Part shown: piece after piece, positions 1 through 64,000 of the stretch
Position numbering within the stretch: the stretch's first letter is position 1
Layout of the letters: each line of letters begins with the position of its first letter
DNA from: Haloferax litoreum
Lineage (GTDB): Archaea; Halobacteriota; Halobacteria; Halobacteriales; Haloferacaceae
Direction: 5' to 3'
Assembly: GCF_009674605.1 (NCBI RefSeq)
Contig: NZ_WKJO01000001.1
Coordinates: 186,001-250,000, forward strand
Length of the DNA stretch: 64,000 nucleotides
Program-made: the position numbers and the translations under genes
Notes under the pieces: model-generated
Databases searched by the model: none
The model's input: only the letters and a program-made list of their open reading frames with translations
What the model was told of the DNA's origin: nothing

Positions 1-367
1 GCGCGTCGTCGCCGAGGAGGGCGAGGCGGGCGAGGCGTACAACGTCGGCGACCGGCGACTCGTGACGCTCGAAGAGATGGTCGAGGTCATCGCCGACGCC
101 GCCGGAACCGACGTGGAAGTCGTCCACGCGGGCGAACGCGAACTCGCGGCGTCTGGCCTGACTATGGACGACTTCGTCCTCTACCGCGACTACCCGCACG
201 TCCTCTCGACGGAGAAACTCGCGCGTCTCGGGTGGGAATCGACTCCCGTCGACGAGGCGATGCGCCGGTCGGTCGACGACCACCGAGCGAGCGAGCGAGA
301 TGGGTCCGAACACGACCCCGGTCGAGACGCCGAAGAACGCGTCCTGTCTATCCTCGACACGCTCTGA
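1..367 (+). CDS. NAD-dependent epimerase/dehydratase, C-terminal part (gene runs off the left edge)
   Basis: The frame is open from base 2 and stops at 365-367, giving the last 121 residues or so of a longer protein. Seen: the segment EAYNVGD followed by VTLEEMVEVI, the substrate-domain signature of extended short-chain dehydrogenases (UDP-sugar epimerases and nucleoside-sugar dehydratases), then helices and an acidic tail. The NAD-binding Rossmann half lies outside the window, so the substrate cannot be judged. A GTG at 62 could be mistaken for a start, but the reading continues upstream without a stop and with family-like sequence. Inferred role: sugar-nucleotide or related epimerase/reductase in the cytoplasm. 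Confidence 0.75.
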   Translation, partial: RVVAEEGEAGEAYNVGDRRLVTLEEMVEVIADAAGTDVEVVHAGERELAASGLTMDDFVLYRDYPHVLSTEKLARLGWESTPVDEAMRRSVDDHRASERDGSEHDPGRDAEERVLSILDTL

Positions 368-466
368 GGCCGGTCTGGTCGGCCCGACAGCACAAACAGA
401 GACGCCGCTATCGACGGCCGAGGCCGTCGCGAGAGAGACCGGTGAGAGGTGTGTGGCCGACTGGCG

Positions 467-1159
467 TTACGGACTCAGTTCGCCGCCGTGTTCCATCTCG
501 GGGACTTCGTCTTCCAACCACTCGCGGAACCACTTGACGCGCTTGAGTCGCTGGTGTGCGATGCTCTGCGCTCTGTCGGATTCGAGACGGCGGGAGGCGT
601 CCCGACCACGTTCGAAGACACGTTCGACCATCTCTGCGGCGTCCATGTGCGTCCGTGCCTCGTAGCCCATCCGAAGGAGCATGAGCGCAGTCCCGTTGGC
701 ACCGATTTTGTCGAGGATGTCCGCCTCGATGAGACACTGCGTCTCCAGCGAGACGTCGTCGAGCGACCCCTGATACGAGTGGTCGGCGACGACCTGACAC
801 ACCTGTTCGACGAACGACTCGGGGTAGTCTCCGTGCGTCTTGAGGAACTCGCGTGCGACGCGAGCACCCTCTTCGGCGTGAATTTCCTGTTCTGCTTCGA
901 GCTTCGAGATGTCGTGAAAGAGCGATGCGACGCGAACCACGTCCACGTCTGCACCTTCGCGTTCGGCGATGTCCGTCGAGAGGGAGACGACGTTGAGAAT
1001 GTGGTTGAAGCGGTACTCCGCGGAGTGCCACGGGTACCAGCGCATCCGACCACCGTCGTCTTCGTTCTCGACGCTCGCGGAGAGATAGTCCGAGACGAAG
1101 CGCTTCATGTCTTCGAACTCCGCGTCGGAGACTGCCGACTCTTTGATTTCAACGCCCAC
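467..1159 (-). CDS. HD-domain phosphohydrolase
   Basis: A 230-residue cytoplasmic protein of the HD superfamily of metal-dependent phosphohydrolases. Seen: His53 in YRFNHIL, the HD pair His82-Asp83 in LFHDISK, a third histidine in ADHSYQG (about 127) and EADILDKIGANG (about 146-156), in the normal order for an HD fold similar to YedJ/YpgQ-type proteins. The start is a GTG at 1159. No regulatory domain is attached. The left gene runs the other way and the right neighbour (alaX) is divergent, so it is probably transcribed alone. The substrate (nucleotide or phospho-ester) is not visible from sequence. Confidence 0.85.
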   Translation of the reverse strand: MGVEIKESAVSDAEFEDMKRFVSDYLSASVENEDDGGRMRWYPWHSAEYRFNHILNVVSLSTDIAEREGADVDVVRVASLFHDISKLEAEQEIHAEEGARVAREFLKTHGDYPESFVEQVCQVVADHSYQGSLDDVSLETQCLIEADILDKIGANGTALMLLRMGYEARTHMDAAEMVERVFERGRDASRRLESDRAQSIAHQRLKRVKWFREWLEDEVPEMEHGGELSP

Positions 1160-1374
1160 GGAACCACCCCAGTGGGAGTTGGCGAGTACGTATTCTCATT
1201 ACTCAGAATGAGGACCGTTCCACTCTTAGGCGTTACGACACCCTCAGTCACCGAAACGCCGTTGTCGCCCGAACTCGGCACGTCTGACGGCCTCCATTGG
1301 CAGTGACTGTCATTCCGATTTCGTCGCCAGACTGGAGGGTCACAGCTAAATCGTCACCTCGCATCGCACACGAC

Positions 1375-2094
1375 ATGACCGACGCACGCTACCTCGACGA
1401 CGCCACTCGCCTCACCTTCGAGGCGACAGTCGAAGCAGTCCGCGGCACCGACCGCGTCGTCCTCGACCAGACGTACTTCTACCCCACGGGCGGCGGGCAA
1501 CCGAACGACACGGGAACGCTCTCGGGGGACGACACCGAGTGGGTCGTCACCGACGTCGTGAAGCGCGACCGAATCGAGCACGTCGTCGACGGTGACGCAC
1601 CCGAACCGGGGACGACGGTGACGGGCGAAATCGACGCCGACCGTCGCCGCGCCCACATGCGCTACCACACGGCCCAACACCTCCTCTCTGCGGTCCTGTT
1701 GAACGAATTCGACGCCGAGACGACCGGCAACCAACTCTACGCCGACCACGCCCACCTCGACTGCGCCTACGACCGATTCGACGCCGGGGACCTCCAGACC
1801 ATCGAGACTCGCTTGAACGACCTCGTCGAATCCGGCCTTCCCGTTCGGTGGTACACCCTCGATAGAGACGAGGCAGAAGCGACGCTCGACCCCGAGCGCA
1901 CCCGACTCCACCTCCTTCCCGACTCGATTCGAGAAGTCAGAATCGTCGAAATCGGCGACGAAGACGACCCCTTCGACCGGACTGCCTGCGCAGGGACACA
2001 CGTCGAATCGACAGGCAAAATCGGAACGGTCGTGCTCACTGGACGCACGACACAGGGGAGTTCACACGAACGCATCGACTTCGTACTCGAATGA
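1375..2094 (+). CDS. alaX: Alanyl-tRNA editing protein, AlaX type
   Basis: A 239-residue free-standing editing domain of the AlaRS/ThrRS second additional domain family, which hydrolyses mischarged tRNA-Ala. Seen: TYFYPTGGGQPNDTG (about 33-47), the zinc motif HTAQH at 98-102, and CAGTH at 205-209, which complete the metal site. The ATG at 1375 is preferred over an in-frame GTG at 1297 because family similarity begins right after it (TDARYLDDATRLTF) and upstream residues look non-coding. The stop overlaps the ATG of the next small frame (ATGA). The shorter length (about 240 residues, with the glycine-rich N-terminal part) fits AlaX-M. Confidence 0.9.
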   Translation: MTDARYLDDATRLTFEATVEAVRGTDRVVLDQTYFYPTGGGQPNDTGTLSGDDTEWVVTDVVKRDRIEHVVDGDAPEPGTTVTGEIDADRRRAHMRYHTAQHLLSAVLLNEFDAETTGNQLYADHAHLDCAYDRFDAGDLQTIETRLNDLVESGLPVRWYTLDRDEAEATLDPERTRLHLLPDSIREVRIVEIGDEDDPFDRTACAGTHVESTGKIGTVVLTGRTTQGSSHERIDFVLE

Positions 2095-2264
2095 ACGTCC
2101 GTCAGGTCATTCCGAGAGATGCAATCCCGAGCGTGGACGACCCCACGTTCACCGAGACGTACGACGGCCCCGACGACGACGAAGTCATCTCGCTCACCGT
2201 GGACCGTCTCTTCGCGTTCGCGTGGCGCGACGACCACGGTACCGACGCGTTTTACGTCGGGTAA
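2091..2264 (+). pseudogene. Short DUF3179-like remnant translationally coupled to alaX
   Basis: A 57-codon frame whose ATG overlaps the alaX stop (ATGA). Seen: it opens with NVRQVIPRDAIPSVDDPTF, which from memory resembles the N-terminus of DUF3179 proteins, then jumps after about 40 residues to LFAFAWRDDHGTDAFYVG, which resembles the end of that family. Complete DUF3179 proteins are several hundred residues long, so this looks like an internally deleted copy. It could instead be a real small protein, since the frame is intact and the overlap is of the type used for translational coupling. The family assignment is an inference. Confidence 0.4.
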
Positions 2265-2273
2265 GCCGCTCGC

Positions 2274-3026
2274 TCAGTCAGTCGGCTCACAAACCCACCC
2301 GTCTCGGACGGGGACGATGTCGTAGCCGTAGTCTCTGAGGAGTTCTTTCGCCGCCGATTCGTCGTGCTCGCCGCGCGCGTCGTGGACCTCGAAGTAGACT
2401 TTCGGACGGTGCGCTTCGAGGACCGACTCCGCACCGTCGAGGACGTTCAGTCCGAATCCTTCGACGTCTATCTTCAGGTGGTCCGGTGGCGGGACCTCAC
2501 CGTCGTCGACGAGTGAGTCGAGACGACGCATCGGAACCTCTTCCGTGTCGACGACGCGTGCCGTCCACGCACTCGCGTGGTCGGGGGAAAACGACCCCAA
2601 CTCGTCGTAACTGGAGACGTGGAAACAACAGGCTTCGTCCGAGTCGCCGAGTCCGCACTCTAACACGTCGATTCGGTCTTCGAACCCGTTGACCTCGACG
2701 TTCGCTCGCAACTGTGCGGCAACGTCCGCGTTCGGTTCCACGGCGACGACTTCGACGTTCGGTGCTTTGGCCGCCGCCGCGAGCGTGTACGTCCCGGTGT
2801 TGGCACCCACGTCGACGACGACGTCTCCGTCACGGAGGTACAACAGGAGTGCTTCGAGGAGCACGTCGTTTCCGTGTCTGTTGTACAGTTCGAAACTCCG
2901 AAACGAGGTCTGTCCGACGTGTTTCTTCGTCGCGAGGAGTCGCCGCTGATAGTTGGCGCGAACGAGCGCATAGTGAAACGTAAACGAGAGGTGGCGAAAG
3001 GCCGAAAGCGGGTGGAGAAGCGACAC
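2274..3026 (-). CDS. FkbM-family SAM-dependent methyltransferase
   Basis: A 250-residue class I methyltransferase. Seen: motif I DVGANTGTYTLAAAA (about 92-106), the acidic end of beta 2 in VVAVEPNADVA, then ECGLGDSDEACCF, SFSPDHA and LKIDVEGFGLNVLDGAE, the last being the characteristic FkbM block. FkbM proteins usually O-methylate sugars, polyketides or other small molecules; the substrate here is unknown. The start is a GTG at 3026; the nearby ATG at 3042 is out of frame and reaches a stop after four codons. It is convergent with the alaX unit, with 9 bases between the ends. Confidence 0.85.
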   Translation of the reverse strand: MSLLHPLSAFRHLSFTFHYALVRANYQRRLLATKKHVGQTSFRSFELYNRHGNDVLLEALLLYLRDGDVVVDVGANTGTYTLAAAAKAPNVEVVAVEPNADVAAQLRANVEVNGFEDRIDVLECGLGDSDEACCFHVSSYDELGSFSPDHASAWTARVVDTEEVPMRRLDSLVDDGEVPPPDHLKIDVEGFGLNVLDGAESVLEAHRPKVYFEVHDARGEHDESAAKELLRDYGYDIVPVRDGWVCEPTD

Positions 3027-3108
3027 CTTACACGTCTGTCATTGTGAATCGATAAAAATCACTCGGAGGTGCCGCGGTGAGATACCCAGATGGTCCACGT
3101 CGACTGGT

Positions 3109-3654
3109 CTACCCCTCGAACGCCATCTGGATACGGTCGAGGTCGGACGCCCGGATTCGGTCGGGTGACGCCTCGATTTCAGCGAGTGGTCTAAACCCCG
3201 CGTCGAATCCGTCGAACTCTGTGTTCAATTCGCCGGACACCGCCGACCGGTCGACGGCGTACGTAATCAGGTAGAAGGCTACCCGTGGTTTCTCGGCGTG
3301 TAGGATAGTCACGAACCGGAGGTCGGTTGGGTCTGCACGAAGGCCAGTCTCTTCTTCGAGTTCACGAACGACTGCCTCTTTCGGACCCTCGTCGGACTTT
3401 GCGTGTCCACCCGGGAGACTCAACACGCCCTCGTGCTGTGGTATCGGTTCGTCGAGCACGAGAACGTCGCTGTCGTCGTGGACGACGACGTGGACGCCCG
3501 GCACGGGACTCCGAGACAGAACGAGGTCACACGCTGGACACCACGGATACTCGTCGCCTTCGAACACGCTGGTCCCGACTTCGGTCCCGCACCGATGGCA
3601 GTAGTCGGGTTCGACCGCCACTGAGTCGATGTCGGCAGGGTCGACAAATCTCAT
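3109..3654 (-). CDS. Nudix hydrolase with N-terminal zinc ribbon
   Basis: A 181-residue protein. Seen: two CxxC knuckles (YCHRCGTE and WCPACDLV) form a zinc ribbon at about 18-45, followed by a Nudix fold with box GGHAKSDEGPKEAVVREL then EEETGL. The layout is like NudC-type or ADP-ribose pyrophosphatases with a small zinc ribbon. Expected reaction: Mg-dependent cleavage of a nucleoside diphosphate linked to X. The ATG at 3654 is chosen over an in-frame ATG at 3687 because conserved sequence (MRFVDPADID) begins there. Downstream (to the left) lies the FkbM methyltransferase, same strand, 82 bases away. Confidence 0.87.
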   Translation of the reverse strand: MRFVDPADIDSVAVEPDYCHRCGTEVGTSVFEGDEYPWCPACDLVLSRSPVPGVHVVVHDDSDVLVLDEPIPQHEGVLSLPGGHAKSDEGPKEAVVRELEEETGLRADPTDLRFVTILHAEKPRVAFYLITYAVDRSAVSGELNTEFDGFDAGFRPLAEIEASPDRIRASDLDRIQMAFEG

Positions 3655-3776
3655 GTCACACAATAGCACGGGCGAGTGTGAAAGCATTGTTCTGGCGTGA
3701 CGTGTACGCCGTCACGACTACTCAGAAACTGGGTTCCGCGAGGGATTTCTCTCACTTTCTTGCGTTCGTGAGAAGA

Positions 3777-3798
3777 TAGTTCTAGGCGGATTCGAACC
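3777..3798 (-). repeat. Imperfect copy of the tRNA-Gln 3' end
   Basis: These 22 bases match the T-arm and acceptor end of the adjacent tRNA-Gln (3870-3891) at 20 of 22 positions, including the 15-base identical core AGGCGGATTCGAACC at 3784-3798. The copy lies 93 bases beyond the real end. A shorter related piece (ATTCGAATCCAG) lies near 3826-3837. Duplicated tRNA 3' ends are the usual trace of integrase-mediated insertion, so this may be an old attachment-site scar. Confidence 0.6.
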
Positions 3799-3869
3799 TC
3801 GGTCGCTCACTCCGCTCGCTCCATGATTCGAATCCAGTTGTGACTATTTGCTCACTATCGTTCGCAAAA

Positions 3870-3942
3870 TAGTCCCAGGCGGATTCGAACCGCCGTCAAC
3901 GGCTCCAAAGGCCGCTATGATTGGCCACTACACCATGGGACT
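3870..3942 (-). tRNA. trnQ: tRNA-Gln (anticodon UUG)
   Basis: A 73-base cloverleaf reads on the minus strand. The acceptor stem is AGTCCCA paired with TGGGACT, with discriminator A at base 3870. The D-arm contains GTAGTGGCCAATCA. The anticodon stem is GCGGC/GCCGT with loop CTTTGGA, so the anticodon is UUG for codon CAA. The T-arm is GGCGGTTCGAATCCGCC. CCA is not encoded and there is no intron. A gapped inverted repeat (ACTATTT ... AAAATAGT, 3843-3872) follows the 3' end and may help termination. Confidence 0.95.
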
Positions 3943-4240
3943 GCACTCAGCTCGCCCCACGTAACTCGCAACCTCTCCGAGATTGCTCACCACCATGGGA
4001 CTGCACTTCGTATATGCAGGTAGCGCGACGGCGACACAATAAGCTTACTTTTCGCGTCGGGTCGTCACCCACCAAATTCGGTGGACGTGAGCGGGCCAGT
4101 TGCTACCAAGCACCGAGACCAGACACCGAAGGACGATGTTCGTCGGACGACCCCTTAATAATACGACACATTCCCACGGTCTTGGAATCTCTGTGCAATC
4201 ATATCCCCTCACGAGTCCTACACTCACCTGTGAACCACCC
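3943..4240. other. Gap between tRNA-Gln and the dsrE-like gene
   Basis: About 300 bases without a convincing gene. It holds the 60-base duplication of the tRNA 5' end, a TATA-like sequence for the tRNA, and toward 4150-4165 an AT-rich stretch (CCTTAATAATACGACAC) that could be the promoter for the sulfur-carrier operon on the plus strand. An open frame from 4100 runs into the dsrE-like gene but its translation before 4241 is not family-like. Confidence 0.5.
3991..4007 (-). repeat. Copy of the tRNA-Gln 5' end and leader
   Basis: The 17 bases at 3991-4007 are identical to 3931-3947, which span the first bases of tRNA-Gln and its 5' leader. The period is exactly 60 bases. No second cloverleaf can be folded between the copies, so this is a fragment or a local duplication rather than a second tRNA. 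A TATA-like CATATA lies just upstream on the minus strand (near 4010-4016), so transcription may begin next to this outer copy. Confidence 0.65.
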
Positions 4241-4639
4241 ATGACTGGCTACGCAATTGTACTCGAATCCGCACGTCTCGAACGGCTCCAGGCCGTTGGC
4301 AACATCGCAGCAATCGCCGCTGCATCGGAGGTCCCGGTGGACATCTTCGCAACCATGGGCGGTCTTGAAGCGTTCGATAAAGAGCGCATCGCGTCGATGG
4401 ACTACGAGATGGGCGAAGTCGGCCAGGCGATGATGCAAGCCGAAGGGATGGAGATGGCGATGTTCTACGAGAACATCGCGCAGGCGAAAGAACTCGGCCC
4501 GCTCAGCGTCTACGCGTGTGAACTGTCCATGGACATGCTCGGTAAAACCCTCGACGACTACCACGAAGTCTTCGACGACGTGCTCGGCGTCTCGGGCTTC
4601 CTGTCCCACGCAGAAGACAAGCAGGTGATATTCGTCTAA
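4241..4639 (+). CDS. DsrE/DsrF-like sulfur-carrier family protein
   Basis: A 132-residue protein of the DsrE/DsrF/DrsH-like superfamily (peroxiredoxin-like sulfur transfer proteins). Seen: MTGYAIVLESARLERLQAVGNIAAIAAASEVPVDIF in the beta-alpha-beta opening, a methionine-rich middle (EMGEVGQAMMQAEGMEMAMFYENI, about 56-79), and a single conserved-position cysteine, Cys93, in VYACELS, the likely persulfide carrier. The start at 4241 is chosen because similarity begins there. It is first in a co-oriented group with TusA, an SQR-like flavoprotein and DUF1641. Inferred role: accepts or donates sulfane sulfur together with TusA. Confidence 0.85.
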   Translation: MTGYAIVLESARLERLQAVGNIAAIAAASEVPVDIFATMGGLEAFDKERIASMDYEMGEVGQAMMQAEGMEMAMFYENIAQAKELGPLSVYACELSMDMLGKTLDDYHEVFDDVLGVSGFLSHAEDKQVIFV

Positions 4640-4712
4640 ACACTGTCCTGAGCGACCGAATACCACCGGCGAATCGCCATCCAACCACCACAACCCAACA
4701 CAACCCACGACA

Positions 4713-4961
4713 ATGAGCGAATCAATCCAACCCGACGTGACCGTCGACTCCCGCGGAGCGACCTGCCCCGGTCCCCTCATGGACCTCATCGGCAAAGTAA
4801 AGAAACTCGAACCCGGCACCGTCGTCGAACTCCTGACGACCGACAGTTCGTCCAGCCACGACGTCCCCGAGTGGGTCGACAAGGCCGGCCACGAGACGCT
4901 GGACGTCGTCGAACACGAAGACGAGGGCTACTGGTCTGTCTTCATCGAGACCACGAAGTAA
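4713..4961 (+). CDS. tusA: TusA-family sulfurtransferase
   Basis: An 82-residue SirA/TusA-fold protein. Seen: the family motif CPGPL at 18-22 in DSRGATCPGPLMDL, with Cys18 as the persulfide carrier, followed by the usual LEPGTVVELLTTD and the alpha/beta remainder ending YWSVFIE. The family moves sulfur between proteins in tRNA thiolation, molybdopterin sulfuration or sulfur oxidation. Located 73 bases after the dsrE-like gene and 54 before the flavoprotein, so the four genes probably act together. In this context sulfur oxidation/relay is more likely than tRNA thiolation, but that is inference. Confidence 0.92.
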   Translation: MSESIQPDVTVDSRGATCPGPLMDLIGKVKKLEPGTVVELLTTDSSSSHDVPEWVDKAGHETLDVVEHEDEGYWSVFIETTK

Positions 4962-5015
4962 CACCCGCGACGCGCGGCCTCACGGCCGAAGCATCCAACA
5001 TTATCCACACTCACT

Positions 5016-6164
5016 ATGACAGAACGAATTGTAATCGTCGGTGGCGGCACGGGCGGAACCGTCCTCACCAATCGACTCACCGACGAACTCGCCCACGAAA
5101 TCGACGCCGGTGACGTCGAAGTGACGCTGGTCAACGACACGCCGGAACAGACGTACAAGCCGGCGTTCCTCTACGTCGCCTTCGGAAAGAAGACGATGCA
5201 CGAGGCGCGTCGTCCGCTGTCCGACCTCGTCGACCTCCGGCACGCGAACCTCCTCATCGACCGCGTCACCGGAATCGACACCGAGAACAAACACCTGACG
5301 CTGGCGAACGACGAGGGTGGACTCGACTACGACCACCTCGTCCTCGCGATGGGTGCCAACCTGGACCCAGACGAAGTTCCCGGCCTCAAAGAGGGAGGCC
5401 ACCACTTCTACGGCCCCAACGGTGCCGAGAAGCTTCGTGACGCCCTCGCTGGCTTCACCGAAGGCCACGTCGTCCTGTCTGTCATCGGCGTCCCGCACAT
5501 GTGCCCTGCGGCACCTGTCGAGTTCGTGTTGATGGCCGACGCGTGGTTCCGCGAACGCGGCATCCGCGACCAGGTCGAGATTACCTACACGTACCCCATC
5601 ATGCGGGCACACGGTATCCAGTCCATCGCCGACTGGGCGACCGAACTCTTCGACGAACGTGACATCAACCTAGAGACGTTCTTCAACGCCGAAGAAATCG
5701 ACCCTGAGGCGAACGTCGTCAAGACGATGGAGGGGACCGAACTCGACTACGACCTCCTCGTCGCCATCCCGCCACACACGGGCAGCGAACTCGTGTCCGA
5801 CGCGGGCCTCGGCGACGATGGCTGGGTCGAAGTCGACAAGAACACGCTCGAAGCGACGAACGCCGACGACGTGTACGCTATCGGTGACGTGGCCGCCCTC
5901 CCCACCTCGAAGGCTGGGAGCGTCGCCCACTACGCGGCCGGAACTGTCGCCGGCCGCCTCGCCAGTCGCGTCCGCGGCCTCGTCCCCACCGAGACGTACG
6001 ACGGCAAGACCATCTGCTTCATCGAGAGTGGGATGGACGAAGCGACGTTCGTCGAGTTCGGATACGGCGACGAACCAGTGGTCCGCGAGCCATCACAATT
6101 GCTCCACTGGAGCAAACTCGCGTACAACGAATCGTACTGGCTCACCGCCAGAGGTCTCATCTGA
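5016..6164 (+). CDS. SQR-like NAD(P)/FAD-dependent oxidoreductase
   Basis: A 382-residue flavoprotein of the sulfide:quinone oxidoreductase / type II NADH dehydrogenase group. Seen: N-terminal FAD motif IVIVGGGTGGTVLTNRL (about 5-21), LVLAMGANLDPDEVPGL (about 108-124), and the second FAD block VYAIGDVAALPTSKAG (about 287-301). Only two cysteines are present: Cys163 in PHMCPAAPVEF and Cys334 in TICFIESG, both at places where SQR enzymes carry redox cysteines; the third SQR cysteine is absent. Inferred: membrane-associated oxidation of sulfide or of a protein persulfide, with electrons to quinone. Its neighbours TusA and DsrE support a sulfur role. DUF1641 starts 10 bases downstream. Confidence 0.82.
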   Translation: MTERIVIVGGGTGGTVLTNRLTDELAHEIDAGDVEVTLVNDTPEQTYKPAFLYVAFGKKTMHEARRPLSDLVDLRHANLLIDRVTGIDTENKHLTLANDEGGLDYDHLVLAMGANLDPDEVPGLKEGGHHFYGPNGAEKLRDALAGFTEGHVVLSVIGVPHMCPAAPVEFVLMADAWFRERGIRDQVEITYTYPIMRAHGIQSIADWATELFDERDINLETFFNAEEIDPEANVVKTMEGTELDYDLLVAIPPHTGSELVSDAGLGDDGWVEVDKNTLEATNADDVYAIGDVAALPTSKAGSVAHYAAGTVAGRLASRVRGLVPTETYDGKTICFIESGMDEATFVEFGYGDEPVVREPSQLLHWSKLAYNESYWLTARGLI

Positions 6165-6173
6165 GGTGACACG

Positions 6174-6902
6174 ATGAGTGATTCATCCACCGAGACGACA
6201 GAGACAGAACGCGAAGAGACCACCGTGAGCGACGAGGAGACGACTGCGGCAGAGTCTGAGGTGTCCGACGAAGTGAAGACTGCCGACGAGGCGCGCGACG
6301 CACTCGAAGCGGCTATCGCCGAACACCCCGACGAAGTCGTCGCGTTCGTCGAGCGAGTAGGGCTGCTGAACGAACTCCTCGACGCGACGTCGCTCGCCAC
6401 GTCCGCCATGGACGACGAGATGGTGACCAAACTCGCCGGTACCTCGTCGTTGCTGATGGAGTCGGCAGACGGCCTCGCCACCCGAGAGATGTCCCACCTC
6501 GCGGGCGAAGTCGGTGAGAACGCGGGCGAGCTCGAGAGTGCTCTCGAGAAGCTCATCCGCCTCGAACGGGATGGCACACTCGACGAACTCACGCAGGCGG
6601 CCGACGCTATCACCCTCGCCACGTCCGCACTGGACGACGAGATGGTGGTGAAGTTGGCCAAGACCGGGAGTTCGCTCGGGGAAGTCGCCGACACGGCGAG
6701 TGACCCCGACACCGTCCGCGCTATCCAGACGATGCTACGCGGCATGGGCGAAGCAGGTAGCGAACCGCCGAAGCGTACCGGAACCATCGGTATGGTTCGG
6801 CAACTTCGCGACCCGGAGGTCCAGCGTGGAATGAACTTCCTGTTGGCACTCGCCCGCGGTATCGGCAGTGACCTCGACACGCTCGACGAATCGCGTGCAT
6901 AG
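6174..6902 (+). CDS. DUF1641 family protein with internal duplication
   Basis: A 242-residue protein. Seen: an acidic Thr/Glu-rich N-terminus (about 1-45), a conserved helical core, and the DUF1641 end block GTIGMVRQLRDPEVQRGMNFLLALARGIG (about 202-230; given as pieces of a longer conserved run). Two parts of the core repeat each other: LATSAMDDEMVTKLAGT (about 77-93) and LATSALDDEMVVKLAKT (about 143-159). The family often sits next to SQR-like or formate-dehydrogenase-type oxidoreductases; its function is unknown. It follows the flavoprotein by 10 bases and is almost surely in the same transcript. Possible role: accessory or scaffold for the flavoprotein. Confidence 0.83.
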   Translation: MSDSSTETTETEREETTVSDEETTAAESEVSDEVKTADEARDALEAAIAEHPDEVVAFVERVGLLNELLDATSLATSAMDDEMVTKLAGTSSLLMESADGLATREMSHLAGEVGENAGELESALEKLIRLERDGTLDELTQAADAITLATSALDDEMVVKLAKTGSSLGEVADTASDPDTVRAIQTMLRGMGEAGSEPPKRTGTIGMVRQLRDPEVQRGMNFLLALARGIGSDLDTLDESRA

Positions 6903-6958
6903 TCACCTGAACGGCCTCGGGGCAATCCCCGAGGTATCCGTCTCGTATTTCTGTAGAA

Positions 6959-7411
6959 TCAGTCGGCGACTTCTGTCTCTGTCTCCGCCTCTGTGCCGCA
7001 CACGTCGAGAAACTCACACGCGTCGGCTTCGGGGTCGAAACAGTCGGGACACTCCGAGTTTCGGTCGATGATGGTGTCGAGCCGGCCCGCAATCATGTCG
7101 TCGATGACCGGTTCGAGTTCGCGGGCCTCGGCGCGGAACTCCTCGACGTCGAGGACGTTCGAGAGGAATCGTTCGATGATGCAGTACGTCTGGAGCGCAT
7201 CGCGGGCGCGGATGATTCCCTCGTCCGTCAGCGTGACACCCTTGTACTTCTCGTGTTCGGCGAGGCCACGGGATTCGAGTTTTCCAATCATCTCGTTGGC
7301 ACTCGCCGGACTCACGTCCATCATGTCAGCGAGCGCACCCGTCGCGGCCGGGCCGTTTTCCATCTCTTGCAACAGGTAAATCGCCTTGACGTATTGGTCT
7401 GCGGTGTTCAT
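6959..7411 (-). CDS. DtxR-family transcription regulator with four-cysteine tail
   Basis: A 150-residue regulator. Seen: N-terminal winged helix (MNTADQYVKAIYLLQEM to VSPASANEMIGKLESRGL, 1-50; wing HEKYKGVTLTDEG), then the dimerization helices. Where DtxR/MntR proteins have Glu-His metal ligands, this has ELEPV (98-102), so the histidine is lost. The tail has Cys121-x2-Cys124-x7-Cys132-x5-Cys138, plus Cys77, which could hold zinc or an Fe-S cluster. There is no SH3/FeoA domain. It starts 4 bases after the ferritin-like gene, so they form an operon. Inferred role: iron or Fe-S responsive control, possibly by a non-standard sensing site. Confidence 0.88.
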   Translation of the reverse strand: MNTADQYVKAIYLLQEMENGPAATGALADMMDVSPASANEMIGKLESRGLAEHEKYKGVTLTDEGIIRARDALQTYCIIERFLSNVLDVEEFRAEARELEPVIDDMIAGRLDTIIDRNSECPDCFDPEADACEFLDVCGTEAETETEVAD

Positions 7412-7415
7412 CGTG

Positions 7416-7907
7416 TCACTCGCGCTCTTCCATGATTTGCGTCACTTTCTCCACGCCCTCGGCTTCTTCGTCGCGAATCGCAGCGAGCGTCGCGACGAGT
7501 TCCTCGCGGTCGATGGTGAACTGTGCGTCACTCGCCTCGATAGCCTCGATGACGTCGTCGTAGAACTTGTAGGCCGTCTCTTCGTTACAGAGTTGGTCGT
7601 AGAGGACGCCGTCGAAGTCTTCGGGCTTTGTCTGGCCGTACTGCGCTTCGACGAGTGCCTCAATCTCTTCGAACGGCACGCTCTCGACGTCTAATCGGTC
7701 GATGATTCGTTCGAGTCGCTCTCTGTGGTCGGCCGACTCTTCGGCGGCGTGTGACAGGAGGTCACGAATCTCCTCGTCGAGTTCGTCCTCGTCGAGTTCT
7801 TCGTGGTGATGGTAAGCACGTGCTTCCACGACTTCTTCGAGGACGATTCCGATTTGGAGCAACCGCGCGAGTTGGTGGTCAGAGGTGACCTGATACCCGA
7901 CGCTCAC
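7416..7907 (-). CDS. Ferritin-like domain protein
   Basis: A 163-residue all-helical acidic protein. Seen: EEVVEARAYHHHEEL (about 24-38), HAAEESADHRERLERII (about 53-69) and a later helix with ETAYKFYDDVIEAIE, giving Glu/His residues spaced as in the ferritin-like four-helix bundle (ExxH-type pairs, although not all canonical diiron ligands are certain). Likely role: iron binding, storage or oxidase activity. The start is a GTG at 7907 that overlaps the stop of a 14-codon frame (7904-7948) which itself begins at the predicted transcription start. The DtxR-type gene follows after 4 bases. Confidence 0.72.
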   Translation of the reverse strand: MSVGYQVTSDHQLARLLQIGIVLEEVVEARAYHHHEELDEDELDEEIRDLLSHAAEESADHRERLERIIDRLDVESVPFEEIEALVEAQYGQTKPEDFDGVLYDQLCNEETAYKFYDDVIEAIEASDAQFTIDREELVATLAAIRDEEAEGVEKVTQIMEERE

Positions 7908-7945
7908 CGGCGAAACCCTCCGTTCGCGTGCGATACCAACTGAGT

Positions 7946-7978
7946 CATACTCACAGGTGAGTCTGTGACGAACTTAAG
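7946..7978 (-). promoter_or_regulatory. Promoter and palindromic operator candidate of the ferritin-like/dtxR operon
   Basis: On the minus strand a TATA-like CTTAAG (7973-7978) lies about 25-30 bases upstream of an ATG at 7948. Between them is a perfect palindrome, ACTCAC-AG-GTGAGT (7949-7962), also readable as TACT-N7-GAGT on the plus strand. It overlaps the expected transcription start, a typical place for a repressor. Who binds is unknown; the operon's own DtxR-type protein is one candidate, and a TrmB-type sugar regulator (consensus TACT-N7/8-GAGTA) another. Confidence 0.5.
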
Positions 7979-9122
7979 CGGTTCCCCTTTCGGGTTCCGA
8001 TTCGGTCGTCTCAGGCTCATCTGGCGTCGTCGGCTCGTCCGTGGACCGTCTCAAGTCTTCTTTCGGCGTTACGCGCCGACCCATCCAGTGGTAGGTGCCG
8101 ATTCTGCTGTATCCTTGCTCGTCGACTATCTCCTCGATTATCTTTCGGTCGTCCTCGTCTATCGAGACGACGTGCGCGACTATCTGCCCGGGGACGGTTA
8201 TCGGATTTGCGGCCATCCCGATGACGAGTCCGGTAAAGGATGCTACGACGACGTGTTCTTCGCGCTTGAAGTGGTCGGAGATGGTACAGACCGACTTTCC
8301 CTCTTCGACGATTGGGTACGGTCCCCAGTCCATGTCGACCCACCCGCCTGCAGTCGCCCGAATCCACTTCTTCTCTTTCGACCCGACGATGCGTTGCCAC
8401 GGTGGTTCACTCTCGAACTCGTCGTCTATCACGCCGAAGTAAGCGAAGAGATTGTGCAGGTTTTCGAGCGCGAGGTCGACCATCGCCGGTTGGTAGCGGT
8501 GTGCCTCTCCCATCTCGATGGTGATGGTTGGAATGCCGTTTTCGGACGCCACCCGGCGCATCATCCCCTCAGACCCAGCCCCGTCGAGGACGACGCTCGA
8601 CAGGAAAGCGTTCGCCACCTCGGCCACTGCAGGGTCGCTCATGTCCGCTCGCGTGTGGAAGATGGTCACTTTGTCCCGCGTCGACGTGTGGAAGTCCACG
8701 CCGATGTCGCACTGGGAGATGAAGCGGTCGTAGATAACCTTGGCAATCCGCTTCCCCTCGTTTCCGTTCTCCGACCCGGGGAACGACCGGTTTAGGTCGC
8801 GGTCGTAGATTGGCAAGTACCGCAGGTGTGACCGGTAGCCCGGCACGTTGAGGACGTGCAGGCACACGATGGTCCCAGACAGTTCCTGTGGGTCGTAGCG
8901 GTCTGCCACTTCTTGGACGACTTTCACCCCGTTGACTTCGTCGCCGTGCATCGCGGCGCTGACGAACACCCGCGGTCCCTCGTTGACACCGTTGATGATG
9001 GTCACCGGAATCTCTATCGGGTCTCCGAGGAAGGACTCGCCGACCTCGTACATGATGTGTCGCTTCTCGCCGGGGCGTACCTCGGCGTCGTATCGGAATG
9101 GCTCTCCTGTGTTGTTGGACAT
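7974..9122 (-). CDS. Succinylglutamate desuccinylase/aspartoacylase (AstE/AspA) family zinc hydrolase
   Basis: A 382-residue protein of the M14-like carboxypeptidase fold. Seen: zinc-ligand motif AAMHGDE (about 56-62), RDLNRSFPG (about 108-116), DFHTST with the third zinc histidine, and TIEMGEAHRYQP with the catalytic glutamate. The C-terminal part is a beta domain followed by an acidic Thr/Glu/Pro tail (DEPTTPDEPETTESEPE), common in haloarchaeal proteins. Family members cleave N-acyl amino acids; the exact substrate is unknown. Its end lies 67 bases upstream of the ferritin-like gene on the same strand, but that gene has its own promoter. Confidence 0.83.
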   Translation of the reverse strand: MSNNTGEPFRYDAEVRPGEKRHIMYEVGESFLGDPIEIPVTIINGVNEGPRVFVSAAMHGDEVNGVKVVQEVADRYDPQELSGTIVCLHVLNVPGYRSHLRYLPIYDRDLNRSFPGSENGNEGKRIAKVIYDRFISQCDIGVDFHTSTRDKVTIFHTRADMSDPAVAEVANAFLSSVVLDGAGSEGMMRRVASENGIPTITIEMGEAHRYQPAMVDLALENLHNLFAYFGVIDDEFESEPPWQRIVGSKEKKWIRATAGGWVDMDWGPYPIVEEGKSVCTISDHFKREEHVVVASFTGLVIGMAANPITVPGQIVAHVVSIDEDDRKIIEEIVDEQGYSRIGTYHWMGRRVTPKEDLRRSTDEPTTPDEPETTESEPERGTA

Positions 9123-9305
9123 TGTACGTCTCCGAATGCAACGAGTACGCTCGCTGTAGAGAAAAATACTAACAGGTAGACACTTCCCTGACTAACCGAG
9201 TTTCGGGAGTATCACGCCAACACAGACGGTCGACGCCGAACACGAAACGAATCAGACGGGTTCCCTAGACGAACTGAGAAGAAAGCCGCGAGAAGTCCAG
9301 CGCGT

Positions 9306-10517
9306 CTACTTCAGACGCGCGGCGATGAGTTCTTCGAGGTCCTCGCGGAACTCGTCGACCTCTATCTCTTCGAGGACTGGCACGAAGAAGCCCTCCACGA
9401 GCATGTTGCGTGCCGTCTGCTCGGGGATGGACCGAGAGGCCATGTAGAAGAGGTCCTCTTTGTCCACCTGTCCGACCGTCGCGGCGTGCGACGCTTCGGT
9501 GTCGTGGTTGTTGATGATGAGCTTCGGCGACGCGTCTGCTTCGGACTCGTCCGAGAGCATCAGCGTGTTCTCACGCTGGTAGGAGTTCGTACTCCACGCG
9601 TCGCGGCCGACGTCCTGGACACCTTCGTAGACCGAGCGTGCGCGGTCGTCGAGGACGCCACGGGTCACGAGGTCTGCGGTCGTGTTCTCGGCTTTGTGCC
9701 AGACACGAGCGTTGACGTCGAGGTGCTGCTCGTTGTGACCGAAGAACGCGCCGACGATTTTCGTCTCCGAAGCGTCGCCGTTGAGTTCGGTCTCGACGTC
9801 GCTACGGGTGAGGCGCGACCCGAGGTTCCCCTCGATCCAGTTGATGGTCGAGTAGGTACCGGCGTCGCCGCGCTTGAGCGAGTACGTGTAGGTGTCTTCG
9901 TCGAGGTTCTGGAGCGACCCGTACTGGACGTACGAGTTCTCGCCCGCGTCGATTTCGACGAGGTTCGAGAAGTACCGCTCACCCTCCACGTCGGCGTCAC
10001 CGGACTCGGTGCCTTCGAGGATGGTGACCGACGAGGACTTCTCGGTCACGACGAGCGTGTGACTGAAGAGCGACCGAGAGTTCATCTCGGCGCGAATCTT
10101 CACGTCTTCGGCGTTCACGTCTTCTGGGACGTAGATGAACGTACCCGTGGTGAACAGCGCCGCAGACAGCGCCGTGAGGTAGTTCGTCTCGAGGTCGAGG
10201 ACGGAACCGAAGCGCTCCTCGATGAGGTCACCGTACTCGTCGAGTGCCTCCGTGAAGGGGAGGACGACGACGTCGTCGGGTGCCTCGCGGGTCGTCTCGT
10301 CGGACTGGTTCAGCGGGTCGACGAGCGACTCGAAGTCGAGGGCTTCGAGGTTCGTCCATCGGCGGCCCGGCGTCTGGATGACGTCGGGGAGTTCGAGCGT
10401 GTCGAGTGCTTCGAGGGCCTCGAGTCGGGCCTCGAGAAGCCACTCTGGCTCGTCCCGTGCGTCCGAAATCTCTCGTACTGTCTGTTCAGACAGGTTGGCG
10501 GGAAGTTGCGCACTCAT
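9306..10517 (-). CDS. sufD: Fe-S cluster assembly protein SufD
   Basis: A 403-residue SufD protein, the partner of SufB in the SufBC2D scaffold that assembles Fe-S clusters in the cytoplasm. Seen: an N-terminal helical region with ARDEPEWLLEARLEALEAL (about 20-38), the right-handed beta-helix core, and a C-terminal block NHDTEASHAATVGQVDKEDLFYMASR with the conserved histidines (about 338-363). It starts 3 bases after the sufB stop and closes the sufCBD operon. No sufS or sufE is present in the window, so the cysteine desulfurase must be elsewhere. Confidence 0.95.
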   Translation of the reverse strand: MSAQLPANLSEQTVREISDARDEPEWLLEARLEALEALDTLELPDVIQTPGRRWTNLEALDFESLVDPLNQSDETTREAPDDVVVLPFTEALDEYGDLIEERFGSVLDLETNYLTALSAALFTTGTFIYVPEDVNAEDVKIRAEMNSRSLFSHTLVVTEKSSSVTILEGTESGDADVEGERYFSNLVEIDAGENSYVQYGSLQNLDEDTYTYSLKRGDAGTYSTINWIEGNLGSRLTRSDVETELNGDASETKIVGAFFGHNEQHLDVNARVWHKAENTTADLVTRGVLDDRARSVYEGVQDVGRDAWSTNSYQRENTLMLSDESEADASPKLIINNHDTEASHAATVGQVDKEDLFYMASRSIPEQTARNMLVEGFFVPVLEEIEVDEFREDLEELIAARLK

Positions 10518-10520
10518 TGG

Positions 10521-11951
10521 TTATCCGAGGCTACCCTCCATCTCGAGTTCGACGAGTCGGTTGAGTTCGACTGCGTACTCGATGGGCAGTTCCTCCGTGA
10601 TGGGTTCGATGAACCCGGAGACGATCATCTGCTTTGCGTCGTCGTCGTCGAGACCGCGCGACTGGAGGTAGAAGATGTCCTCGTCGCCAATCTTCCCGAC
10701 GGTCGCCTCGTGAGCGACGTCCACGGTAGACTCGTTAATCTCCATGTACGGCATCGTGTCCGAAGTGGACTCGTTGTCGAACATCAGCGCGTCACACTCG
10801 ACTGCCGTCGAGGAGTTGGTCGCGCCGTTGGCGATGTGGACGAGGCCGCGGTAGTTGGTGCGGCCGCCATCTTTCGAGATGGACTTCGACTCGATGGTCG
10901 ACTTCGTGTCCGGGGCGTTGTGGTAGACCTTCGCACCGGTGTCGATGTTCTGGCCTTCACCCGCGAAGGCGATGGTGATGTGGTTGTCGGACGCGCCGCG
11001 GCCCTTCAGGATGGACGCGGGGTAGAGCATGGTGGCCTTCGAGCCCATCGAGCCCGAAATCCACTCCATGCGCCCGTTCTTCTCGACGATGGCACGCTTC
11101 GTGTTGAGGTTGTACGTGTTCTTCGACCAGTTCTGGACGGTCGAATACTGCACGTGTGCGTCCTCGCCGACGAACACTTCGACGCCGCCGGAGTGAAGGT
11201 TGAACGCGGAGTATTTGGGTGCCGAACAGCCCTCGATGTAGTGGACTTCGGAGCCCTTCTCCGCGACGATGAGCGTGTGTTCGAACTGGCCCATCCCCTC
11301 GGAGTTCATGCGGAAGTACGCCTGCACCGGCATGTCGACCGTCGTGTCCTCGGGGACGTAGACGAACGACCCGCCGGACCAGATTGCGCCGTGGAGCGCG
11401 GCGAACTTGTTGTCGCTCGGGGGAACACACTTCGTCATGAAGTACTCCTTGACGATGTCTTCGTGCTCTTGGACCGCCTGGTCCATGTTCATGAAGACGA
11501 CGCCCTTCTCCTCCCAGCGCTCCTGCATGTTCTGGTAGACGACTTCGGACTCGTACTGGGCACCGACACCCGAGAGGGCGTTCTTCTCGGCTTCCGGGAT
11601 ACCCAGTTTGTCGAAGGTGTCTTTGATGTCGTCCGGCAGGTCACGCCAGTCGTCGACACCGCCGCGGACTTCGACGTCCGGGCGGATGTACGGGACGATT
11701 TCGTCCACGTCGACCTTGGAGAGGTCTGGCTGGCCGGGCCAGTCGGTCGGCATCGGCATCTTCTGGTACTGCTTGAGCGCGCGAAGGCGGCGCTCCAGCA
11801 TCCATTCGGGCTCGTCTTTGTCTTCCGAGATGACGCGGATGGTCTCTTCGGTGAGACCCTTCTCGGCCGCGAACGCGGCCTTCTGCTCCTTCTTGAACTC
11901 GAAGCGAGCTTCCGTGTCTGTCTCTTTTAGGTGGTCTTGGTCGGAACTCAT
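10521..11951 (-). CDS. sufB: Fe-S cluster assembly protein SufB
   Basis: A 476-residue SufB scaffold. Seen: EPEWMLERRLRAL near the N-terminus (about 48-60), VGAQYESEVVYQNM, the conserved KCVPPSDNKFAALHGAIWSGGSFVY in pieces, HYIEGCSAP (conserved cysteine of the core), MGSKATMLYP and the C-terminal VDVAHEATVGKIGDEDIFYLQSRG (given in part). Length is normal for the family. It begins 15 bases after sufC. Together with SufC ATPase and SufD it builds nascent clusters; the order C-B-D is usual in archaea. Confidence 0.97.
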   Translation of the reverse strand: MSSDQDHLKETDTEARFEFKKEQKAAFAAEKGLTEETIRVISEDKDEPEWMLERRLRALKQYQKMPMPTDWPGQPDLSKVDVDEIVPYIRPDVEVRGGVDDWRDLPDDIKDTFDKLGIPEAEKNALSGVGAQYESEVVYQNMQERWEEKGVVFMNMDQAVQEHEDIVKEYFMTKCVPPSDNKFAALHGAIWSGGSFVYVPEDTTVDMPVQAYFRMNSEGMGQFEHTLIVAEKGSEVHYIEGCSAPKYSAFNLHSGGVEVFVGEDAHVQYSTVQNWSKNTYNLNTKRAIVEKNGRMEWISGSMGSKATMLYPASILKGRGASDNHITIAFAGEGQNIDTGAKVYHNAPDTKSTIESKSISKDGGRTNYRGLVHIANGATNSSTAVECDALMFDNESTSDTMPYMEINESTVDVAHEATVGKIGDEDIFYLQSRGLDDDDAKQMIVSGFIEPITEELPIEYAVELNRLVELEMEGSLG

Positions 11952-11966
11952 GGTGTGTAGGTTGGT

Positions 11967-12872
11967 TTACGCGGCCTCGTAGACTTCCTCGCGGACCCAG
12001 TCGTACCCCTTGTCTTCGAGTTCGGACGCGAGGGACGCGTCGCCGCTCTTGACGACCTTTCCGTCCAGCATGATGTGGACGTGGTCGGGTTCGACGTATT
12101 CGAGGATACGCTGGTAGTGCGTAATCTGGAGGATACCCGTGCCCTGCTCGTCGCGGAGCGCGTTGATACCCTTCGAGACGTCCTGCAGGCGGTCGATGTC
12201 GAGACCGGAGTCGATCTCGTCGAGCACTGCGATGGACGGTTCGAGGATTGCTGCCTGCAGAACCTCGTTCTGTTTCTTCTCACCGCCGGAGAACCCGGCG
12301 TTGAGGTAGCGCTGCATGAACTTCTCGTCCATGTCGAGGAGGTCCATCTTCTCCTTGAGGAGCTTCTGGAACTCGGCGACGCCGATTTCGCCGTCGTCGA
12401 CGTTCCCCTCCATCGGGGAGGTGTCGTAGCCGACGTCCTCTTCTTCTTCTTCCTCGTCATCGCCGAAGAGGAGTTCTTCGCGCTCGTCGAGTTTCGCGTT
12501 GAGCGCGGTGCGGAGGAAGTTCGTCATGGTGACGCCTTCGATTTCCGCGGGGTACTGGAAGCCGAGGAAGATACCGAGCGCGGCGCGCTCGTTCGGTTCC
12601 AGTTCCAGAAGGTTCCACGTGCGGGCGTCGTCCGGAATGTCGACGTCACCGAAGTCGCCCTCTTCCAGGTGGAGGAGGATTTCGCCGTCGGTTACCTCGT
12701 AGGCGGGGTGGCCGGCGATGATTTTAGAAGTCGTAGACTTGCCGGACCCGTTGGGACCCATCAGTGCGTGGATCTCGCCGGATTTGACTTCCAGGTCGAC
12801 ACCTCGCAGAATCTGCTCACCGTCTTCCTCCGCGACACGTGCGTGGAGGTTCTTGATCTCGAGAGTTGCCAT
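11967..12872 (-). CDS. sufC: Fe-S cluster assembly ATPase SufC
   Basis: A 301-residue ABC-type ATPase of the SUF system. Seen: Walker A GPNGSGKST (about 38-46), signature FSGGEKKQNE, Walker B IAVLDEIDSGLDID and the H-loop ITHYQRILEYV. Bacterial SufC is about 250 residues; the extra length is partly a strongly acidic insertion, GDDEEEEEEDVGYD, between the Q-loop and signature, followed by a second acidic stretch. The ATG at 12872 is used because MATLEIKNLHARV is the family start; an in-frame ATG at 12935 adds an unrelated extension. First gene of sufCBD. Confidence 0.95.
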   Translation of the reverse strand: MATLEIKNLHARVAEEDGEQILRGVDLEVKSGEIHALMGPNGSGKSTTSKIIAGHPAYEVTDGEILLHLEEGDFGDVDIPDDARTWNLLELEPNERAALGIFLGFQYPAEIEGVTMTNFLRTALNAKLDEREELLFGDDEEEEEEDVGYDTSPMEGNVDDGEIGVAEFQKLLKEKMDLLDMDEKFMQRYLNAGFSGGEKKQNEVLQAAILEPSIAVLDEIDSGLDIDRLQDVSKGINALRDEQGTGILQITHYQRILEYVEPDHVHIMLDGKVVKSGDASLASELEDKGYDWVREEVYEAA

Positions 12873-12890
12873 CGTTGGTTCGTTGCCTCG

Positions 12891-12920
12891 TACTCGAACC
12901 CTGGGGAGTATCGCCCATAA
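12891..12920 (-). promoter_or_regulatory. Candidate sufC promoter with inverted repeat
   Basis: In the 220 bases between polB and sufC, a TATA-like CATTATG (minus strand, near 12915-12921) lies upstream of an inverted repeat TACTC-N10-GAGTA (12891-12895 and 12906-12910), which is 19-38 bases before the sufC start. The position between promoter and gene would suit a repressor. No binding protein can be named from sequence. A second AT-rich run lies near 12953-12972. Confidence 0.35.
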
Positions 12921-13092
12921 TGCTTGCGCATTCACCCCCGGTGCCTTTTGTAGAAAGAAAAATTGTTTTCAAATCCGCAAAGAAGACGTGATGGTTCGTG
13001 ACATACGTCCGGGTTTCGGGTAGCCGAACATCGGTTCGTCTTCGGTAGGCGCGTAACCACGTATGGTTACGTTGGCGGTCTCGTCGCGGTTC

Positions 13093-15789
13093 TCAGACGA
13101 AACTGCCGAGACCAGTCTGTTCTTGGCCGCTTTTGACCTCGTCCCAGGACATCCCCAGTGCCTCGATGATGCGCGAAATCGGCCCTTCGAGCGTCTTGTC
13201 GAGCATCGTGTCCCAGTCGACTTCGAACTCTTCGGGAACCTGGTCGGCGTACTCGAAACAGATGACGTCTGGGTCGCGTTTGAACGCGCGGTACAGGTCG
13301 TCCATCTGCGGGTCGAACCCATCTGCTTCCATGTCGCGGAACCACGACGGGTGGACCTTCGCGAGGTAGACACGCTTCGGTTTCGACCCCCGGCCGAAGT
13401 TCGTCCCGAGGAAGGTGTTCGCGTACTGCGCACCTCGAACGTGCGCCGTTGGTGTCTCGTAGGCCGACAGACGCTTGCCGATACCACCGGGGATACCGAT
13501 TTCTTCGAGTGGCAGGTCGCCGGACTGGAAGTCGGTGATGATGTCGTGGAGGTAGTCTTTGATGACGTCCGTGTCCTCACCGTGGACAATCATGTCGATG
13601 ACGTTCTTCTGGACTTCCTTGGTCACCTGCGCGATGTCCGAGCGCTTGTACTCGAACCCCGTGATGTCGATGTCGTCGACGTCTTTCCCTTCTTTCCAGA
13701 CGATGTGACCGGCGTAGCGCTTCTTCTTCCCCGCCTGGAAGAACCGCCGGTAGAGTTTCTCGAACTCGATTTGGAAGCGGTGCTCGTCGGCACCGAGTGC
13801 CTCTCTCGCGAAGTCGTCGTAGGCGGCGTTGATGTGTTCTTCAATCTCGAACGACTGCTCGATGGCCTCGTCTTTCGACACGTCGGGGCCGAGTTCAAGC
13901 ATGACAGAGTCGGTGTCACCGTAGGCGACGTCGTAGCCGATTTCGTTCGCCGCTTGCTCCGTGAACTCGATGACTTCGCGGCCCGTGGCCGTCACCGCCG
14001 CGCCCATCTCCTTGTCGTACAGACGGAAGCGGTCCCATCCCAGCACGCCGTACAGCGAGTTCATGATGACCTTCACTGCCGCCTGCTGGCGGTCGAACTG
14101 CTCGTACGCCGAGGACCCGGGTTCGTGTTGGTTCCGGAGCGACTTCTTCTCTTCACGCTCGGCGAGGAGTTCGTCGACCATCTCCCGAATCATGCCGTCG
14201 GGTTCCTGTCGGAAGTGGGTCCCGTTGGGTGCGTGGAACATCTCGCCGTCGTAGTTGTCTGGGTCGACTTTGGTCTCCGGCGAGGCGTTGATGGTCACCA
14301 TGCACATCGGGTACAGCGACTTCAAGTCGAGGACTGTGACGTTCTCTTTGACACCCGTGATGGGGTCGAAGACGGCACCGCCCTCGTAGTCTTCCGACTC
14401 CTGTTGACCCTTCGAGGGAAGTGCGAACTCGCCGTGGACCTTGTGGAGGACGTAGATGTCGACGGTGTCGCCCGGCGTCGGCGCGTCTTCGAGTTTACAC
14501 CCGACGAACGTCCGCACCTCGTCCCAGAAGGCGACGATGTCCTGTTTGCGGTCGATTTCGACACACAACTCCACGTCACGAAGGTTGTACTCCAACAAGC
14601 GCTCGGGGTCTTGTTCCCACAGGTCTCCGATGTCTCCCGAGTAGCGTTCTTTGCCGACGTCGAGTTCGAGTTCGCCGACTGCGTCGAGTCGGTACGATTC
14701 GAGTTCCGTGAACTGCGTTCGCTTGTAGGCGTACAGTAGGTCGAAGACGACGCGACCCTTGATGTCCGGGCCACCCCAGTTACTTCGCCACACTTCACCG
14801 AGGCGTGACATCCGGTCTGCGTCGAGTTCGTAGTCCGTCGACGGGTTCAGCACGTCGAGTCTGTCGAGGAAGTACGGTGCGTCGAAGTCCTCGAAGTTCC
14901 ACCCGGTGAGCACGTCGGGGTTCGTCTCTTCGATGTACGCGAGGAAGGCGTCGAGCATCGCCGGTTCTTCCTCGAAGGTTCGAACCTCAACCGACGCGCC
15001 CTCGTGGAGGAACTCGTAGTTCGGAAGCGCGTCGGGTCGCTTCCCCTCGCCGTCGGGGGCGACGGCGTGCCAGACGATGTACTCGTCACGGTAGGAGTCG
15101 TGCGACGTGAGACAGATGATTGGTTCTTCACCGTCTTCGGGGAAGCCGTTTCTGTCGTTGACTTCGATGTCGAAGGTGTTCACCCGGAGACTCGCGTCGA
15201 CAGACGTGGGTTCGAGTTCCTGATGGGGAATCTGAATCGTCCCGTCGTCGAGACGGCGGTCGGGGACGCGAACGCCGTCTTTGATGTCCTTGTCGATGAG
15301 GAGACGATTCGGGAAGAGGATGTCCGCCTCGTAGTGGTCGAACTCGTCGCGGATTTGTCCGACGTCGCGGGGCGTCCGCGTGTGGATTCTCGTCAGTTCC
15401 TCGCCGCGGATACTCTCGAATCCATCTTCCGTGCGCGTGATGACGTCCTTGTCGAGTACCTCGTCGTCGAGGCTGGCCGTCGGTGCGTAGAAGTACGGTT
15501 CGAATCCGAGGATGCGGACGTGTTCAGGTTCGTCGTCCGCCGTCCGACCGAAGACGTGGAGCACCGGATACTCGTCGCGCCCTGCCCCCTCGATGGTGTA
15601 GTCGACCTGTGTGACGGCCAGTTCGACTGTCCCGTCTGGGTCGGGAAAGCGCACCTCGTCCGTGTCGATGACGTCGGAGACGTGCTGGGCGGCGTCTCCG
15701 GCGACGATGGCGGCCTCACCGTCTGGCCGCGCGTCGCCTCCGCCGTCGGCGTCGTGTCCCCCGAAGTCGCTCAAACCCGTCTGCGTCAT
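13093..15789 (-). CDS. polB: Family B DNA polymerase (PolB), intein-free
   Basis: An 898-residue replicative/repair DNA polymerase of archaeal family B. Seen: 3'-5' exonuclease motifs FDIE (207-209 acidic pair), NFEDFDAP (298-305), YNLRDVEL (401-408); polymerase motif A DLKSLYPM (488-495), motif B KVIMNSLYG (573-581) and motif C YGDTDS (623-628). All motifs are contiguous, so no intein interrupts the gene, although polB genes of several haloarchaea carry inteins at such sites. The start ATG at 15789 follows an acidic low-complexity N-terminus (DADGGGDARPDG). Divergent from the small gene at 15895. Confidence 0.97.
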   Translation of the reverse strand: MTQTGLSDFGGHDADGGGDARPDGEAAIVAGDAAQHVSDVIDTDEVRFPDPDGTVELAVTQVDYTIEGAGRDEYPVLHVFGRTADDEPEHVRILGFEPYFYAPTASLDDEVLDKDVITRTEDGFESIRGEELTRIHTRTPRDVGQIRDEFDHYEADILFPNRLLIDKDIKDGVRVPDRRLDDGTIQIPHQELEPTSVDASLRVNTFDIEVNDRNGFPEDGEEPIICLTSHDSYRDEYIVWHAVAPDGEGKRPDALPNYEFLHEGASVEVRTFEEEPAMLDAFLAYIEETNPDVLTGWNFEDFDAPYFLDRLDVLNPSTDYELDADRMSRLGEVWRSNWGGPDIKGRVVFDLLYAYKRTQFTELESYRLDAVGELELDVGKERYSGDIGDLWEQDPERLLEYNLRDVELCVEIDRKQDIVAFWDEVRTFVGCKLEDAPTPGDTVDIYVLHKVHGEFALPSKGQQESEDYEGGAVFDPITGVKENVTVLDLKSLYPMCMVTINASPETKVDPDNYDGEMFHAPNGTHFRQEPDGMIREMVDELLAEREEKKSLRNQHEPGSSAYEQFDRQQAAVKVIMNSLYGVLGWDRFRLYDKEMGAAVTATGREVIEFTEQAANEIGYDVAYGDTDSVMLELGPDVSKDEAIEQSFEIEEHINAAYDDFAREALGADEHRFQIEFEKLYRRFFQAGKKKRYAGHIVWKEGKDVDDIDITGFEYKRSDIAQVTKEVQKNVIDMIVHGEDTDVIKDYLHDIITDFQSGDLPLEEIGIPGGIGKRLSAYETPTAHVRGAQYANTFLGTNFGRGSKPKRVYLAKVHPSWFRDMEADGFDPQMDDLYRAFKRDPDVICFEYADQVPEEFEVDWDTMLDKTLEGPISRIIEALGMSWDEVKSGQEQTGLGSFV

Positions 15790-15859
15790 GCTCTTGGCTT
15801 CGGCGGCGCGGCTAAAAACCCCGGCGTTTCAGCGACCCCCCATTCGAATTACGGAAAGA

Positions 15860-15891
15860 CATATATCAGTGTGTGACATTCAGTGACACAC
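15860..15891 (+). promoter_or_regulatory. Promoter of the small gene at 15895, with imperfect inverted repeat
   Basis: CATATAT at 15860-15866 lies about 30 bases before the ATG at 15895, the spacing of a leaderless haloarchaeal promoter, and argues against the in-frame GTG at 15883 as start. Between them GTGTGACA-TTCAG-TGACACAC forms an imperfect inverted repeat (7 of 8 paired), a possible operator. The polB start lies on the other side and may share this region. Confidence 0.5.
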
Positions 15892-15894
15892 GAT

Positions 15895-16080
15895 ATGACC
15901 GACCACGCAGCACCCGAACGGTGGGACGGCACGATCGACGGCACTGGACCGACTGGTCCGACAGGAGCCGAGACGATCGAATCCTACGATATCGACGGGG
16001 GCGTGGTGTTCTATGACGCGGAGAACCCACTTGCATGGGTCGAGGCGACAGAATCGATGCGCCTCGACGACTGCGCCTAA
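15895..16080 (+). CDS. Small acidic haloarchaeal protein (61 residues)
   Basis: A 61-residue protein with no membrane segment. Seen: acidic, with the segment ESYDIDGGVVFYDAENPLAWVEAT, which I recognise only as typical of a small conserved haloarchaeal family (NPLAWI/V motif; possibly DUF7331, from memory). Function unknown. Leaderless promoter supports the ATG at 15895. The gene stands alone between polB (divergent) and a membrane protein gene 48 bases downstream. Confidence 0.72.
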   Translation: MTDHAAPERWDGTIDGTGPTGPTGAETIESYDIDGGVVFYDAENPLAWVEATESMRLDDCA

Positions 16081-16128
16081 CTCGGCCGAAGCGGACTCTT
16101 TTTCTCGGCACGGCGTCTGGACGCGAGC

Positions 16129-16653
16129 GTGACGGACGACGAGCGACGCGGCGACGAATCGGAGACGACAGACTCGTCTCCTGAACGCGAGCAGAACGCA
16201 GAGCGTTCCGCGCACGACGTTGCGTCCCCGACCGACCGCGTAAAGCGGTGGAGTGACCCCGAGTCGCGATGGGGGAATCCCGAGAATGACCTCCCGAACA
16301 TCCCGCACGTCAGCGTCCCCGGTGAGGACCCCGACTCTGGTCTAGTCGGCGACTTTCGGGACGACGACGTTTCGGGGTTCTCCGCCGACGTCGACCCTGA
16401 AGTGTCTCGAATATTCTGGGCGAGTGTCGTCCTCGCCAACATCGGCCTCGCCGGTCTCGCACTCGGCCCGATGCTCGTCTACTTCCGTGGGCAAGTGCTG
16501 ATTGGCGGGGGCGTGACCCTCCTCGGAATCGGCGCACTCGTGCGTGTCTACTACATGTACCAAGAGTACAAGGAGACAGACTGGGCGTCCGACGACGAAG
16601 ACAGCAACGCGTCGTCCGACGACGACGCCGACCGGGGCGAGCGCAACCGCTAA
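16129..16653 (+). CDS. Membrane protein with two C-proximal transmembrane helices
   Basis: A 174-residue protein starting at GTG 16129. Seen: a long hydrophilic acidic N-terminus (about 1-95) with DPESRWGNPENDLPNIPHV, two hydrophobic segments (about 101-122, IFWASVVLANIGLAGLALGP; and about 128-147, VLIGGGVTLLGIGALVRVYY), then an acidic Ser/Asp tail. Topology suggests both long ends on the same side. I recognise it only as a haloarchaeal conserved type; no function is suggested. The next gene begins 26 bases later on the same strand. Confidence 0.7.
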   Translation: MTDDERRGDESETTDSSPEREQNAERSAHDVASPTDRVKRWSDPESRWGNPENDLPNIPHVSVPGEDPDSGLVGDFRDDDVSGFSADVDPEVSRIFWASVVLANIGLAGLALGPMLVYFRGQVLIGGGVTLLGIGALVRVYYMYQEYKETDWASDDEDSNASSDDDADRGERNR

Positions 16654-16678
16654 CAGTCGCCGACGCCTTCGCCCGACC

Positions 16679-17107
16679 ATGCGCACCGTCCGCGGGTCAG
16701 ACGGCCGAACGTATCTGCTCGTCAAACGCTCCAGCGAGAGCAGTCGCGTCCGCGACCCCAAGACCGGCGAAGAACGCTACGTCTCCAACGACGAACTCGA
16801 AGATGTCGGCGGCGAGTCACCGCTCGAAACCGCGGCGCGCGCCGTCCCCGAGTCGGTCCGAACGATTCTCGTCGCGACACCGACCGAGCGCGGACTTGGC
16901 CTACTCGTGGACCTCGTAGACCGCGGTCCGCTTCCAGTCGTCGAGGTGCTCGATTCGTACGACCTCTGCGAGAGCGACTTGCACGGCCTCCTGACCGAAT
17001 TTCGAATCGCTGGCCTCGTCGAAGAGACGACGGTCTACGGCGAGCGAGGGTACGAGGCGACAGCAACCGCACGAGACGGTGTCGAACGCCTGCGTGCGAG
17101 CGAGTAG
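16679..17107 (+). CDS. Predicted winged-helix-like protein
   Basis: A 142-residue protein starting at ATG 16679 (family-like MRTVRGSDGRTYLLVKRS). Seen: an N-terminal beta-rich part with TYLLVKRSSESSRVRDPKTGEERYV, then helices resembling a winged-helix domain: LGLLVDLVDRGPLPVVEVLD ... LCESDLHGLLTEFRIAGLVEE (about 78-120). This could be a DNA-binding regulator of haloarchaea. It is convergent with rad50, 19 bases from its end. Assignment of the fold is inference; no ligand domain is seen. Confidence 0.62.
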   Translation: MRTVRGSDGRTYLLVKRSSESSRVRDPKTGEERYVSNDELEDVGGESPLETAARAVPESVRTILVATPTERGLGLLVDLVDRGPLPVVEVLDSYDLCESDLHGLLTEFRIAGLVEETTVYGERGYEATATARDGVERLRASE

Positions 17108-17126
17108 AAGTCGGCCGTCGAGCGCC

Positions 17127-19808
17127 TCAGTCGTCGGCGAGGACGCTCGTGATGTCCGGTGTGTCGGTCCGCTCGACCGTCGAGCGATTCGTCGTCGGGT
17201 TCTTCTCCACGCGGACCAGGTCGTCTGCCGCGCCGACGAGTTCGTCGTCGTGGCTGACGATGAGTATCTGTTTGACGCCGCGTGACTGCATGTCTTCGAC
17301 GAGGTCGACCAATCGTGAGACGTGACCGGTGTCGAGGAACACAGTCGGTTCGTCGAGGATGAGCGGTGGCAGTGGCGCAGCACCGTCGATACCCTCGGCG
17401 AGGAGGCGGTAGATTGCACACCGGAGGCTGAGGTTGAACAACGCGCGTTCCCCACCGGACAACTGCTCTGGGTCGAGCGCTGTTCCGTCTTTTTGGAAGA
17501 CGGTCAGTCCGTACTCGCCGTCGAGTCGGATGCGCGAGTACGCGTCGTTGGCGTAGACGAGGTCGAACGTCTCGTTGAGCATCCGTTCGAGCACCTCGAC
17601 GTTCCGCTGGCGGAGGTCCGCGCGGAGGTCGCCGTAGGTCGATTCGAGCGTGGACACTTCGTCGTGGAGCGACTCGAGCGCGTCGACTCGTTCGGCCAGT
17701 GCGTCACGGCGTTCGCGGAGTTCGTCGAGTCGTTCGAGGTCCGACTGCACCCCGCCGATTTGGCTCTGGAGGTCGTCGCGCTGGTCGCGGAGTTTGGGGA
17801 GGACCTCCGTTTCGACCTTCTCGAGGTACTCTTCGGCGTTCTGTTTGCGCTGCTTGGCCGACTCGACCGCCGCTTCGTCGACTGCCTCCCGGAGTTCGGC
17901 GCGTCTGTTCCGTCGTTCTGTGAGGTGCTCGCGGCGCTCGTCGTTGACTTCGGCGAGCGTTTCGCGCCGCTCTCGGAGTCGATCTTGCGTGTCGACAGTG
18001 TCGGCGCGCGTCTCGACGAGTGACTCGACGCGGTCCAGTCGTTCGCGGCGAGTTTCGAGGGCGTCGAGGTCCGTCTCGAGGTCTTCGACCGTCGCTTCGA
18101 CCGTCTCGGCGCGGTCTGCTTGCGTCGTCGCCGCCTCACGCTTCTCGGACGCCTCCGCGTCGAGTTCGTCTGCCGTCTCCCGTTTCTCGGAGGCGGCCTC
18201 GCGGCGCGACTCGAGCGTCTTCTCGCGGTCCTCGATACGGTCGTCGAGGTGGGACAACGAGTCGGTCAGCGAGTCGGCGCGAGTCTCGAGTTCTACGAGT
18301 CGTTCGGCCGCCTCGACAGCGGTGTCGAGGGACTCGACTGCCGATTCGAGTTCGTCTCGCTCGGCTTCGAGCGACTCGACGTCGGCCTCACGGTCGTCGA
18401 TTGCGTCCACGTGGGGCGACCCCTCGACCGGTTGGCCACACTCTGGACATTTGCCGGCGTCACGGAGTTCCGTTGCTTCGGCGAGTCGTTCGCGGGCATT
18501 TTTCAGTTCGGTCTCGGTCTCCGCGAGCGATTCGCGGGCCGCTGAACGCTCACTGCGCCGCTCGTCGAAGAGGGATGCCGCAGACCCGCGTTCGACGGGA
18601 GCATCGGCGAACTGCTCGTCGATGTCGTCCAGCGAGGACTCGATGTCCGCCCGTTTCTCGCGGAAGGATTCGAGTTCGGCTTCCGCCTCGTCTGCCGCGT
18701 CTTCGTCTGCGCCCGCCGCCTTCCGTTTCTCATTCGCGCGGGATTCGAGGTCGGTCGCACGTTCTTCGAGGCGTTCGGCCTGCGTCCGAAGTGCCTGCGC
18801 TCGCTGCCGAGATTCGGATAGTTCCTCACGAATCTCGGACTCTCGCTCGGCCAGCGTGTCCCGTCGGGCGTCGATTGCATCTTCGCTCGCCTCGTCGAGT
18901 TCGGTCTCCGCCACCGCCGACTCGATGTCGTCGTCGAGTTCGTCGAGTTTCGCATCGAGTTCGCGGATTCGTTCGGTGAGTCTGTCGCGTTGCGCTTCGT
19001 CTTCCGAGACTTTCGACTGGAGTTCCTCGATAGCGGATTCGACTTCGGCGAGTCGCTCTCGCTTCTCGGCGTGTTCGTCGAGGGCCGATTGCGCCGCGTC
19101 GAGCGTCGACTTCGCTTTGTCGCGTTGCGCCTCGTAGTTCGATACCTTCTCGTCAACCTCGGCGAGCGAGGATTCGAGCGCGTTGAGTCGCGCGTGGAGG
19201 TCTTCGTCCTCTTTGGCCGCGATTTGCGACTCCATGTCGTCGAGGACGCTTCGCTTGCTCGTCAGCACGTCTTCGACCCCTAACCGGGCGTTTCCGGCCC
19301 GTTCTCGGTACAGTTCGAGTTTTCCGAGTTGGAGGAGGTCGTCTATCATGTCCTGCCGCTGGGCCGGCGAGGCGTTGATGAGTTTGTTGACCTCTCCTTG
19401 CTGCACGTACGCGCAGTTGACGAACGCCTCGGCGTCCATGCGGAGGAGCGACGCGACGTGTCGTCGGACGTCGCGCGCCCCTTCGACAGTCCCGTCGGGG
19501 CCTTCGAGGACACACTTCGCGGTGGTCGCGCGGTCACCCGATACGCGGATGCGACGTTCGATTCGGTAGGTTCCGCCGTCGTGAACGAATTCGAGTTCGA
19601 TTTCGGCGTCGTCCTCGCCGGTGGTCACGACGTCTTCGAGCGTGCCGGAGAGGGCTTTCGACCCGTAGAGTGCGAAGAAGCACGCTTCGAGGAGCGACGA
19701 CTTCCCGCTCCCGTTGACGCCGTGGATGACGGTGACACCGTCGCGCAAGTCGAGTTCGGCGTCGTCGTACGGTTTGAAGTTCCGGAGGGCGACGTGGGTG
19801 AACCTCAC
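17127..19808 (-). CDS. rad50: DNA double-strand break repair ATPase Rad50
   Basis: An 893-residue SMC-like ATPase of the Mre11-Rad50 complex. Seen: Walker A GVNGSGKS at 30-37, [16 protein letters not shown] (Q-loop region, about 129-144), two long coiled-coil arms (about 180-440 and 470-760) separated by the zinc hook CPEC at 454-457, then signature [14 protein letters not shown] and Walker [15 protein letters not shown] near the C-terminus. The start is GTG 19808, whose GTGA overlaps the mre11 stop, so translation is coupled. Role: tethering and processing of DNA ends. Confidence 0.96.
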
Positions 19809-21124
19809 GCGAAATCACCCAGTGAACTGTCTTTGGACGGTTCGGGTGCTGGTTCGTCCGTCGAATCGTCGCTCGTCTCCGGTTGGGTCTCTGCCGTCTC
19901 CGGTTGGGTCTCTGCCGTCTCCGCTTCGCTCGCAACAGTCTCCGACTCGGTACCCGCCGTCTCCGACGCAGTGACCGCTTCCGCATCGGCATCAGACTCG
20001 TTCTCCGCCGCGACGAACGCGGTGGGGTCGTCGTCGAGGAGCGAGGCGACGCGTTCGCGGACCTCGTCGCGGACGTTCGAATCGGCGACTTTGCTCGCCC
20101 GTACCGTCTCGTCCACGTCGAGGGCGGCGCTGGAGAGTCCCATCTCGCGGACCGTGTCGCGGACTGCGTCGTCGGGGTCCGCGAAGGACACGTCGACGTT
20201 CAGGTCTGCCTCGGTGTCTATCTCGCGGCGGTCGTTGACGCGAGCGACGAGTGCCCCCTGCTCGACGGCGAATGACTCGACTGCGGCGGGCGTGACCGAC
20301 TCACCCTCACCGGTCAGGTCGACGATGACCACGGCGTCTTCGAGGTCGAACTCCCTGATGCGCTGTCGGACGCGTTCGATACCTTCGTCGCCCGAGAGCG
20401 CCACGTCGATGAAGCGGAACGGCCGCGTTTCGAGTGTTCGGCGACGGATGTCTACTTCGTCAGCGCCGAACGTGACGAGATTGTACCCGCGTGGGTCGCG
20501 TTCGCTCGCGCTCGCGCGCTCGGTGGACCCGCAGTAGGTCACCCACGTACCGTCGAGAGTCACCTGGTCCGGGACGTGGTTGTCACCGAGGAGCATCGCG
20601 TCGAAGTCGACGTTCGTCGCGTCGAGGATGGTCTCGGTCTCCCAGTCGGCGTGTGCGAACGGCGTGAAGAGGCCGTGACCGACGAGAACGGCGTGGGACT
20701 GGTCGTGCGGCGTGTACTGATAGTCGAGTTCGTCGCGGCGGGAACGCGGGACGTGGTCGAGTCCGTAGAAGGCCACGTCGCCGAGGACGTAGGGGTCGCT
20801 CCCGAGGCGCGTCGCGAGTCCGAGACGCTCGAAGAGGTCCAACCACTGCCCCCCGCGCGTCGATTCGTGGTTCCCGACGATGGCGAGGAACGGAATCCCT
20901 GCATCGTCGAGGCGACGGAGCGCGGCGAGCGTCCCGAGGAGGTCCGGAAGCTCGGGGCGTCGGTCGTGGTAGAGGTCGCCCGCGTGGACGACGGCGTCCA
21001 CCTCCTCCGAGATGGCGTCCGCGACGACCTGTTCGAAGGCGTCGAGGAAGTCCTGACGGCGCTCCGGCGAATGGTACTGCTGGTACCCGATATGGGTGTC
21101 GCCGGTGTGTATCACCCGTGTCAT
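19805..21124 (-). CDS. mre11: DNA double-strand break repair nuclease Mre11
   Basis: A 439-residue calcineurin-type nuclease. Seen: the phosphoesterase motifs GDTHIGY (8-14), [11 protein letters not shown] (about 46-56), VGNHEST (about 83-89), VLVGHG (about 146-151) and LLGDNHVPD. The nuclease and capping domains end around 300; the remainder is an acidic, low-complexity tail containing two copies of AETQPET (see repeat). It overlaps rad50 by 4 bases at its end and the small protein gene upstream by 4 bases (ATGA), forming a tightly coupled three-gene unit. Confidence 0.95.
19875..19922 (-). repeat. Tandem 21-base repeat in the mre11 tail
   Basis: Two perfect 21-base units (19875-19895 and 19896-19916) plus the first 6 bases of a third encode AETQPET twice in the disordered Mre11 tail. 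Units are in frame, so copy number can vary by slippage without breaking the protein. Confidence 0.9.
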
Positions 21125-21528
21125 CTGTCCGGTGATTCGACACCACCGCTGAAAACGGTTGTGCGACCGGAGTGAAAGTGGTCGCCGTCGCGTCGCGCAG
21201 GCGACTCGGAACTCGTCCCCGATGGCAACGTGTCGAGTGCGTCGAGCGACGCGCGGAGTCGGGTCAGGTCACGGAGCAACCTGTGGCCTTCGCGCGCGCT
21301 ATGATGGTCTTCACGGGTGGCGGCACCGACGGCACGTCGAAGTCGCACGTCTCCGCCTGCGTCGAGAAAGCGTGCAGCGGTCGTGATATCGGAAAACGCG
21401 TCGCTGGCGTCGGCGATGACGTCTACGAAGGCGTGCTGGTCCGAAGACTCGTCGGGGTCGGCGAGGGCCGCGAGTGCGCGGCCGACAGCGGCAGGGTCAG
21501 GTCCGGGGGCGGGGTCGGTACCGGGCAT
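21121..21528 (-). CDS. Haloarchaeal small protein co-transcribed with mre11-rad50
   Basis: A 135-residue helical protein. Seen: VGRALAALADPDESSDQHAFVDVIADASDAFSDI and LRASLDALDTL around a basic/acidic middle (REDHHSAREGHRLLRDLTRL); no known catalytic motif and no membrane segment. Its stop overlaps the mre11 ATG (ATGA), so it is the first gene of the unit and translationally coupled. Its position suggests a haloarchaeal accessory to double-strand-break repair, but the sequence does not show this; function unknown. Confidence 0.75.
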   Translation of the reverse strand: MPGTDPAPGPDPAAVGRALAALADPDESSDQHAFVDVIADASDAFSDITTAARFLDAGGDVRLRRAVGAATREDHHSAREGHRLLRDLTRLRASLDALDTLPSGTSSESPARRDGDHFHSGRTTVFSGGVESPDR

Positions 21529-21554
21529 ACACCCGGGTGGCCCCGTCTTCGTAA

Positions 21555-21824
21555 TTAAATGTTGAGCGTGTAGAGACGCTTGCGCGCGTCAGAGAACGAA
21601 AACCGAGAGTCGACTGCGCCTTCGTCTTCGAGTCGCGAGAGTGCGTACCGAACCGTCCGCGGCGGGAGGAGCGACTCCTCGGCGATTTCGCTCTGCGTGA
21701 GCGTGTCCTCGTAGTCGAGTATCTTGGCGACTAGCTTCGCGCTCGGGGGCATGTCGCGAACTGCGGCCCATCTATCTTCGGTTTGGGGGTCGGACTCTCG
21801 TTCGACCGCTTCCGTGGTGCTCAT
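21555..21824 (-). CDS. MarR/TrmB-like winged-helix regulator (89 residues)
   Basis: A short DNA-binding protein. Seen: MPPSAKLVAKILDYEDTLTQSEIAEESLLPPRTVRYALSRLEDEGAVDSRFSFSDARKRLY spans a complete winged helix (about 25-85; recognition helix LPPRTVRYALSRL), with no effector domain. Similar short HTH proteins are common in haloarchaea. It is divergent from panA across a 172-base AT-rich gap, so it may control itself or panA. A TATA-like TAAATATTATC lies about 28 bases before its ATG, suggesting a leaderless mRNA. Confidence 0.85.
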   Translation of the reverse strand: MSTTEAVERESDPQTEDRWAAVRDMPPSAKLVAKILDYEDTLTQSEIAEESLLPPRTVRYALSRLEDEGAVDSRFSFSDARKRLYTLNI

Positions 21825-21844
21825 CGTATCTGAGTTCAGGGAAT

Positions 21845-21975
21845 GCTATTAGATAATATTTACTATCCAATTTTATTACTTTCGGGAATATGTGTGACAC
21901 ACGTCAGACTCGTCATCTCAGTAGAGAGACGCCTCATACCCGGCGAATCCCACACACACCCGAAGCCTCTTATGA
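21845..21975. promoter_or_regulatory. Divergent promoter region, HTH gene and panA
   Basis: An AT-rich stretch (21845-21890) holds a TATA-like TAAATATTATC for the minus-strand HTH gene. For panA on the plus strand CTCTTATGAG near 21967-21976 is placed about 25 bases before the ATG at 21997. The repeated GTGTGACACACG (about 21890-21903) is a short palindrome-like element midway. Binding proteins are unknown. Confidence 0.5.
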
Positions 21976-21996
21976 GCCTGTGCCCTATCCCGCCTG

Positions 21997-23214
21997 ATGA
22001 CCGACACTGTGGACGACGTCGACCTTCCGTACGACAAGGATACGGCGTCGCAGCAGGAGAAGATCACCGCCCTTCAAGAGCGGCTCGAAGTTCTCGAAAC
22101 GCAAAACGAGGAGATGCGCGACAAACTCCTCGATGCTAACGCTGAGAACAACAAGTACCAACAGAAGCTCGAGCGTCTGACGCACGAAAACAAGAAGCTC
22201 AAGCAGTCGCCGCTCTTCGTTGCGACGGTTCAGGAAATCACCGACGAGGGGGTCATCATCAAGCAGCATGGTAACAACCAAGAGGCCCTCACCGAGGTGA
22301 CTGACGAGATGCGCGAGGAGTTAGAACCTGACGCGCGTGTCGCTGTGAACAACTCTCTGTCTATCGTAAAGCGACTCGACAAGGAGACGGACGTCCGGGC
22401 ACGCGTCATGCAAGTCGAGCACAGCCCCGATGTGACCTACGAGGATATCGGTGGACTCGAAGAGCAGATGCAAGAAGTCCGCGAGACGGTCGAGATGCCG
22501 CTCGACCGCCCCGAGATGTTCGAGAAAGTGGGTATCGACCCGCCGGCAGGCGTGCTTCTGTACGGCCCGCCGGGCACCGGGAAGACGATGCTCGCGAAGG
22601 CCGTCGCCAACCAGACGAACGCCTCGTTCATCAAGATGGCCGGGTCCGAACTGGTGCACAAGTTCATCGGTGAGGGTGCGAAACTCGTCCGCGACCTCTT
22701 CGAGGTTGCGCGCGAGAACGAACCCGCCGTCATCTTCATCGACGAAATCGACGCCATCGCGTCCAAGCGGACGGACTCGAAGACCTCCGGCGACGCCGAG
22801 GTCCAGCGGACGATGATGCAACTCCTCGCGGAGATGGACGGCTTCGACGAACGCGGGAACATCCGCCTCATCGCGGCGACTAACCGCTTCGACATGCTCG
22901 ACCCCGCGATTCTGCGTCCCGGCCGGTTCGACCGCCTCATCGAGGTGCCCAAGCCGAACGAAGACGGCCGCGAGATTATCTTCCAAATCCACACCCGGAA
23001 GATGAACGTCTCCGACGACGTGGACTTCGAGGAACTCGCCGAACTCGCCGAAGAGGCGTCCGGTGCCGACATCAAGGCCATCTGTACCGAGGCCGGGATG
23101 TTCGCCATCCGCGACGACCGCACGGAGATATTCATGCAGGACTTCGTCGACGCGTGGGAGAAGATTCAGCAAGAAGCAGAGAGCGCAGACGACGTCTCGC
23201 GCGCGTTCGCCTAA
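21997..23214 (+). CDS. panA: Proteasome-activating nucleotidase (PAN)
   Basis: A 405-residue AAA+ ATPase that unfolds substrates for the archaeal 20S proteasome. Seen: N-terminal coiled coil (about 16-70), OB domain (FVATVQEITDEGVIIKQHG, about 74-92), Walker A GPPGTGKT at 190-197, Walker B FIDEIDAI, the second region of homology AATNRFDMLDPAILRPGRFD and the C-domain. The last residues are VSRAFA: most PAN proteins end in a hydrophobic-Tyr-X (HbYX) gate-opening tail, while here phenylalanine takes the tyrosine place. Transcribed singly, leaderless. Confidence 0.96.
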   Translation: MTDTVDDVDLPYDKDTASQQEKITALQERLEVLETQNEEMRDKLLDANAENNKYQQKLERLTHENKKLKQSPLFVATVQEITDEGVIIKQHGNNQEALTEVTDEMREELEPDARVAVNNSLSIVKRLDKETDVRARVMQVEHSPDVTYEDIGGLEEQMQEVRETVEMPLDRPEMFEKVGIDPPAGVLLYGPPGTGKTMLAKAVANQTNASFIKMAGSELVHKFIGEGAKLVRDLFEVARENEPAVIFIDEIDAIASKRTDSKTSGDAEVQRTMMQLLAEMDGFDERGNIRLIAATNRFDMLDPAILRPGRFDRLIEVPKPNEDGREIIFQIHTRKMNVSDDVDFEELAELAEEASGADIKAICTEAGMFAIRDDRTEIFMQDFVDAWEKIQQEAESADDVSRAFA

Positions 23215-23268
23215 CTCGGCGGTTCGCGTTCGAAAATCGTTCTTTTTCGGTGACCGCGTTCCGAGTGA

Positions 23269-23403
23269 CTACGCTGCGACTGCGAGGTACGGCAGGACGA
23301 ACAGGGCGACGAACATCGCACCGAGGATGATACCGTATCCAGTGAGCGTCGCGACGGCGGTCACCCACGATTCACGTCGACCGGGGAGTTCGAGAGCAGA
23401 CAT
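23269..23403 (-). CDS. Small single-span membrane protein (44 residues)
   Basis: A 44-residue protein with MSALELPGRRES before one hydrophobic helix (about 14-40, VTAVATLTGYGIILGAMFVALFVLPYL in part). The ATG at 23403 is supported by TATA-like ATTTATC (23428-23434, minus strand) 25-30 bases upstream. In-frame codons further upstream do not look coding and overlap the nth promoter. Function unknown; convergent with panA and divergent from nth. Confidence 0.7.
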   Translation of the reverse strand: MSALELPGRRESWVTAVATLTGYGIILGAMFVALFVLPYLAVAA

Positions 23404-23539
23404 ACTGGACTGCTCACGGTCGTAGATGATAAATCGTTGGTCTGCGCTGTCGCGTCGAACCGATGGACGACAGGACGAACAGTCGAACTCACTCGCCGCA
23501 ACCCGAACGACTGAAACCGACTGGGTCGCACCCAGACGT

Positions 23540-24223
23540 ATGGGCACGCCACTCGACACGCGACCGGCGCAAGCCGAAGAGGTCCTCGACCGACTCTACG
23601 AGGAGTACCCCGATACGACCATCTCGCTCTCCTACTCGAACCGTCTCGAACTCCTCATCGCGGTCATGCTCTCTGCACAGTGTACCGACGAGCGCGTCAA
23701 CACGGTCACAGCCGAGTTGTTCGCGAAGTACGACTCCGCCGAGGACTACGCGAACGCCGACCAAGAGGAGTTGGCCGAGGACATCAACTCCATCACCTAC
23801 TACAACAACAAGGCGAAGTACATCCGAAGCGCGTGCGCGGACATCATCGAAAAGCACGACGGAGCGGTCCCTGACACGATGTCCGAACTGACCGACCTCG
23901 CGGGTGTCGGCCGAAAGACTGCGAACGTCGTCCTCCAACACGGACACGACATCGTCGAGGGTATCGTCGTCGACACGCACGTTCAGCGACTCTCGCGGCG
24001 ACTCGGCCTGACGGAAGAAGAGTACCCCGAGCGAATCGAAGAAGACCTGGTGCCGGTCGTCCCCGAGACGGACTGGCAGCAGTTCACCCACCTGTTCATC
24101 AGTCACGGCCGCGCCGTCTGCGACGCGCGCAACCCCGACTGCGACGCGTGCGTGCTCGAAGACATCTGTCCGTCGTCGAAACTCGAACACGACGTGGACC
24201 TCGCCAGCGGCGACGAGTGGTAA
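23540..24223 (+). CDS. nth: Endonuclease III (DNA glycosylase/AP lyase)
   Basis: A 227-residue base-excision repair enzyme. Seen: LIAVMLSAQCTDERVN (about 38-53), the helix-hairpin-helix LAGVGRKTANVVL with the catalytic lysine, VVDTHVQRLSRRLGL with the catalytic aspartate, and the 4Fe-4S motif C-x6-C-x2-C-x5-C (CDARNPDCDACVLEDIC) near the C-terminus. The ATG at 23540 is chosen over in-frame upstream starts because MGTPLDTRPAQAEEVL begins the family-like region. Removes oxidised pyrimidines and cuts the AP site. Confidence 0.95.
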   Translation: MGTPLDTRPAQAEEVLDRLYEEYPDTTISLSYSNRLELLIAVMLSAQCTDERVNTVTAELFAKYDSAEDYANADQEELAEDINSITYYNNKAKYIRSACADIIEKHDGAVPDTMSELTDLAGVGRKTANVVLQHGHDIVEGIVVDTHVQRLSRRLGLTEEEYPERIEEDLVPVVPETDWQQFTHLFISHGRAVCDARNPDCDACVLEDICPSSKLEHDVDLASGDEW

Positions 24224-24241
24224 GAGGAACGAGCGAAGACC

Positions 24242-24724
24242 TCAGACAAACAGGTACCCAGTGACGTATCGGTAGACTCCGAGTACCCACGCGAGGAACC
24301 AGAAGATGACGTACCCGAAGACGCCGATTCGGAGGCGACCACGCCACGCACTCATGTTCTCGTGGAGGTCGTCGAGTGAGATGTCCTGGTCCGGGTTGTG
24401 GTAGAGGTCCGCCTTCCACTTCGCCTCAAAGATACGGACGATGCCGGTGAGCGCGAACACGAGCATCGCGTACGCTTGTAGGCCAAGGATGGCGTGGAGC
24501 GCACTCAGACCGTTCAACTGCTGGAGCAGTCGCGGCAGCATCCACGTGACGACCGGGACCGTGTTCAACACGAGGCCCGGGAAGATGACCTTCAGGTGGT
24601 AGACGAGAACCTCCCACGACACCGTCTCGGCGTCTATCATTATCCACGCCCCGTAGAGGTAAAACGGAAGACTGGCCGTGACGGTGACCGCGGCGAGCGT
24701 GGCGAAGGTCGTCTCGTCTGCCAT
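24242..24724 (-). CDS. Four-helix membrane protein beside the cytochrome b module
   Basis: A 160-residue integral membrane protein with about four hydrophobic helices: ATLAAVTVTASLPFYLYGAW, VIFPGLVLNTVPVVTWML, ALHAILGLQAYAMLVFALTGI and GVFGYVIFWFLAWVLGVY. Histidines lie in helices or at their edges (VYHLKVIF, SALHAILG), so heme or quinone contacts are possible but unproven. Haloarchaeal conserved (possibly DUF7321, from memory). It is convergent with nth and divergent from the next gene, at the left edge of the respiratory cluster. Confidence 0.75.
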   Translation of the reverse strand: MADETTFATLAAVTVTASLPFYLYGAWIMIDAETVSWEVLVYHLKVIFPGLVLNTVPVVTWMLPRLLQQLNGLSALHAILGLQAYAMLVFALTGIVRIFEAKWKADLYHNPDQDISLDDLHENMSAWRGRLRIGVFGYVIFWFLAWVLGVYRYVTGYLFV

Positions 24725-24903
24725 CGCCCGGCGTTAGCACGCGGGTGGCCTAAAGGAACCGATGCACTGACGGTCGTTCGAGCGCTGGACCAGTGACGCA
24801 CGGTGACCGACCACAGTATACCGGGCGGTCGGCCGTCGAAACGGCTTCTCGCACGCGACGCGGGGTCGGAACACGTTTACCGCCCAAGGTCCTACTCCCG
24901 ACG

Positions 24904-25737
24904 ATGGCAGATTCGTCTTCCGCACCGGCCGACGACCGAGCGTCGCCGGACGCGGGTGCCGACGATGCGGTGTCCGAGGACGAACTCGAAGCCCTTCGCC
25001 GGGAGGTCGAAGAGAAGTACGACTTCGAGAACTTCGGCCCGGCGGACATGGCGAAGATGAGCGTCGAAGAGTGGGAAGCAGCCTTCGACCCGGACTCGTG
25101 GGTCGTCGGCGAAGAACTCCTCGACCGTGTCGAAGAGGAACTCCGATACCGGGTCGCAATCCGCGAAGTGTTCGCTGTCCTCGAACGCGTCACCGAAAAC
25201 GGTGAGCCACGTATCCTCGCGTACTCAGACGAAGGGTACGCCGTCGTCTACCCGGACGGGAGCGTCGAAGGAGAAGGGACCGTCCTCCGCGACGTGAAAC
25301 CCACCGTCGCCCTCTGTTCGATGGACGACTTCGAGGTGAATCAGGCACCGGCGAACGTCCGCCTCCCCGGCCCCGACGAAGTCGTCCAGGGGACAGGTGA
25401 CTTCGGCAACCGGATGCTCCAAATCGTCGCGTTCGGTCAGTTGCTCGGCGGCCTCGCACTCATCGGTGCGTGGGTTATCGTCCCAGAAGTCCAGTCTATC
25501 GTCGCGCCGGTCGTCGGCGTGGTCTTCCTCCTCATCGGTCTCTTTCTCTTCGTCACGGTGGCGAACGCTCGTCTCTCGGACCGCTTCCGGTCCGAAGAGT
25601 ACCGCGACCGACTCCGTGCGATTGGCGTCGAAGACGGCGAACGCCCGTCGTTCGTCCCGTCGTTCGACGGCAACGCAGATGCCCAGCCATTGGTCGAGGG
25701 GCCAGACGGTGAACCCCTCAGTTCTGAGGGCTCGTAA
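24904..25737 (+). CDS. Haloarchaeal membrane protein of the respiratory cluster (DUF7319-like)
   Basis: A 277-residue protein. Seen: an acidic N-terminus (1-35), a soluble domain with KYDFENFGPADMAKMSVEEWEAAFDPDSWV and a beta-rich part (YAVVYPDGSVEGEGTVLRDVKPT), then two transmembrane helices (about 176-197 and 201-222), and a soluble tail. The ATG at 24904 begins the acidic start; the longer frame from 24793 is not supported. Same strand as halocyanin and cytochrome b genes, 84 bases before them. A structural or assembly subunit is a fair guess. Confidence 0.75.
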   Translation: MADSSSAPADDRASPDAGADDAVSEDELEALRREVEEKYDFENFGPADMAKMSVEEWEAAFDPDSWVVGEELLDRVEEELRYRVAIREVFAVLERVTENGEPRILAYSDEGYAVVYPDGSVEGEGTVLRDVKPTVALCSMDDFEVNQAPANVRLPGPDEVVQGTGDFGNRMLQIVAFGQLLGGLALIGAWVIVPEVQSIVAPVVGVVFLLIGLFLFVTVANARLSDRFRSEEYRDRLRAIGVEDGERPSFVPSFDGNADAQPLVEGPDGEPLSSEGS

Positions 25738-25821
25738 CAGCCCTCGTCGGACCGCGCTAATCCCCTTCCGTGAGGGCATAGTCGGTGGGTTTAAGCGCAT
25801 CCCATCCTGACCAACGACCGT

Positions 25822-26475
25822 ATGAAAAGGCGGGAGTTTCTCCGAACGGCCGGCGGTGCAGCAGCCGCCGCGACCGCTGCCGCCGGGACCGCCGCCGCTG
25901 CGCAGGAAGGCGGCGGTGGCGCGCAGGTTCAACCTGACTTCGGCGGTTGGCTCGACGGCGTCGACGGAGGCTACGAAGACCTCCGCGGCCAGAGCGAAGT
26001 GACCATCGAAGTTGGTGCCTCCGGCAACGGTGGCAATCTGGCGTTCGCCCCGGCCGGCATCTGGGTCGACCCCGGTACGACTGTGACGTGGGAATGGACT
26101 GGTGAAGGCGGCGGCCACAACGTCAAGATGGAAGAGGGACCAGCGGGTCTCGACTCCGGTGCCGCAGTCGCCGAAGCTGGTACGACCTACGAGTATACCT
26201 TCGAAGAGGGCGACGCGGGCATTAACAAATACTTCTGTGAGCCCCACAAGGCGCTCGGTATGCTCGGCGCAGTCGCGGTCGGCGGCGACGTGGCGACAGT
26301 CGAAGTCGGTGGCGGCGGCGGCGAAAAGGAACTCGAGGAACTCGGCGTTCCGATTCAGGCTCACTGGGTCGGCGCGGCGACCATCCTCGGTATCATCGTC
26401 ACCGTCATCTACACGTTCTTCATCTTGAAGTACGGCGAGTCCCCAAATACGGGTAACACCGGAGGTGGCGAATAA
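25822..26475 (+). CDS. hcp: Halocyanin-type blue copper protein with C-terminal membrane anchor
   Basis: A 217-residue extracytoplasmic electron carrier. Seen: twin-arginine signal RREFLRTAGGAAAAA (3-17), a cupredoxin domain with type 1 copper ligands His99 (GGGHN), Cys139 and His142 (YFCEPH) and Met147 (LGML), a glycine-rich linker and one transmembrane helix at about 182-203 with the tail outside or inside the cell. The stop overlaps the next ATG (TAATG). In this cluster it likely takes electrons from the cytochrome b subunits to a terminal oxidase. A close paralog lies at 40079. Confidence 0.92.
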   Translation: MKRREFLRTAGGAAAAATAAAGTAAAAQEGGGGAQVQPDFGGWLDGVDGGYEDLRGQSEVTIEVGASGNGGNLAFAPAGIWVDPGTTVTWEWTGEGGGHNVKMEEGPAGLDSGAAVAEAGTTYEYTFEEGDAGINKYFCEPHKALGMLGAVAVGGDVATVEVGGGGGEKELEELGVPIQAHWVGAATILGIIVTVIYTFFILKYGESPNTGNTGGGE

Positions 26476-26861
26476 TGTCCTCGACCGGCAGCACATACGG
26501 CGATATTCACCGATACGAACCGGCACGCGAGAGCACTGCGGCGGCCATCGCAATCGTCCTCTTGACGATTATCGAAGTCGTGTTCGTGTTCCTCTTCACC
26601 TACGGATTCGTCTCCGGGTGGGGCCTGACGGACACGGGTAACATGTTCCTCGGTGGCATCCTCGCCGTCATCTTCGTGGACCTCGCGTTCATCCTCGCAC
26701 TGTACCGCAAGGAGTTCCTCCCAGACGTCATGATCGTCAAGAAACGGCGTCGCAAGTGGGAAGACCTCTACGTCCGCGAGGAGGACGTCGACGGTGTCAC
26801 GCTCGGTGACGGCGCGTGGGAACAGGTCAAGCGCGCGGTGTACCCCTACTACAAGCGATAA
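26475..26861 (+). CDS. Two-helix membrane subunit of the cytochrome b module
   Basis: A 128-residue protein whose ATG overlaps the halocyanin stop. Seen: two transmembrane helices (about 22-45, AAIAIVLLTIIEVVFVFLFT; and about 55-78, MFLGGILAVIFVDLAFILAL), a basic loop KKRRRKWEDLYVRE and the C-terminal WEQVKRAVYPYYKR. Haloarchaeal conserved (possibly DUF7318). The tight coupling on both sides (cytochrome b starts 3 bases later) suggests a subunit of the same complex. Confidence 0.8.
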   Translation: MSSTGSTYGDIHRYEPARESTAAAIAIVLLTIIEVVFVFLFTYGFVSGWGLTDTGNMFLGGILAVIFVDLAFILALYRKEFLPDVMIVKKRRRKWEDLYVREEDVDGVTLGDGAWEQVKRAVYPYYKR

Positions 26862-26864
26862 ACC

Positions 26865-27659
26865 ATGAGTCTCGAACGCAAAGAAGAACACGACCACAAA
26901 GCCTGGATGAAGAAGAAGGACCTCACACCTATCGAGGCCACCTTCCTCACCACCCTCATCTGGCTGGATAAGCGACTCCGCATCGTCGACTACCTCGAGC
27001 TTCTGGAGACGCTCTACTACCGAGTGAACCTCCAGATGCCGAAGAGCCACACCGAGCAATACAACCTCGACAACAAGTTCTGGTACTGGTACCCCCTGTA
27101 CACGCTTGGCTTGTTCTCGACGCTCGCGTACGTCGTCGCGGCGATTAGTGGTGCCCTCCTCGGGTTCTACTACTCCCCCGCGACGACTGGCGACCCGACG
27201 ACGGCGTACAACAGTATCGAGTTCATCATGCGCGACCTGCAGTTCGGCTTCATGCTCCGGTCCGTCCACCGTTGGGCGGCACAGGTCATGGTCGCGGCAG
27301 TGTTCCTGCACATGCTCCGTGTCTACTTCACGGGGTCGTACAAGGAACCCCGCGAGCTGAACTGGCTCCTCGGCATCGTGCTGATCAGCCTGACGATGGT
27401 GTTCGGGTACACGGGATACCTGCTCCCGTGGGACCAGCTCGCCTTCTGGGCCGGTCAGATCGGCGTCGAGATGTCGCTGTCCGTGCCCCTCGCCGGTGAG
27501 TGGGTGGCACAGCTCCTGTTCGGCGGCTTCACGCTGAGTCAGGCGACGCTCCAGCGCATGTACATCATCCACGTGTTCCTGCTCCCGTTCGTCGTGACGA
27601 CACTCATCGCGATTCACATCGGTATCGTGTGGGTGCAGGGCATCGCGGAGCCACACTGA
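26865..27659 (+). CDS. petB: Cytochrome b/b6, N-terminal (heme-binding) subunit
   Basis: A 264-residue four-helix diheme cytochrome b. Seen: paired heme histidines His135 and His149 (RSVHRWAAQVMVAAVFLH) and His236 and His251 (IIHVFLLP ... IAIHIGIV); spacing of 13 and 14 residues between pairs is of the b6 type. The Qo-side block GYTGYLLPWDQ is at about 181-191. The split into N- and C-terminal proteins is as in b6f and many archaeal and Gram-positive complexes. It conducts electrons across the membrane from quinol. The adjacent genes code halocyanin and the C-terminal subunit. Confidence 0.95.
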   Translation: MSLERKEEHDHKAWMKKKDLTPIEATFLTTLIWLDKRLRIVDYLELLETLYYRVNLQMPKSHTEQYNLDNKFWYWYPLYTLGLFSTLAYVVAAISGALLGFYYSPATTGDPTTAYNSIEFIMRDLQFGFMLRSVHRWAAQVMVAAVFLHMLRVYFTGSYKEPRELNWLLGIVLISLTMVFGYTGYLLPWDQLAFWAGQIGVEMSLSVPLAGEWVAQLLFGGFTLSQATLQRMYIIHVFLLPFVVTTLIAIHIGIVWVQGIAEPH

Positions 27660-27669
27660 GGTGACACAC

Positions 27670-28434
27670 ATGAGCGACAACGAACCCGAAAACGAGGAGA
27701 TTCGCACCGACGGCACGGGCATCGTGGCCCCGGACAACGAGACGCCCACGTGGAGCGAGCGCAAGGCTCGCAAGACGGGGCTGTCCCGGCTCACCTACGA
27801 GTACTTCGAGCGTGCCCGTCGTGAAGACCAGGACCTCCGTACGGAGTCTGATTACGTCGAGCGCGACGTGCTCGCGTTCCCGACGTGGCCGCACGAGACC
27901 GTTCGGAACCTCTCAATCGCGTCGTTCTTCGTCGGGATGATTCTGTTCCTCTCGGCGACGATGCCACCGCACATCGGCCCGCCGGCGAACCCATCGAGTA
28001 CGCCGGCCATCATCCTGCCCGACTGGTACCTCTACTGGTCGTTCGGCCTGCTCAAGCTGAACCCGCTGAACCCCGAACTCGCCATCCTCGGCGGCCAGAA
28101 GATTATGGCCGACCGGACCTACGGTGTGCTCGCAAACGGCGTGGTCGTCGGCTTCATCGCCATCGTCCCCTTCCTCAACAAGGGGTCTGCACGGCGTCCC
28201 GTCGAGCAACCGTTCTGGGCGGCAGTGGGTATTGCTGGCGTGGTCTTCGCAATGACCATCTCGCTGCTGGCAGTCAAGAACCTCATGCCCATGAACGTCG
28301 ACCTGCTGTTCGACCTGACGTTCCTGCTCCCCATCGTCTTCGGAACCGTCACCTACGCGGTGCTCAAGACGATGAGTGAGGGCTACATGTACAACCTCAA
28401 CCGCCGCTACTACCGGCTTCGCCCGCCGAAGTAG
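27670..28434 (+). CDS. petD: Cytochrome b C-terminal (subunit IV-like) protein
   Basis: A 254-residue protein corresponding to the C-terminal half of cytochrome b. Seen: a hydrophilic N-terminus (about 1-75), then four hydrophobic helices, and the Qo motif LPDWYLYWSFGLLK, i.e. PDWY where mitochondrial and most high-potential complexes have PEWY. The ATG at 27670 is preferred; a GTG three codons earlier (27661) is possible. It follows petB by 10 bases. Together they form the quinol-oxidising core. No Rieske protein gene is present nearby. Confidence 0.92.
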   Translation: MSDNEPENEEIRTDGTGIVAPDNETPTWSERKARKTGLSRLTYEYFERARREDQDLRTESDYVERDVLAFPTWPHETVRNLSIASFFVGMILFLSATMPPHIGPPANPSSTPAIILPDWYLYWSFGLLKLNPLNPELAILGGQKIMADRTYGVLANGVVVGFIAIVPFLNKGSARRPVEQPFWAAVGIAGVVFAMTISLLAVKNLMPMNVDLLFDLTFLLPIVFGTVTYAVLKTMSEGYMYNLNRRYYRLRPPK

Positions 28435-28473
28435 AGCGGAACCACTACCAATCGTCCCTTCTTATCGTAGCCA

Positions 28474-28863
28474 ATGACAGATAGCGACGCGACCAGTGGT
28501 GCTGGCGACCCCGGCGAGTCGAGACGTGGCCGTCGTGGCCGCCGCGACATCGTCGTTCCCATGCGCCTCTACAAGACGATTACCGTCTTCTCGACGCTCA
28601 TCGCAGTCGTCAGTGTCGTCCTCGGATTCGTCTTCCTCGACGCCGCGACACTGCAGGTGAGCGCACTACGTGCGGTTCTCTCGAATATCCTCGCCGCCAT
28701 CGGCGTCGGCGTGGCGGATGGACTCCTGAGTACGGGACTGGCTATCGTCGGCCTGACGACCATCGCGTTCGGTGCCGTCGTGTACACACTCGGAACGAGA
28801 TTCCGCGCTCGCGGAATGGGAAAGTCTCAAGAGGACTCCGGCGAAGATTCGAACAATGGCTGA
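28474..28863 (+). CDS. Two-helix membrane protein of the cytochrome b module
   Basis: A 129-residue protein: Arg/Gly-rich N-terminus (RRGRRGRRDIVVPMRLYK), two transmembrane helices (about 34-56, TVFSTLIAVVSVVLGFVFL; and about 84-106, LLSTGLAIVGLTTIAFGAVV), and a hydrophilic tail. Haloarchaeal conserved (possibly DUF7315). It overlaps the following ATG by 8 bases, so the two are translated together. Function unknown; probable accessory subunit. Confidence 0.78.
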   Translation: MTDSDATSGAGDPGESRRGRRGRRDIVVPMRLYKTITVFSTLIAVVSVVLGFVFLDAATLQVSALRAVLSNILAAIGVGVADGLLSTGLAIVGLTTIAFGAVVYTLGTRFRARGMGKSQEDSGEDSNNG

Positions 28864-29137
28864 CGAATTCATCAAGGGGCTGGGCATCCTGACCGGTTCC
28901 GGTCTCGCGTGGATGGTGCTCGCGTCGTGGTACCGGACGAGCAGCTTCGAGAGCACGAAGCAGCTCATCGAGCCACTGTCGTCGGGTGCGACCGAGGGAA
29001 TCTTCAACATCATCGGCGTCACCCTGATGGACGCGTTCCTCTGGTTCGCGCTCCTGGGTGCGCTCACCTTCTGGGTCCTCATCCCGGCGGGCCACCAGAT
29101 AATGTCCGCGCTCCAAGAGCGGCGCAACGCGCAGTAA
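28856..29137 (+). CDS. Small membrane protein of the cytochrome b module
   Basis: A 93-residue protein with two hydrophobic segments (about 7-22, and about 60-80, LMDAFLWFALLGALTFWVLI). Begins at ATG 28856, which overlaps the end of the previous gene. Haloarchaeal conserved (possibly DUF7314). Sequence gives no catalytic or cofactor motif. Co-directional position right after petBD and the preceding membrane protein makes it a likely small subunit. Confidence 0.76.
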   Translation: MADEFIKGLGILTGSGLAWMVLASWYRTSSFESTKQLIEPLSSGATEGIFNIIGVTLMDAFLWFALLGALTFWVLIPAGHQIMSALQERRNAQ

Positions 29138-29270
29138 GAACCGAGCGCGTTCTCTCTTCTCGTTTCGCGGGTGGACAAATAAAAAGCCCCGCACGATAGC
29201 GGCCGCCACCACTGACCGACGCCGCGTCAGATTGGAAAAACTCTAATGAGTATCCCTCCCAGGTTCCTGT

Positions 29271-29711
29271 ATGCACCCACTCCAGTTCCTCGTCCCACTC
29301 GACCAGTTGGCGGCGGTCGAACCGGTCATTCCGTTCGCGATACTCGTGCTCGTGTTGGCGAACTTCGCGACGCGCTTCCTCGCGCACCGTTCGCACGTGA
29401 AGCAGGCGAAAGACGGCGCAGACGAACTCTCGCGCTTCCTGCCACACAGTTTCACGTCCGGTGGCCTCGTGTTGGTGTCGTTCCTCTACCTGCTCGTCGA
29501 ACCGCACGGTGGGATGGTCATGACCGTCCTCGTCGTCGGGATGTTCCTGACCGACTTCTTCGAGTTCGAAGCGCGTAACGTCGAAGCACGGAACGACCGT
29601 CCGCTCGACCGGCCGAACGGTGGCCTCACGGCGTCGGTGCTCGTGCTCCTGTACGCCGCGTACCAGAGCCTCTTCTTCCTCGTCGCGGACGTCTGGAACG
29701 CCGTTATCTGA
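29271..29711 (+). CDS. Membrane protein, last gene of the respiratory cluster
   Basis: A 146-residue protein with about four hydrophobic helices (VIPFAILVLVLANFATRFL, GGLVLVSFLYLLVEPHGGM, MTVLVVGMFLTDFFEF, ASVLVLLYAAYQSLFFLV). His/Arg-rich loop AHRSHVKQAKDG follows helix 1. Haloarchaeal conserved (possibly DUF7313). A 133-base gap with an AT-rich run (AAATAAAAAG near 29176-29185) separates it from the previous gene, so it may have its own promoter. Convergent with the NAD-kinase-like gene. Confidence 0.75.
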   Translation: MHPLQFLVPLDQLAAVEPVIPFAILVLVLANFATRFLAHRSHVKQAKDGADELSRFLPHSFTSGGLVLVSFLYLLVEPHGGMVMTVLVVGMFLTDFFEFEARNVEARNDRPLDRPNGGLTASVLVLLYAAYQSLFFLVADVWNAVI

Positions 29712-29920
29712 GACGGCCGCGACGGACTCCGTTTCTCCGTACCGTCTCCGATACCTTTCGGTAGTACCACGAGGGACGCGACACGTGTCGTCCCGAGCAC
29801 GTTCGACAGAGAGCTATCAGTCGAAGCGTCGCGCTCTCGACTGGTGTGTCCCGACAGAGTTGGGACTGTTTCGAGCGGGAACGGCAGTGATTCAGTAACA
29901 GCAGTATCTAGGGAGTCGAC

Positions 29921-30670
29921 TCACACCAACAGGAGTTTCGCCGACCCGTCGACGGTGACGACGACAGGTTCGAACGGCGGCACGTCGCGGACGACACCGT
30001 CGTCGACGACGAGCGAGACAGGTGCGTCGTCGCGTTCGACTGTGAGCCGAAGCGGTGGTTGGAAGACCCACGTGTCGGTCTGGGTCGCGTACGGTGACAC
30101 CGGGACGATAGCAGCGCCGGCGTCCGGACCGACGACTGGCCCACCTGCCGCGCGAGCGTATCCGGTGCTTCCGAGCGGCGTCGCGACGACGACGCCGTCT
30201 GCGCGGAACCCGTCGACCGGAAGCCAGTTGTCGTCGTCCAGCAAGTCGGCGTCGGACCGAATCGCGGACCCCTGTCGAACGTGTGCGACGCCGTACTCCG
30301 AGATGTGTGCGGGTTCGCTCGTGACGAGCATCGTATCGAACAGTGCGCGCCCTGCGTGCTCACCCGCGACTGAGATGGAGAGAATCGGGTGGTCGACGAC
30401 GTGTCGCTCACCCGCGAGTATCGAGGCGATGGCGTCGTCGAGCGTCCGGTGCGGCGTAGACCACGGCATCGCGCAGTCTACGGGTACGACTGGACAGTCC
30501 ACTGCTACGTCGAGTGCGGTGTCTGCGAGTGCTGACTCACCGACGGCGACGACGGCGTCGGCAGATTCGACCGTCGAGACGACGTCTGCACCGGCGTCAC
30601 GAATCGTGGTGCCGACCGACTCGTCACCGACGACTGCGAATCTCAGCGTCGTCCACCTCCGACGGGGCAC
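29921..30670 (-). CDS. NAD-kinase-like protein lacking the GGDG motif
   Basis: A 249-residue protein similar to ATP-NAD kinases. Seen: the C-terminal signature TPLGSTGYARAAGGPVV (family TPTGSTAYSLSAGGP) and the preceding VDGFRADGVVVA, so the NAD-binding beta-sandwich domain looks complete. The N-terminal domain should carry GGDGT, but at that place it reads VVAVGESALA (about 41-50), so phosphate-donor binding and catalysis are doubtful. The start used is GTG 30670, 30 bases from TATA-like TTTTATTC (minus strand). It may be a non-catalytic NAD(P)-binding protein or a divergent kinase. Confidence 0.8.
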   Translation of the reverse strand: MPRRRWTTLRFAVVGDESVGTTIRDAGADVVSTVESADAVVAVGESALADTALDVAVDCPVVPVDCAMPWSTPHRTLDDAIASILAGERHVVDHPILSISVAGEHAGRALFDTMLVTSEPAHISEYGVAHVRQGSAIRSDADLLDDDNWLPVDGFRADGVVVATPLGSTGYARAAGGPVVGPDAGAAIVPVSPYATQTDTWVFQPPLRLTVERDDAPVSLVVDDGVVRDVPPFEPVVVTVDGSAKLLLV

Positions 30671-30769
30671 CAAAGCATCGTCCCGTGCTACGCTTCCCCG
30701 AATAAAAGCCCTCGTGGTTCGGTCCGAGCGGGTGACCGAACGAGGTGTCGGGCGTCTCCCGTGTCGGTC

Positions 30770-32077
30770 TCAGAACGGCCAGTCGCCGGTGACTTTCATC
30801 CCCTCGGCCTGGTCTTCGGATTCCAGCGCTGCGGCGATGTCCGCCGGGTCTGCGTGCGGAATCTCACGGTCGGCGCGCGCGAGTTCGACCGTCAGTTCGG
30901 TCAGCAAGATTGCTTGCTCGCGGAGCGTCCGCGACTCGAGTTTCTCGATAGTGTCGGCGTGGGTGTGGCCCCATCCGCGACCCCGTCCTTCCTTCTCGCT
31001 GCCGACCATGTACGCGGGCACGCCGTACGCAACGAACGGCCAGTGGTCGCTGTGCGGGAGTTGCTCCGGAATCGTCGAGATATCGTGGTCGAAGCGGTCG
31101 GCGACGGTCTTCGCGGCGTCGTCGAGTTCGTCGAACCCGTGCGTGTGCAGTCGGAGCGTTCGCCCGGCGACGACGCCGTCGTTGTTGACGATGGCCTTGA
31201 CGTTCGCCCGGTGTGCGCCCAGTCGCTCCGCTTCGTGTTCGGACCCGACGAGACCGACTTCTTCTGCACCGAAGCAGACGAACCGAACGCGCGTCTCCAG
31301 TTCGTCTTCGCGGGCGGCGAGCGCTCGCGCGAGTTCGACCACCATCGCGGTCCCCGCGCCGTTGTCCATGGCACCCTCTGCGATGTCGTGCGCGTCGAGG
31401 TGACTCGTCACCAGCACCTCGTCGTCCGTCTCGGGACCGAGTTCTGCGTGGACGTTGCCACTGTCGGTCTCGGGGGTCTCGCAGGTGACTTCGAGAGTGA
31501 CCTCTTCGCCCTCGAATCGGCGGCCGAGGCGAGCACCAACTTCCTTGCTCACTCCGACAGCGGGGATGTCACCGATTGGTGCCTCGGCGGTACCGACGCT
31601 CCCCGTCGGCGGGAGTTGGCCGGGGACGTGGTTCGCGAAGATGAATCCTTCCGCGCCGGATTCGACGGCGTAGTAGTACTTCTCACGACGGTGGATGAAC
31701 CGGTCGTAGTGGTCGGGAACGGTCGACGAGACGACGACGACTTTCCCCGAGAGGTCGCGGTCGAAGTCTTCCGGAAGACCGTATCCGAGGTCGACGAGTT
31801 CGCCGGAGGCGGCCCCGGCAGGACTACGCGGGAGGGCGATACAGTCTTGCGTCGTGTTGTGCGCCATAATCGTACTGTCGCCGCGTTCCCAGCCTTGAAT
31901 CTCGAAGGGGTCGATACGAGCGTCGCGCGCCCCGACTGACTCGAGGGCGTCACGCGTCACTTCCATCGCCTCGCGTTCGCCCGGCGACCCGGCCATTCGG
32001 TTGCCGATGTCGACGAGCGTCTCGAGGTGGGACCATCCGACCTCGCTCGTGAAGGTATCTCCAATCCAGTCTGTCAT
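30770..32077 (-). CDS. M28-family zinc metallopeptidase with PA domain
   Basis: A 435-residue aminopeptidase-like protein. Seen: a PA-type insertion (about 100-200, GKVVVVSSTVPDHYDRF ... GAEGFIFANHVPG), then the M28 metal site in order: HLDAHD, GAMDNGAGTA, AEEVGLVGSEH, VNNDGV and the last ligand HTHADT. No signal peptide or lipobox is visible, so it is cytoplasmic or uses a non-standard route. It likely removes N-terminal residues from peptides. Gene is alone: 99 bases from its left neighbour, divergent from the thiolase at right. Confidence 0.88.
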   Translation of the reverse strand: MTDWIGDTFTSEVGWSHLETLVDIGNRMAGSPGEREAMEVTRDALESVGARDARIDPFEIQGWERGDSTIMAHNTTQDCIALPRSPAGAASGELVDLGYGLPEDFDRDLSGKVVVVSSTVPDHYDRFIHRREKYYYAVESGAEGFIFANHVPGQLPPTGSVGTAEAPIGDIPAVGVSKEVGARLGRRFEGEEVTLEVTCETPETDSGNVHAELGPETDDEVLVTSHLDAHDIAEGAMDNGAGTAMVVELARALAAREDELETRVRFVCFGAEEVGLVGSEHEAERLGAHRANVKAIVNNDGVVAGRTLRLHTHGFDELDDAAKTVADRFDHDISTIPEQLPHSDHWPFVAYGVPAYMVGSEKEGRGRGWGHTHADTIEKLESRTLREQAILLTELTVELARADREIPHADPADIAAALESEDQAEGMKVTGDWPF

Positions 32078-32212
32078 ACACAGCGGTCACGCGGACCGAG
32101 GGTAATTATTGCGATGACCGCGCCCTCGGAACTGGCCGCCGGCGCAATTCTCGCGGCCCACGTTTACGTGTGAACGGCAGGTTCAAGGGGCATCTATCAC
32201 GTACTTTAATCC

Positions 32213-33379
32213 ATGAACGACGTACGAATCGCCGGGGTCGGACTGACCAAGTTCGGCAGATACCCCGAGCGCACGGGCCGCGACCTGTTTGCCGAGGCAG
32301 CGCTCGCCGCCCGCGACGAAGCAGGAATCTCTCGTGGTGACTACGACGAGGTTCACTACGGGAACTTCATGGGCGAACTCGCCGAGGGGCAGGGCCACCA
32401 AGGCCCAGTGGTCGCCGAGGCAGCAGGCCTCGACTGTCCAGCAACTCGATACGAGTCTGCGTGTGCGTCCGCGGGTGTCGCCTTCCGACAGGCCGTCCAG
32501 ACGATTCGAGGCGGCGGCGCCGACGTCGTCCTCGTCGGCGGCATGGAGCGGATGAACAACCTCGGAACCTCCGAGGTGACGCGTTCGCTCGCAATCGCGG
32601 CAGACGAGTTGTTCGAAGTCCGTGCAGGCGTCACGTTCCCCGGTGCGTACGCCCTCATGGCCCGCGCCTACTTCGACGAGTTCGGCGGCGACAACGAGGA
32701 CCTCGCACACATCGCGGTGAAGAACCACGCCAACGCGATGACGAACGAGTACGCGCAGTTCCACCGCGAGATTACGGTCGAAGACGCACTCGAAAGCCCC
32801 GTCGTGGCCGACCCACTCACCCTCTACGACGCCTGTCCAATCACCGACGGTGCGAGCGCCGTCGTCCTCGTCAGCGGCGACTACGCGGACGAGAACGGCC
32901 TCGACGCACCGGTTCGCGTCGCCGGGTCTGGTCAGGGCGGCGACAAGGCCGCGTTACAGGACCGCGAGTACCTCGCGCAGACGCCGGCGGCGACGAAAGC
33001 CGCGGAGATGGCCTACGCGGACGCCGCAATCACCCCCGACGACGTGGACGTCGCCGAAGTCCACGACTGCTTCACCATCGCCGAGGTGCTGGCGCTCGAA
33101 TCGCTCGGCTTCTACGAACCCGGCGAAGGCATCGGTGCCGCCGCACGCGGTGAGACCACCCGCGACGGTGATCGCCCCGTCAACCTCTCAGGAGGGCTGA
33201 AAGCGAAGGGACACCCCGTCGGCGCGACTGGTACTGCGCAAGTCGTCGAGATGACGAAACTCCTCCGCGGCGACCACGCGAACAGCGACGCCGTGCCTGA
33301 CGCCCGTGTCGGCGTGACTCACAACGCGGGTGGGACCGTCGCGAGTGCCGTCGTCCACGTACTGGAGGTGATGAACTGA
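32213..33379 (+). CDS. Thiolase-fold acyl-CoA enzyme (SCP-x/acetyl-CoA C-acyltransferase type)
   Basis: A 388-residue thiolase family protein. Seen: YESACASAGVAFRQAV (nucleophilic Cys in the CxS context, about 83-98), GGMERMNN (about 108-115), VAEVHDCFTIAEVL (about 281-294) and the C-terminal GGLKAKGHPVGATGTAQ with the catalytic histidine. This subgroup in archaea is usually encoded with a DUF35 OB/zinc-ribbon partner, which indeed overlaps its stop (TGATG). Probable reaction: formation or cleavage of beta-ketoacyl-CoA; the acyl substrate is not predictable. Confidence 0.88.
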   Translation: MNDVRIAGVGLTKFGRYPERTGRDLFAEAALAARDEAGISRGDYDEVHYGNFMGELAEGQGHQGPVVAEAAGLDCPATRYESACASAGVAFRQAVQTIRGGGADVVLVGGMERMNNLGTSEVTRSLAIAADELFEVRAGVTFPGAYALMARAYFDEFGGDNEDLAHIAVKNHANAMTNEYAQFHREITVEDALESPVVADPLTLYDACPITDGASAVVLVSGDYADENGLDAPVRVAGSGQGGDKAALQDREYLAQTPAATKAAEMAYADAAITPDDVDVAEVHDCFTIAEVLALESLGFYEPGEGIGAAARGETTRDGDRPVNLSGGLKAKGHPVGATGTAQVVEMTKLLRGDHANSDAVPDARVGVTHNAGGTVASAVVHVLEVMN

Positions 33380-33759
33380 TGGCAGACGCAGGCTACGACG
33401 ACTGGGTGGCCGCCATCGCCGACGGAGAAGGATACTACCTCGCGTGCCCCGACGGCCACGGGTCGCTCCCACCGCGGCGCTCCTGTCCGCACTGCGCGTC
33501 TGACGAACTGACCGAAGAGCCACTCGCAGAGACCGGAGAAATCGTCACCTTCACCGAAGTACACGTCCCCGCGCCGAGTTTCGCCGACGAGGCACCGTAC
33601 GTGACAGCAATCGCGTCGTTCGGTTCGGTCAGACTCACGGGTGTCGTCCGCGACGTGCCGCGCTCGGACGTCGAACTCGGGATGGCAGTCACGCCCGACG
33701 TGGACGTGAACGCGACGACTGGCGAACAAGTACTCGTGTTCCGACCGGTCGACGAATAG
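33379..33759 (+). CDS. DUF35 zinc-ribbon/OB-fold partner of the thiolase
   Basis: A 126-residue protein. Seen: rubredoxin-like zinc ribbon at about 23-43 (YLACPDGHGSLPPRRSCPHC) followed by an OB fold (GEIVTFTEVHVPAPSF). One of the four zinc positions is a histidine or is replaced, since the first knuckle reads CPDGH rather than CxxC. In archaeal thiolase systems the DUF35 protein bridges thiolase and a second enzyme and channels CoA intermediates. Its ATG overlaps the thiolase stop. Confidence 0.87.
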   Translation: MADAGYDDWVAAIADGEGYYLACPDGHGSLPPRRSCPHCASDELTEEPLAETGEIVTFTEVHVPAPSFADEAPYVTAIASFGSVRLTGVVRDVPRSDVELGMAVTPDVDVNATTGEQVLVFRPVDE

Positions 33760-33802
33760 CCACGTCGCGACGCGGTGACGTCGGTGACTCGGCGACTTCG
33801 TC

Positions 33803-33949
33803 TCACTTTTCGTGTCGTTCGATGGCCTCACCCGGCGAGGACCACCCGTAGACGTACGACCCGAGAGCCCACAGCCAGAACCCGGCCGAGAGAAGCGCGA
33901 TGGCCCCGTAGAGGAAGAGCGACACCACGTCGAGCGCCCCTCCGACCAT
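33803..33949 (-). CDS. Small membrane protein (48 residues)
   Basis: A 48-residue protein with one strong hydrophobic helix (VVSLFLYGAIALLSAGFWLW, about 8-27) followed by SYVYGWSSPGEAIERHEK. The ATG at 33949 is 2 bases after the stop of the alpha/beta hydrolase gene on the same strand, so the two are likely co-transcribed and coupled. Function unknown. It ends 43 bases from the DUF35 gene stop (convergent). Confidence 0.65.
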   Translation of the reverse strand: MVGGALDVVSLFLYGAIALLSAGFWLWALGSYVYGWSSPGEAIERHEK

Positions 33950-33951
33950 GG

Positions 33952-34878
33952 TTACGCGAGTGCGTCTCGAACTGCCTCGACGAAGGCGTTCGGGAACTCG
34001 ACGTGCGGGAGGAGCATCGCGTCGTCGAAGACGACGAGCGTGCAGTCGGCCGCTTCGGCGAGTTCTCGGCCATCTTTCAGTGGCGTGATATCGCTCTCGC
34101 GTCCCCAGACGAGCGTCGTCGGGACGCCGAGGTCTGAGAGCGCCGCCGCGAGGTCGATATCCGAGTTGAGGTACCCGGAGATGAACGACGCGGGCGCGAA
34201 CCGTGCACCCGGTTGGTGCGCCGTCCGCCACTCGTAGTCTTCCCAGTCGTCGCTCGCGTTCGAGGCGTCGTAGTATCCGTGGTCGTCGTTGAAGTACTGA
34301 ATCGACGGGCGAGACGCGACGACGTTGAAGAGTGCCTCACCGACGACAGGGGCACGGACGAGTTCGCGAAGCCACTCTTTCGGTTCCGGGCCACCGCGGG
34401 CGGTGGGACAGACGAGGACGAGACGAGAGACAGATACGTCGTCCCGAGACGCGGCGGCGGCCGTGTAGGCAGACGTGAGTGACGACGCGACGACGGCGGG
34501 GTCGTCGTACTCGGCGAGGAAGTCGCCGACGAAGTCCTCGTAGAGCGCCGGCGAGTAGTAGAGTTCCGGCCGGTCGGAGAGACCGAATCCGGGGAGGTCG
34601 GGGGCGACGACGTGGTGGTCTTCGGCGAGTTCGTCGAACACCTCACGGAACTCGCCCGACGACCCGGCGGCGTTGATTCCGTGGAGGAGGACCAGCGTCG
34701 GTGCGTCTGCGTCGCCCGCCTCGACGTAGGAGACGTCCATCCCGCGCCACCGGTAGGTTCGCTGGTCGCCGGAGAGCGGTGGTTCGAGAGGGCCGACACG
34801 GTTCGAGAGGGCAGCGTTGGCGGCAGCAGCGAGGCCGACACCAGCAGCAGCGAGACCGATAGCTCGTCGGAACTTCAT
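33952..34878 (-). CDS. Alpha/beta-fold hydrolase with modified nucleophile elbow
   Basis: A 308-residue hydrolase. Seen: an N-terminal hydrophobic segment (RAIGLAAAGVGLAAAANAAL, about 5-24; membrane anchor or signal), oxyanion-side LLHGINAAGSS, lid region, WGRESDITPL with the acid residue, and LLPHVEFP with the histidine. The nucleophile elbow reads VVASSLTSAYTAAA, where the usual G-x-S-x-G would be; the serine is kept but both glycines are changed. Activity is therefore uncertain. Followed by a 48-residue membrane protein. Confidence 0.82.
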   Translation of the reverse strand: MKFRRAIGLAAAGVGLAAAANAALSNRVGPLEPPLSGDQRTYRWRGMDVSYVEAGDADAPTLVLLHGINAAGSSGEFREVFDELAEDHHVVAPDLPGFGLSDRPELYYSPALYEDFVGDFLAEYDDPAVVASSLTSAYTAAAASRDDVSVSRLVLVCPTARGGPEPKEWLRELVRAPVVGEALFNVVASRPSIQYFNDDHGYYDASNASDDWEDYEWRTAHQPGARFAPASFISGYLNSDIDLAAALSDLGVPTTLVWGRESDITPLKDGRELAEAADCTLVVFDDAMLLPHVEFPNAFVEAVRDALA

Positions 34879-34952
34879 GTCATCTGGATGGTGCGCGACG
34901 ACCTTAATTCGCCCGCCGGTGCCGGGGTCGAACGAGAAAGCGTCGTGTTCGG

Positions 34953-36041
34953 TCAGTCGTCTCGGCCTTCGAGACAGTCCCGCAGTGGTTCGAGAACGTC
35001 TTCGGTGACTGCGTACGGGTCTGTCTCCTTGTCGACGACGGCCGAGGCGAAGTCCTCGATGCCGCCACGGTCGTCGAGTTCTCGTTCGAGGAGTCTGTTC
35101 ACGTCGCTTCGGAGCAGTTGTCGAATCTCCTCTGCTGCGCGCTGGCGGGCCTTCTCGTCCAACTCGCCCGACTCGGCGAGGTACGTGTAGTGGTCCGAGA
35201 GCGTCTCGACGAGTTCGTCGATTCCCTCGGCAGTCGTGGCGATGGTTTCGACGACTTGTGGCGTCCAGACTGGTTCGGGTTCCGGTTCGTCGTCTTGGTC
35301 TTCGCCAGTGTGTTCACCGTGCCCGTGGTGGTCACCCATCGCTTCAGCGCCGTGGTGGCCCATATTGAGGTTTGCCCGTGGGTCGTCGCGGAGGTGAATC
35401 ATCTCTTCTAACTCGGCGACAGTTCGAGAGGCACCCTCCATGTCGGCTTTGTTGACGACGAACACGTCACCGATTTCGAGGATGCCGGCTTTGAGCATCT
35501 GCACGTCGTCGCCACTGCCGGGTTGGACGAGGACGACGACCGTATCTGCGGTCTTCACCACGTCGACTTCGTTCTGGCCCGCACCGACCGTCTCGATGAT
35601 GATACGGTCCTTGCCGAACGCGTCGAGGGCTTTCACGGCGTCTGCCGTCGCCGTCGAGAGGCCACCGAGTTGGCCGCGAGCGCTCATCGACCGGAAGAAC
35701 ACGTCCATGTCGCCGACGTTCGACGCCATGCGGATTCGGTCACCGAGGACGGCACCGCCGGTGTAGGGTGACGACGGGTCGACGGCGATGACGCCGACCG
35801 TCTCACCTTGGTCGCGGTAGTGCTTCGCGAGTTTGTCCACGAGCGTCGACTTCCCGGCACCGGGGCTTCCGGTGATGCCGACGACCAAGGCGTGGCCCGT
35901 GTGCGCGTGAATCTCGGAGACGATGTCACGATAGCCCGGCGACTGCGACTCGATTTTCGTGATGACGCGCGCGAGTGCCCGATGCTCGCCGTCGAGCAGT
36001 CGTTCGACGAGGTCTGATTCGACCGCCTGCCCCATCGTCAC
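34953..36041 (-). CDS. meaB: Methylmalonyl-CoA mutase-associated GTPase (MeaB/ArgK)
   Basis: A 362-residue G3E GTPase that loads and protects the B12 cofactor of methylmalonyl-CoA mutase. Seen: Walker A GSPGAGKST (58-66), the base-binding NKAD (198-201) and the family blocks VIAVDPSSP and VGAGQNEVDVV. An unusual insertion at about 226-258 holds six histidines in 16 residues (GHHGAEAMGDHHGHGEH) then acidic Glu/Pro pairs. Start: GTG 36041, overlapping the mutase-subunit stop (GTGA); an ATG at 36035 is an alternative. Confidence 0.93.
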   Translation of the reverse strand: MTMGQAVESDLVERLLDGEHRALARVITKIESQSPGYRDIVSEIHAHTGHALVVGITGSPGAGKSTLVDKLAKHYRDQGETVGVIAVDPSSPYTGGAVLGDRIRMASNVGDMDVFFRSMSARGQLGGLSTATADAVKALDAFGKDRIIIETVGAGQNEVDVVKTADTVVVLVQPGSGDDVQMLKAGILEIGDVFVVNKADMEGASRTVAELEEMIHLRDDPRANLNMGHHGAEAMGDHHGHGEHTGEDQDDEPEPEPVWTPQVVETIATTAEGIDELVETLSDHYTYLAESGELDEKARQRAAEEIRQLLRSDVNRLLERELDDRGGIEDFASAVVDKETDPYAVTEDVLEPLRDCLEGRDD

Positions 36042-36457
36042 GTCCGCTCGGGGGCGTTTTCCTTCACGAAGTCGATAGTCTCTTGCATCGGCGTGCCGGG
36101 GCCGAAGATAGCGTCGACACCCTCGTCGAGGAGTCCGGGTCGGTCCTCTTCGGGGATGATGCCGCCGACGATGACGAGTGTGTCGTCGGCCGCGCCGTAC
36201 TCTTCGAGGCCAGCCATCACTTTCGGGACGAGGGTGTTGTGCGCGCCCGAGAGGATGGAGATGCCGAGTACGTCGACGTCCTCTTGGACCGTCGCCTGAA
36301 TAATCTCGTCAGGCGCTCGGTGCAGGCCAGAGTAGATGACCTCGAATCCTGCATCGCGGAAGGCGCGAGAGATTACGTGTGCCCCACGGTCGTGGCCGTC
36401 GAGTCCCACCTTGGCGATGAGACACCGGATAGTTCGCTGTTCAGAGTCCGCGCTCAT
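36038..36457 (-). CDS. mcmA2: Methylmalonyl-CoA mutase, cobalamin-binding subunit
   Basis: A 139-residue B12-binding protein. Seen: the base-off/His-on motif DGHDRG (about 20-25), then GISILSGAHNTL and VGGIIPEEDRPGLLDEGVDAIFGPGT, the standard Rossmann cobalamin fold. In archaea the mutase is split; the large catalytic subunit is not in the window and must be encoded elsewhere. Overlaps meaB by 4 bases. Role: isomerisation of methylmalonyl-CoA to succinyl-CoA in propionate-type metabolism. Confidence 0.94.
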   Translation of the reverse strand: MSADSEQRTIRCLIAKVGLDGHDRGAHVISRAFRDAGFEVIYSGLHRAPDEIIQATVQEDVDVLGISILSGAHNTLVPKVMAGLEEYGAADDTLVIVGGIIPEEDRPGLLDEGVDAIFGPGTPMQETIDFVKENAPERT

Positions 36458-36536
36458 ACGCGGAGGTTCGGTGTCACCCGATTTGATTCTAACGGAAGAT
36501 AAGGAACGTTGCCGAGTCAGTTCGGCCGTCCCGAAG

Positions 36537-38357
36537 TCACTCGACGTGAGCGCTCCCGACGTACTCGTCGAGGAAGTCGGCGATTTGCGTGTACGCGTCG
36601 ATACGGTTCTCCAGTTTGGTGAAGCCGTGGCCTTCGTCTTCGAAGATGAGTTCGCGGACGTGGGCGTGTTTGCGCGCCTCTTCGACGAGTTGGTGCGCTT
36701 CGCTCACCGGGACGCGCGGGTCGTTCTCGCCGTGAAGGACGAACAGCGGTGCGCGAATCTTCTCGACGTTGTTGAGCGGTGAGATGGATTCGAGGAACTC
36801 CCTGTCGTCTTCGAGAGAGCCGTACTCTGCCTCGCGGAGTTCGCGCCGCCAGTCACCGGTGTTTTCGAGGAACGTGACGAAGTTGGCGATGCCGACGATG
36901 TCGATGCCGGCGGCCCACAGGTCCGGGTACTCGGTCAACGACGCGAGGACCATGAATCCGCCATAGGAACCGCCCATGGCGACGATTTTGTCGGGGTCGA
37001 CCGCCGGGTGGTCGTGAAGCCACTCCACCGCCGCTTCGATGTCTGCGACCGAGTCCATCCGTTTCTCCACGTCGTCGAGGTGGCCGTACGCCTTCCCGTA
37101 ACCTGCGGACCCGCGGACGTTCGGTTCGAAGTAGGCGTACCCACGCGAGAGGAAGTACTGTTTCACCGCCGAGAACGACGGTCGACGCTGCGACTCCGGC
37201 CCACCGTGGATATCGACGATGACCGGCGTCTCCCCCTCGGGAGACTCCTCGGGGAGCGTGAAGAACGCCGGGATGTCGCGCCCGTCGAACGTCGGGTAGT
37301 GGACGAGTTCCGGCGAGACGAACGTATCCCGTGGAATCCCGGCCGTGGCCGCGTGAGTCCACCGCTCCGATTCACCTGTCGTCAGGTCGACAACGTAGAC
37401 GTTGGCGGTGTCGGCGCTCGCAGTGACCGTGAGCGCGGCGCGGGTCCCGTCTGGCGAAAACGAGACACCGCCAGCGACGCCCTTCGGAAGGTCCGGTTCG
37501 GGGAACGCGTCGATTTCGTCAGTGGACTTCAGTTCGCCGAACGTCAGTTCCGTGTAGCCTTCGACGTTTCGTGCGTAGACGAGTCGGCGCGTCTCGTGGT
37601 CGATACTGACGCCTTCGACTTCGTAGTCACCACCGGATTCGACGAGCGTGAACGTCTCGGCGTCGAGGTTGTAGCGGACGAGTTCGAGCGTGTCGCTCTC
37701 ACGGTCGGTCACCATGTAGACGTTCTCGCCGTCCGGACCCCACTCGGGACTCTGGAATCGGACGGTTCCGTCGTGTGGTGTGAGATGCGTCAGTTCCTTC
37801 GATATCAGGTCGAGGACGTACACGTCCTGGTCGAAGTTCGAGTACGCCTCCTGAACGATGAGTTTCGTGTCGTCGGGCGACCACCCGCCGAGCGTCAACC
37901 ACCCGTCACCCTCGTGGACGAGTGTCGCGTCCATCCCTGTCCCGTCGCGGTCCTGTACGTACACGTCGAAGACGGCGTTGTCCCGCCGGTTCGACGTGAA
38001 CGCGAATCGCTCACCGTCGTGGCTCCACCCGCCCCACCGATGCTTGGCGTCGGGGTGTTCGGTCAGGTTCACGATGACGCCGGAGTCGGGTTCGAGGCGA
38101 AACAACTGTTCGCGCTCGTTGCCACCTTTGTCCATCCCGAAGACGAGTTCGGGATTCTCCGGCGACCACGAAGCGAACGTGACGCGTTCGTCGTAGAAGG
38201 TTCGTTGTTCGGGCCAGACGCCAGACCCGTCGACAGTCCAGACCTGCGGGACGCCAGTCGTGTCCATGAGGAACGAGAGTCGCTCCCCGTCTGGGGCGAA
38301 GGAGGCGCCGTAGGCGCTTCTGATGTGGAGGTAGCGCTCGATGTCGTACGTTCGCAT
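36537..38357 (-). CDS. S9-family (prolyl oligopeptidase/acylaminoacyl peptidase) serine peptidase
   Basis: A 606-residue peptidase. Seen: an N-terminal seven-blade-type beta propeller (repeats such as WSPENPELVFGMD, GWSPDDTKLIV, SPEWGPDGENVYMV, FSPDGTRAALT) to about 350, then an alpha/beta hydrolase domain with DIHGGPESQ, nucleophile GGSYGGF, acid in HGENDPRVP and histidine in DEGHGF. No signal peptide, so cytoplasmic. It probably trims oligopeptides downstream of the proteasome. It stands alone between mcmA2 and a MTH865-like gene on the same strand. Confidence 0.93.
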   Translation of the reverse strand: MRTYDIERYLHIRSAYGASFAPDGERLSFLMDTTGVPQVWTVDGSGVWPEQRTFYDERVTFASWSPENPELVFGMDKGGNEREQLFRLEPDSGVIVNLTEHPDAKHRWGGWSHDGERFAFTSNRRDNAVFDVYVQDRDGTGMDATLVHEGDGWLTLGGWSPDDTKLIVQEAYSNFDQDVYVLDLISKELTHLTPHDGTVRFQSPEWGPDGENVYMVTDRESDTLELVRYNLDAETFTLVESGGDYEVEGVSIDHETRRLVYARNVEGYTELTFGELKSTDEIDAFPEPDLPKGVAGGVSFSPDGTRAALTVTASADTANVYVVDLTTGESERWTHAATAGIPRDTFVSPELVHYPTFDGRDIPAFFTLPEESPEGETPVIVDIHGGPESQRRPSFSAVKQYFLSRGYAYFEPNVRGSAGYGKAYGHLDDVEKRMDSVADIEAAVEWLHDHPAVDPDKIVAMGGSYGGFMVLASLTEYPDLWAAGIDIVGIANFVTFLENTGDWRRELREAEYGSLEDDREFLESISPLNNVEKIRAPLFVLHGENDPRVPVSEAHQLVEEARKHAHVRELIFEDEGHGFTKLENRIDAYTQIADFLDEYVGSAHVE

Positions 38358-38505
38358 ACCACGAATGTTGGCGCGGTGGTGAGAAATCGGTTTGGGTGTC
38401 AGAAGTCCGAGAGTCCGAGGGCCGGCGGTCTGTCAAGACAGCCCGGTCGAGCAGTCGCTCAGGCGGTGAAAAATATGGTATCGAGTGAACGGCGTCGCGC
38501 CGAAT

Positions 38506-38763
38506 TTAAATCATGTCTTCGGCCTTGAGGCCCTCGATGATGTCGTCGACGAGGCTCTCGGCGTCGTCGTACGGGAAGTCCTGGTGCTTGCCGAGTTTGG
38601 CTGCGAGTTCCATCGCGGTGATGGTCACACCGTCAGCCTCGAACTTCGTGCCCGGGCCGTTCGGAAGCGCGGGGACGAGAGACATCTGGTTCTTGACGGG
38701 GAAACTCGCACCAGAGAAGGCATCCATGAACTGTTCGCGGAGTTGAGATTCGACGTCGGACAT
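38506..38763 (-). CDS. MTH865-like family protein
   Basis: An 85-residue protein of the EF-hand-like archaeal MTH865 family, known from structure but without assigned function. Seen: LREQFMDAFSGASFPVKNQMSLVPALPNGPGTKFEADGVTITAMELAAKL, in pieces, and the C-terminal FPYDDAESLVDDIIEGLK. TATA-like TTTTTCC (minus strand, near 38789-38796) about 28 bases upstream agrees with a leaderless start at 38763. Co-oriented with the S9 peptidase, 148 bases before it. Confidence 0.85.
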   Translation of the reverse strand: MSDVESQLREQFMDAFSGASFPVKNQMSLVPALPNGPGTKFEADGVTITAMELAAKLGKHQDFPYDDAESLVDDIIEGLKAEDMI

Positions 38764-38923
38764 ACCCTGAAGGTACGTAGAGACGTGGAAAAACGTTCCG
38801 GAACAACCATGAACTTGTGGTGAGTTTTACTCGGGCTGGTTCTTCGTTTCCTGCGACACTCCAGTCCCGGCCGCCTCGACCGGGAGTGATGGACTTATCT
38901 ACAACGGCAATTCATGCAGAATC

Positions 38924-39970
38924 ATGGACTTCGACTTCGACCGTCTGAAGCAACTCACAGAGACGAGCGGTGTTCCCGGGTACGAAGACCGAATTCGAGC
39001 CCTCGTCCGTGAGGACCTCGAAGCGACGACAGACACCGTCCGCGTCGACGCGATGGGTAACGTCGTCGGCACCATCGAAGGCGAGAGCGACTACGAAGTC
39101 GCCGTCGCCGCCCACATGGACGAGATTGGCTTCATGGTCCGACACATCAACGACGATGGCTTCCTCCAACTCGACGCCCTCGGCGGGTGGGACCCACGTG
39201 TCCTGAAGGCCCAACGTGTCACCGTCCACACCGAGGACGAAGACCTGACCGGCGTCATCGGGTCCGTCCCGCCGCACACGCTCACAGAGGAGCAAAAGAA
39301 GAAAGACCCGAAGGTCGAAGACGTGTACGTCGACCTCGGTCTGCCCTCCGAGACGGTCGAAGAGACGGTCTCTGTCGGCGACCTCGTGACGATGGAACAG
39401 ACCACCGTCGAGATGGGCGACCACATCACGGGCAAGGCCATCGACGACCGCGTCTGCCTGTTCGCCATGCTCGAAGCGGCCCGTCGCATCGAGAACCCTG
39501 CGGTGACTATCCACTTCGCGGCGACCGTGCAGGAAGAAGTCGGCCTCCGCGGCGCGCAGGCACTCGGCGTCGACCTCGACCCAGACCTCGCCCTCGGTCT
39601 CGACACCACCGTCGCCAACGACGTGCCCGGCTTCGAACCCGCGGACTACGTGACGCGACTCGGTGAGGGCGCGGGCATCAAATTGAAAGACTCCAGCGCC
39701 ATCGCGAACCCGAAGGTCCACCGTCGCCTGCGCGACGTGGCCGAAGAGAACGACATCACCTACCAGATGGAACTGCTCCCCGCGGGCGGCACGGACACCG
39801 GTGGCTTCCAGAACACCTACGGTGCCAAGCCCGTCGGTGCGATTTCGATGCCGACGCGCTACCTTCACACCGTGACCGAGAGCGTCCACAAAGACGACGT
39901 GACCGCGTACATCGACCTCCTGACCGCGTTCCTGACGAGCGAGACGGGCGAGTTCGACTACACGCTCTAA
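38924..39970 (+). CDS. M42-family glutamyl aminopeptidase/TET-type peptidase
   Basis: A 348-residue cobalt/zinc aminopeptidase of the tetrahedral TET type. Seen: metal and active-site motifs VAAHMDEIGFMV (about 63-74), IDDRVCLFAML (bridging Asp, about 172-182), QEEVGLRGAQ (catalytic Glu pair, about 204-213), LDTTVAND and the last histidine in RYLHTVTES. Cytoplasmic self-compartmentalised peptidase that degrades proteasome products. TATA-like CTTATC about 28 bases before the ATG suggests a leaderless mRNA. Confidence 0.92.
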   Translation: MDFDFDRLKQLTETSGVPGYEDRIRALVREDLEATTDTVRVDAMGNVVGTIEGESDYEVAVAAHMDEIGFMVRHINDDGFLQLDALGGWDPRVLKAQRVTVHTEDEDLTGVIGSVPPHTLTEEQKKKDPKVEDVYVDLGLPSETVEETVSVGDLVTMEQTTVEMGDHITGKAIDDRVCLFAMLEAARRIENPAVTIHFAATVQEEVGLRGAQALGVDLDPDLALGLDTTVANDVPGFEPADYVTRLGEGAGIKLKDSSAIANPKVHRRLRDVAEENDITYQMELLPAGGTDTGGFQNTYGAKPVGAISMPTRYLHTVTESVHKDDVTAYIDLLTAFLTSETGEFDYTL

Positions 39971-40078
39971 TCTTACCCTCACATTTCGGCCGGGGACCCG
40001 TCAAATTGAGGCACGATTTCCCCCGACTGTCCGACGCGAACCAAAGTATTCACTACAGGCCCACACCAAGCGGCGGAC

Positions 40079-40708
40079 ATGACCGACGGCAACGTGGATA
40101 TGTCTCGGCGGGCGTTCCTCGGGGCGGCCGCTGGTGGCGCGGCGGTTGCCGCCACCTCCGGCACGGCCGCGGCGCAGACGCAAGAACCCGACTTCGGTGG
40201 CTACCTCGACGGAATCGACGGTGGCTACGAAGACCTTCGTGGACAGAGCGAAGTCACCATCGAGGTTGGCGCAGAGGGTAACGGCGGTGCCCTTGCGTTC
40301 GCGCCCGCGGGTGTCTGGGTCGACCCCGGAACGACCGTGACGTGGGAATGGACCGGCGAAGGCGGCGGCCACAACATCAAGATGGAAGAAGGCCCTGCGA
40401 GTCTCGACTCCGGCGCTGCTGTCGCCGAAGCAGGGACGACCTACGAGTACACCTTCGAAGAGGCCGACGCCGGCATCTCGAAGTACTACTGCGAACCGCA
40501 CCAGGCACTCGGTATGCTCGGTGCAGTCGCCGTCGGCGGCGACGTTCCGACTGTCGAAGTCGGCGGTGGTGGCGGCGGCGCAAGCCTCCCGCAGGTCCCA
40601 GACAGTGCGAAGGCCCTCGGTGTCGCGACGACGTTTGCGATGATTGCGACGCTCGGCCTCGCGTACTTCTTCATGAAATACGGCGGCGACTACGACATCC
40701 AGGAGTAA
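40079..40708 (+). CDS. hcp: Halocyanin-type blue copper protein (paralog)
   Basis: A 209-residue copper protein. Seen: twin-arginine signal SRRAFLGAAAGG (9-20), copper ligands His98, Cys138, His141 and Met146 in the same motifs as the protein at 25822 (GGGHN, YYCEPH, LGML), glycine-rich linker, and one transmembrane helix (about 179-199). It is nearly identical to the first in the mature domain (for example VDPGTTVTWEWTGEGGGHN) but the signal, linker and membrane anchor differ. Electron carrier outside the membrane; its partner is not encoded next to it. Confidence 0.92.
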   Translation: MTDGNVDMSRRAFLGAAAGGAAVAATSGTAAAQTQEPDFGGYLDGIDGGYEDLRGQSEVTIEVGAEGNGGALAFAPAGVWVDPGTTVTWEWTGEGGGHNIKMEEGPASLDSGAAVAEAGTTYEYTFEEADAGISKYYCEPHQALGMLGAVAVGGDVPTVEVGGGGGGASLPQVPDSAKALGVATTFAMIATLGLAYFFMKYGGDYDIQE

Positions 40709-40839
40709 TCCCGTCGTACCGTCACCCTATTTTCCCACTCGTGAGCGGATGCGCTCTCGTGACGCGTCTGCAGCGAGCGCGCTCAAACGAAACGTTCACA
40801 CCTCGGACGCGCTCGAAACGCGGGGAGCGCCGAACGCGC

Positions 40840-41898
40840 TCAGAAGAAGCCGTAGTCGTCTATCTCTGACTCGTACACCGATTCGTACCGGTCGACGACG
40901 TGCTGATAGTCGTACTCTTCGAACGCGTCGTCTATCGTCCGGTGGTCGAATCCGCGGGCGGCGACGATTTCGTCCGCGAGTTCCTGCGGACTCGTGACGA
41001 GTGACCCGCGTTCGTATCCTTCGACGAGTTCGTGGGCCGCAGACCGCGTCTGGTACTCGACGAGGCTCACACACCCGCAGGCGAGCGCCCACAACAGGTT
41101 CGTCGCGAAGGGTTCGACCGTCGCCGTCTGGGCGAAGACGTGCGCGCCCTTCATGACCGGCACTGCTTCGTTCACCGAGAGGTCGCCGAGGAACTCGACT
41201 CGGTCGTCGATGCGAAGGTCACGCGCCGTCTGTTCCGCGTTCGAACGCTCCGGTCCGTCGCCGATGATGGCGGCGTCCCAGTCCTTGTCTCGGAGTTCGG
41301 CGAGTGCGAGGAGGAAACTCTCGACGTTGGCGTGTTCGTCTAGGTCGCGTGCATAGACGACGTCTGCTCGGGTCTCGATGTCTGCCGTCCGAACGAGTTC
41401 GATGTCGATGGGTTCGGGGACGACGTGCGTCCCGTCCACGGACGCGCCCATCTCGCGGACCTGTGTCCGAATCATCTCTGATGGCGTCAAGACGGCGTGG
41501 GGCGCTTTCGCCGCGCGGCGATAGGCGCGAGACCCGCCGCGTTCGTCTCGGTTCCACCAGTCGGCGACGACAGGGACACGCAGGAATCGTGCCGCAGTCT
41601 TCACCGCCGTCACGTGCGACGGGGGGAAACTCGCCACCTGAATCACGTCAGGGTCGACTTCGCGGAGGACGAACGGAACGCGCGAGGCGAACCGACCTGC
41701 TGCTGGCGAGTCGGTTACGCGGTGGTACGTCACACCGTTCTGTTCGAACTCGATGACCTCGCCATCCCACCACTTGGCACAGAGGACGACTACGTCGTTG
41801 CCGCGCTCGGCCAGCAGTTCCGCGGTTCGTCGCATTCGCATCGTCGCGCCCGTCTCTTCGTGGTGCGGTGTGTACATCGAGACGAGTGCGACTCGCAT
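40840..41898 (-). CDS. Glycosyltransferase, GT4 type (group 1)
   Basis: A 352-residue GT-B glycosyltransferase. Seen: MRVALVSMYTPHHEETGATMRM at the start (donor-side N-domain opening, given within limit as MRVALVSMYTPHHEE), IIGDGPERSNAEQ, VEFLGDLSVNEAVPVMKGA and the E-x7-E-like block ATVEPFATNLLWALACG. The second glutamate of the usual EPFGLVNLEALA motif is less clear here. The ATG at 41898 is supported by TATA-like TTTTTATC (minus, near 41921-41928). Acceptor and donor unknown; likely cell-surface glycan or glycolipid synthesis. Confidence 0.87.
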   Translation of the reverse strand: MRVALVSMYTPHHEETGATMRMRRTAELLAERGNDVVVLCAKWWDGEVIEFEQNGVTYHRVTDSPAAGRFASRVPFVLREVDPDVIQVASFPPSHVTAVKTAARFLRVPVVADWWNRDERGGSRAYRRAAKAPHAVLTPSEMIRTQVREMGASVDGTHVVPEPIDIELVRTADIETRADVVYARDLDEHANVESFLLALAELRDKDWDAAIIGDGPERSNAEQTARDLRIDDRVEFLGDLSVNEAVPVMKGAHVFAQTATVEPFATNLLWALACGCVSLVEYQTRSAAHELVEGYERGSLVTSPQELADEIVAARGFDHRTIDDAFEEYDYQHVVDRYESVYESEIDDYGFF

Positions 41899-41996
41899 AT
41901 TCGCGGCCACTACGTGCCGCGATAAAAATCCACATCTTTCGCCTCCGAGATTCGGACCGAGCAGTCGGGAGAAAAACAGTCGATATCGGTCAGTCG

Positions 41997-42629
41997 TCAG
42001 ACGCCGACGACGGGCGCGACGAGTGCCCCCACGGCGGACACCGAGTACTCCCATCCGTAGACGTGGTTGAGGAGCAAGTACGTCACGACGCCGAGCGCGA
42101 GCGACAAGAGCCATGCACCGGCGGCGATGCGGCCAATCTTCCGGTGGGGCGTCTCAGTCCGCAGTTCGCGCTCTGAGTGGGTGAGTCCGAGGATGAGCGC
42201 GTAGAGTACCACCGGTACCGACACGATAGAGAGGATGATGTGAATCGCCAGCATCGCGAGGTACGGGTAGTACGCGAACGCCGGGCCGACGAACTCCTTG
42301 GTCCCGCCACCGCCAATCTTCGTGAGGTACATCACGAGGAACACGAGGATGAGGACGAACGACGTAATCATCGCCGCGGCGTGCTTTCGGACTTCGTTGC
42401 GGCGAATCCAGCGCCACCCGGCCGCGATGACGACGACGTTGATGGTGTTGACCACGGCGATGGCGTCCGAGAGGCGATTAACCTGTTCGAGGGTCAACTC
42501 GGGGAAGATTCGGCCGGGGACGAGTCCGAGGAAGGTTCCGACGACGATAGCGTATCCGACGACGGAGAGGACGGCCGTCGCCGCCGCAGGGTGTTCCTTC
42601 AGCGGATTGCCGGCGCTCGCAGTTGCCAT
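41997..42629 (-). CDS. DUF420 membrane protein
   Basis: A 210-residue integral membrane protein with about six helices. Seen: ATAVLSVVGYAIVVGTFLGL, AVVNTINVVVIAAGW, HAAAMITSFVLILVFLVMYL, YLAMLAIHIILSIVSVPVVL and HRKIGRIAAGAWLLSLALGV; conserved histidines in HAAAM, AIHIIL and PHRKIGR match DUF420, which is often linked to cytochrome c oxidase assembly or heme. Exact role unknown. Borders the gene-poor stretch that leads to the UspA/metal-ATPase block. Confidence 0.83.
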   Translation of the reverse strand: MATASAGNPLKEHPAAATAVLSVVGYAIVVGTFLGLVPGRIFPELTLEQVNRLSDAIAVVNTINVVVIAAGWRWIRRNEVRKHAAAMITSFVLILVFLVMYLTKIGGGGTKEFVGPAFAYYPYLAMLAIHIILSIVSVPVVLYALILGLTHSERELRTETPHRKIGRIAAGAWLLSLALGVVTYLLLNHVYGWEYSVSAVGALVAPVVGV

Positions 42630-43075
42630 GGACAGGGGTTAGGAAGGGGCCGTCTTCCCTCTTCGGGTTTGGGACGATGTTCGGGGTGACCCCGTCGAAA
42701 TCAGCGGACTATGACAGGAAGGGCGTGACACAGACAGAGAGTCTATTCATTCGCCGGTCACGTTCACGTCGCCACACGGGGTGAGTACGCACGCTGAGGC
42801 TAGTGGTGAGGACGAAGATATCGAGACTGACGTACTGTTCACTAGCTGAGAGGGAGTCATTAATTCAGACGGTGGACGTGTCTGGTGTGACCGAATCGAC
42901 AGTCGATACGACCAACTCGATGGAGTGGTTGCCAAAGGTTCGCGTTCGACTGCCGAATCCGGACGGGTAGTGTTCCGCGACCCGACTCTGCTGAAGGATG
43001 CCACCCCGAGGAACCATCGCCACGCGAACTACGGAGCAGTTACGTTCATTTCAATTCGCTACTAACTATCGTCTC
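42630..43075. other. Gene-poor stretch left of uspA
   Basis: About 446 bases with no convincing gene. On the plus strand short acidic frames occur (GTG-started 22 codons near 42780-42848; and a frame ending NSMEWLPKVRVRLPNPDG just before 42970), which could be eroded gene remains. A minus-strand frame (42747-43004) is rich in Ser/Thr/Pro and unlike the proteins around it. The uspA promoter must lie at the right end. The stretch may mark the left edge of an insertion. Confidence 0.4.
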
Positions 43076-43504
43076 ATGCCCGACAACGTTCTCGTCGCCT
43101 TCGACGGCTCTCCGCTTTCAGAGCGTGCGCTCACATACGCTATCGAGAACTTCCCGGACGCAGCCATCACTTCGATTTACGTCATCAATCCTATCGACTC
43201 GGTTATCGACGTGGAGGCTGGCGGCCTACCAGTCGCTACGGACTGGTACGAGAATGCTCGAGAAGAGGCAACCAGAATTCTCACGACCGCCACGGACCTC
43301 GCGGCGGAACAGAATACCGAACTCAACACCGTCACGGAAGTCGGTAAACCGGCACGAGCAATCCTCGAATACGCTGACGACCACGACGTTGTCCAGATCG
43401 TCATCGGCAGCCATGGCCGCTCCGGAATCGACCGTGCGATCCTCGGGAGCGTTGCCGAGACAGTCACCCGCCGAGCACAAATCCCGGTGACGGTCATCAG
43501 TTGA
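43076..43504 (+). CDS. Universal stress protein (UspA family)
   Basis: A 142-residue UspA-fold protein. Seen: MPDNVLVAFDGSPLSERAL at the N-terminus and the nucleotide-binding motif GSHGRSGIDRAILGSVAETV (about 118-137), the G-x2-G-x9-G-S pattern of ATP-binding Usp proteins. The ATG at 43076 starts the family-like region; the longer in-frame extension from 42998 is not like the family. Next to a metal P-type ATPase, so it may act in metal or redox stress. Single domain, cytoplasmic. Confidence 0.93.
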   Translation: MPDNVLVAFDGSPLSERALTYAIENFPDAAITSIYVINPIDSVIDVEAGGLPVATDWYENAREEATRILTTATDLAAEQNTELNTVTEVGKPARAILEYADDHDVVQIVIGSHGRSGIDRAILGSVAETVTRRAQIPVTVIS

Positions 43505-43627
43505 GTTGTTCGAACCGGAAGGAGTCTGTCGTTCCATAATGTCGAGAAACCGCCCGAACGCGGCCAAATGTAGACCCAGTGAGATACCGACAATGCAAAA
43601 TCAACACACACAGTATGACATCATTGA

Positions 43628-45808
43628 GTGACCGTTACTGAATCACCCCCGCTATCGACGTGTACTGTCCAGATCGAACGACGAGGGGGCCGTGGCGAAG
43701 CGGGCGCGCGCGGGCTCGAACGCCACCTTCGGGATACACCTGGCGTCCACGACGTCGACGTCTCGTTCCGAACGGGGAGCGCTCGAATCACGTACGACGA
43801 GAGCGTCACCTCAGAGGAACGGATTCGAGACGCGGTCCGCAGCCGTGCCGTCTCTATCCAGGACGGACCCGACACGACAACCGACGAGACGACCTCTCGC
43901 ACGGAACTCAGACGGGAGGCAGTGTTCGTCGGTCTGACCCTGTTCGGTATGGTGACGGGCTTGGCGACAGGGTGGCTCGACGGACCGCCACTCCTCATGT
44001 GGTCCGGCTACGGCGTCGCGTACGTATTCGGTGGGTGGTACGGGCTCAAGGGGGCCATCTCGTCGCTCCGCCACCGCGCAGTCGATATCGACCTGTTAAT
44101 GATCGTCGCCGCGCTCGGTGCCCTCTCGATCGGGGCACCGTTCGAAGGAGCGATGCTCCTCTTCTTGTTCTCGCTGTCGAACACGCTCCAACACTACGCT
44201 ATCGGCCGTTCGCGCCGGGCGATCAAGTCGCTCGTCGAGATGCGGCCGGACGAAGCGCAGATCCTCCGCGACGGTGAGGAGGTCACTGTTTCCATCGACG
44301 ACGTTGCTGTCGGTGACGTGTTCGTCGTCCGTCCCGGTGACAAGATTCCGCTCGACGGCATCATCACGTCCGGCGAGGGAACGGTCGATCAAGCCTCGCT
44401 CACCGGCGAGTCTGTCCCCGTGCCGAAGGAACCCGGCGACGAGGTGTTTGGTGGAACGATCAACGAGAGTGGGAGTCTCGAAATCGAAGTCACTCGACAG
44501 GCCCACGAATCGGCGATCAGCCGCCTCATCTACATGGTCGAACGCGCTCAAAGCGAGAAGGCACCCACACAGCGACTCATCGACCGTCTCGAACAACCGT
44601 ACGTCCTCGGCGTGTTCGCACTCACGATTGCAGCTATTGCGATACCAGTCGGGCTCGGAAGCGAGTTCACGGGGACGTTCTACCGAGCGATGACGCTTAT
44701 GGTCGCCGCCTCACCGTGTGCGGTCATCATCTCGACGCCCGCGGCAGTCCTCTCAGCAATCGCATCCGGTGGGAGGCAGGGCGTGCTGTTCAAGGGCGGC
44801 GAACACGTCGAGACCGCGGCACGCATCGATGCGGTCGCCTTCGACAAGACCGGCACACTCACACAGGGTGACACGCAGTTGACCGACGTATTCGTCCGTG
44901 ACGGGACGGCAGACGAGACACTGACCGAAGACGGACTACTCTCCATCGCGGCCGCAGTGCAGGCCCGCTCGGAGCACCACCTCGCTCGTGCGACCGTGGG
45001 GGCGGCAAGAACTCGGTCACTCGAAGTCGCCGACGCGGAGCGGTTTCAGTCAACTGCCGGGAAAGGAGTCAAAGCAGACGTCGACGGCAGGACCACCCAT
45101 ATTGGGAATCGCAGTTATTTCGAGACCGTTCTCGGAGACGCGGCAATCGATGGTCTCGAACCTGGCCTCGACCGCCTCCAAACATTAGAGGCAGAGGGGA
45201 AAACGAGCGTCCTCGTCGCCAGAGAAAGCCACGGCGAAGTCAGCGTCTTGGGGTGGCTCGCCTTCACCGACGCGGTTCGACCTGACGCTGCCGAGATGAT
45301 CGACGACCTCCGCTCGCTTGGTGTGGAGCACATCGTCATGCTGACGGGCGACAACGAGCGTGTCGCACAGCGGATCGCCGAGGAAGTCGGCATCGACGAA
45401 GTCCAGGCGGAACTGCTGCCGGAGGAGAAAGTAGCGACCATCGAAGAACTGGTTGACCGACACGAGAACGTGGCGATGGTCGGCGACGGCGTCAACGACG
45501 CGCCAGCGCTCGCCACAGCGACCCTCGGCATAGCGATGGGCGGCGCAGGGACCGACGTCGCACTTGACACTGCCGACGTGGTGCTGATGGGCGACGACCT
45601 CAGCAAGATTCCCTACGTTCTCGGCCTCGGACGCAAGACCCGCCGGACACTCACGGTCAATCTCGCCATCGCCTTCGGCGCGATTGCACTCATGGTCGGC
45701 ACGATCCTTCTCCAAGGTATCCCGCTTCCACTCGCAGTGGTCGGCCACGAGGGTTCGACGGTCATCGTCTCACTGAACGGCCTTCGGTTGCTCGGCTTTC
45801 GCGGGTGA
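43628..45808 (+). CDS. P1B-type heavy-metal transporting ATPase
   Basis: A 726-residue metal pump. Seen: an N-terminal HMA-like fold (about 1-75) without CxxC (STCTVQIERRGGRG instead), transmembrane helices, actuator LTGESVP, membrane metal site ASPCAVIIS, phosphorylation DKTGTLTQG, SEHHLARA where SEHPLA is usual, hinge MVGDGVNDAPAL and the last-helix VGHEGSTVIV. SPC together with HEGST resembles the P1B-4 subgroup (cobalt, zinc or iron export). The start is GTG 43628; an ATG at 43615 is out of frame. It follows uspA by 123 bases. Confidence 0.9.
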   Translation: MTVTESPPLSTCTVQIERRGGRGEAGARGLERHLRDTPGVHDVDVSFRTGSARITYDESVTSEERIRDAVRSRAVSIQDGPDTTTDETTSRTELRREAVFVGLTLFGMVTGLATGWLDGPPLLMWSGYGVAYVFGGWYGLKGAISSLRHRAVDIDLLMIVAALGALSIGAPFEGAMLLFLFSLSNTLQHYAIGRSRRAIKSLVEMRPDEAQILRDGEEVTVSIDDVAVGDVFVVRPGDKIPLDGIITSGEGTVDQASLTGESVPVPKEPGDEVFGGTINESGSLEIEVTRQAHESAISRLIYMVERAQSEKAPTQRLIDRLEQPYVLGVFALTIAAIAIPVGLGSEFTGTFYRAMTLMVAASPCAVIISTPAAVLSAIASGGRQGVLFKGGEHVETAARIDAVAFDKTGTLTQGDTQLTDVFVRDGTADETLTEDGLLSIAAAVQARSEHHLARATVGAARTRSLEVADAERFQSTAGKGVKADVDGRTTHIGNRSYFETVLGDAAIDGLEPGLDRLQTLEAEGKTSVLVARESHGEVSVLGWLAFTDAVRPDAAEMIDDLRSLGVEHIVMLTGDNERVAQRIAEEVGIDEVQAELLPEEKVATIEELVDRHENVAMVGDGVNDAPALATATLGIAMGGAGTDVALDTADVVLMGDDLSKIPYVLGLGRKTRRTLTVNLAIAFGAIALMVGTILLQGIPLPLAVVGHEGSTVIVSLNGLRLLGFRG

Positions 45809-46060
45809 GCAACGTGCAAGGTAGGATACACGCCGCATTTCGAACCGTTACGTGAAGACCTGCCGAACACTAACAGATGAAACCACGAAACCAGCTAGTG
45901 ATGTGTCCCGTGGTTTCGTTGTACTGACCGAAGGCCAGCCCGAGGCGTGACCGACTTGCGCGCGGTATTCAGCACGACAAAAGAGAGCTATCAATTGACA
46001 TCCATTCCAACATGTCCTCGGGACTGGCACAGAGACTACAAACGACGTGACGATTCTGTA

Positions 46061-46097
46061 CCACGAGCGAGGCCGAAAGCCGAGTCTCGTGGGTTTT
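46061..46097 (+). terminator. Hairpin and T-run after the metal ATPase
   Basis: CCACGAG paired with CTCGTGG, with an inner GGC/GCC, followed by GTTTTT at about 46093-46098. The form is that of an intrinsic terminator on the plus strand. It is 250 bases after the ATPase stop. Confidence 0.45.
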
Positions 46098-46198
46098 TCC
46101 CTCCACTGTGAGACGTAACGCGTCTCACGAGCCTTCGTTCGCTGACGCTCACGAAGACAGGTTTTTGAAGAGGTCCTCGCGCCGCGAAGCGGTGCTCA

Positions 46199-46218
46199 AA
46201 CCCCTCGAAAAAGGGGTT
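46199..46218 (-). terminator. Hairpin directly after egsA
   Basis: Immediately after the egsA stop the minus strand reads AACCCCT, a T-rich loop, then AGGGGTT, a perfect 7-base stem. It likely terminates egsA transcription; it is one base from the stop codon. Confidence 0.5.
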
Positions 46219-47265
46219 CTAGATAACGCCCGTAATCGTCGCCGCCTCGATTGCGGCGTCTTCGCTCACGCCGTCGCCGAGGATAGTGTAACGGTCACGA
46301 ATCTCGTGGGCCGTCGTGAGTGCCTCGATAATCATCTCGTCGGAGATGCCGAGTTCGTCCGCCGTCGTCGGCGCACCCATCGTCGAGAGTGCGTCGCGGA
46401 TGTCGGTCCACTCGCCGCGGGGACCGCTGTGGAAGTATTCGGTCATGATGGAGCCAACACCGACCTGATGGCCGTGGAGTGCGCGTCCGGGGGCGAGGCG
46501 GTCCAGTTGGTGCGAGAAGAGGTGCTCGGCACCCGAGGCCGGTCGAGACGAATCCGCGATAGACATGGCGACGCCCGAGGACACGAGCGCCTTCGTGACA
46601 ATCCACGCCGACTCTTCGAGGCCGGGTTTGATGGAATCGGCACTCTCGACCAGCAGTTCGGCGGTCATCTGTGAGAGTGCGCCGGCGTACTCGGAGTATT
46701 CGACGTTCTTCAGACGGTGGGCGAGTTCCCAGTCTTTCACCGCGGTGTAGTTCGAGATGATGTCTGCGCACCCGGCGGTGGTCAGTTCCCACGGCGCTTC
46801 GGCGAGCAGTTCGGTGTCGGCGACGACGGCTAACGGCGGGTCGGCGGCGACGGAGTGACGCGTGTCGCCTTCCGGAATCGAGGACCGGCCAGAGACGATA
46901 CCGTCGTGGCTAGCCGCCGTGGGGACGGAGACGAACCCACATTCGAGGCGGTCCGAGGCCATCTTCGCCACGTCGATTGGTTTGCCGCCGCCGAGGGCGA
47001 TGAGGTACCCAGCGTCCATCTCGCGGCCGATTTCGACGACGCGCTCGACGGACTCGAAACTCGCGCGGTCCAGCGAGACGGAGTCGATGCCGTCGAACTG
47101 CGAGCGAATACGGTCGCCGGCGATACGCTCAGGTGACGGACTCGTGACGAGCAACGGGTCACCGGAGAGGTACAACTCGGCGACGCAGTCGGCGAGTTGG
47201 TCGAGGACACCGTGGCCGACGAGGACGTTCCGAGGAAGTTTGATCCACGTCGATTTGTCGAACAT
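46219..47265 (-). CDS. egsA: sn-glycerol-1-phosphate dehydrogenase
   Basis: A 348-residue NAD(P)-dependent enzyme that makes the glycerol-1-phosphate backbone of archaeal ether lipids from dihydroxyacetone phosphate. Seen: GGGKPIDVAK (92-101), metal and active-site ASHDGIVS (118-125), GAEHLFSHQLD and ALHGHQVGVG with the zinc histidines. The ATG at 47265 (MFDKSTWIKLPRNVLVG) is the family start; an in-frame ATG 9 codons upstream is less likely. A terminator hairpin follows at once. Cytoplasmic. Confidence 0.96.
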   Translation of the reverse strand: MFDKSTWIKLPRNVLVGHGVLDQLADCVAELYLSGDPLLVTSPSPERIAGDRIRSQFDGIDSVSLDRASFESVERVVEIGREMDAGYLIALGGGKPIDVAKMASDRLECGFVSVPTAASHDGIVSGRSSIPEGDTRHSVAADPPLAVVADTELLAEAPWELTTAGCADIISNYTAVKDWELAHRLKNVEYSEYAGALSQMTAELLVESADSIKPGLEESAWIVTKALVSSGVAMSIADSSRPASGAEHLFSHQLDRLAPGRALHGHQVGVGSIMTEYFHSGPRGEWTDIRDALSTMGAPTTADELGISDEMIIEALTTAHEIRDRYTILGDGVSEDAAIEAATITGVI

Positions 47266-47349
47266 ACGCAAGCATCGGCTACGATGGTTCATAGTGTTTC
47301 TCGTCTCGGTAGCCCCGAACGGGCGACGGCGCGTGGGTCGCGGGCGGAG

Positions 47350-48030
47350 TTAGGCGAGTGTGTTGACCGCGTCCCAGAGGAACAGCACGCCGAATCCACC
47401 GAGGACGACGGCGCTGAGTGCCGCGACGACGGGGGCGAACGACTCGACTCGCTGTTCGGCGGCGACGAGGGCCGCCGGGAACCCGGTCACCCAGATGGCG
47501 ATACCGCCGAAGAAGCCGAGGATGAGCGCCGGACTCCCCGTCTGGACGATGAGGAGGTTCGAGAGCGACGCGCCGAGGTAAGGCGTGTGCGAGAGAACGT
47601 CGACAGTCCCGGTTTCGAGTAAGCCGACGCCGATGGTGAGCCAAAAGAGAATCTGGTACGGATTCGTCAACGCGAGGACGAACGCCTTCGTGAACCCGGC
47701 GCTGTCGGTGTCGGGGTCGGCGGCCTCACGGAACGTCGTCTGCATCTCCTTGGCAGCACCGTATGCGAAGTACAGCATGAGGATGCCGCCAGCACCGACC
47801 ATCACGGCGCGAATCGTCGGGAACTGCTCGACGAAGGCGACGAGGCCGAGGGCGGCGAGGACGAAGAACAACGCGTCGGCACTCATCGCGCCGAGACCAG
47901 CGCGGGCACCCGACGACCACCCGCGGACGACGCTCTCTTCGGCGATGACGGCGTTCATCGGTCCCGGCGGGGCGGCGAGGGCGAGGCCGAAGACCAACCC
48001 AGCACCGAGCGACGGGAGGACGGTAGACAT
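47350..48030 (-). CDS. LysE/RhtB-family amino acid exporter
   Basis: A 226-residue membrane protein with six helices. Seen: the family N-terminus AAPPGPMNAVIAEESVVRG (about 18-36), helices at about 50-75 (SADALFFVLAALGLVAFVEQF), TNPYQILFWLTIGVGLLE (about 116-133) and the C-terminal GFFGGIAIWVTGFPAALV. Family members export lysine, threonine or other amino acids. The ATG at 48030 is chosen, the upstream in-frame sequence being Arg/Ser rich and not family-like. Downstream of the GDT1-like gene by 62 bases, same strand. Confidence 0.88.
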   Translation of the reverse strand: MSTVLPSLGAGLVFGLALAAPPGPMNAVIAEESVVRGWSSGARAGLGAMSADALFFVLAALGLVAFVEQFPTIRAVMVGAGGILMLYFAYGAAKEMQTTFREAADPDTDSAGFTKAFVLALTNPYQILFWLTIGVGLLETGTVDVLSHTPYLGASLSNLLIVQTGSPALILGFFGGIAIWVTGFPAALVAAEQRVESFAPVVAALSAVVLGGFGVLFLWDAVNTLA

Positions 48031-48092
48031 CACCGCTTCTTGGCTCGAATCCGTGAAAAATGACGCGGATGCGGTGACTGCTGACCGACCGG

Positions 48093-48788
48093 TCAGAGAA
48101 GCGAGAGAACGACGTCGGACGCGGCCCCGACGAACGTCTCCCACGCGGAGAACCCGGTGAAGATGGCGATGGTCGTATCGAGGGCGAAGAATCCGAAGAG
48201 CGACGCGGCACCGAGGTACGCCTTGCGGGTGTCGAACCGGTCCGAGAAGCGATGGAAGAAGTACGCGTTGGCGATACTCACCGGAATGATGGCGAGCATC
48301 TCACCGGCCCAGATTGCGGGGTGCGCGCCGTACTGGACGGCGAGGCCGATGGTCACGAGTTGGGTCTTGTCACCGAACTCGCCAGCGGCCATCATGGCGA
48401 AGATAGGGAAAAAGCCGCCGAAGCCGTGACTCGACACCTCTCGGCCGAACACGGTCGGCGTCGCGTCGAATCCGGTCAGTCCGCCGTCTGTCGCTGCCCC
48501 GGACCCGTGCTTCGATGGAGTCGAACGGTACAGAAGCACCGCGAACAGCGCGAACAACACCGCGGTGAAGGCGTCCAGCGCCACCGGTGGCAACGCGTTC
48601 TTCAACGCCTGCCCGAAGGCGATTTCGAGGGCGGTCCAGATGGCGAACGCGGACCCTGCCGCGGCGACGACGACTTTCGGGTCGTAGCGCGTCGAGAGGC
48701 CGGCGATGATGAACTGAACTTTCTCGCCGGGCAACACCGCGAGTTGTGCGACGAGTGCGACGACGAGAATCTCGGTCCACCCGGTCAT
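48093..48788 (-). CDS. GDT1/UPF0016-family (TMEM165-like) membrane cation transporter
   Basis: A 231-residue membrane protein made of two related halves with six or more helices. Seen: the family E-x-G-D-[KR]-[ST] motif in the second half, EFGDKT (137-142). The first half has only LPGEKVQ (19-25) at the matching place, so one of the two acidic motifs is degenerate. The family exports or moves Mn2+/Ca2+ in bacteria, yeast and plants. Overlaps the DtxR regulator by 4 bases (ATGA), which strongly suggests manganese or iron control. Confidence 0.88.
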   Translation of the reverse strand: MTGWTEILVVALVAQLAVLPGEKVQFIIAGLSTRYDPKVVVAAAGSAFAIWTALEIAFGQALKNALPPVALDAFTAVLFALFAVLLYRSTPSKHGSGAATDGGLTGFDATPTVFGREVSSHGFGGFFPIFAMMAAGEFGDKTQLVTIGLAVQYGAHPAIWAGEMLAIIPVSIANAYFFHRFSDRFDTRKAYLGAASLFGFFALDTTIAIFTGFSAWETFVGAASDVVLSLL

Positions 48789-49483
48789 GCAGTCGAAACA
48801 CCCTCGTCTTCACACGACTCGTCTGGTTCGCGGACGCGAATCGTCTGCGCGACGGACTCGGGAAGACTCTGTTCTCGCTCCGAGTTCGCGACGCGGACCG
48901 TGACCATGCCGAACGGTGCAACGTCGATTATCTCGATGGTGGTCCCGGGGACGACACCCGCCTCGGAGAGGTATTCCAACTCTTCTGGGTCGCGGTCACT
49001 GACTCGGCAGACGACGACAACGTCACCCACGACGTGGTCAGAGAGTGTCGAGAGACCAGACGAGGCTGGCGGGGTGAGGTCGGCGCTCGGAATCGGGTCG
49101 CCGTGTGGGTCGACTTCCGGGTCACCCAGTGCGGCGGCGACTCGGCGCTCGAACTCTTCGCTGATGTGGTGTTCGAGCGCGTCTGCCTCCTCGTGGACCT
49201 CGCTCCACGAGTAGTCGAGGTGTTCGGTGAGGTACGCCTCCAAGAGGCGGTGGTGACGGAGGACTTCGAGCGCGACTGTCTCGCCTTCTTCGGTGAGTTC
49301 GACGCCCTTGTACTTCTCGCGTTCGACCAGCCCGCGGTCTTCGAGTTTCCCGACCATGCTCGTCACCGTCGGGGGCGTCTTTCCCAGATACTCCGCGATA
49401 GCAGACGTGGAGACGGGCGGCCCGTGTTCCATCTGAAGAGAGTAGATTGCCTTGAGGTAGTCTTCCATCACGTCGCTCAACAT
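48785..49483 (-). CDS. DtxR/MntR/SirR-family metal-dependent regulator with FeoA-like domain
   Basis: A 232-residue regulator. Seen: winged helix (DVMEDYLKAIYSLQMEHG; PPTVTSMVGKLEDRGLVEREKYKGVELTEEG in pieces), dimerization helices with the metal-binding pair Glu104-His105 in ADALEHHI, a linker, then an SH3-type FeoA domain (about 150-215, VVPGTTIEIIDVAPFGMVTVRV). It keeps the canonical metal ligands, unlike the protein at 6959. Palindrome TTAGAC-GT-GTCTAA lies 9-22 bases before its ATG, fitting autoregulation. Operon with the GDT1-like transporter. Confidence 0.92.
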   Translation of the reverse strand: MLSDVMEDYLKAIYSLQMEHGPPVSTSAIAEYLGKTPPTVTSMVGKLEDRGLVEREKYKGVELTEEGETVALEVLRHHRLLEAYLTEHLDYSWSEVHEEADALEHHISEEFERRVAAALGDPEVDPHGDPIPSADLTPPASSGLSTLSDHVVGDVVVVCRVSDRDPEELEYLSEAGVVPGTTIEIIDVAPFGMVTVRVANSEREQSLPESVAQTIRVREPDESCEDEGVSTA

Positions 49484-49491
49484 GGGTTGAA

Positions 49492-49515
49492 TTAGACGTG
49501 TCTAAAGCAAATATC
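49492..49515 (-). promoter_or_regulatory. Promoter and DtxR-type operator of the dtxR-gdt1 operon
   Basis: A perfect palindrome TTAGAC-GT-GTCTAA (49492-49505) sits between a TATA-like AATATTTG (minus strand, near 49508-49515) and the ATG at 49483. DtxR-type operators are often TTAG...CTAA palindromes (for example the TTAGGTTAGSCTAACCTAA-type box). The location between TATA and start fits repression by the operon's own regulator when metal is bound. Confidence 0.7.
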
Positions 49516-49574
49516 TGATGGATGAAATCAGCGTTCGAGAGGCGGACTACTTCGGGGACTGAACGAGGGTCTGG

Positions 49575-50744
49575 TCAGATACCCTGTCCCATCAGGTGAC
49601 TTCGGAGGATGTCGGCGTTCTTCGTTCCCGACTCGGTGTTGACGACGACGACGCTGTCGTCTTCGTCGAACTCGTCGGACTGGTCCCACGCGGCGGCGAG
49701 GGCGACGCCACCGGCGGCACCGACTTCGACGCCGGCGGTCTGCGCGGCTTTGACCGCCGATTCGAGGGCGTCGTCGTCGCCGACAGTGACCGCGACACCG
49801 TCGGATTCCTCGATTGCACGGAGCGCGAGTGACCCGCCTGCCGGGTCTGGAATCTCCAGTTCGCCGACGATAGTGTCGGGGTGGTTCCACGCCTCGGTGT
49901 CGTCGTTTCCGACCTCCCACGCGGTGGCGATGGGTGAGCACCCGACCGACTGCGCGGCCACGAGTCGGGGCACGTCGTCGACGAGGCCGAGGTCTGACAG
50001 GTCGCGGAAGCCCTTGTAGACGCCGTAGACGAGTTCACCGGTCGCCACGGGGACGACGACCCAGTCGGGGACGGACCAGTCGAGACGCTCGGCAATCTCG
50101 TAGGCGATGGTCTTCGCGCCGTCGTGTCGATACGGATTGTCGAACTCTTGGAGCGTGTACCAGTCGCTCTTGAGTTTCTCGTGGAGTGCCGAGAGCGCGG
50201 CGGGGTAGCGCCCGCCGACGACTTTCATCTGGCCGCCGTGGACGTTCACCATCGCCTTGTTCGGGAACGGCGTCCGCGAGGGGACGAACCCGTACGAGCG
50301 CACGTCGACGAGGCCCGCGTAGGATGCCGCGGACTGGGCTCCGTTTCCGGGCGAGGCGTGAGCGACGACTTCCGCACCTGCTTCTCGTGCCGCCGTCGCA
50401 GCGAGCGAGAACCCACGGTCGAGGAACGTCCCGGTCGGGTTGCGTCCTTCGTCCTTGATGAGCAACGACCCCACACCCGCTTCGTCGCCGAGTGCCGACG
50501 CCTCGACGAGCGGTGTCGCACCTTCGTTCGCCGTCACGGGGTCGTCGAAGGGGAGGAGTTCGCGGTAGCGCCACATCGTGTCGAACGGACGTTCGGCGAG
50601 CGTCTCCGCGTCCCACTCGACACTGTCGAGGTCGTACGTCGGGTCGAGCGGTTCGTCCGCGTCGCTCGGCCCGATCACGTCGGCGTCGTACTCGTCACCG
50701 GTCTCCGTACACACCAGCCCAGAGAACGTGTCGGAAGTCTGCAT
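49575..50744 (-). CDS. Threonine-synthase-like protein lacking the PLP-binding lysine
   Basis: A 389-residue protein of PLP fold-type II. Seen: NEGATPLVEA (about 73-82), KDEGRNPTGTFLDRG (97-111), SPGNGAQSAASYAG (about 134-147), VVPVATGELVYG (the phosphate loop region) and SGTKNAD near the end. In active enzymes the third block reads NPTGSFKDRG with the Schiff-base lysine; here the codon is CTC, giving Leu108. The rest of the fold looks intact. It is therefore probably not a normal PLP enzyme. It stands alone, 91 bases upstream of the DtxR operon on the same strand. Confidence 0.85.
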   Translation of the reverse strand: MQTSDTFSGLVCTETGDEYDADVIGPSDADEPLDPTYDLDSVEWDAETLAERPFDTMWRYRELLPFDDPVTANEGATPLVEASALGDEAGVGSLLIKDEGRNPTGTFLDRGFSLAATAAREAGAEVVAHASPGNGAQSAASYAGLVDVRSYGFVPSRTPFPNKAMVNVHGGQMKVVGGRYPAALSALHEKLKSDWYTLQEFDNPYRHDGAKTIAYEIAERLDWSVPDWVVVPVATGELVYGVYKGFRDLSDLGLVDDVPRLVAAQSVGCSPIATAWEVGNDDTEAWNHPDTIVGELEIPDPAGGSLALRAIEESDGVAVTVGDDDALESAVKAAQTAGVEVGAAGGVALAAAWDQSDEFDEDDSVVVVNTESGTKNADILRSHLMGQGI

Positions 50745-50838
50745 AGGCGGCCCTTTCGGGGGGAGGAACTAAGCCCTTCCCGTCGGGCGATGGCTCCCAC
50801 CCGTAGGGGCTTTGTGTCACCCGTCCGAGGAACCGTGT

Positions 50839-52119
50839 ATGGACGATAGCCACATCGTGGTCGTCGGTGCGGGTCTCGCTGGCCTCGTCACCGCGCGACA
50901 CCTCGCCGCCGATGGGTCCGACGTGACCGTCATCGAACGACGGGACGACGTCGGCGGACGAGTTCGAACGAGGACGACCGACGGGTTCACACTCGACCGA
51001 GGGTTTCAGGTGCTTTTCACCGGCTATCCCACAGTTCGCCGCGAACTGGACCTCTCGGCGCTCGACCTGCGCGAGTTCACGCCCGGCGCGACCATCTGCC
51101 GGCCGAGTCGCCGGTCCGTCCTCTCGGACCCCCTCCGCGACATCGGCAGTCTGTTCGACTCGCTCCGGAACCCCGAGCTGACGACGAGCGACAAACTTCG
51201 GACACTGGCGCTCAGACAGGACGTGGGGACACGCGACGAAGCCGAGATATTCGCCTCACCAGACCAGAGCATCCGGTCGTACCTCCGCGACTGGGGCTTT
51301 TCGGAAGACTACATTGACCACTTCGTCGCTCCGTTCTACGGCGGCATCACCCTCGACCGCTCGCTGTCGTCCTCGAAGCGCGTCTTCGAGTACACGTTCA
51401 AGATGCTCTCTGCGGGGAGTACCACCGTCCCGAAAGACGGGATTCAGGCGATACCCGAGCAACTCGCCGACGTCGCCCGCGACGAGGGCGCGACGATTCG
51501 TCTCGGCGAACGGGTCGAGTCGATTCAGAGCGACGAGAACGGCGCAGTCGTCACGACGGGGCGCGAGTCCGTCGAGGCGGACGCCGTCGTCGTCGCAACC
51601 GACCCGAAAGAAGCACGGCGCTTGACGGATGTCGAGTCGATTCCGACCGACGCCCACGGATGTGTGACGCAATACTACACGCTTCCGGCGGGAAGCGGCC
51701 TCGACGCGGGGAAGCGAATCATGCTCAACGCCGCGAATCCGGACCCCAATACGATTGCCCCGCTCTCGACTGTCGCACCCGAGTACGCACCGGCGGGGAA
51801 GGAACTCCTGAGTGCGACGTTCCTCGGGGCCGCCGCCCGAGACGAGTCAGAAGAAGTCCTCTTCGAGAAGACGTTGCGAACGCTCGAAGCGTGGTATCCC
51901 GAGCGCTACTTCACCGACCTCGAACTGCTCCACACCGACTACATCTCCTTCGCCCAGTTCGCCCAGCCACCGGGTATCCACGACTCGCTCCCGGGGCACC
52001 GCGATGCACCGGGTCGAACCTATCTCGCCGGCGACTACACGACGTGGTCGTCGATTCAGGGGGCGATGCGGAGTGGTCGAGAGGCCGCCGACGCCGTTCG
52101 AAAAGACCTCTCGAACTAG
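50839..52119 (+). CDS. FAD-dependent amine-oxidase-type oxidoreductase
   Basis: A 426-residue flavoprotein like phytoene desaturase and protoporphyrinogen oxidase. Seen: dinucleotide motif IVVVGAGLAGLVTARHLA (about 5-22), then ERRDDVGGRVRTRTTDGF and RGFQVLFTGYP, and the C-terminal FAD block GRTYLAGDYTTWSSIQGAMRSG (given as pieces). The start ATG 50839 follows 27 bases of leader in frame with an upstream GTG. Substrate unknown; could be a carotenoid or prenyl compound. Convergent with a CPBP protease gene. Confidence 0.88.
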   Translation: MDDSHIVVVGAGLAGLVTARHLAADGSDVTVIERRDDVGGRVRTRTTDGFTLDRGFQVLFTGYPTVRRELDLSALDLREFTPGATICRPSRRSVLSDPLRDIGSLFDSLRNPELTTSDKLRTLALRQDVGTRDEAEIFASPDQSIRSYLRDWGFSEDYIDHFVAPFYGGITLDRSLSSSKRVFEYTFKMLSAGSTTVPKDGIQAIPEQLADVARDEGATIRLGERVESIQSDENGAVVTTGRESVEADAVVVATDPKEARRLTDVESIPTDAHGCVTQYYTLPAGSGLDAGKRIMLNAANPDPNTIAPLSTVAPEYAPAGKELLSATFLGAAARDESEEVLFEKTLRTLEAWYPERYFTDLELLHTDYISFAQFAQPPGIHDSLPGHRDAPGRTYLAGDYTTWSSIQGAMRSGREAADAVRKDLSN

Positions 52120-52158
52120 AGCAAACGAAGAGAGTGTCAGCCAGCAGGGTTCGTGCCC

Positions 52159-53076
52159 TCAGTCGTTCGAGTGCGTGACGCCACCGGCCGTATCTACCTC
52201 TGACGCCGGCCGAGCGCCCTCGAACGAGAGACCACCCGTCGGCAGTGGGTTCGACGAGAGACGCTCCGCACCGTAGCGGTAGACGAGAATCCCGGCGAGT
52301 ACCCACGCCGCCGCGGCGAGACTGGCCTCCGAGGGCAGGATGCCACCGCCGGTGACGCCCGCCGCAAGGTAGACCGAGATGCCGTTCCACGTCGTGTGGA
52401 ACGCGATGGGGACGAGGACGCGACCACCGGACTCGTTGTACAACCACGTCGTGATGACGCTGATTGCGATGACTCCGAGCAGGTAGAACGCGAACGACGT
52501 ACCGGCCTGCGAACTCCCCGGCATGGCGAACAGCGGGATGTGCCACGCCGCCCAGACGACACCGATGACGAGCGAGGCACGGAACGCGCCGAGTCGTCGC
52601 TGGAGGACGGGGAGGCCGTAGCCGCGCCATCCGGGTTCTTCGAGGCCGCCTCGGATGAACGACGAGAGCAGTAACGCCCCGAGCAACCCGGGCGGTCCGA
52701 GGGCTGCGGCGTCGAACGACCATCCGGTTGCGACGGTGAGTGCGAGTGTCGCACCGAACAGGACGACGGGCACAGCGATGGCGGCGACCCAGACGAGGGG
52801 CGACGTTCGGACGCTCACCAACCGCCGACCCCACGACCGGATATCACCGGTGACCGCGGCGAGAACGATTGCTGCGAGAAACGGACCGAACCCGCCCACG
52901 AGGACGAGCAACGAGACGTACGTCGGCGGGTCGCCACCCCTGACGAGGAGCATCGCCGGAATCCACCAGACCCACGTGAGGAGGTACGTCAGCACCAGGA
53001 AACTGACGAATCGATGCGTTCGTATCCACCCTATGAGCGAGGACATCACAGGTAGAGATACTACTGCAGTGAGCAT
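52159..53076 (-). CDS. CPBP-family intramembrane metalloprotease
   Basis: A 305-residue membrane protein. Seen: about eight hydrophobic helices and the family motifs LEEPGWRGYG (Glu146-Glu147), AAWHIPLF and AFHTTWNG with the metal histidines. CPBP (Abi) proteins are glutamic/metal intramembrane proteases or related, acting in protein secretion, prenylation or self-immunity. The C-terminal about 25 residues are hydrophilic. Start ATG 53076; an in-frame ATG 10 codons later is possible. Confidence 0.86.
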   Translation of the reverse strand: MLTAVVSLPVMSSLIGWIRTHRFVSFLVLTYLLTWVWWIPAMLLVRGGDPPTYVSLLVLVGGFGPFLAAIVLAAVTGDIRSWGRRLVSVRTSPLVWVAAIAVPVVLFGATLALTVATGWSFDAAALGPPGLLGALLLSSFIRGGLEEPGWRGYGLPVLQRRLGAFRASLVIGVVWAAWHIPLFAMPGSSQAGTSFAFYLLGVIAISVITTWLYNESGGRVLVPIAFHTTWNGISVYLAAGVTGGGILPSEASLAAAAWVLAGILVYRYGAERLSSNPLPTGGLSFEGARPASEVDTAGGVTHSND

Positions 53077-53166
53077 ATTCCCCGGACGCGCTTCTCGGTG
53101 TGTGAGAAGTAGACTGGTCGCGGGAAGCCGACCGGCATCCAGACAGCACTCGTACTGAGGTGTAAA

Positions 53167-53859
53167 TCAGAGGAGGCGACGAAGTTTCCCCAACGGCGGG
53201 AACGTGAGCGTCTCGCCTGCGTCGGCGTCGCGTACGAGTGGCCGAAAGACGCTCGCGTCGCCGACGAGTGGCGAGTCGAAGTCCGACCCTCGCATCTGGT
53301 TGACGACGACACCCGGTGCGAGGCGGGTGAACGGCGGCAGCATCAGGACGTCCGCGCCTCGATACGCATCGGGGCCGTAGAGGACGCAGGGCCGACGCCG
53401 GCCTTCGGTAGTGAGTACGGGGTGGTCGTGGCCGACGACGTGGAGGCGAGCCTCGCCGTCGGGGTGGCGGTGTCCGTGCGAGACGAGCGTCCCGTCTGCC
53501 AATCGATACTCGTCGTGAACGGTCCCCGACCACGACTCGGCGAGCATCGTATCGTGGTTTCCAGCGACGAACACCGGGTCGGAACCGGCGTCGGTACAGA
53601 CGGTGGCGAGCGTTTCGAGCGCGGAGACGTGGCGCTCCGAGACCCGGTCGAATCGGTGGAGTACGTCGCCCGCGAAGACGACTTCACGGGGTTCGAACTC
53701 GTCACAGAGAGTGGTCAGTCGGCCCGCGAGGTCCGCTTGCTCGCCGAGTGGAAAGTCGACGTTCGAGGCGTCCGCGCGGCCGATGTGGAGGTCAGAGAGG
53801 ACGAGTGCGTCCGCTTCTGAGAGGTAGACAGACCGGTCGCGGACGGTGACGCTCTGCAC
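53167..53859 (-). CDS. Calcineurin-type metallophosphoesterase
   Basis: A 230-residue phosphoesterase, like the archaeal family often annotated as phosphoesterase related to SbcD/Icc. Seen: LSDLHIGR (motif I), VVFAGDVLHRFDR (motif II), VAGNHDTML (motif III), SHGHRHP and VVGHDHPVL (motifs IV and V). Start GTG 53859 is chosen from family-like VQSVTVRDRSVYL; an in-frame GTG at 53922 would add a Ser/Pro-rich extension. Inferred: hydrolysis of a nucleotide or nucleic acid phosphate ester. Divergent from the HTH gene at 53965. Confidence 0.85.
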   Translation of the reverse strand: MQSVTVRDRSVYLSEADALVLSDLHIGRADASNVDFPLGEQADLAGRLTTLCDEFEPREVVFAGDVLHRFDRVSERHVSALETLATVCTDAGSDPVFVAGNHDTMLAESWSGTVHDEYRLADGTLVSHGHRHPDGEARLHVVGHDHPVLTTEGRRRPCVLYGPDAYRGADVLMLPPFTRLAPGVVVNQMRGSDFDSPLVGDASVFRPLVRDADAGETLTFPPLGKLRRLL

Positions 53860-53964
53860 GGGAGACGACAGGGCCGACGACGACAAAATACCACCGGGGC
53901 GTCGTCCCGTGTCGCGGACCACGGAGCGAGGGTCTTTTTACGAGTTGCGTCCTTCGCTCGTGGT

Positions 53965-54744
53965 ATGAGCGGCGCCCTCGACGACAAGCGTACCGCGACC
54001 CGCTTTCGTATCCTCGCCGAGATTGCCGACCGTCAACCGGCCGTGAGTCAAGGCGAGATAGCCGAGGCAGTCGGCGTGACGAGTCAAGCGGTCTCGGAGT
54101 ACATCCGCGAACTCGTCGACGACGGACTCGTGGACAAGGAAGGTCGGTCGCGCTACCGAGTGACCAAAGAGGGGGTCGATTGGCTCTTTCAAGAGGCCCG
54201 TGCGCTCCAGCGATTCGCCGAACACGTCACCGACGACGTGCTGGAGAGCGTCAACGAGGACGCCGCAATCGTCACCGACGACGTCTCGGCCGGTGAGACG
54301 GTGACGCTCTCACTCCGCGACGGCCTCCTGTACGCGACACCCGGAAGCGACGGACCGGCAATCGGTGTCTCGACGACCGATGCAGACGCCGGCGAAGACG
54401 CCAGCGTCACCGGGTTCGAGGGTGTCATCGAGATGGAACCGGGGTCCGTCCGCGTCCTCCAGATTCCGCCGGCACGGCTCGGTGGAAGCGGCGAGGTGGA
54501 CGTGGCGGCACTCGCAGACGCCTGTGCCGACGCAGATATCGTCGTCGCCAGCGGCGTCGAAGCAGTCGTCGCCTGTCGCACGGCAGACGTGGACCTCGAA
54601 ACGTGGTTCGCACCGGGCGAAGTCGCCGCCGACGCCGCCGCTCGTGGGTTGGACGCAGTCGTCGTCGCCAGCACCGACGCCGCCGGACGCGTGACCGACG
54701 CGCTCCGCGACGCAGGCGTCTTGTTCGAAGTGACTGAACCGTAA
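53965..54744 (+). CDS. Winged-helix regulator with C-terminal putative ligand domain
   Basis: A 259-residue protein. Seen: an N-terminal MarR-type winged helix (FRILAEIADRQPAVSQGEIAEAVGVTSQAVSEYIRELVDDGLV in pieces, about 14-57; wing RSRYRVTKEG), an internal beta-rich part and a C-terminal alpha/beta part (about 165-255, VDVAALADACADADIVVASG ... GLDAVVVASTDAAG) like a Rossmann-type sensor. Haloarchaeal conserved (possibly DUF7839). TATA-like CTTTTTAC lies 30 bases upstream of the ATG, so leaderless. Target genes unknown. Confidence 0.82.
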   Translation: MSGALDDKRTATRFRILAEIADRQPAVSQGEIAEAVGVTSQAVSEYIRELVDDGLVDKEGRSRYRVTKEGVDWLFQEARALQRFAEHVTDDVLESVNEDAAIVTDDVSAGETVTLSLRDGLLYATPGSDGPAIGVSTTDADAGEDASVTGFEGVIEMEPGSVRVLQIPPARLGGSGEVDVAALADACADADIVVASGVEAVVACRTADVDLETWFAPGEVAADAAARGLDAVVVASTDAAGRVTDALRDAGVLFEVTEP

Positions 54745-54778
54745 CCAGTGACTCGTCCGCAAACAGACCGTACCGTCG

Positions 54779-55378
54779 CTATTCGTCGGCGTGTTCGCGT
54801 GCCATCGTGTACGCCTCTCGCAACCTACGGAATCCCTCTCGGTCGCCGCCGTGGTCGGGATGAACGTCTTTGACTTGTGACCGGTAGGCGTCGCGAACGG
54901 CGTCGGGAGAGGCGTCTGCCGAGAGTCCTAATCTGTCGAACGCTTCCGAGATAGGGTCGTCTACGTCGGTCAGTTCGGGTTCGATGTCGGCGACGTCGAA
55001 GGGGAGGCGGCGTCCGAGTTGTCTCCCCGGCATCTCGTGTTCACAGAGGACGGCGAACACGCCCGCGTGTTCGAGACGGAAGAACGCCTGCGCGTCGAAC
55101 GTGATGGCGACGTCTCGCTCGGGGAGGTAGAATGCTACCGTCTCGTCGTGAATCGTCCAGTCTTCGACGAATCGTTCGCCAATCGCGGTCAGGTAGTCTC
55201 TGATTTCGAGACGACGGCGGCCGACACCGTCCACTCGCGGGCCGTGAGAGACCTGCTGGTCGGGGAAGAGGCGGCCACCGACGACGAACACTCCGGCGAC
55301 GACGACGGAGGCGATTGCGCCCACAACGAGGCCGAGTACCAGCCACGAGGGGAGCAGAAATACCCACTCCGGAAGCAC
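54779..55378 (-). CDS. Membrane-anchored J-domain protein
   Basis: A 199-residue protein. Seen: an N-terminal transmembrane helix (about 10-33, PSWLVLGLVVGAIASVVVAGVFVVGG in part), a middle domain of mixed beta sheet with conserved-looking blocks (RLEIRDYLTAIGERFVEDW; VAITFDAQAFFRLEHAGVFAVLCEHEMPG in part), and a C-terminal J domain with the HPD motif at about 173 (QVKDVHPDHGGDREGFRRL). No ATG is available near the start; GTG 55378 is used. J domains stimulate DnaK; this one would act at the membrane. Confidence 0.8.
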   Translation of the reverse strand: MLPEWVFLLPSWLVLGLVVGAIASVVVAGVFVVGGRLFPDQQVSHGPRVDGVGRRRLEIRDYLTAIGERFVEDWTIHDETVAFYLPERDVAITFDAQAFFRLEHAGVFAVLCEHEMPGRQLGRRLPFDVADIEPELTDVDDPISEAFDRLGLSADASPDAVRDAYRSQVKDVHPDHGGDREGFRRLREAYTMAREHADE

Positions 55379-55455
55379 GCTAGAAGTCAAGTGACGAGCG
55401 ACTAAGAACCCCTCGCTGCCCGCACCCCTTTGTCGATGGCCCGCCGACTCCTCGT

Positions 55456-55704
55456 ATGCAACCGATACGGTTCGAGGAAGCGGACAGCACCGAGCGTACA
55501 CAAATCGGAGAGGGACTGACCCGCATCGCCGTCGCCGCGGGCCGATTGGAGACGGGTCGTGCCGAGGGGAAGTACTTCCTCAGACACGACGATGGATGTG
55601 CCGTCTGTGGCGAGTCAGTCGTCGCTGGCAGCCCCTTCTACCTCGACGCTGAGACGGGTGAGATACTCTGTGAAACCCACGGACGGGAGCGACGTGAGGA
55701 GTGA
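55456..55704 (+). CDS. Small zinc-ribbon-like protein
   Basis: An 82-residue protein. Seen: two metal-binding knuckles, GCAVCGES (about 47-54) and ILCETHGR (about 70-77), arranged like a Cys3-His zinc site, after a helical N-terminal part (QIGEGLTRIAVAAGRLETG). Haloarchaeal small zinc proteins of this kind are common, mostly uncharacterised. Lies between the J-protein (divergent) and pps (same strand, 116 bases). Confidence 0.72.
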   Translation: MQPIRFEEADSTERTQIGEGLTRIAVAAGRLETGRAEGKYFLRHDDGCAVCGESVVAGSPFYLDAETGEILCETHGRERREE

Positions 55705-55737
55705 GCTGGTCGATTTCTGATTCGGGCAACAATTTCA

Positions 55738-55793
55738 TACTCACGTCCGAGTGAGTTTTTATTCACTCATGTTCCGTTCGCAAACTTCTTTAT
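55738..55793 (+). promoter_or_regulatory. pps promoter with TrmB-like site
   Basis: TATA-like CTTTATC (about 55787-55793) lies 28-34 bases before the ATG of pps (55821), so the mRNA is probably leaderless. Upstream, TACT-CACGTCC-GAGT (55738-55752) fits TACT-N7-GAGTA, the known haloarchaeal TrmB motif, except the last base. It also forms palindrome ACTCAC-GTCCGA-GTGAGT (55739-55756) and overlaps GAGTGA-N8-TCACTC (55749-55768). A TrmB site upstream of the TATA would activate under gluconeogenic conditions. Confidence 0.65.
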
Positions 55794-55820
55794 CGCCCTG
55801 TGGGACCATACGAACACCAC

Positions 55821-58091
55821 ATGGCTGTAGTCTGGCTGGACGACGTACGGGCCGACGACCTCGACCTGGTCGGCGGCAAAGGCGCGTCGCTGGGCGAACT
55901 CACTGGTGCTGGACTTCCCGTCCCACCGGGGTTCGTCGTGACGGCGAGCACGTACCGAGCCTTCATCGAGGATGCGGGAATCGACGACGAACTCTTTTCT
56001 GCGGTGGAGGTCGACCACGAGGACTCTGCGGCACTCAAGCAGGCACACGAAACAGCCCACAACCTCATCATGGGCACGCCGATGCCCGAAGACGTTCGAG
56101 AGGAGATTCTCGACGCCTACCGGAGCATCGGCGACGGTGACGCCTTCGTCGCGGTGCGGTCCTCTGCGACTGCCGAAGACCTCCCGGACGCCTCGTTCGC
56201 GGGACAGCAAGAGACGTTCCTCAACGTCACCGAAGAGGAACTCTTAGAGAGCGTCAAGGCGTGTTGGGCGTCCCTGTTCTCCGAGCGCGCAATCTACTAC
56301 CGCAACCGGAAGGGCTTCCCACACGACAAGGTCGATATCGCCGTCGTCGTCCAGCAGATGGTCGACTCCGAGAAGTCGGGCGTGATGTTCACGCGACACC
56401 CATCGACGGGCGAGAAGAAGGTCATCATCGAGGCCGCGTGGGGCCTCGGCGAGGCAGTCGTCTCCGGAACCGTCTCCCCCGACAACTACGTCGTGAACCG
56501 CGAGAGCGGCGACGTCGAGACGGCGACCATCGCGGACAAGAAGACGATGTGCGTCCGCGACGAAGAGACGGGCCAGACCGTCGACCGCGAGGTTCCGAAC
56601 GAGAAGCGACACGACCGGGTCCTCACCGACGGCGAAGTCGCTCGACTCCTCGAACTCGGCGAACTGGTCGAAGACCACTACGAGACGCCGCAGGACGTAG
56701 AGTGGGCGGTCTACGACGGCGACGTGTACATGCTCCAGTCCCGCCCGATTACGACTATCTCCGAAGACGCCAACGGCGACGACGGTGCGAACGAACGCAC
56801 CCGCTCCGACGGTGTGAGCGACGACGTCCTCATGCGTGGCCTCGGTGCCAGCCCCGGAATCGCCTCGGGCCGCGCCCGCATCGTGACCAAACTCGACCAC
56901 CTCGACCAAGTTGCCGAAGGCGACATCATCGTCACCGAGATGACGATGCCCGACATGGTGCCCGCGATGAAGCGCGCCGCCGGTATCGTCACCGACGAAG
57001 GGGGCATGACCTCACACGCGGCCATCGTCTCGCGCGAACTCGGCGTGCCCGCAGTCGTCGGCACCGGCGACGCGACCACGACCATCGACGACGGCGACAT
57101 CATCACCATCGACGGCGACAAGGGGACCATCCGCGAGGGCGAAGAACCCGAAGAGAAGCAGCGCCAACCGGTCGAAGAGGCACGACCCAAGACCCCCGTC
57201 AAGCCGATGACGGCGACGGAGGTCAAAGTCAACGTCTCCATCCCCGAGGCGGCCGAACGCGCCGCCGCGACGGGTGCCGACGGCGTCGGCCTCCTCCGCA
57301 TCGAACACATGGTGCTGACGCTCGGCAAGACGCCCGAGCGATACATCGAGCAGAACGGCGAACGCGCCTACGTCGACGAAATCGTCTCCGGCGTCCGCGA
57401 AGTCGCCGAAGAGTTCTACCCGCGCCCAGTTCGCGTCCGCACGCTCGACGCGCCCACCGACGAGTTCCGTCAACTCGAAGGCGGCGAGAACGAACCACGC
57501 GAACACAACCCGATGCTCGGCTACCGCGGCATTCGCCGTGGCCTCGACAACCCGAGTATCTTCCGCCTCGAACTGCAGGCGTTCCGCCGTCTGTTCGACA
57601 TGGGCTACGACAACGTGGAAGTCATGTTCCCCCTCGTCAACGACGCCGAGGACGTGCTTCGCGCAAAAGAGCACATGATAGAAGCGGGTATCGACCCCGA
57701 CAAGCGCGAGTGGGGCGTCATGATAGAGACGCCTGCCGCCGCGCTCTCGATTCGCGAACTCGCCGACGCAGGCATCGACTTCGCCTCCTTTGGCACGAAC
57801 GACCTGACGCAGTACACGCTCGCCGTCGACCGGAACAACGAGCATGTCGCCAACATCTACGACGAACTCCACCCGGCGGTGCTCAAACTCATCGGCGACA
57901 CCATCGAAGCGTGCCGTGAGACCGGCGTCAAGACGAGTATCTGTGGACAGGCAGGGTCGAAACCGAAGATGGCCCAGTTCCTCGTCGAGAAGGGTGTTAG
58001 CTCCATCTCGGCCAACATCGACGCGGTCCGCGACGTCCAACACGAGGTCAAGCGCGTCGAACAGCGTCTGCTCCTCGACTCGGTTCGCTAA
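55821..58091 (+). CDS. ppsA: Phosphoenolpyruvate synthase
   Basis: A 756-residue enzyme: ATP + pyruvate + water to phosphoenolpyruvate + AMP + phosphate, the entry to gluconeogenesis. Seen: N-terminal ATP-grasp domain (VGGKGASLGEL 17-27; VRSSATAEDLPDASFAGQQ 112-130), mobile phosphohistidine domain with His399 in GGMTSHAAIVSREL, and the C-terminal PEP/pyruvate barrel with GLLRIEHM, MLGYRGIRR and SFGTNDLTQYTLAVDR. The ATG at 55821 (MAVVWLDDV) is preferred over the in-frame ATG at 55800. Its promoter carries a TrmB-like site. Confidence 0.97.
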   Translation: MAVVWLDDVRADDLDLVGGKGASLGELTGAGLPVPPGFVVTASTYRAFIEDAGIDDELFSAVEVDHEDSAALKQAHETAHNLIMGTPMPEDVREEILDAYRSIGDGDAFVAVRSSATAEDLPDASFAGQQETFLNVTEEELLESVKACWASLFSERAIYYRNRKGFPHDKVDIAVVVQQMVDSEKSGVMFTRHPSTGEKKVIIEAAWGLGEAVVSGTVSPDNYVVNRESGDVETATIADKKTMCVRDEETGQTVDREVPNEKRHDRVLTDGEVARLLELGELVEDHYETPQDVEWAVYDGDVYMLQSRPITTISEDANGDDGANERTRSDGVSDDVLMRGLGASPGIASGRARIVTKLDHLDQVAEGDIIVTEMTMPDMVPAMKRAAGIVTDEGGMTSHAAIVSRELGVPAVVGTGDATTTIDDGDIITIDGDKGTIREGEEPEEKQRQPVEEARPKTPVKPMTATEVKVNVSIPEAAERAAATGADGVGLLRIEHMVLTLGKTPERYIEQNGERAYVDEIVSGVREVAEEFYPRPVRVRTLDAPTDEFRQLEGGENEPREHNPMLGYRGIRRGLDNPSIFRLELQAFRRLFDMGYDNVEVMFPLVNDAEDVLRAKEHMIEAGIDPDKREWGVMIETPAAALSIRELADAGIDFASFGTNDLTQYTLAVDRNNEHVANIYDELHPAVLKLIGDTIEACRETGVKTSICGQAGSKPKMAQFLVEKGVSSISANIDAVRDVQHEVKRVEQRLLLDSVR

Positions 58092-58262
58092 CGGACTCCC
58101 CGTCCAGCCTTCGACGGTCTTCCGTTTTGTCACACACCACCCAGACGCTGAGCGTCTGTTTCGTGGGGCCGAATCCAGTGATTCTGCCGTCGAAACCACT
58201 GACGAGCCCCGTCTTTTTCTCCCCAGCACACGTCTGTCTAGCGAGAGGTTCGTGATTCATCC

Positions 58263-59006
58263 ATGTCCACCGCCGTCGATACACCCTCCACGCCACAGAC
58301 GACGAACGTCGCCCGCCTTCGGGCGATAATCGTCGCACTCGCCATCGTCGCCGCCGGCATCCTCCTCGGTGTCGTCCTCACAATTGCCGCGTTCGTCCCC
58401 ATCGTCGCACTCGGTTTCCAGTTCGACCCGTCAGGGTCGCTGTTTCTCGTCGCATCGCTGATACCCTCGCAACTCGCGTTCGCAATCGTCGGCTTGCTCG
58501 TCGTGGTTGCACTCCTCGGTGGGGTCTCGGCCCGTGTCCCCACGCGAGACGACGTGAAGTGGGTCGGTATCGGACTCGTCGCGAGTTTCACCGCCGTCGG
58601 CTTGCTCGTCGTCGCGTCGACCATCGTCGACCTCAGTCCGATTCAATCGGTCGTCGGTGAGGCGGGGAGCGTCGACCCCACCATCTTCGTCGTGCTCGCC
58701 ATCCTGTCCATCTTCGTCATCGCTCCCGCCGAAGAGGTACTCTTCCGCGGTGCCGTTCAGGGGCGATTGCGCGAGACGTTCGGCCCCGGCGCTGGCATCG
58801 CCCTCGCCAGCGCAATCTTCGCGTCGCTCCACGCGTTCAACTTCGTCGGTGGCGGGTGGATTATCCTCGTCCCACTGTCGGCACTCTTCCTCGTCGGCGC
58901 AGTGTTCGGATACGTCTACGAGCGAACGCAGAACCTCGCAGTCCCCATCGTCGTCCACGGACTGTACAACGCGACGCTGTTTCTCTCGTCGTTCGTCGTC
59001 GGGTGA
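58263..59006 (+). CDS. CPBP-family intramembrane metalloprotease
   Basis: A 247-residue membrane protein with about seven helices. Seen: motif PAEEVLFRGAVQGRLRE (Glu157-Glu158, Arg162), LHAFNF and VHGLYNATLF with the metal histidines. A second, unrelated-in-sequence CPBP protein lies at 52159. Role of this one is unknown; candidates are prenyl-protein processing or peptide immunity. It stands alone 171 bases after pps. Confidence 0.88.
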   Translation: MSTAVDTPSTPQTTNVARLRAIIVALAIVAAGILLGVVLTIAAFVPIVALGFQFDPSGSLFLVASLIPSQLAFAIVGLLVVVALLGGVSARVPTRDDVKWVGIGLVASFTAVGLLVVASTIVDLSPIQSVVGEAGSVDPTIFVVLAILSIFVIAPAEEVLFRGAVQGRLRETFGPGAGIALASAIFASLHAFNFVGGGWIILVPLSALFLVGAVFGYVYERTQNLAVPIVVHGLYNATLFLSSFVVG

Positions 59007-59124
59007 GCGGTAAATCGTCGCACTGGCTGGTGATTTTCTCGGAGTTTGGTGGCCCGTTTGCGGGTTCGCTGACACTGCGCAATGGAGCGGAACCGATATA
59101 CTGGGTGTGGTTATAGAGTGAGGC

Positions 59125-60198
59125 ATGCAGCGCGCGGCACCGCAAACGTTCGACCGCGTTCTCTCTTCGATGTGTACCCAACCACACCCGGCCGCCCGTG
59201 AGGCCGCGTCACGATTCATCGCCACCAATCCGGGCGACCCCGCGACCTACCAAGCGGTCGCCGCACTCGAAGAAGACGCACTCTCGTACCTCGGCGAGAT
59301 TACTGGGCTTGCGACCCCTCACGGCTACGTCGCCAGCGGCGGCACAGAAGCCAACATCCAAGCAATCCGGGCCGCGCGAAACCACGCCCGGGACGACGAC
59401 CCGAACGTCGTCGCCCCCGAGAGCGTCCACTTCAGTTTCCAGAAGGCCGCCGACGTGCTCGGCGTCGAGTTGCGCATCGTCCCCGTCGACGCCGACTATC
59501 GGGCGAACGTCGCGGCGGTCCGCGAGGCAGTCGACGACCACACGATTCTGGTCGCGGGCGTCGCGGGCACCACCGAGTTCGGTCGCGTCGACCCGATTCC
59601 GGCACTGACCGAAGTCGCCCACGGCACGGGTGCGCTGATGCACGTCGATGCCGCGTGGGGCGGGTTCATCCTCCCCTTCACCGACCACGAGTGGTCGTTC
59701 GCCCACGCCCCTATCGACTCGATGACCATCGACCCGCACAAGTACGGACAGGCAGTCGTCCCCGCGGGTGGCCTCCTGTTCCGTGACAAGGAAGTCGTCG
59801 ACGCGTTGGCGGTCGATACGCCGTACCTCGAATCCACCTCACAGGCGACACTCACCGGCACGCGAAGCGGTGCGGGCGTGGCGTCCGCCGCCGCCGCGAT
59901 GCGCGAGTTGTGGCCCCACGGCTACCGCGAGGAGTACGAGACGCAGCAAGCGAACGCCGAGTGGTTGTATCACGAACTCGTCGCCCGCGGCTACGACGCA
60001 GTCGAACCCGAACTCCCACTCGTCGCCGCGCGCCTCCCCGACTCCGAGTTCGAGTCCCTCCGTGACCTCGGATGGCGTATCTCTCGGACCGCGAGCGGCG
60101 AACTCCGCGTCGTCTGTATGCCCCACGTCTCGCGGGAGTCGCTTCGGGCGTTCCTCTCCGACCTCGACGACGTGTCCAGCGGCCCAGCACGGAACTGA
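59125..60198 (+). CDS. mfnA: PLP-dependent tyrosine/aspartate decarboxylase (MfnA type)
   Basis: A 357-residue fold-type I decarboxylase. Seen: [19 protein letters not shown] (about 41-59), [18 protein letters not shown] (about 68-85), HVDAAWGGF (about 173-181) and the PLP lysine Lys206 in TIDPHKYGQ. In haloarchaea the enzyme is thought to act as L-aspartate decarboxylase giving beta-alanine for coenzyme A, since methanofuran is absent. TATA-like CGATATACT about 30 bases upstream fits a leaderless start. Confidence 0.93.
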
Positions 60199-60309
60199 CG
60201 GGGCGACCGGAATTCTCGACGTGAAACGTGACTATCACCGATAACGGACGGTTCAGCGAACGATAACGTCGCTTCCGAAACCTGAAGGCTTACATTCGAT
60301 TGGTTGTGA

Positions 60310-60885
60310 GTGTCTGGTGTGACCCTCCCCGCGCTCGTCTCGCTCGCTGACCTCACGTTGGGAATCTACCCCGACTTCTCGTGGCTCACCTCGCTCGTCG
60401 AGACGGCTACCGGGTGGTTCGGCCTCGCGATTATCTTCGCGTACTCGTTCCTCATCGCCTTCGCCCTCCCCGGCGTGAGTGAAATCGTCCTCTTTGCTCC
60501 CCTCAACCTTGGCCTGCCGTACAACGTGAAACTGGCGCTCATCATCGTCGTCAGTGGTGCTGGAAAGGCCGCCGGAAGCGTCTTCGCGTTCCACATCGGC
60601 CACGAGACGAAGGAGTCGGGATACGTCGAAAAGGCGCTCGCCCGCCTCCCAGTCGACGTGATGGGGTGGACCGAGCGAAAGGCGATTCACATCGCCCAGA
60701 AGTGGGGCTACGCTGGCCTCGCGGCGGCGCTCTGCGTCCCGGGATTCCCGGACACGCTGTCGATTTACGCGTTCGCCGTCCTCGAAGACGACTACCTCAA
60801 GTTCGCTGCGGCCACGTTCGTCGGGTCGGCCGGCCGACTCATCGTGACGCTCGTCGGCATCGAGGCCGCCGTCGCCTTCCTCTGA
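60310..60885 (+). CDS. VTT-domain (DedA/YqaA-like) membrane protein
   Basis: A 191-residue membrane protein starting at GTG 60310. Seen: about five helices and the VTT-type blocks FALPGVSEIVLFAPLNLGLP (about 51-70), VSGAGKAAGSVFAFHIGH (about 81-98) and ALCVPGFPDTLSIYAF. YqaA/DedA proteins are lipid scramblases or transport-linked membrane proteins. No amphipathic reentrant loop details can be judged. Short spacing (10 bases) to the convergent DUF5694 gene. Confidence 0.82.
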   Translation: MSGVTLPALVSLADLTLGIYPDFSWLTSLVETATGWFGLAIIFAYSFLIAFALPGVSEIVLFAPLNLGLPYNVKLALIIVVSGAGKAAGSVFAFHIGHETKESGYVEKALARLPVDVMGWTERKAIHIAQKWGYAGLAAALCVPGFPDTLSIYAFAVLEDDYLKFAAATFVGSAGRLIVTLVGIEAAVAFL

Positions 60886-60896
60886 GCGTCCGTCCG

Positions 60897-61760
60897 CTAC
60901 AGTGCGTCTTCGAGATACGGCAACGGACTGACCGGACAGAACATCGGCGCGTTCCCGAGCAGTTCTCGTAACACGGTGACGTGACTCGCGCCGACCACGA
61001 CGAGGACACGTTCGTCTCCAGACTCGATTGCTCGCCAGAGGTTGTGCACCATCCGCAGATTTCGGTCGTACCACGTCGCCACCATCGCCGGTCCTCCGAA
61101 GTTATCTCCACGCCCCCAGCGAAGAGTCTCCCCGAAGAACCCAACCGATTCGGTTCCGAGGTTTCGCTCTCGGTTCTGCCACACGAGGAATTCCGGAATC
61201 GTCTTCGTCGCGATTTGCTCCGTGAGTTCCGCTTCGAGTGCTTCGACGTCGAGACGTTCGGACGGAACTTTCTCTTCAGGTTCGAACTCGTCTTCTACGA
61301 GCGTCGCGTACGCGTCGTTTCCCAGCGCCATCGGGTAGTCGATGGCGTACACTCGTTCGTGGTCCAATCTGTCGGCCAGCCGAAATCCGAGTTGGACGAC
61401 TTCGCTTCGACACTCCGTCGTCATCTCGTTTCGGGAAGGATGGGGAGGTTCGATTTCTTCTTCGGCGTCGTACGCCCGTTTACCAGACCGGTACTCGTCG
61501 TAGATGGCGTTTACCTCGTCTGCATGGTCGTACGGCCGTTCGACGGCAACCCGGTCGGGGCACCACCGCTCTAACGCATCGATAGTGGTACGTAACTGAC
61601 GTTGTCTGTCGGGCGTGAGGACATCGTCCACGTCGATTTGGGCGACGTCTAGTCCTGGGTTATCCATGTGGTACGTGCCGAGGAGCATCACCTCGACCGG
61701 GCCCGGTTCACATCGAGGCCACCCTTCGGGAGAGTTGTCAGCCGACTGTTGCCTACTCAT
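60897..61760 (-). CDS. DUF5694 / TraB-related putative hydrolase
   Basis: A 287-residue cytoplasmic protein. Seen: LLGTYHMDNPGLDVAQ (about 26-41), VAVERPYDHADEVNAIYDEYR (about 73-93), and VVGASHVTVLRELL (about 262-275), which are the G-x-x-H and G-x-x-H end motifs of the DUF5694/TraB-like group, with conserved Glu and His residues suggesting a metal-dependent hydrolase. Function unknown. The ATG at 61760 has no other close choice. Confidence 0.8.
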   Translation of the reverse strand: MSRQQSADNSPEGWPRCEPGPVEVMLLGTYHMDNPGLDVAQIDVDDVLTPDRQRQLRTTIDALERWCPDRVAVERPYDHADEVNAIYDEYRSGKRAYDAEEEIEPPHPSRNEMTTECRSEVVQLGFRLADRLDHERVYAIDYPMALGNDAYATLVEDEFEPEEKVPSERLDVEALEAELTEQIATKTIPEFLVWQNRERNLGTESVGFFGETLRWGRGDNFGGPAMVATWYDRNLRMVHNLWRAIESGDERVLVVVGASHVTVLRELLGNAPMFCPVSPLPYLEDAL

Positions 61761-61889
61761 ACACCCAATCCATCATTACTTTGCCATGAAACTACGGGTC
61801 GATAACCTCGGTATTCACACACCTCGGTCGTTTCGACAAAATCGAGAATCAGAATCGCTGGTTATCTCTTGGCACTGCGTACTGCTAGT

Positions 61890-62567
61890 ATGGCATACAG
61901 ACGTATCTCCAACCAAGTCGTCGTCGGGGGCGCTATCGTCCTCGTTGGCCTCGTACTGCTCGCAAACAGCACCGGACTCTACGACACGAGTGGCCTCCTT
62001 CGGTACATCCCGTCGCTGTTCGTCCTCGTCGGCGTGTACGCACTCGTCGCCAGCGGGTTCCGAAACGTTGGGGGACCACTCGTCCTCATCACCTTCGCCG
62101 GCGCGTGGCAAGCGGTTGCCCTCGACCTCGTGACGGGGTCGCAAGTCCTGTCGTTCTGGCCGGTCCTCCTCGTCATCCTCGGCCTGTCGGTCGCTCTCGG
62201 TCGGGTGCGCTCGTCCGTCGAACCGATAACCGGTGACCGCGTGGACATCGTCGCCATCTTCGGCGGGCGTAACGCACGGGCCACGACTGCTCGCTTCACC
62301 GGCGGGGCTATCACGACCCTGTTCGGGGCCGCCGAGGTAGACCTCCGCGACGTGGTGGACCTCGAAGAGACCGCTCGAATCAACGTCACGTCGATGTTCG
62401 GTGGCGTCGAAATTACCGTTCCGCGCGAGTGGAACGTCCGGATAGACGTGCTCCCGGTCTTCGGTGGCGCTGAAGACGAACGCCCGCGCCGCGAACTCGA
62501 ACACGAGACGGTTGACCTCGTCGTCTCCGGGTTCTGCGCCTTCGGTGGCGTCAGCATCAAGGACTGA
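61890..62567 (+). CDS. LiaF-like membrane protein
   Basis: A 225-residue protein. Seen: four transmembrane helices in the first half (about 12-30, 40-58, 60-80, 88-105) and a C-terminal soluble beta-helix-like part with repeated FGG/FGA turns: IVAIFGGRNAR, LFGAAEVDLRD, MFGGVEITVP, VFGGAEDERP, AFGGVSIKD. This fits the LiaF/DUF2154-type C-terminal domain, known in envelope-stress sensing in Firmicutes. Start ATG 61890 (MAYRRISNQ) rather than 61869. Function in archaea unknown. Confidence 0.85.
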   Translation: MAYRRISNQVVVGGAIVLVGLVLLANSTGLYDTSGLLRYIPSLFVLVGVYALVASGFRNVGGPLVLITFAGAWQAVALDLVTGSQVLSFWPVLLVILGLSVALGRVRSSVEPITGDRVDIVAIFGGRNARATTARFTGGAITTLFGAAEVDLRDVVDLEETARINVTSMFGGVEITVPREWNVRIDVLPVFGGAEDERPRRELEHETVDLVVSGFCAFGGVSIKD

Positions 62568-62587
62568 ACCCCTCCGAGGAGGCGCGT

Positions 62588-62813
62588 CTTTTATATTTCT
62601 CCTCGCTCTTGTCTGCGATGTGATTGCGACGGGTCTCCCCGACAACATGCGCATGCGCCTCCTCTTTTAGCCACGGGTGGACCCGTTCTCGGTTTTCGCC
62701 GCGGTAACGCGCGGCGACGCCGAACCCGGTGAACCCCGGGCTGTTTCCGCATTGACCGACAGACGCATCCGTACCGGCGGGCTTTAGGCCCGCATCCGAG
62801 ATACACGACACAT
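62588..62813 (+). promoter_or_regulatory. Strong TATA element and gene-poor gap before metG
   Basis: CTTTTATATTTC (about 62588-62599) is a strong haloarchaeal TATA box on the plus strand. About 25-30 bases downstream no long frame starts; only a 16-codon GTG frame (62620-62670) does. A transcript could therefore be a small RNA or a leader of metG, 194 bases from its start. Palindromic ATGCGCATGCGC and GC-rich hairpins lie in between. A closer weak TATA (CTTTAGGC near 62781) could serve metG. Confidence 0.4.
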
Positions 62814-64000
62814 ATGAGTCACGAGGAATTCCCCACAGAGAACCCAGCGGTGGTGACGTGCGGGTTGCCCTACGCGAACGGTGACCTGCACATCGGCCAC
62901 CTCAGAACGTACGTCGGCGGCGACATCTACAGTCGCTCGCTGCGAAAACTCGGCCAAGAGACGGCCTTCGTCAGCGGGTCGGACATGCACGGCACGCCAG
63001 TCGCCGTCAACGCCGAGAAAGAAGGAGTCACGCCCGAGGAGTTCGCGCTCCGCCACCACGAGAAGTACGAAGCGACGTTCCCCCGCTTCGACATCGACTT
63101 CGACAACTACGGCCACACCCACGACGAGACGAACACGGAACTCACGCAGGAAATCGTCCGAACCCTCGAATCTGAGGGCTACGTCTACGAGAAAGAGATT
63201 CCCGTCGCATACGACCCCGACGCGGACCAGTGGCTTCCCGACCGATTCGTCGAGGGTGCGTGTCCGTACTGCGGCGCACACGCCCGCGGTGACGAGTGTG
63301 ACGAAGGCTGTGGTCGCCACCTCGAACCCGGCGAGATAGAAGACCCAACCTCGACGCTCACCGGCAACCCCGCCGAGTACCGCGAACGTGAACACAAGTT
63401 CTTCGCCGTCTCCGACCTACAGGAGTACCTCCAAGAGTTCATCAATCGGGTGGAGGGCACCTCGAACGCGCAGAACCAGCCTCGAGAGTGGATAGAAGGA
63501 GAACTCCAAGACTGGTGTATCACCCGCGACATGGACTGGGGTATCGACTACCCCGGCGACGAAGCCGACGACTTGGTCCTCTACGTCTGGGTCGACGCAC
63601 CAATCGAGTACATCTCCTCCACCAAACAGTACACAGAACGCGTCGGCGCCGACGTGTTCGACTGGGAGGACGCGTGGAAAGAGTCGGGCGACATCGTCCA
63701 CATCATCGGCCGCGACATCATCCAACACCACACCGTCTTCTGGCCGGCGATGCTCAAGGGAGCGGGCTACATCGAACCCCGTGCCGTCATGGCATCCGGC
63801 TTCATCACGCTCAACGGAAAGGGCTTCTCCACGTCGCGTAACCGCGCCGTCTGGGCCGACGAGTACCTCGACGAAGGCTTCCACCCCGACTTGCTCCGGT
63901 ACTACCTCGCCACGAACGGCGGGTTCCAGCAGGACGTGGACTTCTCGTGGTCGAAGTTCCGCGAACGCGTGAACAGCGAACTCGTCGGAACCGTCGGGAA
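62814..64000 (+). CDS. metG: Methionyl-tRNA synthetase (runs off the right edge)
   Basis: The first 395 residues of a class I aminoacyl-tRNA synthetase. Seen: HIGH at 26-29 in GDLHIGHL, the zinc knuckles ACPYCGA and DECDEGCG (about 148-166), the family WVDAPIEYIS and GRDIIQHHTVFWPAML, and the KMSKS counterpart GFSTSRNRAVW (about 342-352). The rest, including the anticodon-binding helical bundle, is beyond the window. Start ATG 62814 (MSHEEFPTENPAVVTCGLPY). Confidence 0.95.
   Translation, partial: MSHEEFPTENPAVVTCGLPYANGDLHIGHLRTYVGGDIYSRSLRKLGQETAFVSGSDMHGTPVAVNAEKEGVTPEEFALRHHEKYEATFPRFDIDFDNYGHTHDETNTELTQEIVRTLESEGYVYEKEIPVAYDPDADQWLPDRFVEGACPYCGAHARGDECDEGCGRHLEPGEIEDPTSTLTGNPAEYREREHKFFAVSDLQEYLQEFINRVEGTSNAQNQPREWIEGELQDWCITRDMDWGIDYPGDEADDLVLYVWVDAPIEYISSTKQYTERVGADVFDWEDAWKESGDIVHIIGRDIIQHHTVFWPAMLKGAGYIEPRAVMASGFITLNGKGFSTSRNRAVWADEYLDEGFHPDLLRYYLATNGGFQQDVDFSWSKFRERVNSELVGTVG

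Follow-up and report, generated by a model that had tools for sequence, protein, structure and literature searches.

The general view of sulfide:quinone oxidoreductases (SQRs) is that of monotopic membrane enzymes which need no further subunit, and to our knowledge those with solved structures work without a partner of the DUF1641 family. Two amphipathic helices at the C-terminus are found in most SQRs, while type VI SQRs and the Acidianus SQR have one, type VI being functional in this form (PMC9666304). Partner proteins of the DUF1641 kind are known from other enzymes. In the ForCE formate dehydrogenase, menaquinone coupling requires ForE1 (YjgD; PDB 8rqz), and in the absence of ForE1, ForC1 can no longer reduce menadione and most of the bound MK-7 is lost (PMC8808070). 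HucM, which has a C-terminal motif in common with DUF1641 proteins, forms the stalk of the [NiFe] hydrogenase Huc (PDB 7uus) and this stalk is proposed to be a menaquinone conduit; deletion of hucM abolishes the oligomer while activity stays (PMC10017518). YjlD is an NDH-2 which acts together with YjlC as membrane coupling protein (PDB 9snk, 9pxk, 9a63), and the product of yjlC has been named a DUF1641 protein (PMC12020853). In Ignicoccus, a DUF1641 gene is numbered next to a gene for an FAD disulfide oxidoreductase, both being raised in co-culture (PMC3149612).

For the sulfur carriers, the closest described system is DsrE3A-DsrE2B-TusA from Metallosphaera cuprina, a cluster associated with hdr-like genes and with genes for lipoamide dehydrogenase. 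Its TusA and DsrE3A reacted with tetrathionate only, not with NaSH, polysulfide or glutathione persulfide, and carry the resulting thiosulfate, while DsrE2B did not react with any sulfur compound tested (PMC4175335).

We analysed a stretch of 64,000 nucleotides from Haloferax litoreum (the window), in which genes for a DsrE-like protein, TusA, an SQR and a DUF1641 protein follow each other on one strand (Table 1). All four reading frames are open and occupy the span given in a preliminary description of this DNA; their Pfam matches exceed the curated cut-offs. The intergenic gaps, computed from the coordinates, are 73, 54 and 9 bases. The inverted repeat upstream of dsrE is part of a block common to five Haloferax upstream regions and is a candidate operator or promoter element. 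A regulon built on this repeat was rejected because it occurs as a single exact copy in the window and in the whole genome. The hairpin downstream of the operon, which is not directly followed by a U-run, possibly marks the transcript end. A SUF set for Fe-S assembly is encoded at 9306-12935 on the opposite strand, 2.4 kb from the operon. Among the neighbouring genes scanned there are none for tRNA thiolation or molybdopterin, as had been noted before, and no hdr-like genes. Further genes of a sulfide module elsewhere in the genome code for two MBL-rhodanese proteins and for another DrsE_2-TusA pair.

Table 1. Features of the operon and its flanks (positions in the window).
Feature	Coordinates	Strand	Evidence
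Inverted repeat TTCC-N9-GGAA upstream of dsrE; candidate operator or promoter element	4171..4187	+	Conservation
DsrE-like protein, 132 aa, single Cys93	4241..4639	+	DrsE_2 (PF13686) E 3.1e-8; PDB 2qs7 E 2.3e-17
TusA-family sulfur carrier, 82 aa, single Cys18	4713..4961	+	TusA (PF01206) E 4.3e-19
Sulfide:quinone oxidoreductase, 382 aa; candidate redox Cys163 and Cys334; one C-terminal helix	5016..6164	+	Pfam, PDB and NCBIfam matches; AF2 model
DUF1641 protein, 242 aa, predicted all-helical; proposed quinone/membrane-coupling subunit	6174..6902	+	PF07849 E 3.2e-14; PDB relatives ForE1, HucM, YjlC
GC-rich hairpin between operon and convergent DtxR-type gene	6915..6934	+	Fold -21.2 kcal/mol, z -2.5 (6900-6960)

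The conserved core of this operon is formed by SQR and DUF1641, not by the carriers. In 99 genomes from the family, all 114 SQR-type matches were used (63 strong, 51 weak). A DUF1641 gene lies directly downstream of 61 of the 63 strong copies, while about 0.01 such cases are expected by chance. One of the two remaining copies adjoins a 52%-identical DUF1641 gene with a masked end and the other ends 58 bases before the contig end. DUF1641 was found within 5 kb of none of the 51 weaker flavoprotein matches, and the same holds for the two weak, NDH-2-like matches in the H. litoreum genome. Of the 52 closer SQRs, at least 39 have TusA in front of them, a lower bound because the 59 TusA matches were taken from those listed. 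The DsrE gene is sporadic, being found upstream of four of these 52 SQRs, and a conserved four-gene unit was therefore rejected, even though all four genes occur in order in 14 of the 18 named relatives found by a search that favours close relatives (TusA-SQR-DUF1641 is present in all 18). Of the four-gene synteny that the preliminary description had proposed as a check, the SQR-DUF1641 pair is the conserved part, TusA being frequent and DsrE patchy.

As to DUF1641 itself, the family sample contains 74 copies, of which 71 lie next to an SQR or formate dehydrogenase gene, both presumably coding for quinone-reducing enzymes. The 13 copies without SQR linkage consist of 10 in formate dehydrogenase operons and 3 apparent remnants; the dehydrogenase loci were assigned by Pfam and NCBIfam for one locus (L029) and one MobA-like neighbour of another (L031), and by BLAST clustering for the other nine. 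In a phylum-wide sample, an SQR homologue is encoded directly upstream on the same strand in 26 of the 30 DUF1641 loci fetched, and three loci have no SQR. Bacterial and crenarchaeal coverage consisted of plasmids and 14 control genomes. On a Pseudomonas aeruginosa plasmid, an SQR with 34% identity, from which the second aligned cysteine is absent, is followed by DUF1641. However, 8 of the 10 plasmid loci read (from 118 records) have an SQR without DUF1641, so that this partner is dispensable for SQR chemistry in itself. A plasmid search with the DUF1641 protein of pKLC102 as query retrieved only its own record. No published SQR-DUF1641 complex was found in the literature searched, which excluded preprints and most subscription papers.

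The assignment of the flavoprotein to the SQR group, already made in the preliminary description, is supported by sequence and model. Human SQOR is its best match among PDB sequences (E 5.7e-41), and the Pyr_redox_2 match (E 2.8e-23) is above the curated Pfam cut-off. By sequence, the nearest named type appears to be NCBIfam SQR_III_seleno (type III, selenoprotein subtype), which is the best family by far (E 1.1e-97), but with 327.5 bits against a curated cut-off of 525 the protein is not a member. Cys163 and Cys334, a candidate redox pair, align with the motif cysteines of human SQOR and are invariant in 33 aligned sequences. The AF2 model (pLDDT 93, pTM 0.90) superposes on human SQOR 8dhk over 374 residues (Z 46.4, rmsd 2.2, TM 0.91). 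The protein shares its modelled fold, the FAD region and the two candidate redox cysteines with human SQOR, with the Aquifex and Acidithiobacillus enzymes and with archaeal type III SQRs. The Aquifex and Acidithiobacillus chains, however, extend past its end point: the model stops at residue 400 of the 429-residue Aquifex chain, after a single C-terminal helix (361-378). It therefore lacks the two-helix membrane feature of most SQR types, which is no bar to SQR membership since type VI and Acidianus SQRs also have one helix.

The DUF1641 protein scores 52.9 bits with PF07849 against a gathering cut-off of 21. We relied on a profile of its C-terminal motif, because full-length DUF1641 profiles score designed helical repeats like true matches. 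Among 177,635 PDB sequences, the top four are ForE1 (3.8e-4), HucM (1.4e-3), YjlC (7.7e-3) and an 'NDH-2 membrane coupling protein' (1.3e-2), all of them partners of quinone-reducing enzymes. These E-values are modest, the fifth match being SMC6 (0.027), which is taken as unrelated. Haloarchaeal formate dehydrogenase operons code for their own DUF1641 protein, which is homologous to that of the SQR operon over 194 columns (probability 99.8), although the profile from this type alone (A3) does not match ForE1 significantly (E 0.89). As the structure model of the DUF1641 protein is of low confidence (pTM 0.27) and had no Foldseek match, the link to ForE1, HucM and YjlC has no support from the fold. 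What had been described as an unknown partner may now be assigned a role: given these relatives, coupling to quinone and membrane is the best reading.

The known systems resemble the locus to different degrees. YjlD is a flavoprotein that reduces quinone and has a fold of the same class as SQR (Z 39.3 for the SQR model against the YjlD chain in 9a63), and its small partner is related to the DUF1641 protein, but its substrate is NADH, not sulfide. ForCE has as its catalytic subunit a molybdenum/Fe-S enzyme with no relationship to SQR, and HucM builds a tetrameric stalk on a hydrogenase. The carriers resemble those of M. cuprina in combining DsrE and TusA homologues within a single gene cluster and in Cys18 of TusA, but are associated with an SQR. 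As described previously, both are single-cysteine proteins: Cys18 in the CPGP motif of TusA and Cys93 of the DsrE-like protein are kept as sole cysteines in 19 of 19 and 15 of 15 sequences, respectively (window included). Domains, conserved cysteines and synteny thus support the earlier idea that a flavoprotein oxidises sulfide in connection with sulfur carriers, but the carrier role of the DsrE-like protein is unproven, because its closest solved relative, Sulfolobus DsrE2B (2qs7), is of the type found inert in M. cuprina.

Taking together gene content, conserved order and cysteines, the modelled SQR fold and DUF1641 family membership, we consider it probable that the four genes specify a peripheral sulfide:menaquinone oxidoreductase and its sulfur acceptors. 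In the oxidation of sulfide, SQR would use FAD together with the pair Cys163 and Cys334, and a cysteine would be left carrying sulfane sulfur. The non-catalytic DUF1641 subunit, in analogy to ForE, HucM and YjlC, would keep SQR assembled or attached to the membrane and let it reach quinone, through which the electrons would enter the respiratory chain. TusA may accept the sulfane sulfur and the DsrE-like protein, where present, may help to move it onward, perhaps towards the rhodanese/metallo-beta-lactamase proteins whose genes lie in other parts of the genome.

Coupling by DUF1641 would also be compatible with a module for persulfide balance, sulfide signalling or detoxification rather than energy, quinone being a mere electron sink and TusA/DsrE being loaded for biosynthesis such as Fe-S assembly by SUF. 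The single-cysteine carriers and the proximity of the SUF genes fit this scenario, but the SUF set is encoded on the other strand, the DsrE gene is missing from most relatives and a coupling partner devoted to this enzyme points to the importance of electron delivery, so that we regard it as rather unlikely. Even less likely is that DUF1641 serves only as an oligomerising scaffold for a larger SQR particle while SQR reaches quinone alone. This would agree with the persisting Huc activity upon hucM deletion and with the one remaining SQR helix, which suffices in type VI. Tail length gives no clear difference either: 48-53 residues follow the second cysteine in DUF1641-linked SQRs and 51-67 in unlinked ones, and with such overlapping ranges it was rejected as a marker of DUF1641 dependence. 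However, the effect of ForE1 on ForC1 argues against a mere scaffold, and what the four solved relatives have in common is a quinone-reducing partner. It is quite improbable that the flavoprotein uses thiosulfate or a tetrathionate-derived substrate instead, with thiosulfate being moved by DsrE-TusA as described for Metallosphaera, because the DsrE-like protein is closest to the inert DsrE2B type, hdr-like genes are absent among the neighbours scanned, and SQR motifs and fold fit sulfide. A tRNA-thiolation or molybdopterin role was rejected, the operon partner being an SQR and no such gene being found among the neighbours scanned.

Beyond this operon, we favour, somewhat less firmly than the assignment as a sulfide:menaquinone oxidoreductase, the view that DUF1641 is a portable quinone adaptor. 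A single helical family, marked by its C-terminal motif, would connect the membrane quinone pool of archaea and bacteria to dehydrogenases that are soluble or peripheral and chemically unrelated to each other (hydrogenase, formate dehydrogenase, NDH-2 and, by synteny, sulfide oxidase), the SQR branch being its commonest use in haloarchaea. If a large archaeal branch of SQRs works with a separate coupling subunit, this would explain a widespread domain of unknown function. It would also provide a direct test of how peripheral enzymes gain access to quinone, and for many loci in haloarchaea and other archaea, as well as for some in bacteria, the annotation would turn into a prediction of sulfide oxidation.

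The conserved unit of the operon with genes for a DsrE-like protein, TusA, a sulfide:quinone oxidoreductase (SQR) and a DUF1641 protein is the pair of SQR and DUF1641. An SQR search of 99 genomes of the same family gave 114 rows, of which 63 were strong (52 at 51-100% identity, 11 at 26-34%) and 51 weak. A DUF1641 domain (PF07849) is encoded within 1.5 kb downstream and on the same strand for 61 of the 63 strong SQRs, while about 0.01 pairs are expected by chance. One of the two exceptions does have a DUF1641 gene (52% identity) with its end masked, and in the other the SQR ends 58 bases short of the contig end. No weak row (0 of 51) lies within 5 kb of a DUF1641 gene, and the same holds for the two weak copies in the genome of Haloferax litoreum itself. 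TusA is encoded directly upstream of at least 39 of the 52 close SQR copies and, among the matches listed, of none of the 11 distant ones. The four-gene synteny that the preliminary description proposed to look for holds for SQR and DUF1641 and largely for TusA, but not for DsrE, which occurs upstream in only 4 of the 52 close copies. The 18 named relatives that a pattern search ranked nearest all have TusA-SQR-DUF1641, and 14 of them have the complete set of four. At L049, L050 and L051, two SQR-DUF1641 pairs lie in tandem, and the second DUF1641 protein is longer (about 310 aa); overall, the shortest of these proteins have about 130 aa and the longest about 310 aa, a variation that apparently comes from repeated helical units.

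Features of the operon and its surroundings
Feature	Position in window	Strand
Inverted repeat	4171-4187	
DsrE-like protein gene	4241-4639	+
TusA gene	4713-4961	+
SQR-type flavoprotein gene	5016-6164	+
DUF1641 protein gene	6174-6902	+
Hairpin	6915-6934	
SUF Fe-S cluster assembly set	9306-12935	-

The gaps between the four genes are 73, 54 and 9 bases, in order. The inverted repeat upstream is part of a block common to five Haloferax genomes and has no second exact copy in its own genome, and a strong hairpin lies between the operon and a convergent gene for a DtxR-type regulator. From gene arrangement, upstream block and hairpin we infer that the four genes are co-transcribed. About 2.4 kb away, on the opposite strand, the SUF set encodes two SufBD-core proteins along with an ABC ATPase.

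The closest named SQR is that of Haloferax profundi (98%). Human SQOR is the best PDB relative (E 5.7e-41), followed by 3h8i, which bears the label "NADH oxidase" in one place and the first SQR structure in its own title, and by flavocytochrome c. Cys163 and Cys334, invariant in 33 aligned sequences with identity down to 30%, align with the motif cysteines of human SQOR, which we take to be its catalytic residues, Cys201 and Cys379. AlphaFold gave a confident model (pLDDT 93, pTM 0.90), of which 374 residues superpose on human SQOR (Z 46.4). It has a single C-terminal helix (361-378) and, in the alignment with the 429-residue Aquifex chain, ends at residue 400 of the latter. Two amphipathic C-terminal helices are present in most SQRs, but type VI and Acidianus enzymes have one (PMC9666304). 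SQRs linked to DUF1641 cannot be told from the others by tail length alone. The nearest NCBIfam model is type III, selenoprotein subtype, with a score below the cut-off.

The pairing extends beyond the family. In a phylum-wide sample, DUF1641 occurs in 58 of 196 genomes. Thirty of these loci were retrieved, and in 26 the gene follows an SQR homologue encoded on the same strand; one of the other four is cut by the contig start and three have no SQR, one of these adjoining DsrE-type genes and TusA. At two non-haloarchaeal loci of the phylum, an SQR-DUF1641 pair (L098) and a DUF1641 gene cut at the contig start (L111) are followed by genes that look like respiratory membrane subunits. Outside the archaea, the conjugative element pKLC102 (L063), a Pseudomonas aeruginosa plasmid, codes for an SQR-like protein of 34% identity and then DUF1641; its substrate may differ, as the alignment shows no counterpart of the second candidate redox cysteine. 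Of nine other plasmid SQR loci examined, one, from Haloarcula, has DUF1641, and it is absent from eight, including Staphylococcus type II sqr.

The family sample contains 74 DUF1641 matches, 13 of them not behind an SQR. Ten of these belong to operons that also encode two formate-dehydrogenase-like proteins and a NuoG-like Fe-S protein; at one such locus a domain scan identified Fdh-alpha (E 4.3e-248), and the others were assigned by shared BLAST clusters. In these haloarchaeal operons (L026-L033, L036, L037), a split relative of ForCE, the DUF1641 gene is flanked by two Fdh-alpha-like subunits. The remaining three look like remnants: two are short pieces, and the third (L025, same genus) has retained its DUF1641 gene behind an SQR reduced to fragments. 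Homology between the DUF1641 proteins of the SQR and formate dehydrogenase types extends over 194 columns (probability 99.8).

A single-sequence PDB search with DUF1641 from the window found ForE1 (E 0.0032) and HucM (E 0.007), partners of formate dehydrogenase and Huc hydrogenase. Full-length profiles gave 3.8e-5 and 7.5e-4, respectively, and 9.2e-6 for the NDH-2 partner YjlC; designed helical repeats score similarly, and therefore composition matters. With a C-terminal profile of 54 positions, run against 177,635 PDB sequences, the designed repeats are gone and the four best matches are ForE1, HucM, YjlC and an "NDH-2 membrane coupling protein" (E 3.8e-4 to 1.3e-2), followed by SMC6 (E 0.027). 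The C-terminal helix is amphipathic (mean z 1.56, 23 related sequences). As the all-helical AF2 model has an unreliable fold (pTM 0.27) and gave zero Foldseek matches, the family link to ForE1, HucM and YjlC is based on sequence and operon context. HucM is the scaffold of Huc, and the stalk that it forms has been proposed to conduct menaquinone over 94 A (PMC10017518). A HucM homologue of 18% identity is described in Acidianus (PMC11018855), and a study of the Huc-type hydrogenase of Parageobacillus lists a DUF1641 gene with a hydrogenase operon (PMC12976888). No description of an SQR-DUF1641 complex was found in the literature searched (without preprints and with few subscription papers).

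All copies compared keep DsrE Cys93 and TusA Cys18, each as the only cysteine of its protein. Among solved structures, the DsrE protein is closest to 2qs7, named DsrE2B in PMC4175335; in that study Metallosphaera cuprina DsrE2B was inert, and DsrE3A and TusA reacted with tetrathionate and not with sulfide, polysulfide or glutathione persulfide. TusA is therefore a plausible candidate for the sulfane acceptor. The H. litoreum genome has two further SQR-DUF1641 pairs and a second DrsE_2-TusA pair (DrsE_2, PF13686), which adjoins a rhodanese/metallo-beta-lactamase protein; another such protein adjoins the most distant SQR pair, and together they look like a persulfide-oxidising route. The third SQR-DUF1641 pair (L041, C1:1493500-1501500; SQR 33% identity) neighbours a rhodanese-domain protein and a rhodanese/metallo-beta-lactamase protein, and one relative of the former also has weak HTH matches.

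By homology, FAD and the two cysteines of SQR are likely to oxidise sulfide. On balance, TusA would receive the sulfane sulfur, DsrE would be an optional partner in this step, and the electrons would go to menaquinone. As our main claim, we consider it quite probable that DUF1641, an unknown partner in the preliminary description, supplies the membrane or quinone contact of SQR.

Follow-up and report, generated by a model that had tools for sequence, protein, structure and literature searches.

Three kinds of protein built on the fold of PLP-dependent enzymes are the closest known counterparts of the protein examined here. TSB-like, a tryptophan-synthase-beta pseudoenzyme of eudicots, is a fold type II PLP enzyme that has become a conserved non-catalytic protein; according to its description, two key residues are altered and the partner, TSA, is known (PMC12727527). 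Threonine synthase itself (ThrC; TIGR00260; PDB 2zsj, 2d1f, 1uim) and the family NF006050 (PRK08197), likewise named threonine synthase, are the enzymes with which the comparison has to be made. In the 64,000-nucleotide stretch of Haloferax litoreum DNA analysed here (the window), one gene encodes a protein that shares the NPTG and NPYR motifs with ThrC but lacks both its Schiff-base lysine and its GNAGN loop. We consider it probable that this protein is a PALP-fold (fold type II) pseudoenzyme, in which a second, tail-linked function of a PLP-enzyme ancestor is now the conserved one. The gene and the two altered sites are as follows.

49575 to 50744, minus strand: gene for a putative PLP-less threonine-synthase-like pseudoenzyme of 389 amino acids (open reading frame, Pfam, orthologue alignment)
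50421 to 50423, minus strand: codon 108, CTC (Leu; GAG on the plus strand), in place of the Schiff-base lysine (sequence, comparison within Haloferax)
50031 to 50045, minus strand: degraded PLP-phosphate loop ATGEL, residues 234 to 238 (alignment; GGGVG in lysine-bearing orthologues, GNAGN in threonine synthases)

All 389 codons are open from ATG to stop. The product belongs to the PALP fold family, matching the PF00291 profile at 217.6 bits against a cut-off of 35, and phmmer aligns it with solved threonine synthases along most of its length (E ≈ 1e-37). It nevertheless falls below the cut-off of the thrC model TIGR00260 (143 against 167.1 bits) and below that of its best family match, PRK08197 (292.1 against 303 bits), from which it also differs in lacking the lysine and the GGG loop. 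Haloarchaeal orthologues that bear the lysine pass the PRK08197 cut-off, one of them scoring 381.6 bits and a lysine-bearing second copy 368.8 bits. That same orthologue reaches 148.9 bits with the thrC model, under its cut-off, so the name threonine synthase given to PRK08197 is unsupported by that model. The genome holds nine PALP genes, one of which, L018 (G000:C1:1068034), carries NPTGSFKDRG and the GNAGN loop and, judged by these motifs, is likely the true threonine synthase. The gene in the window is thus not the sole threonine-synthase candidate of its genome. In Haloferax volcanii, insertion into thrC3 (HVO_2969) yields an auxotroph that glycine, serine and threonine together rescue (PMC4300041). 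The H. volcanii orthologue of the gene studied here should be HVO_0818, since by synteny the flanks correspond to HVO_0817 (PMC4300041) and to HVO_0819, which is SirR (PMC11349517). A search of the open-licence literature turned up no paper on HVO_0818 and none that treats the gene as a pseudoenzyme.

A fold type II PLP enzyme is expected to carry a Schiff-base lysine after its PTGS/T motif and a glycine-rich PLP-phosphate loop, and the protein has neither. Its motif reads NPTGTFLDRG, with leucine as residue 108, and its loop is ATGEL (VVVPVATGELVYG, against PVGNAGN in threonine synthases and PTGGGVGLVG in lysine-bearing orthologues). The CTC codon and the open frame had been reported correctly in the first-pass annotation; its further statement that the Asn/Gly motif and the phosphate loop were both intact holds for the former (ASPGNGAQSAASY) but fails for the latter. 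Across 138 aligned family sequences, a sample that is not random and in which some genes are counted twice, lysine and GGG loop occur together in 40, the lysine alone in two, the loop alone in none and neither in 96. By this alignment, the PLP lysine and the phosphate loop were lost together, and the two exceptions with lysine only (L070 and L098) both nest within lysine-less groups in the trees. Other positions decay less: Asn134 and Thr370, which by alignment we take to be PLP contacts of the threonine synthase fold, go from 96% in lysine-bearing to 71% in lysine-less copies and from 100% to about 70%, respectively. We infer that PLP is absent from the protein; it could in principle still bind non-covalently. 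The role of a PLP sensor, proposed earlier, is unlikely given that the degradation extends to the phosphate loop.

Among the lysine-less copies, residue 108 may be L, T, V, A, H, Y, R, I, E, F, D, G, Q or S, and this variability argues for a site released from catalysis and against a new catalytic residue. No replacement catalytic lysine appears, and Lys97 is itself missing from some copies. Four sequences (L164, L177, L178 and L179) lack Lys108 together with this otherwise near-invariant Lys97, reading IADEG, VVDEG or IVDEG.

The change at codon 108 extends well beyond this strain. Eleven of 12 Haloferax sequences have CTC and that of H. marinum has CAC (His), so the lysine is missing throughout the genus; sequencing error and strain-specific mutation are thereby ruled out, and with them the weak point that the first-pass annotation had itself named, that this strain alone might have lost the residue. 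Every single-locus copy examined in the window's family lacks the lysine too. Pairwise dN/dS values within Haloferax lie between 0.02 and 0.17, so purifying selection acts on these copies even though the lysine is gone. At E ≤ 1e-60, 288 of 292 Halobacteria genomes yield a match; G002, G217 and G285 instead hold a diverged lysine-less copy with the family motifs, and G161 is the only one of the 292 in which no copy was seen. In genome G038, a lysine-less copy (L143; G038:C1:544400-555600) is split over two frames, through either genuine decay or an assembly error, and an intact, lysine-bearing, tail-less paralogue (L136) is also present. With that copy broken and none in G161, the gene does not qualify as strictly essential in all haloarchaea. 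Overall, the 389-residue protein has lost its catalytic residues while the remainder is conserved, a pattern shared with pseudoenzymes of the TSB-like kind.

The family history was reconstructed in trees made without the lysine and loop columns, and in a second tree from which the tail was removed as well. Without these trait columns, the lysine state needs five to six changes, and an AU test rejects a single lysine-less clade (p = 0.003). Lysine-less sequences form a large clade that includes the window's family; they recur as L111 and L122 beside the lysine-bearing L099, and again as L081, L063 and L072 within an otherwise lysine-bearing group, both placements with strong support. The state changes are read as losses because the outgroups carry the lysine; on these trees, loss occurred on more than one occasion.

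Other parts of the protein have been retained whether or not the lysine is present, most prominently two segments.

50235 to 50258, minus strand: block KAMVNVHG, residues 163 to 170, within PSRxxFxxKAMxNVHG (alignment; kept in lysine-bearing and lysine-less orthologues)
49590 to 49604, minus strand: C-terminal tail RSHLM, residues 381 to 385 (alignment; in nearly all orthologues, not in lysine-bearing second copies)

Near-invariant in both kinds of orthologue are PSRxxFxxKAMxNVHG (residues 155 to 170), C269, D290, E297 and RSHLM, most of which are different in the likely threonine synthase of the same genome. The tail is present in 91 of 96 lysine-less sequences and in all 22 lysine-bearing sequences of the tail-bearing orthologue set; none of the lysine-bearing second copies has it, and these copies, found in some genomes, keep the lysine, the GGG loop and an N-terminal CxxC. 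Such a pattern would be expected if an ancestral bifunctional protein had split its two functions. An AlphaFold model made from 17 close orthologues is of low confidence (mean pLDDT 57.6) and too weak for the cleft, the tail and the conserved patches to be placed in three dimensions.

The gene most likely performs a non-catalytic job and is mis-annotated. We propose that in the haloarchaeal ancestor the protein was a PLP enzyme whose tail and cleft mouth also served a second, non-catalytic function, that this second function became the indispensable one, and that catalysis decayed repeatedly once it was unneeded or a tail-less paralogue had taken it over. The present protein would use its tail and the former cleft to bind a partner protein or a small ligand, acting as a regulatory or scaffold subunit. 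That the tail-borne function outlived catalysis throughout the class, the anchors being discarded several times independently while a separate tail-less paralogue in some genomes keeps the catalytic residues, is a claim to which we give even chances. By analogy, eudicot TSB-like would be the closest working precedent, although the haloarchaeal family differs from it in having lost the PLP lysine and the loop, and in having done so more than once. The pseudoenzyme reading offered in the first-pass annotation is strengthened by the absence of both PLP anchors, by purifying selection, by conservation across the class and by recurrent loss.

The surroundings of the gene contain the following elements.

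48785 to 49483, minus strand: DtxR-family regulator (SirR) with a FeoA domain (Pfam; PMC11349517 for HVO_0819)
48093 to 48788, minus strand: GDT1/UPF0016 divalent cation-proton antiporter (Pfam PF01169)
47350 to 48144, minus strand: LysE-type translocator, true start probably internal (Pfam PF01810)
50839 to 52119, plus strand: FAD amine-oxidase/phytoene-dehydrogenase-like gene, divergent (Pfam PF01593; synteny)
49492 to 49505, no strand assigned: palindrome TTAGACGTGTCTAA, a putative SirR-type operator between the pseudoenzyme gene and sirR (sequence search)

The pseudoenzyme gene is followed by those for SirR, GDT1 and LysE and by an iron-containing-alcohol-dehydrogenase-family gene (Pfam), which is probably glycerol-1-phosphate dehydrogenase. 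The divergent amine-oxidase neighbor occurs with both lysine-bearing and lysine-less forms, which supports their positional orthology. Beyond it lies a CAAX-protease-like membrane gene (Rce1-like; 52159 to 53076, minus strand). SirR and GDT1 are frequent neighbors within the window's family and rarer elsewhere. In Haloferax the palindrome (TTAGAC-NN-GTCTAA) precedes the ATG of sirR by 22 bp, and in other genera it lies near sirR; it has a single copy in the genome, recurs near DtxR genes in more than 20 related loci, and is likely the SirR autoregulatory operator. Its position downstream of the pseudoenzyme gene argues that sirR, GDT1 and LysE form their own self-regulated unit. Control of the pseudoenzyme gene by this operator was rejected, the operator being on the wrong side of the gene. 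A role in metal response, an option raised in the first-pass annotation, is weakly supported: the SirR and GDT1 neighbors are indeed conserved in many genera, but the operator precedes sirR instead of the gene itself.

Two of the alternatives are specific forms of the pseudoenzyme explanation, and we regard each as possible, at roughly one chance in four. The protein might be an inactive subunit exerting allosteric control over a PALP paralogue, be it the true threonine synthase or some Ser/Thr lyase. As a rule PALP enzymes are dimeric, nine PALP genes are at hand in the genome, and some genomes have tail-less lysine-bearing paralogues of the same family. A fold type II pseudoenzyme that activates its partner is also on record in TSB-like, which controls TSA (PMC12727527). 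The Haloferax genomes searched, however, contain no lysine-bearing family member, so any partner would come from among distant paralogues (identity of about 34% at most), and the gene is not co-localized with thrC. An equally tentative proposal is a PLP-less small-molecule sensor of amino-acid or phospho-amino-acid levels, perhaps signaling to LysE. It would account for the near-invariance (98%) of Arg206 and Lys163, which are part of the substrate pocket and the first of which corresponds in the alignment to the arginine of the threonine synthase NPxR motif, and for the LysE gene that adjoins or lies near many orthologues. Yet the pocket reads EFDNPYR or TFVTPYR where threonine synthases have SINPYR or similar, many lineages have lost the adjacency to LysE, which itself lies behind the sirR operator.

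The remaining explanations depart further from the preferred one. An accessory protein of metal homeostasis acting with SirR and GDT1 is improbable: the two genes do follow co-directionally for most members of the window's family and in some further families, but the SirR-type operator is downstream of the gene, the N-terminal C15 and C29 are missing from the Haloferax copies, and many lysine-bearing orthologues have different neighbors and often sit elsewhere. We similarly doubt that the protein is a working enzyme with lysine-independent chemistry. DEGRNPTG, DRG and R206, which line the active site, are conserved, whereas position 108 is highly variable, no lysine takes its place and the phosphate loop varies too. 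An ordinary decaying pseudogene, which the missing active-site residues and the frame-broken L143 might suggest, is very improbable and already contradicted by selection and conservation: the frame is open in nearly all genomes, dN/dS is low, the non-catalytic motifs are invariant and almost every genome has the gene.

In almost every haloarchaeon the gene is likely to receive the name threonine synthase by homology, and since the lysine is missing in a large part of the class, such annotations and the metabolic models built on them would be wrong. That both PLP anchors disappeared repeatedly while the remainder was kept amounts to a natural experiment separating the catalytic from the non-catalytic function of a single protein. 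Among the tail-less lysine-bearing second copies, three (L133, L134 and L136) adjoin GcvPA, GcvPB and GcvH-like glycine-cleavage genes, as named by eye from the sequences, a hint that they serve Ser/Thr/Gly catabolism and not threonine synthesis. Other haloarchaea have a second copy from a further lysine-bearing subfamily without the tail (L138, L139, L140 and L141), with the motif NPTNTFKDRG and ≈37% identity, and a large FAD-linked oxidase-like gene adjoins three of these four.
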